From assembly GCA_014730295.1 (NCBI GenBank), contig WJIN01000335.1, positions 1-6,574 on the forward strand: a stretch of DNA of 6,574 nt, given 5' to 3'. Position numbers and translations under genes: made by a program. Below, one piece after another: positions 1 to 6,574 of this stretch (the first letter of the stretch is position 1; each line of letters starts with the position of its first letter). The notes below the pieces were generated by a model. The model made no database searches and had not been told where the DNA came from. It was given only the letters and a program-made list of their open reading frames with translations. This DNA is from Promethearchaeota archaeon. Lineage in GTDB: Archaea; Asgardarchaeota; Lokiarchaeia; Sigynarchaeales; SOKP01.

Positions 1-1
1 A

Positions 2-196
2 AATTTAGAAAAATTTTCGGCACTAAAAATTCTTTTACTGGATAACAATCCTATTAATTTTTATAAGTTAAATAAAGAAGAACTTTTAGATTTCGTAAAA
101 AACGTTTTAAAAAGAGGTATTAGAAGTGGATCCTTTTTTGCACGCTTAAAAGATTATATAACTAATGAGATATTTAAGAAGAAAAATCAAAGTTGA
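2..196 (+). CDS. Leucine-rich-repeat protein, C-terminal 64 residues (5' end outside window)
   Basis: The frame is open from the left edge to a TGA at 194-196, giving 64 residues. The first visible residues (NLEKFSALKILLLDNNPI) fit the end of a leucine-rich repeat: spaced leucines followed by the LxxNPI turn typical of a last repeat. A lysine-rich helical cap follows (NKEELLDFVKNVLKRG), and the protein ends in KKKNQS. LRR proteins mediate protein-protein contacts; no enzymatic function can be read from this tail. The start and most of the repeats lie upstream of the window. The stop codon lies inside the first copy of the 33-bp-spaced repeats that run into the intergenic region. The DNA is visibly more AT-rich than the large gene that follows on the same strand. 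The intervening 196 bp with its own promoter-like elements suggest separate transcription. Confidence 0.72.
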   Translation, partial: NLEKFSALKILLLDNNPINFYKLNKEELLDFVKNVLKRGIRSGSFFARLKDYITNEIFKKKNQS

Positions 197-274
197 TAAT
201 TTTATCAATATATAATTTTCTATGGTTGATAATTTTATCAACTTATTAATCTGAAAAATTGATCATTTTAACAG
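192..274. repeat. Three near-palindromic sites phased at 33 bp (candidate operator)
   Basis: The 17-mer GTTGATAATTTTATCAA occurs exactly at 192-208 and again at 225-241. A third, degenerate copy (TTGATCATTTTAACAG, 13 of 16 matching) begins at 259. The TTGAT starts are at 193, 226 and 259, so the spacing is 33 bp both times, close to three helical turns. Each exact copy is itself an inverted repeat: the second has perfect 8-bp arms, GTTGATAA and TTATCAAC, around a central TT. A 2-nt loop is too tight for a good RNA hairpin, so dimeric protein binding sites on one DNA face are more likely. The array sits just upstream of the candidate TATA boxes of the giant gene, where an activator or repressor would bind. 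The first copy overlaps the stop codon of the LRR gene. No regulator has been identified. Confidence 0.6.
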
Positions 275-304
275 CTAACTCAAAGATAAGAAAATTGATT
301 AAAC

Positions 305-316
305 ATTTATAAATAC
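305..316 (+). promoter_or_regulatory. Candidate archaeal TATA box (distal) for the giant gene
   Basis: ATTTATAAATAC resembles the archaeal TATA-box consensus. It lies about 30 bp downstream of the third phased repeat. Transcription would be expected to begin about 25 bp downstream, near 335-340, leaving a leader of roughly 55 nt. In DNA this AT-rich such matches occur by chance, so the call is tentative and competes with the element at 341-351. Confidence 0.35.
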
Positions 317-340
317 TATAAAGTAATAATAATTAGATAA

Positions 341-351
341 CGAAATATATC
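341..351 (+). promoter_or_regulatory. Candidate BRE/TATA element (proximal) for the giant gene
   Basis: CGAAATATATC reads like a BRE (purine-rich, ending in AAA) directly followed by a TATA-like stretch. Initiation about 25 bp downstream would fall near 371-376, at the end of the T run and about 20 nt before the ATG at 393. That would give a very short leader, which fits the absence of a Shine-Dalgarno sequence before the ATG. It is an alternative to the TATA box at 305-316; sequence alone does not decide between them. Confidence 0.35.
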
Positions 352-366
352 CTCAATAATTTGAAG

Positions 367-375
367 TTTTTTTTT
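367..375 (+). terminator. T9 run, possible intrinsic termination signal
   Basis: Nine consecutive T residues end 17 bp before the start codon of the giant gene. Archaeal RNA polymerase terminates at T-rich tracts without needing a hairpin. The run could end read-through from the upstream LRR gene, or attenuate the giant gene if that gene is transcribed from the distal TATA box. If the proximal TATA box is used, it would instead lie around the initiation site. No stem precedes it. Confidence 0.3.
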
Positions 376-392
376 CGCACCACGCTTGAACG

Positions 393-1787
393 ATGGAAAA
401 AAAGAATTTAGAAAGGCTCAAACAGAATGCGATAGACAGGTTAAAGAAACGGAATTCTCTTTCAGGTTGGACTCCTCAACCAATCCGAGACGATAAGAAT
501 GCATTTTTGGGGGAAACTATTCCTCTTAATTCCCGCAATCAAATCTCTCAAGACGAGCCTCAGCTCAATGAGAAGAGTAGACTAAACGAGCAGGCTTATT
601 GGAAATTAGCTGGCCAATTTATTACAAAAATAAGGCAACTAAAAAACGAAAGTCTCAATCAAATATTCAATATCAAGACTGTGTCCCGAATTTCCTATAA
701 AAACCTAAAGAATTTGTATGAGAAATTAAAGGATGTATCTCCCGAATTTAGCACCGTTCAGTCCATCCGTACAATATTTGGATCTCCCTCGGAAACGAGA
801 CATATTAAAGATTCCCTGCACGTTCATGTTAATATTCCTAAACAAAAATGGGATGACAACTGTAAAGCTTGGATAACTCAATTCCATAATAATTTAACAA
901 GATTTTGGATAGGAATTTTTGGTCACCATGTTCGCTGGACAGCCAACTTAAGTAATCAATTCTCTAAAATAGATGTCCAAGTGAATGGCCAACGGTTAGG
1001 AACCTTTTCATTCGGGAAAGTCATTGGGGCATTAATGAATGCCTATTTGGAGGTGTTATCCCAAGAGATCGTAGAGATCGATGATAAGGAGGGAGAATGG
1101 AACCTTTATGACGACGAAGAGAGTATGTTTTTTGTAGACAACCCGAAACCAGAGAACATTAAACAAGTAGGAGCGACTGATTCAAGTGAATTCAAAAAAA
1201 AATTACGTAAATTAATTGAACCTTATGAATTTAGCACGAATAAAGAGGATTTACTCGATTTTATGACCTTGCTTTATGAGCAAGACTCATCAACAGCGAT
1301 GAAAGTCTTCGAACGACTTGAGGGCCAACTAAGTCTTAACTTGCCAAAATTAAGTTGGGGTGAAATCATAAAACGGTACGGCGATCCAATCTTTGCTCAA
1401 CTGGTGAAAGATATTAAGATTAACTTTAAGAAATTATTCCTTAAGCGTTTTCCTCGGTTCAAATGGGATGATTACCTTCATTATGTTTTATTCCTTGCTC
1501 AGCCTTTGATCGTCAGTCAATTTGCGCATCAAGAAAAATCCTTTCTTCGATTTATAAAAAACTGTCTCAATGGGTCCAATTGCGATCCCATGTTTTACAT
1601 TCGCGAAAAATCCGATGCCATCTTTTTCTTCAAGTGGTTTCAACGCATTATAAATAAATACGATAAATTAAAGACCATTGAAAATCCCGATAAATTCGAT
1701 CCCGAGCGTATTGCCAAATTAAATAGGTATCGAAGCCAGCACAACGCCTTTTTGGTTCTTGCCACCTGTGAGGTATTGATCTCAAGA
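393..1787 (+). other. Unassigned N-terminal region of the giant protein (residues 1-465)
   Basis: I recognise no family here. It begins with a basic helix (MEKKNLERLKQNAIDRLKKR), then a polar linker to about residue 65. A mixed region follows with HVHVNIP near residue 143 and an aromatic stretch (FWIGIFGHH) near 172. An acidic segment lies around 226-255 (EIDDKEGEW, DDEES). The rest is mainly helical up to the zinc ribbon at 469. There are no signal peptide, obvious membrane segments, Walker motifs or cysteine clusters. It could be a divergent REC/WED half of a Cas12-like lobe or an unrelated DNA- or protein-binding domain. Confidence 0.5.
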
Positions 1788-4700
1788 CCGGACCAGTGCC
1801 CAGAATGCGGAGGGCGATTGCTCAGAGATCCTCTCTATGATTACTGGGTTTGCAAGGATTGTGGAATCACCCCCGGTGAAAACAAATTAGAGATCACTAT
1901 TCGTCCCCGTGATTATTCAACAGAAAAAAAGCGCACCCATTGGGCTCCCAGAGATGAAACTACCAAGCATCAATCCACACTTCGTCAAAGAGACCTCTCT
2001 CGATACCCTCAATTAAAACGAGCCCAAAAATTTGCTCGGGAAGTTGACATCAAAGCATTATACGACAAGGATAAGGAAAAATATATTGAATTATTGGCCC
2101 ATCGCTTAAATTATCCCCAAATCTTAATTACAGAAGCGATTCTCTTATTTAGAAAAGCATCGGAGAAGAATTTAGCCTACGCCCCTTGTTTTGTACGAGG
2201 CCTGTCGGGAGCGATTTTATTTTATCTCGCCCGCACGAATTCTCTTCCGCACACCAAAGCAATAATCGCAAATGAGATTAACGATTTTAACGTCAAGCAG
2301 CTTGAAAAATGTTATGCAAAATTAATAGAGGGACTGAATCTCAGCTATCCTTTAGAAGACGTAACGCGGTTGGTCCCCGCAATCCTTTCCGAGGTTGATC
2401 TTTATACACCTCAGATCCAGCAGCGAATCGAAACCATGATCAATCAATTTTATGAGAAATATCCCGCCAAAGTGGGAAATCCCATATCATTCATAGCTGC
2501 TCTTCTGTTCTTACTATCCCATGAGATGCATTTAGGACTGGAAACCTCCATATTGGCTGAGAAACTGGAGATAACCACAACAACTATTCGGTACTATTTA
2601 AAGATGATCAAATCCCTAATCGAAGAGCCAAAACTCGGCGATGACTCATTTGAAAGCTTGGTAATTAGTGATGAATACCGCCACCGCTTGGAAACTATCA
2701 ATTCTATCTTCACCCAAGAAATTATTAAATCCCAGATTCCCCGATTTATTAGGGAAAAAGCACCTAAAATATTCCCAGTACAAAAAATCAGGTCTATTTT
2801 TGAACGAATAATTGACCTTTGGATTGATCAATGCTGGACACAAGTTCCCAAACTCATCACCGAGCAGCCTTTTGAGCCATACACTATTCTCCATCCATAT
2901 TTATATGATTATTGCCAAGACTGGGGTTCTTGGACCTTCTGCTGCGCGGTCTATTGCGGACTCGTCATTAGTGAGCTTCGGGGCGATCTTACAGTCTCTC
3001 TCAATGTAAAGGAGGATTCCCTTGTTAAGTTGTTCAGCAGGTTTATTGAAGCTATTTTCAGTTTAATCGAAAATGAAATTGAGAAACGGTTTTCCGACTT
3101 TACGCATATGATTTTACGATTTGTTGAGATGAAACAAGATGCTGCTATTAAAACTCCTATACTCTCCAAGTTGAGAATTACTCCAGAAGTTAGAAAAGAA
3201 CCATCGTTGGATCCCATACCCTTAGAGGGCACCGTCGCCTTTGCACAAGAGGAACAAGAGGAAATCTGGGAATTCATTAGAAATCATCCTAAAATAACCC
3301 CTGAACAAGTTCGCACTCATTTCAAGCTTGCAAATACACCAGATATTGTGGAAGAGCTTACCAAATACGTGGAGATTATCAGCACAATGTCCGATTACAG
3401 TCGAAAGCTCACTTATACCCAGTTGGCGCAAAATGCCGATTCCTCCCTAAGTCTCGTGAAAGATATTGCTTCACATTTGAATTTACGATGGCGATTTTAT
3501 AAGTCTAGTACCAATTACACCGTCACACGTAAATTTTCTTTGCAACCGCATAAAGGAACGCTCGGTGGAAAATATGAAAAGGGAGAGCATTCGTCCATTC
3601 ACTTTATTCGCAAGCAACTTTTTAAATATCGTGATTTGCAGAATCTTTATGTCCAATTCTTAATCGATGAAATTCGGGCAAATCCCAACATCCTTGCCAA
3701 CAAGCCATGGGAATATCCTAACTTTTACTTAGACTTAACCAAACAGCAGAAGGCTCAATTCAAAGCTAAATATCCAAACAAGAGATTTCTTACCGATTCT
3801 AAAAAGCGAATTGAAGAATATATTTATAAATATTATAGACAGCAACCGAGATTTAAAAATTTGAAATCGAACTATTGGAAGGAAGAAAACTTATTGGAAC
3901 GGGCTAAGCAGAACGCCATCCGCAGCGCTACCTATGCGGTTCGCAATTGGGTTATTCGCAACGAGCGATTAAAAATTCTAAGAGATAAATTGGTGGCTTA
4001 CTTACAATCGACTGAGTCCACAGAAGTCTACAGCTATTCCCAAAAAGCTAAAATTACTATTCCTTCCCAACGAGAATACATAATCCGTGCGTTTCTAATG
4101 GGCAAACGGTTTTACAAGGAATATTTAAGAGATCTTTCCAACACTACCAAGCGTAATATTTTCGGAGAATACGATAGACGCTCCTTTGAAGAGATCTATA
4201 ACCATATCGGGCAATTGAAAAATATATTATATAAGACTCGCAGCTTAGATGTTGTATTTGAGGACGCATTTACGAGTTTATGGGATTACTTGCAAGATCC
4301 CCCGGAGATCGTCGATAGATTTCTGGAGAGTTGTTTTGAGCGATTTGAAACTGATGGTAAACCTCTAGGAAATGTCTTTCTGAAGATGTTTGTACGTAAT
4401 GTACGCACCAAGAGCACCAAGCTAGCAGCTCAACTTATCGAAGGCAAAAAGGGATTTGGAGACTCTAACTCACCCATCAATCAATTAACCAAAGATATTT
4501 TAAAGGGCGGCATAACTCATATTGACTCCTTCAAAGAGGAGCGGAATCAGCGTTTTGGCCAGCATACAGTAATGGAAACAGAGGTTGTATTTGACAGAGA
4601 AGACTTAAAAGCTGAAGTTTTAGCCAGATTGAAAGAATACATCCAAGATGAGGTTTTGAATATCCCGAATCGCCATTTTGCCAAGACCTTATTCAAGCCC

Positions 4701-6065
4701 ACCTTTCGAGCCGTGAAGATTCAATCTTTAGATTTTGAGGGATTAATTAACTATATGATTACTAAACTATTTTATGAGACAAAAGAGCGGCTCCCCGAAC
4801 TAATATTTGCCTTAAATATCGGAGATGATCTGATTCGGGCGACCATAAAAGAGCTTAACAACATTAAGATGTATCAGTTGCCTACTCCCGAAATGGAACA
4901 GCTTACCATTAATTTAACTAGAAAACAGCAATTATTTAGGCGCACATGTCCAGAATGTCGCAATAAAGTTACAAAATGTACATGTAATAATCCCCCCAAT
5001 TCCCATCAATTTGAGTTTAGATTAATTTCGGGTACCAGAGGAGTAAAAGGGGGGCAAAATTGGACCACATTTGTCTTGACCCCTCGTCAAGAAAGACGCT
5101 ATTCTCGGATGATTAGGGATGGTTACCAACCAAAAAATCCCGTAATTAAATTAGAGAGGCGCAAATTGATAGTATGCCAACCTTTTGACGCAAAAAAGGC
5201 AGAAGCGCCCATTTCCGAGTCTGTTCAAAGACAAGGTAATGAAATGGGTATAGATTTAGGCATTCTAGATTTTGGTGCCTTAAGTATCAAGGATAGCCAA
5301 ACTAATCAATACCTCGCTGAGTACCGACTTGGAGAGGCTGAATTATATGATAAATGCTTTGAAAAAGGTAGCTTTGAGTATATTAAATATGTAAATGAAT
5401 TTATCGCTATGGATGCTAAAAATTGGGGCAGAAGTCTCAAGAATTATGTGGATAAAGAAGCCAAGCCCACCCGCATCAAAGCGAAACTGATTAATTTACG
5501 CACCGAAGTCCAGAAATTACAGAGATTTAAAGCCGAATTTGAAAGCGAATTTCCCGACACCTATAAAAACCATCGTGTATGGTTCCACCGTGCCAAATCG
5601 GTCAGCCTATTGTGGAACAAAATCAATAAACTCAATAAAGACATCATAAATCGTCTTTCAGGATTGATTGTCAAAATTGCCAAATACCATAATGTAAAGC
5701 GGATTAAGTTCGAAGATCTACGCTGGGTCAAGCATCGCAAGAAGCAAAGAACAGGTAAATTCTTGGCCTTTTGGCAGACGCATTGGTTCTTTTCGCAAGT
5801 ACAATCCATGGTCACCCAGAATGCAAAACGCAAGGGCATCGAAGTCGTCATTGTAGAAGCTGCATACACCTCGCAAAGATGCGCGGAATGCGGAGTGCAA
5901 GGGACCAGCCATAAGAAGGTCTTTATTTGCCCTCACTGTGGCTTCAAGAAAGATCGAGACCTTAACGCCGCCCGCAACATTGTGAATTCAAAAATCTATC
6001 ATAACTTATACCTTATGGACTTGAGTAGCAGTCCTGTGCATTGGGCAGAAATGTCCATATTTTAA
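393..6065 (+). CDS. Giant TFB-like / TnpB-Cas12-like RuvC nuclease fusion protein (1890 aa)
   Basis: This appears to be an RNA-guided-nuclease-family protein fused to a general transcription factor module. Domains in order: 1-465 unassigned; 466-746 TFB/TFIIB-like (zinc ribbon C469, C472, C487, C490, then two cyclin-like repeats); 747-940 helical, unassigned; about 950-1046 two possible winged helices; about 1068-1518 helical, REC-like; 1519-1531 Cys cluster; about 1575-1600 WED-like strands; 1615-1867 RuvC nuclease with D1621, E1774 and D1856 plus a four-Cys zinc ribbon. TnpB proteins are usually about 400 residues and Cas12 proteins about 400-1500, so this one is exceptionally long. The start is firm: an in-frame TGA at 387 lies two codons upstream, and the next in-frame ATG is more than 200 codons downstream. 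No Shine-Dalgarno sequence is visible. The frame has no interruption, so the protein is probably made and selected for. No tnpA, cas genes or array accompany it. The nuclease assignment is strong and the TFB assignment good. RNA guidance, DNA cleavage and transcriptional action are inference. Confidence 0.9.
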   Translation: MEKKNLERLKQNAIDRLKKRNSLSGWTPQPIRDDKNAFLGETIPLNSRNQISQDEPQLNEKSRLNEQAYWKLAGQFITKIRQLKNESLNQIFNIKTVSRISYKNLKNLYEKLKDVSPEFSTVQSIRTIFGSPSETRHIKDSLHVHVNIPKQKWDDNCKAWITQFHNNLTRFWIGIFGHHVRWTANLSNQFSKIDVQVNGQRLGTFSFGKVIGALMNAYLEVLSQEIVEIDDKEGEWNLYDDEESMFFVDNPKPENIKQVGATDSSEFKKKLRKLIEPYEFSTNKEDLLDFMTLLYEQDSSTAMKVFERLEGQLSLNLPKLSWGEIIKRYGDPIFAQLVKDIKINFKKLFLKRFPRFKWDDYLHYVLFLAQPLIVSQFAHQEKSFLRFIKNCLNGSNCDPMFYIREKSDAIFFFKWFQRIINKYDKLKTIENPDKFDPERIAKLNRYRSQHNAFLVLATCEVLISRPDQCPECGGRLLRDPLYDYWVCKDCGITPGENKLEITIRPRDYSTEKKRTHWAPRDETTKHQSTLRQRDLSRYPQLKRAQKFAREVDIKALYDKDKEKYIELLAHRLNYPQILITEAILLFRKASEKNLAYAPCFVRGLSGAILFYLARTNSLPHTKAIIANEINDFNVKQLEKCYAKLIEGLNLSYPLEDVTRLVPAILSEVDLYTPQIQQRIETMINQFYEKYPAKVGNPISFIAALLFLLSHEMHLGLETSILAEKLEITTTTIRYYLKMIKSLIEEPKLGDDSFESLVISDEYRHRLETINSIFTQEIIKSQIPRFIREKAPKIFPVQKIRSIFERIIDLWIDQCWTQVPKLITEQPFEPYTILHPYLYDYCQDWGSWTFCCAVYCGLVISELRGDLTVSLNVKEDSLVKLFSRFIEAIFSLIENEIEKRFSDFTHMILRFVEMKQDAAIKTPILSKLRITPEVRKEPSLDPIPLEGTVAFAQEEQEEIWEFIRNHPKITPEQVRTHFKLANTPDIVEELTKYVEIISTMSDYSRKLTYTQLAQNADSSLSLVKDIASHLNLRWRFYKSSTNYTVTRKFSLQPHKGTLGGKYEKGEHSSIHFIRKQLFKYRDLQNLYVQFLIDEIRANPNILANKPWEYPNFYLDLTKQQKAQFKAKYPNKRFLTDSKKRIEEYIYKYYRQQPRFKNLKSNYWKEENLLERAKQNAIRSATYAVRNWVIRNERLKILRDKLVAYLQSTESTEVYSYSQKAKITIPSQREYIIRAFLMGKRFYKEYLRDLSNTTKRNIFGEYDRRSFEEIYNHIGQLKNILYKTRSLDVVFEDAFTSLWDYLQDPPEIVDRFLESCFERFETDGKPLGNVFLKMFVRNVRTKSTKLAAQLIEGKKGFGDSNSPINQLTKDILKGGITHIDSFKEERNQRFGQHTVMETEVVFDREDLKAEVLARLKEYIQDEVLNIPNRHFAKTLFKPTFRAVKIQSLDFEGLINYMITKLFYETKERLPELIFALNIGDDLIRATIKELNNIKMYQLPTPEMEQLTINLTRKQQLFRRTCPECRNKVTKCTCNNPPNSHQFEFRLISGTRGVKGGQNWTTFVLTPRQERRYSRMIRDGYQPKNPVIKLERRKLIVCQPFDAKKAEAPISESVQRQGNEMGIDLGILDFGALSIKDSQTNQYLAEYRLGEAELYDKCFEKGSFEYIKYVNEFIAMDAKNWGRSLKNYVDKEAKPTRIKAKLINLRTEVQKLQRFKAEFESEFPDTYKNHRVWFHRAKSVSLLWNKINKLNKDIINRLSGLIVKIAKYHNVKRIKFEDLRWVKHRKKQRTGKFLAFWQTHWFFSQVQSMVTQNAKRKGIEVVIVEAAYTSQRCAECGVQGTSHKKVFICPHCGFKKDRDLNAARNIVNSKIYHNLYLMDLSSSPVHWAEMSIF
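1788..2630 (+). other. TFB/TFIIB-like module within the giant protein (residues 466-746)
   Basis: The zinc ribbon CPECG (C469, C472), then YDYWVCKDCG (C487, C490), has the CX2C-X14-CX2C spacing and the YD...VC.DCG signature of TFIIB/TFB. A basic linker (about 497-550) follows where TFB has its B-reader and B-linker. Cyclin repeat 1 spans about 555-650: LLAHRLNYP, then ILLFRKASEKNL at 583-594, matching TFB's 'A..iYRKA.EK.L' helix, then RGLSGAILFYLAR at 602-614, where TFB has its R-[S/D]-...AALY.ACR helix. Cyclin repeat 2 spans about 665-746: GNPISFIAALLFLLS, then AEKLEITTTTIRYYL at 722-736, matching TFB's 'aevagVTevTIRnrYkel' BRE-reading helix-turn-helix. Length (about 280) and order match free archaeal TFB (about 300). 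In TFB the ribbon docks on RNA polymerase and the cyclin repeats bind TBP-DNA. Whether both surfaces persist needs modelling. Confidence 0.82.
3240..3530 (+). other. Possible tandem winged-helix/HTH motifs in the giant protein (residues 950-1046)
   Basis: Residues 957-997 (EEIWEFIRNHPKITPEQV, continuing to a leucine-rich helix and VEIIS) have the helix-turn-helix rhythm of a winged-helix domain: a short helix, the 'hp.iT.eqv' turn, and a second helix. Residues 1005-1046 (KLTYTQLAQNADSSLSLV, then helix and strand) repeat the pattern: 'yTqLA..ad.slslVkdia..L' followed by a WRFY strand. Two HTH units between a TFB-like module and a nuclease would add DNA contacts. The match is by pattern only, with no diagnostic catalytic or metal-binding residue. 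Confidence 0.35.
3594..4946 (+). other. Helical REC-like region of the giant protein (residues about 1068-1518)
   Basis: The segment is almost entirely predicted helix, basic and aromatic-rich, and lies just before the WED and RuvC parts. That is where TnpB/Cas12 proteins carry their REC lobe, which grips the guide-target duplex. LLERAKQNAIRSATYAVRNW at 1167-1186 resembles the helices of that lobe. The order of parts supports the call; no single residue is diagnostic. At about 450 residues it is much larger than the REC domain of TnpB and closer to a Cas12 REC. Confidence 0.4.
4947..4985 (+). other. Extra Cys cluster in the giant protein (residues 1519-1531)
   Basis: TCPECRNKVTKCTC places C1519, C1522, C1529 and C1531 in a compact CX2C-X6-CXC pattern that could bind one zinc ion. 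It lies just upstream of the WED-like strands (PVIKLERRKLIVCQPFD, 1583-1599). It is separate from both the TFB ribbon (469-490) and the RuvC ribbon (1830-1849), making three potential zinc sites in one chain. Confidence 0.5.
5235..5993 (+). other. TnpB/Cas12-type RuvC nuclease domain with zinc ribbon (residues 1615-1867)
   Basis: RuvC-I is GNEMGIDLG, with catalytic D1621. RuvC-II is RIKFEDLRW, with catalytic E1774. RuvC-III is KKDRDLNAARNI, with D1856 as the likely third metal ligand. Between motifs II and III lies the classic OrfB zinc ribbon: TSQRCAECG (C1830, C1833) and FICPHCG (C1846, C1849). The combination is diagnostic of the TnpB/Cas12/Fanzor superfamily, whose members cut DNA under RNA guidance. 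All three acidic residues are present, so unlike the nuclease-dead TldR-type repressors it is likely to cleave. The D1621-E1774 spacing of 153 residues is longer than the 87 of ISDra2 TnpB (D191-E278); the surplus is partly an insert around 1640-1700. Confidence 0.92.
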
Positions 6066-6083
6066 GCTACTCTGAATGAGGTA

Positions 6084-6574
6084 TTATCCTAAAATGAGAT
6101 TAAATTCCGATGTTAATTTCGCAGGAAACTCTCCTAAATAACTCTGTGGATCAGCAAAAAGTAAATAAAAATAAGGTTCAAAAAGGCCCTCAACAGTTAC
6201 ACCTATACCACTATTAATTAGGTAAACCCACACTTGCTCATCCTTATAAAGGGATTGCCGATATTTCCATTCTAAAGGCTCAATTTCTGGGATTGCCCCA
6301 ATATTTCTTAAAATAATTTCAATATCCTTAAATGAATACTTATCTCCAAATACTACGATCGGGGAGAGGTCGAAAGAAGTAATGCAAATTCCTTCTAATC
6401 CGTAATTTCCCATATTTCTTAAAAAATTGTTCGCTAATCCTTCAATTTTCTTCTTATTTTTCATGACATGCTCTCTTGCGGTGGTATCAGTTAAGATTTG
6501 GATCAATTTGTCCTCTTCTTTGAGTTTAATTTTGTCTGCGGTTTCTAAAGGAATTTTTGTCGATATTATTATAT
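6084..6574 (-). CDS. Small protein with possible roadblock/LC7-like fold, C-terminal 162 residues (5' end outside window)
   Basis: The minus-strand frame is open from the right edge to a TAA at 6086-6084. No start is needed inside the window. A TTG at 6506 and an ATG at 6464 exist, but the frame continues upstream through KIPLETADKIKLKEEDK, so the true start is probably beyond 6574. Order of elements: a charged helix (LIQILTDTTAREHVM through NNFLRNMG), strands GLEGICITSFD and SPIVVFGD, a helix (FKDIEIILRNIG), a polar loop, strands VWVYLINSGIGVTVEG and YFYLLFAD, and a closing helix (SYLGEFPAKLTSEFNLIL). This helix-strand-strand-helix-strands-helix order, with the LG near the last helix, resembles roadblock/LC7 domains, which bind small GTPases and are abundant in Asgard archaea. 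The fold is inference; no family signature is certain. It converges on the giant gene with 18 bp between stop codons. Confidence 0.7.
   Translation of the reverse strand, partial: IIISTKIPLETADKIKLKEEDKLIQILTDTTAREHVMKNKKKIEGLANNFLRNMGNYGLEGICITSFDLSPIVVFGDKYSFKDIEIILRNIGAIPEIEPLEWKYRQSLYKDEQVWVYLINSGIGVTVEGLFEPYFYLLFADPQSYLGEFPAKLTSEFNLILG

Follow-up and report, generated by a model that had tools for sequence, protein, structure and literature searches.

Cas12 descends from TnpB. One bacterial pairing of a Cas12-like protein with a transcription initiation factor is Cas12f-sigma, where RNA-guided transcription is carried out by separate proteins and the nuclease is dead. Among TnpB proteins of IS607-type elements, that of ISFba1 is presented, in the part of the publication available to us, as a RuvC nuclease of 387 aa with a pseudoknotted RNA beside its gene and a programmable guide (PMC11061315). 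According to the accessible part of a further source, TnpB processes its own mRNA into the omega-RNA, the right end of the element being the end of the scaffold and the guide lying outside the element (PMC10278001). TnpB-like proteins that act as nuclease-dead, RNA-guided repressors have been named TldR (PMC13418256, as far as accessible).

A single reading frame with two modules

The window (the whole 6,574-nt stretch of DNA analysed) contains one reading frame that joins a segment homologous to the archaeal transcription factor TFB (residues 466-742) to a TnpB/Cas12-type nuclease (approximately residues 1040-1866; see Table 1). The sequence-only reading of this DNA had described the same two parts in one uninterrupted frame; ORF, profile and motif evidence agree that the fusion frame is real and that its two-module reading is right.

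Table 1. Positions of the features in the window (residue numbers refer to the fusion protein; the last row refers to loci of relatives).
Feature	Position	Strand	Evidence
Single ORF, TFB-TnpB fusion (1,890 aa)	393..6065	+	ORF listing; even GC3 and codon use
N-terminal region without recognisable relatives (residues 1-465)	393..1787	+	homologue searches
TFB zinc ribbon (residues 466-493; C469, C472, C487, C490)	1788..1871	+	7/8 Asgard TFB invariants
B-reader/B-linker position, degenerate (residues 494-539)	1872..2009	+	2/9 invariants
Two TFB core (cyclin-like) repeats (residues 540-742)	2010..2618	+	HMM 85 bits; hhalign 99.3%; invariant counts
Inter-module region (residues 743-1039)	2619..3509	+	weak scattered matches only
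TnpB nuclease (residues 1040-1866)	3510..5990	+	profile, fold and triad evidence
Extra CxxC...CxC knuckle, CPEC...CTC (C1519, C1522, C1529, C1531)	4947..4985	+	window-specific nuclease insertion
RuvC triad D1621 / E1774 / D1856	5253-5255 / 5712-5714 / 5958-5960	+	intact, invariant
TNB zinc domain (C1830, C1833, C1846, C1849)	within 3510..5990	+	residues checked
Predicted omega-RNA 3' scaffold	6014..6073	+	covariance model, pair counts, geometric search
Scaffold hairpin GGACT/AGTCC	6017-6034	+	predicted
Scaffold GNRA hairpin GGGCA-GAAA-TGTCC	6043-6056	+	predicted
Pseudoknot arm GCTACTC	6066-6072	+	predicted
Deduced guide segment (10-nt spacer and 3' end of the neighbouring gene)	6074..6093	+	boundary in aligned relatives
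Conserved Asgard gene, convergent; C-terminal 162 aa (~285 aa in relatives)	6084..6572	-	66/227 Asgard genomes
Inverted partial motif copies in relatives	L001 1544-1604, L007 7479-7522, L005 571-625, L004 1671-1723, L174 4277-4351		

The whole fusion protein, compared with 5.8 billion proteins, matched only itself (among lengths of 0.55-1.75 times that of the query), residues 1-1050 as query gave zero matches in the protein search, and the viral collection gave no relative. Within 227 Asgard genomes, residues 1-436 had one weak match (E 0.0016), and residues 750-1041 had weak matches in 21 genomes, which, with a best E of 0.0014, are not believed to be real homologues. A UvrD-like match to the N-terminal part was rejected as it did not reach the Pfam cut-off. 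The search for other genomes with both modules in one chain, as proposed along with the sequence-only reading, returned no second fusion from the 27 homologues of the nuclease or from the matches listed for the 227 Asgard genomes, where at most four nuclease candidates per genome were scored and where no open frame of the matches listed exceeds 873 aa, which leaves no room for a fusion of such length. By these searches, one copy of the fusion is known, on one contig. The proposal that the architecture was undescribed also held, since the literature searches gave no description of it; TnpB and TFIIB were not found together in one paper of the literature searched, and neighbouring topics gave nothing relevant. 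New to the searches made here are the combination of modules, a TnpB of this size and a TFB part that is so worn, the parts themselves being known.

The presence of the fusion on a single contig, without a second sample, raises the question of an assembly chimera in which a TFB-bearing gene and a tnpB gene were wrongly joined, and the codon use of segment 746-1035 is indeed the least similar one (correlation of 0.46 with segment 1036-1450). Nevertheless, GC3 lies between 0.39 and 0.42 in all five segments of the frame, the synonymous-codon correlations between them amount to 0.46-0.83, the methionine at the start position of stand-alone TnpB relatives is absent from the fusion frame, and the 3' end of the nuclease runs properly into its own RNA scaffold and then into an Asgard gene. 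On account of this even composition, the missing ancestral start and the orderly 3' end, a chimera is regarded as highly improbable. The only internal methionine in residues 952-1120 is M999, whose ATG lies about 40 residues ahead of the nuclease part.

The TFB-derived module

The profile check of the TFB segment confirmed its homology to TFB (HMM, 85 bits; hhalign, 99.3%), the profile being made from 12 of the 13 fetched TFBs (L185 was left out, as its chosen frame had no start). Nine of these 13 TFBs were used for the invariant counts and have 55 positions in common, of which the fusion keeps 22 and has lost 33: seven of eight are kept in the zinc ribbon, two of nine at the B-reader/linker position, seven of 20 in the first and six of 17 in the second repeat (one position lies outside these four stretches). 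The GRS motif of the first repeat is lost completely (0/4; R, G, R, S), whereas the last helix of the second repeat still has T728, T731 and R733. As a control, the two most divergent TFBs were compared with the rest and kept 55 of 68 and 55 of 78 invariants; measured in this way, the module of the fusion is clearly more divergent than every TFB of the comparison set. The AlphaFold model of the segment, calculated from a two-row alignment, had a pLDDT of 36, too low to be of use. The earlier description as a "near-complete archaeal TFB module" was therefore adequate for the ribbon and the two core repeats, but not for the degenerate B-reader/linker and the lost GRS motif, and it is because of these losses that we speak of a TFB-derived module and not of a TFB.

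Generally, the zinc ribbon of TFB/TFIIB binds RNA polymerase, and the B-reader/linker serves promoter opening. It is the conservation of the ribbon that leads us to propose that the TFB-derived module could dock on RNA polymerase; given its altered B-reader/linker, it is probably unable to open promoters. TATA-like motifs numbered 50 in the window compared with 39 expected (18 of 200 shuffles were as high), and no promoter is claimed. Scans of the viral collection with single TFBs as queries gave no match. The scan with the TFB alignment retrieved one viral locus, a TFB homologue of 318 aa on an IMG/VR contig (L195, 1794-2750).

The nuclease and its family

The C-terminal part had been taken for an intact TnpB/Cas12 nuclease with D1621, E1774, D1856 and a zinc ribbon, and its sequence bears this out: the RuvC triad is invariant and the TNB cysteines are present, as in TnpBs of IS607 type. 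In addition, it carries a knuckle insertion (CPEC...CTC) that is missing from all 18 aligned relatives. The guided_TnpB model scored 84.8 bits against the fusion (cut-off, 100), and the PADLOC models of Cas12u3 and Cas12f matched the RuvC part with 100 and 91 bits, respectively; all PADLOC matches (Cas12-type models and one model labelled Csx1) fell within the C-terminal nuclease part.

Residues 1051-1890 as query retrieved 27 homologous proteins (among lengths of 0.55-1.75 times that of the query). The nearest is 36% identical, and the nearest seven (P0002-P0008, one of them labelled Promethearchaeota) show 34-36% identity over the nuclease; in the tree, the window sequence is sister to these seven large Asgard TnpBs (support 100/99). 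By HMM, none of the 27 homologues has a TFB module, in contrast to the window. When the genomes of 84,980 species were scanned, the best 18 loci were labelled Lokiarchaeota, Heimdallarchaeota or Asgard group, apart from one labelled Bathyarchaeota, and nuclease matches with E <= 1e-25 occurred in 18 of the 227 Asgard genomes.

A MerR-Resolvase gene is the hallmark of IS607-type tnpA. Such a gene (Resolvase and MerR) is located just upstream of tnpB in L001, L004, L008 and L164, and upstream but split over two frames in L005, so that five of the ten loci inspected have a tnpA; it was not seen in L002, L006 and L007, while the locus of L003 starts near a contig edge and L018 exhibits DNA similarity to the MerR-Resolvase gene only. 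Family copies that are 85-95% identical have their DNA in common up to approximately 100 nt past the stop codon. Judged from these sequence features, the nuclease family is one of large Asgard TnpBs of IS607-type elements, sometimes without tnpA. The family context thus leaves the TnpB/Cas12-type assignment in place and narrows it to an IS607-derived TnpB with its own omega-RNA.

Several relatives carry N-terminal additions of their own: P0004 approximately 520 residues, made up of a zinc ribbon and some 480 others, P0005 about 190 residues (with a hydrophobic stretch, by eye) and P0013 about 140 residues; the distant relative P0026 has a C39-type peptidase domain. An identification of the P0004 ribbon as TFB was rejected, because the HMM does not support it and hhalign aligns the ribbon only (40%). 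The additions in P0004, P0005 and P0013 hint that such extensions can be useful, and this bears on the question whether the TFB part of the fusion is a decaying, functionless remnant next to a TnpB part that acts by itself and is perhaps also made from a start at M999. The singleton nature of the fusion, the loss of 33 of the 55 TFB invariants and the ATG shortly before the nuclease would be compatible with such a passenger; the stop-free N-terminal part of 1,040 residues, the well-kept zinc ribbon and the absence of a methionine at the relatives' start speak against it, and we consider it rather unlikely.

The predicted omega-RNA scaffold

The predicted scaffold overlaps the last codons of the fusion frame. 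The relatives have a common hairpin past or across the gene end, the loop of which pairs with a downstream arm to form a pseudoknot, after which the similarity stops. A covariance model (R1) built from 15 relatives, with the window excluded, matched positions 6014-6074 with 27.6 bits (E 1.8e-6, and 8.1e-5 over 46 sources), the next best match in the window having 6.7 bits. This score is lower than the 54-73 bits of the rows inside the model; L003, L004 and L017, which are in neither alignment and were found later by R1, scored 72.8, 71.1 and 67.5 bits. Motif and structure had been read by eye in the window and its relatives before the pairs were counted and the geometric search was run, so that only the R1 test excludes the window.

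The motif was present in 20 of the 30 sources scanned, and 16 were aligned (L010, L011 and L171 were left out because they looked too divergent, L155 because it duplicates L005, and L019, L042 and L092 were left out too). In this alignment of 16 RNAs, 15 of them distinct, 96.7% of the 180 cells pair compared with 21-43% in slid controls, and double changes are found in eight of the 12 pairs; the count of further pair types did not exceed that of shuffles, 206 of 500 of which were as high. All 12 pairs are preserved in the window, but in different letters (GAGTAGC/GCTACTC instead of the CCGTTGY/GCAACGG of L001 and others); its scaffold is of the same class as that of L001. The exact hairpin-plus-pseudoknot geometry, chosen after the scaffold had been seen, has a single occurrence in the window, which is on the plus strand and at the place of the scaffold (0.04 expected per strand). 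For the 116-nt RNA, the folding energy was not lower than that of shuffles (z -0.57), and no Rfam family was detected in the window at E values up to 5. The arrangement is that of IS607-type TnpB genes, with a predicted omega-RNA scaffold at the 3' end and a guide taken from the flank.

Guide, insertion site and missing parts of the element

Since a T directly follows the pseudoknot arm in all 16 rows, the end of the scaffold was put at T6073 and the start of the guide at 6074. The deduced guide is GAATGAGGTATTATCCTAAA; its second half consists of the stop and last codons of the convergent gene on the minus strand. Relatives of this gene have up to 68% identity, and the seven titled genomes with a relative are six Lokiarchaeota and one Bathyarchaeota; it has no Pfam or PADLOC match, nor has its L201 relative a Pfam match. 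In the best 10 of 76 matches, its 3' neighbour is a convergent gene 14-29 nt away, which we take from its sequence to be tpiA (triosephosphate isomerase), and in the window the place of tpiA is occupied by the TFB-TnpB frame. The guide, as deduced here, is the flank of the insertion site. A guide derived from the flank suggests that the nuclease serves homing or retention and is not a defence effector whose spacers are foreign: in the retention model, TnpB cuts the empty site and thereby keeps its element. The exact 16-nt guide was found in none of the 227 Asgard genomes, and neither a target nor an empty site was detected there.

No tnpA appears in the ORF listing of the window, and no R1 match is situated just upstream of the fusion frame, where a left end might be sought; a complete IS607 element is therefore not evident. 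At the left ends of five relatives, a weak, inverted and partial copy of the omega-RNA motif was observed (E 0.0003-0.09); these copies are perhaps a terminal repeat that recombinase and guide RNA have in common. At the left edge of the contig, another frame comes to its end (2-196), by eye that of a leucine-rich-repeat-like protein, so that tpiA, if present, would lie beyond the contig. In the interval between this frame end and the fusion gene, an 18-bp palindrome-like motif, GTTGATAATTTTATCAAY, occurs twice (192-209 and 225-242, 33 bp apart) and could be an operator.

The origin of the guide also bears on a transcription-linked defence or interference role, in which the TFB part would lead the nuclease to transcribed invading DNA. 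The sharing of one frame by both modules would fit such a role, as would the matches to the PADLOC Cas12u3 and Cas12f models, which are expected of a TnpB relative of Cas12; but the guide is host flank, the repeats that were listed for the window (6.6 kb) include no CRISPR array (as in type V systems), and the neighbouring gene matches no PADLOC model. This role is thus very unlikely. For the related suggestion that the host pre-initiation complex is sensed as a defence trigger, no support was found.

An RNA-guided transcription factor, the TnpB part of which binds a guide-matched site to which RNA polymerase is then recruited by the TFB part, would agree with the kept zinc ribbon, the partly kept last helix and the conserved scaffold, and it would have a TnpB-derived precedent in TldR (PMC13418256, as far as accessible). 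Unlike in TldR, the RuvC triad is intact and invariant; moreover, the B-reader/linker is worn, the GRS motif is lost, and the guide points to the 3' end of a gene and not to a promoter. From the earlier proposal of such a factor, the TFB module and the scaffold remain in agreement with the data, while the simple activator is disfavoured by the worn B-reader/linker and the intact triad, and we regard this function as unlikely.

Proposed function

The reading that we prefer, with a probability of roughly 0.5, is a guide-RNA-directed homing nuclease that is tethered by its TFB part to the host RNA polymerase. According to the retention model, the omega-RNA would direct the cutting of DNA without the insertion, and repair would copy the insertion back; the TnpB part likely still cuts. 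The omega-RNA would be a processing product of the mRNA of the gene itself, as described for TnpB in the accessible part of PMC10278001. The zinc ribbon, as the best-kept portion of the TFB part, may dock on RNA polymerase, and transcription would not be started by the TFB part, its B-reader/linker and GRS motif being lost; it is from this combination of a kept ribbon and a lost reader/linker that we infer the tether. The latter might direct the nuclease towards DNA that is being transcribed or link it with the transcription of its own locus. Without tnpA and a visible left end, this copy may have lost its self-mobility, but the missing tnpA alone is no proof of domestication, as some relatives are also without it.

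Comparison with known systems

Like Cas12f-sigma, the fusion combines a Cas12-like protein with a transcription initiation factor; it differs from the separate proteins and the dead nuclease of that system in being one chain, in having TFB in the place of sigma and in its intact triad. A one-chain recruiter that brings RNA polymerase or a stalled initiation complex to a guide-chosen site, i.e. an independently evolved archaeal counterpart of Cas12f-sigma whose nuclease may still cut, is conceivable but rather unlikely. With archaeal TFB and eukaryotic TFIIB, the module of the fusion has in common the zinc ribbon and the two core repeats; it deviates from both by the loss of the B-reader/linker and the GRS motif and by its connection to a nuclease.

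The ISFba1 TnpB, as far as it is described in the accessible part of PMC11061315, shares with the fusion the Cas12-like RuvC D/E/D triad and an adjacent pseudoknotted RNA with a programmable guide (both predicted in the window). In contrast to its 387 aa, the TnpB part of the window comprises approximately 830 aa and is placed behind a TFB-bearing part of 1,040 residues; tnpA, a visible left end and an Rfam family are absent from the window. TldR and the fusion are both TnpB descendants linked to transcription, the former being nuclease-dead according to the part of the source at hand (PMC13418256), whereas the latter retains its triad and is accordingly not a TldR.

The fusion also draws attention to its Asgard TnpB family, whose members are unusually large, have a guide-RNA scaffold that covaries and differ in their N-terminal additions, of which there are several. 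So far, TnpB descendants have turned to transcription by loss of the nuclease, as in TldR, or by pairing with sigma; a TnpB with an intact triad that is combined with an initiation factor and a guide scaffold would be a third route, and it would be situated in the Asgard archaea, which are thought to be the closest to eukaryotes.
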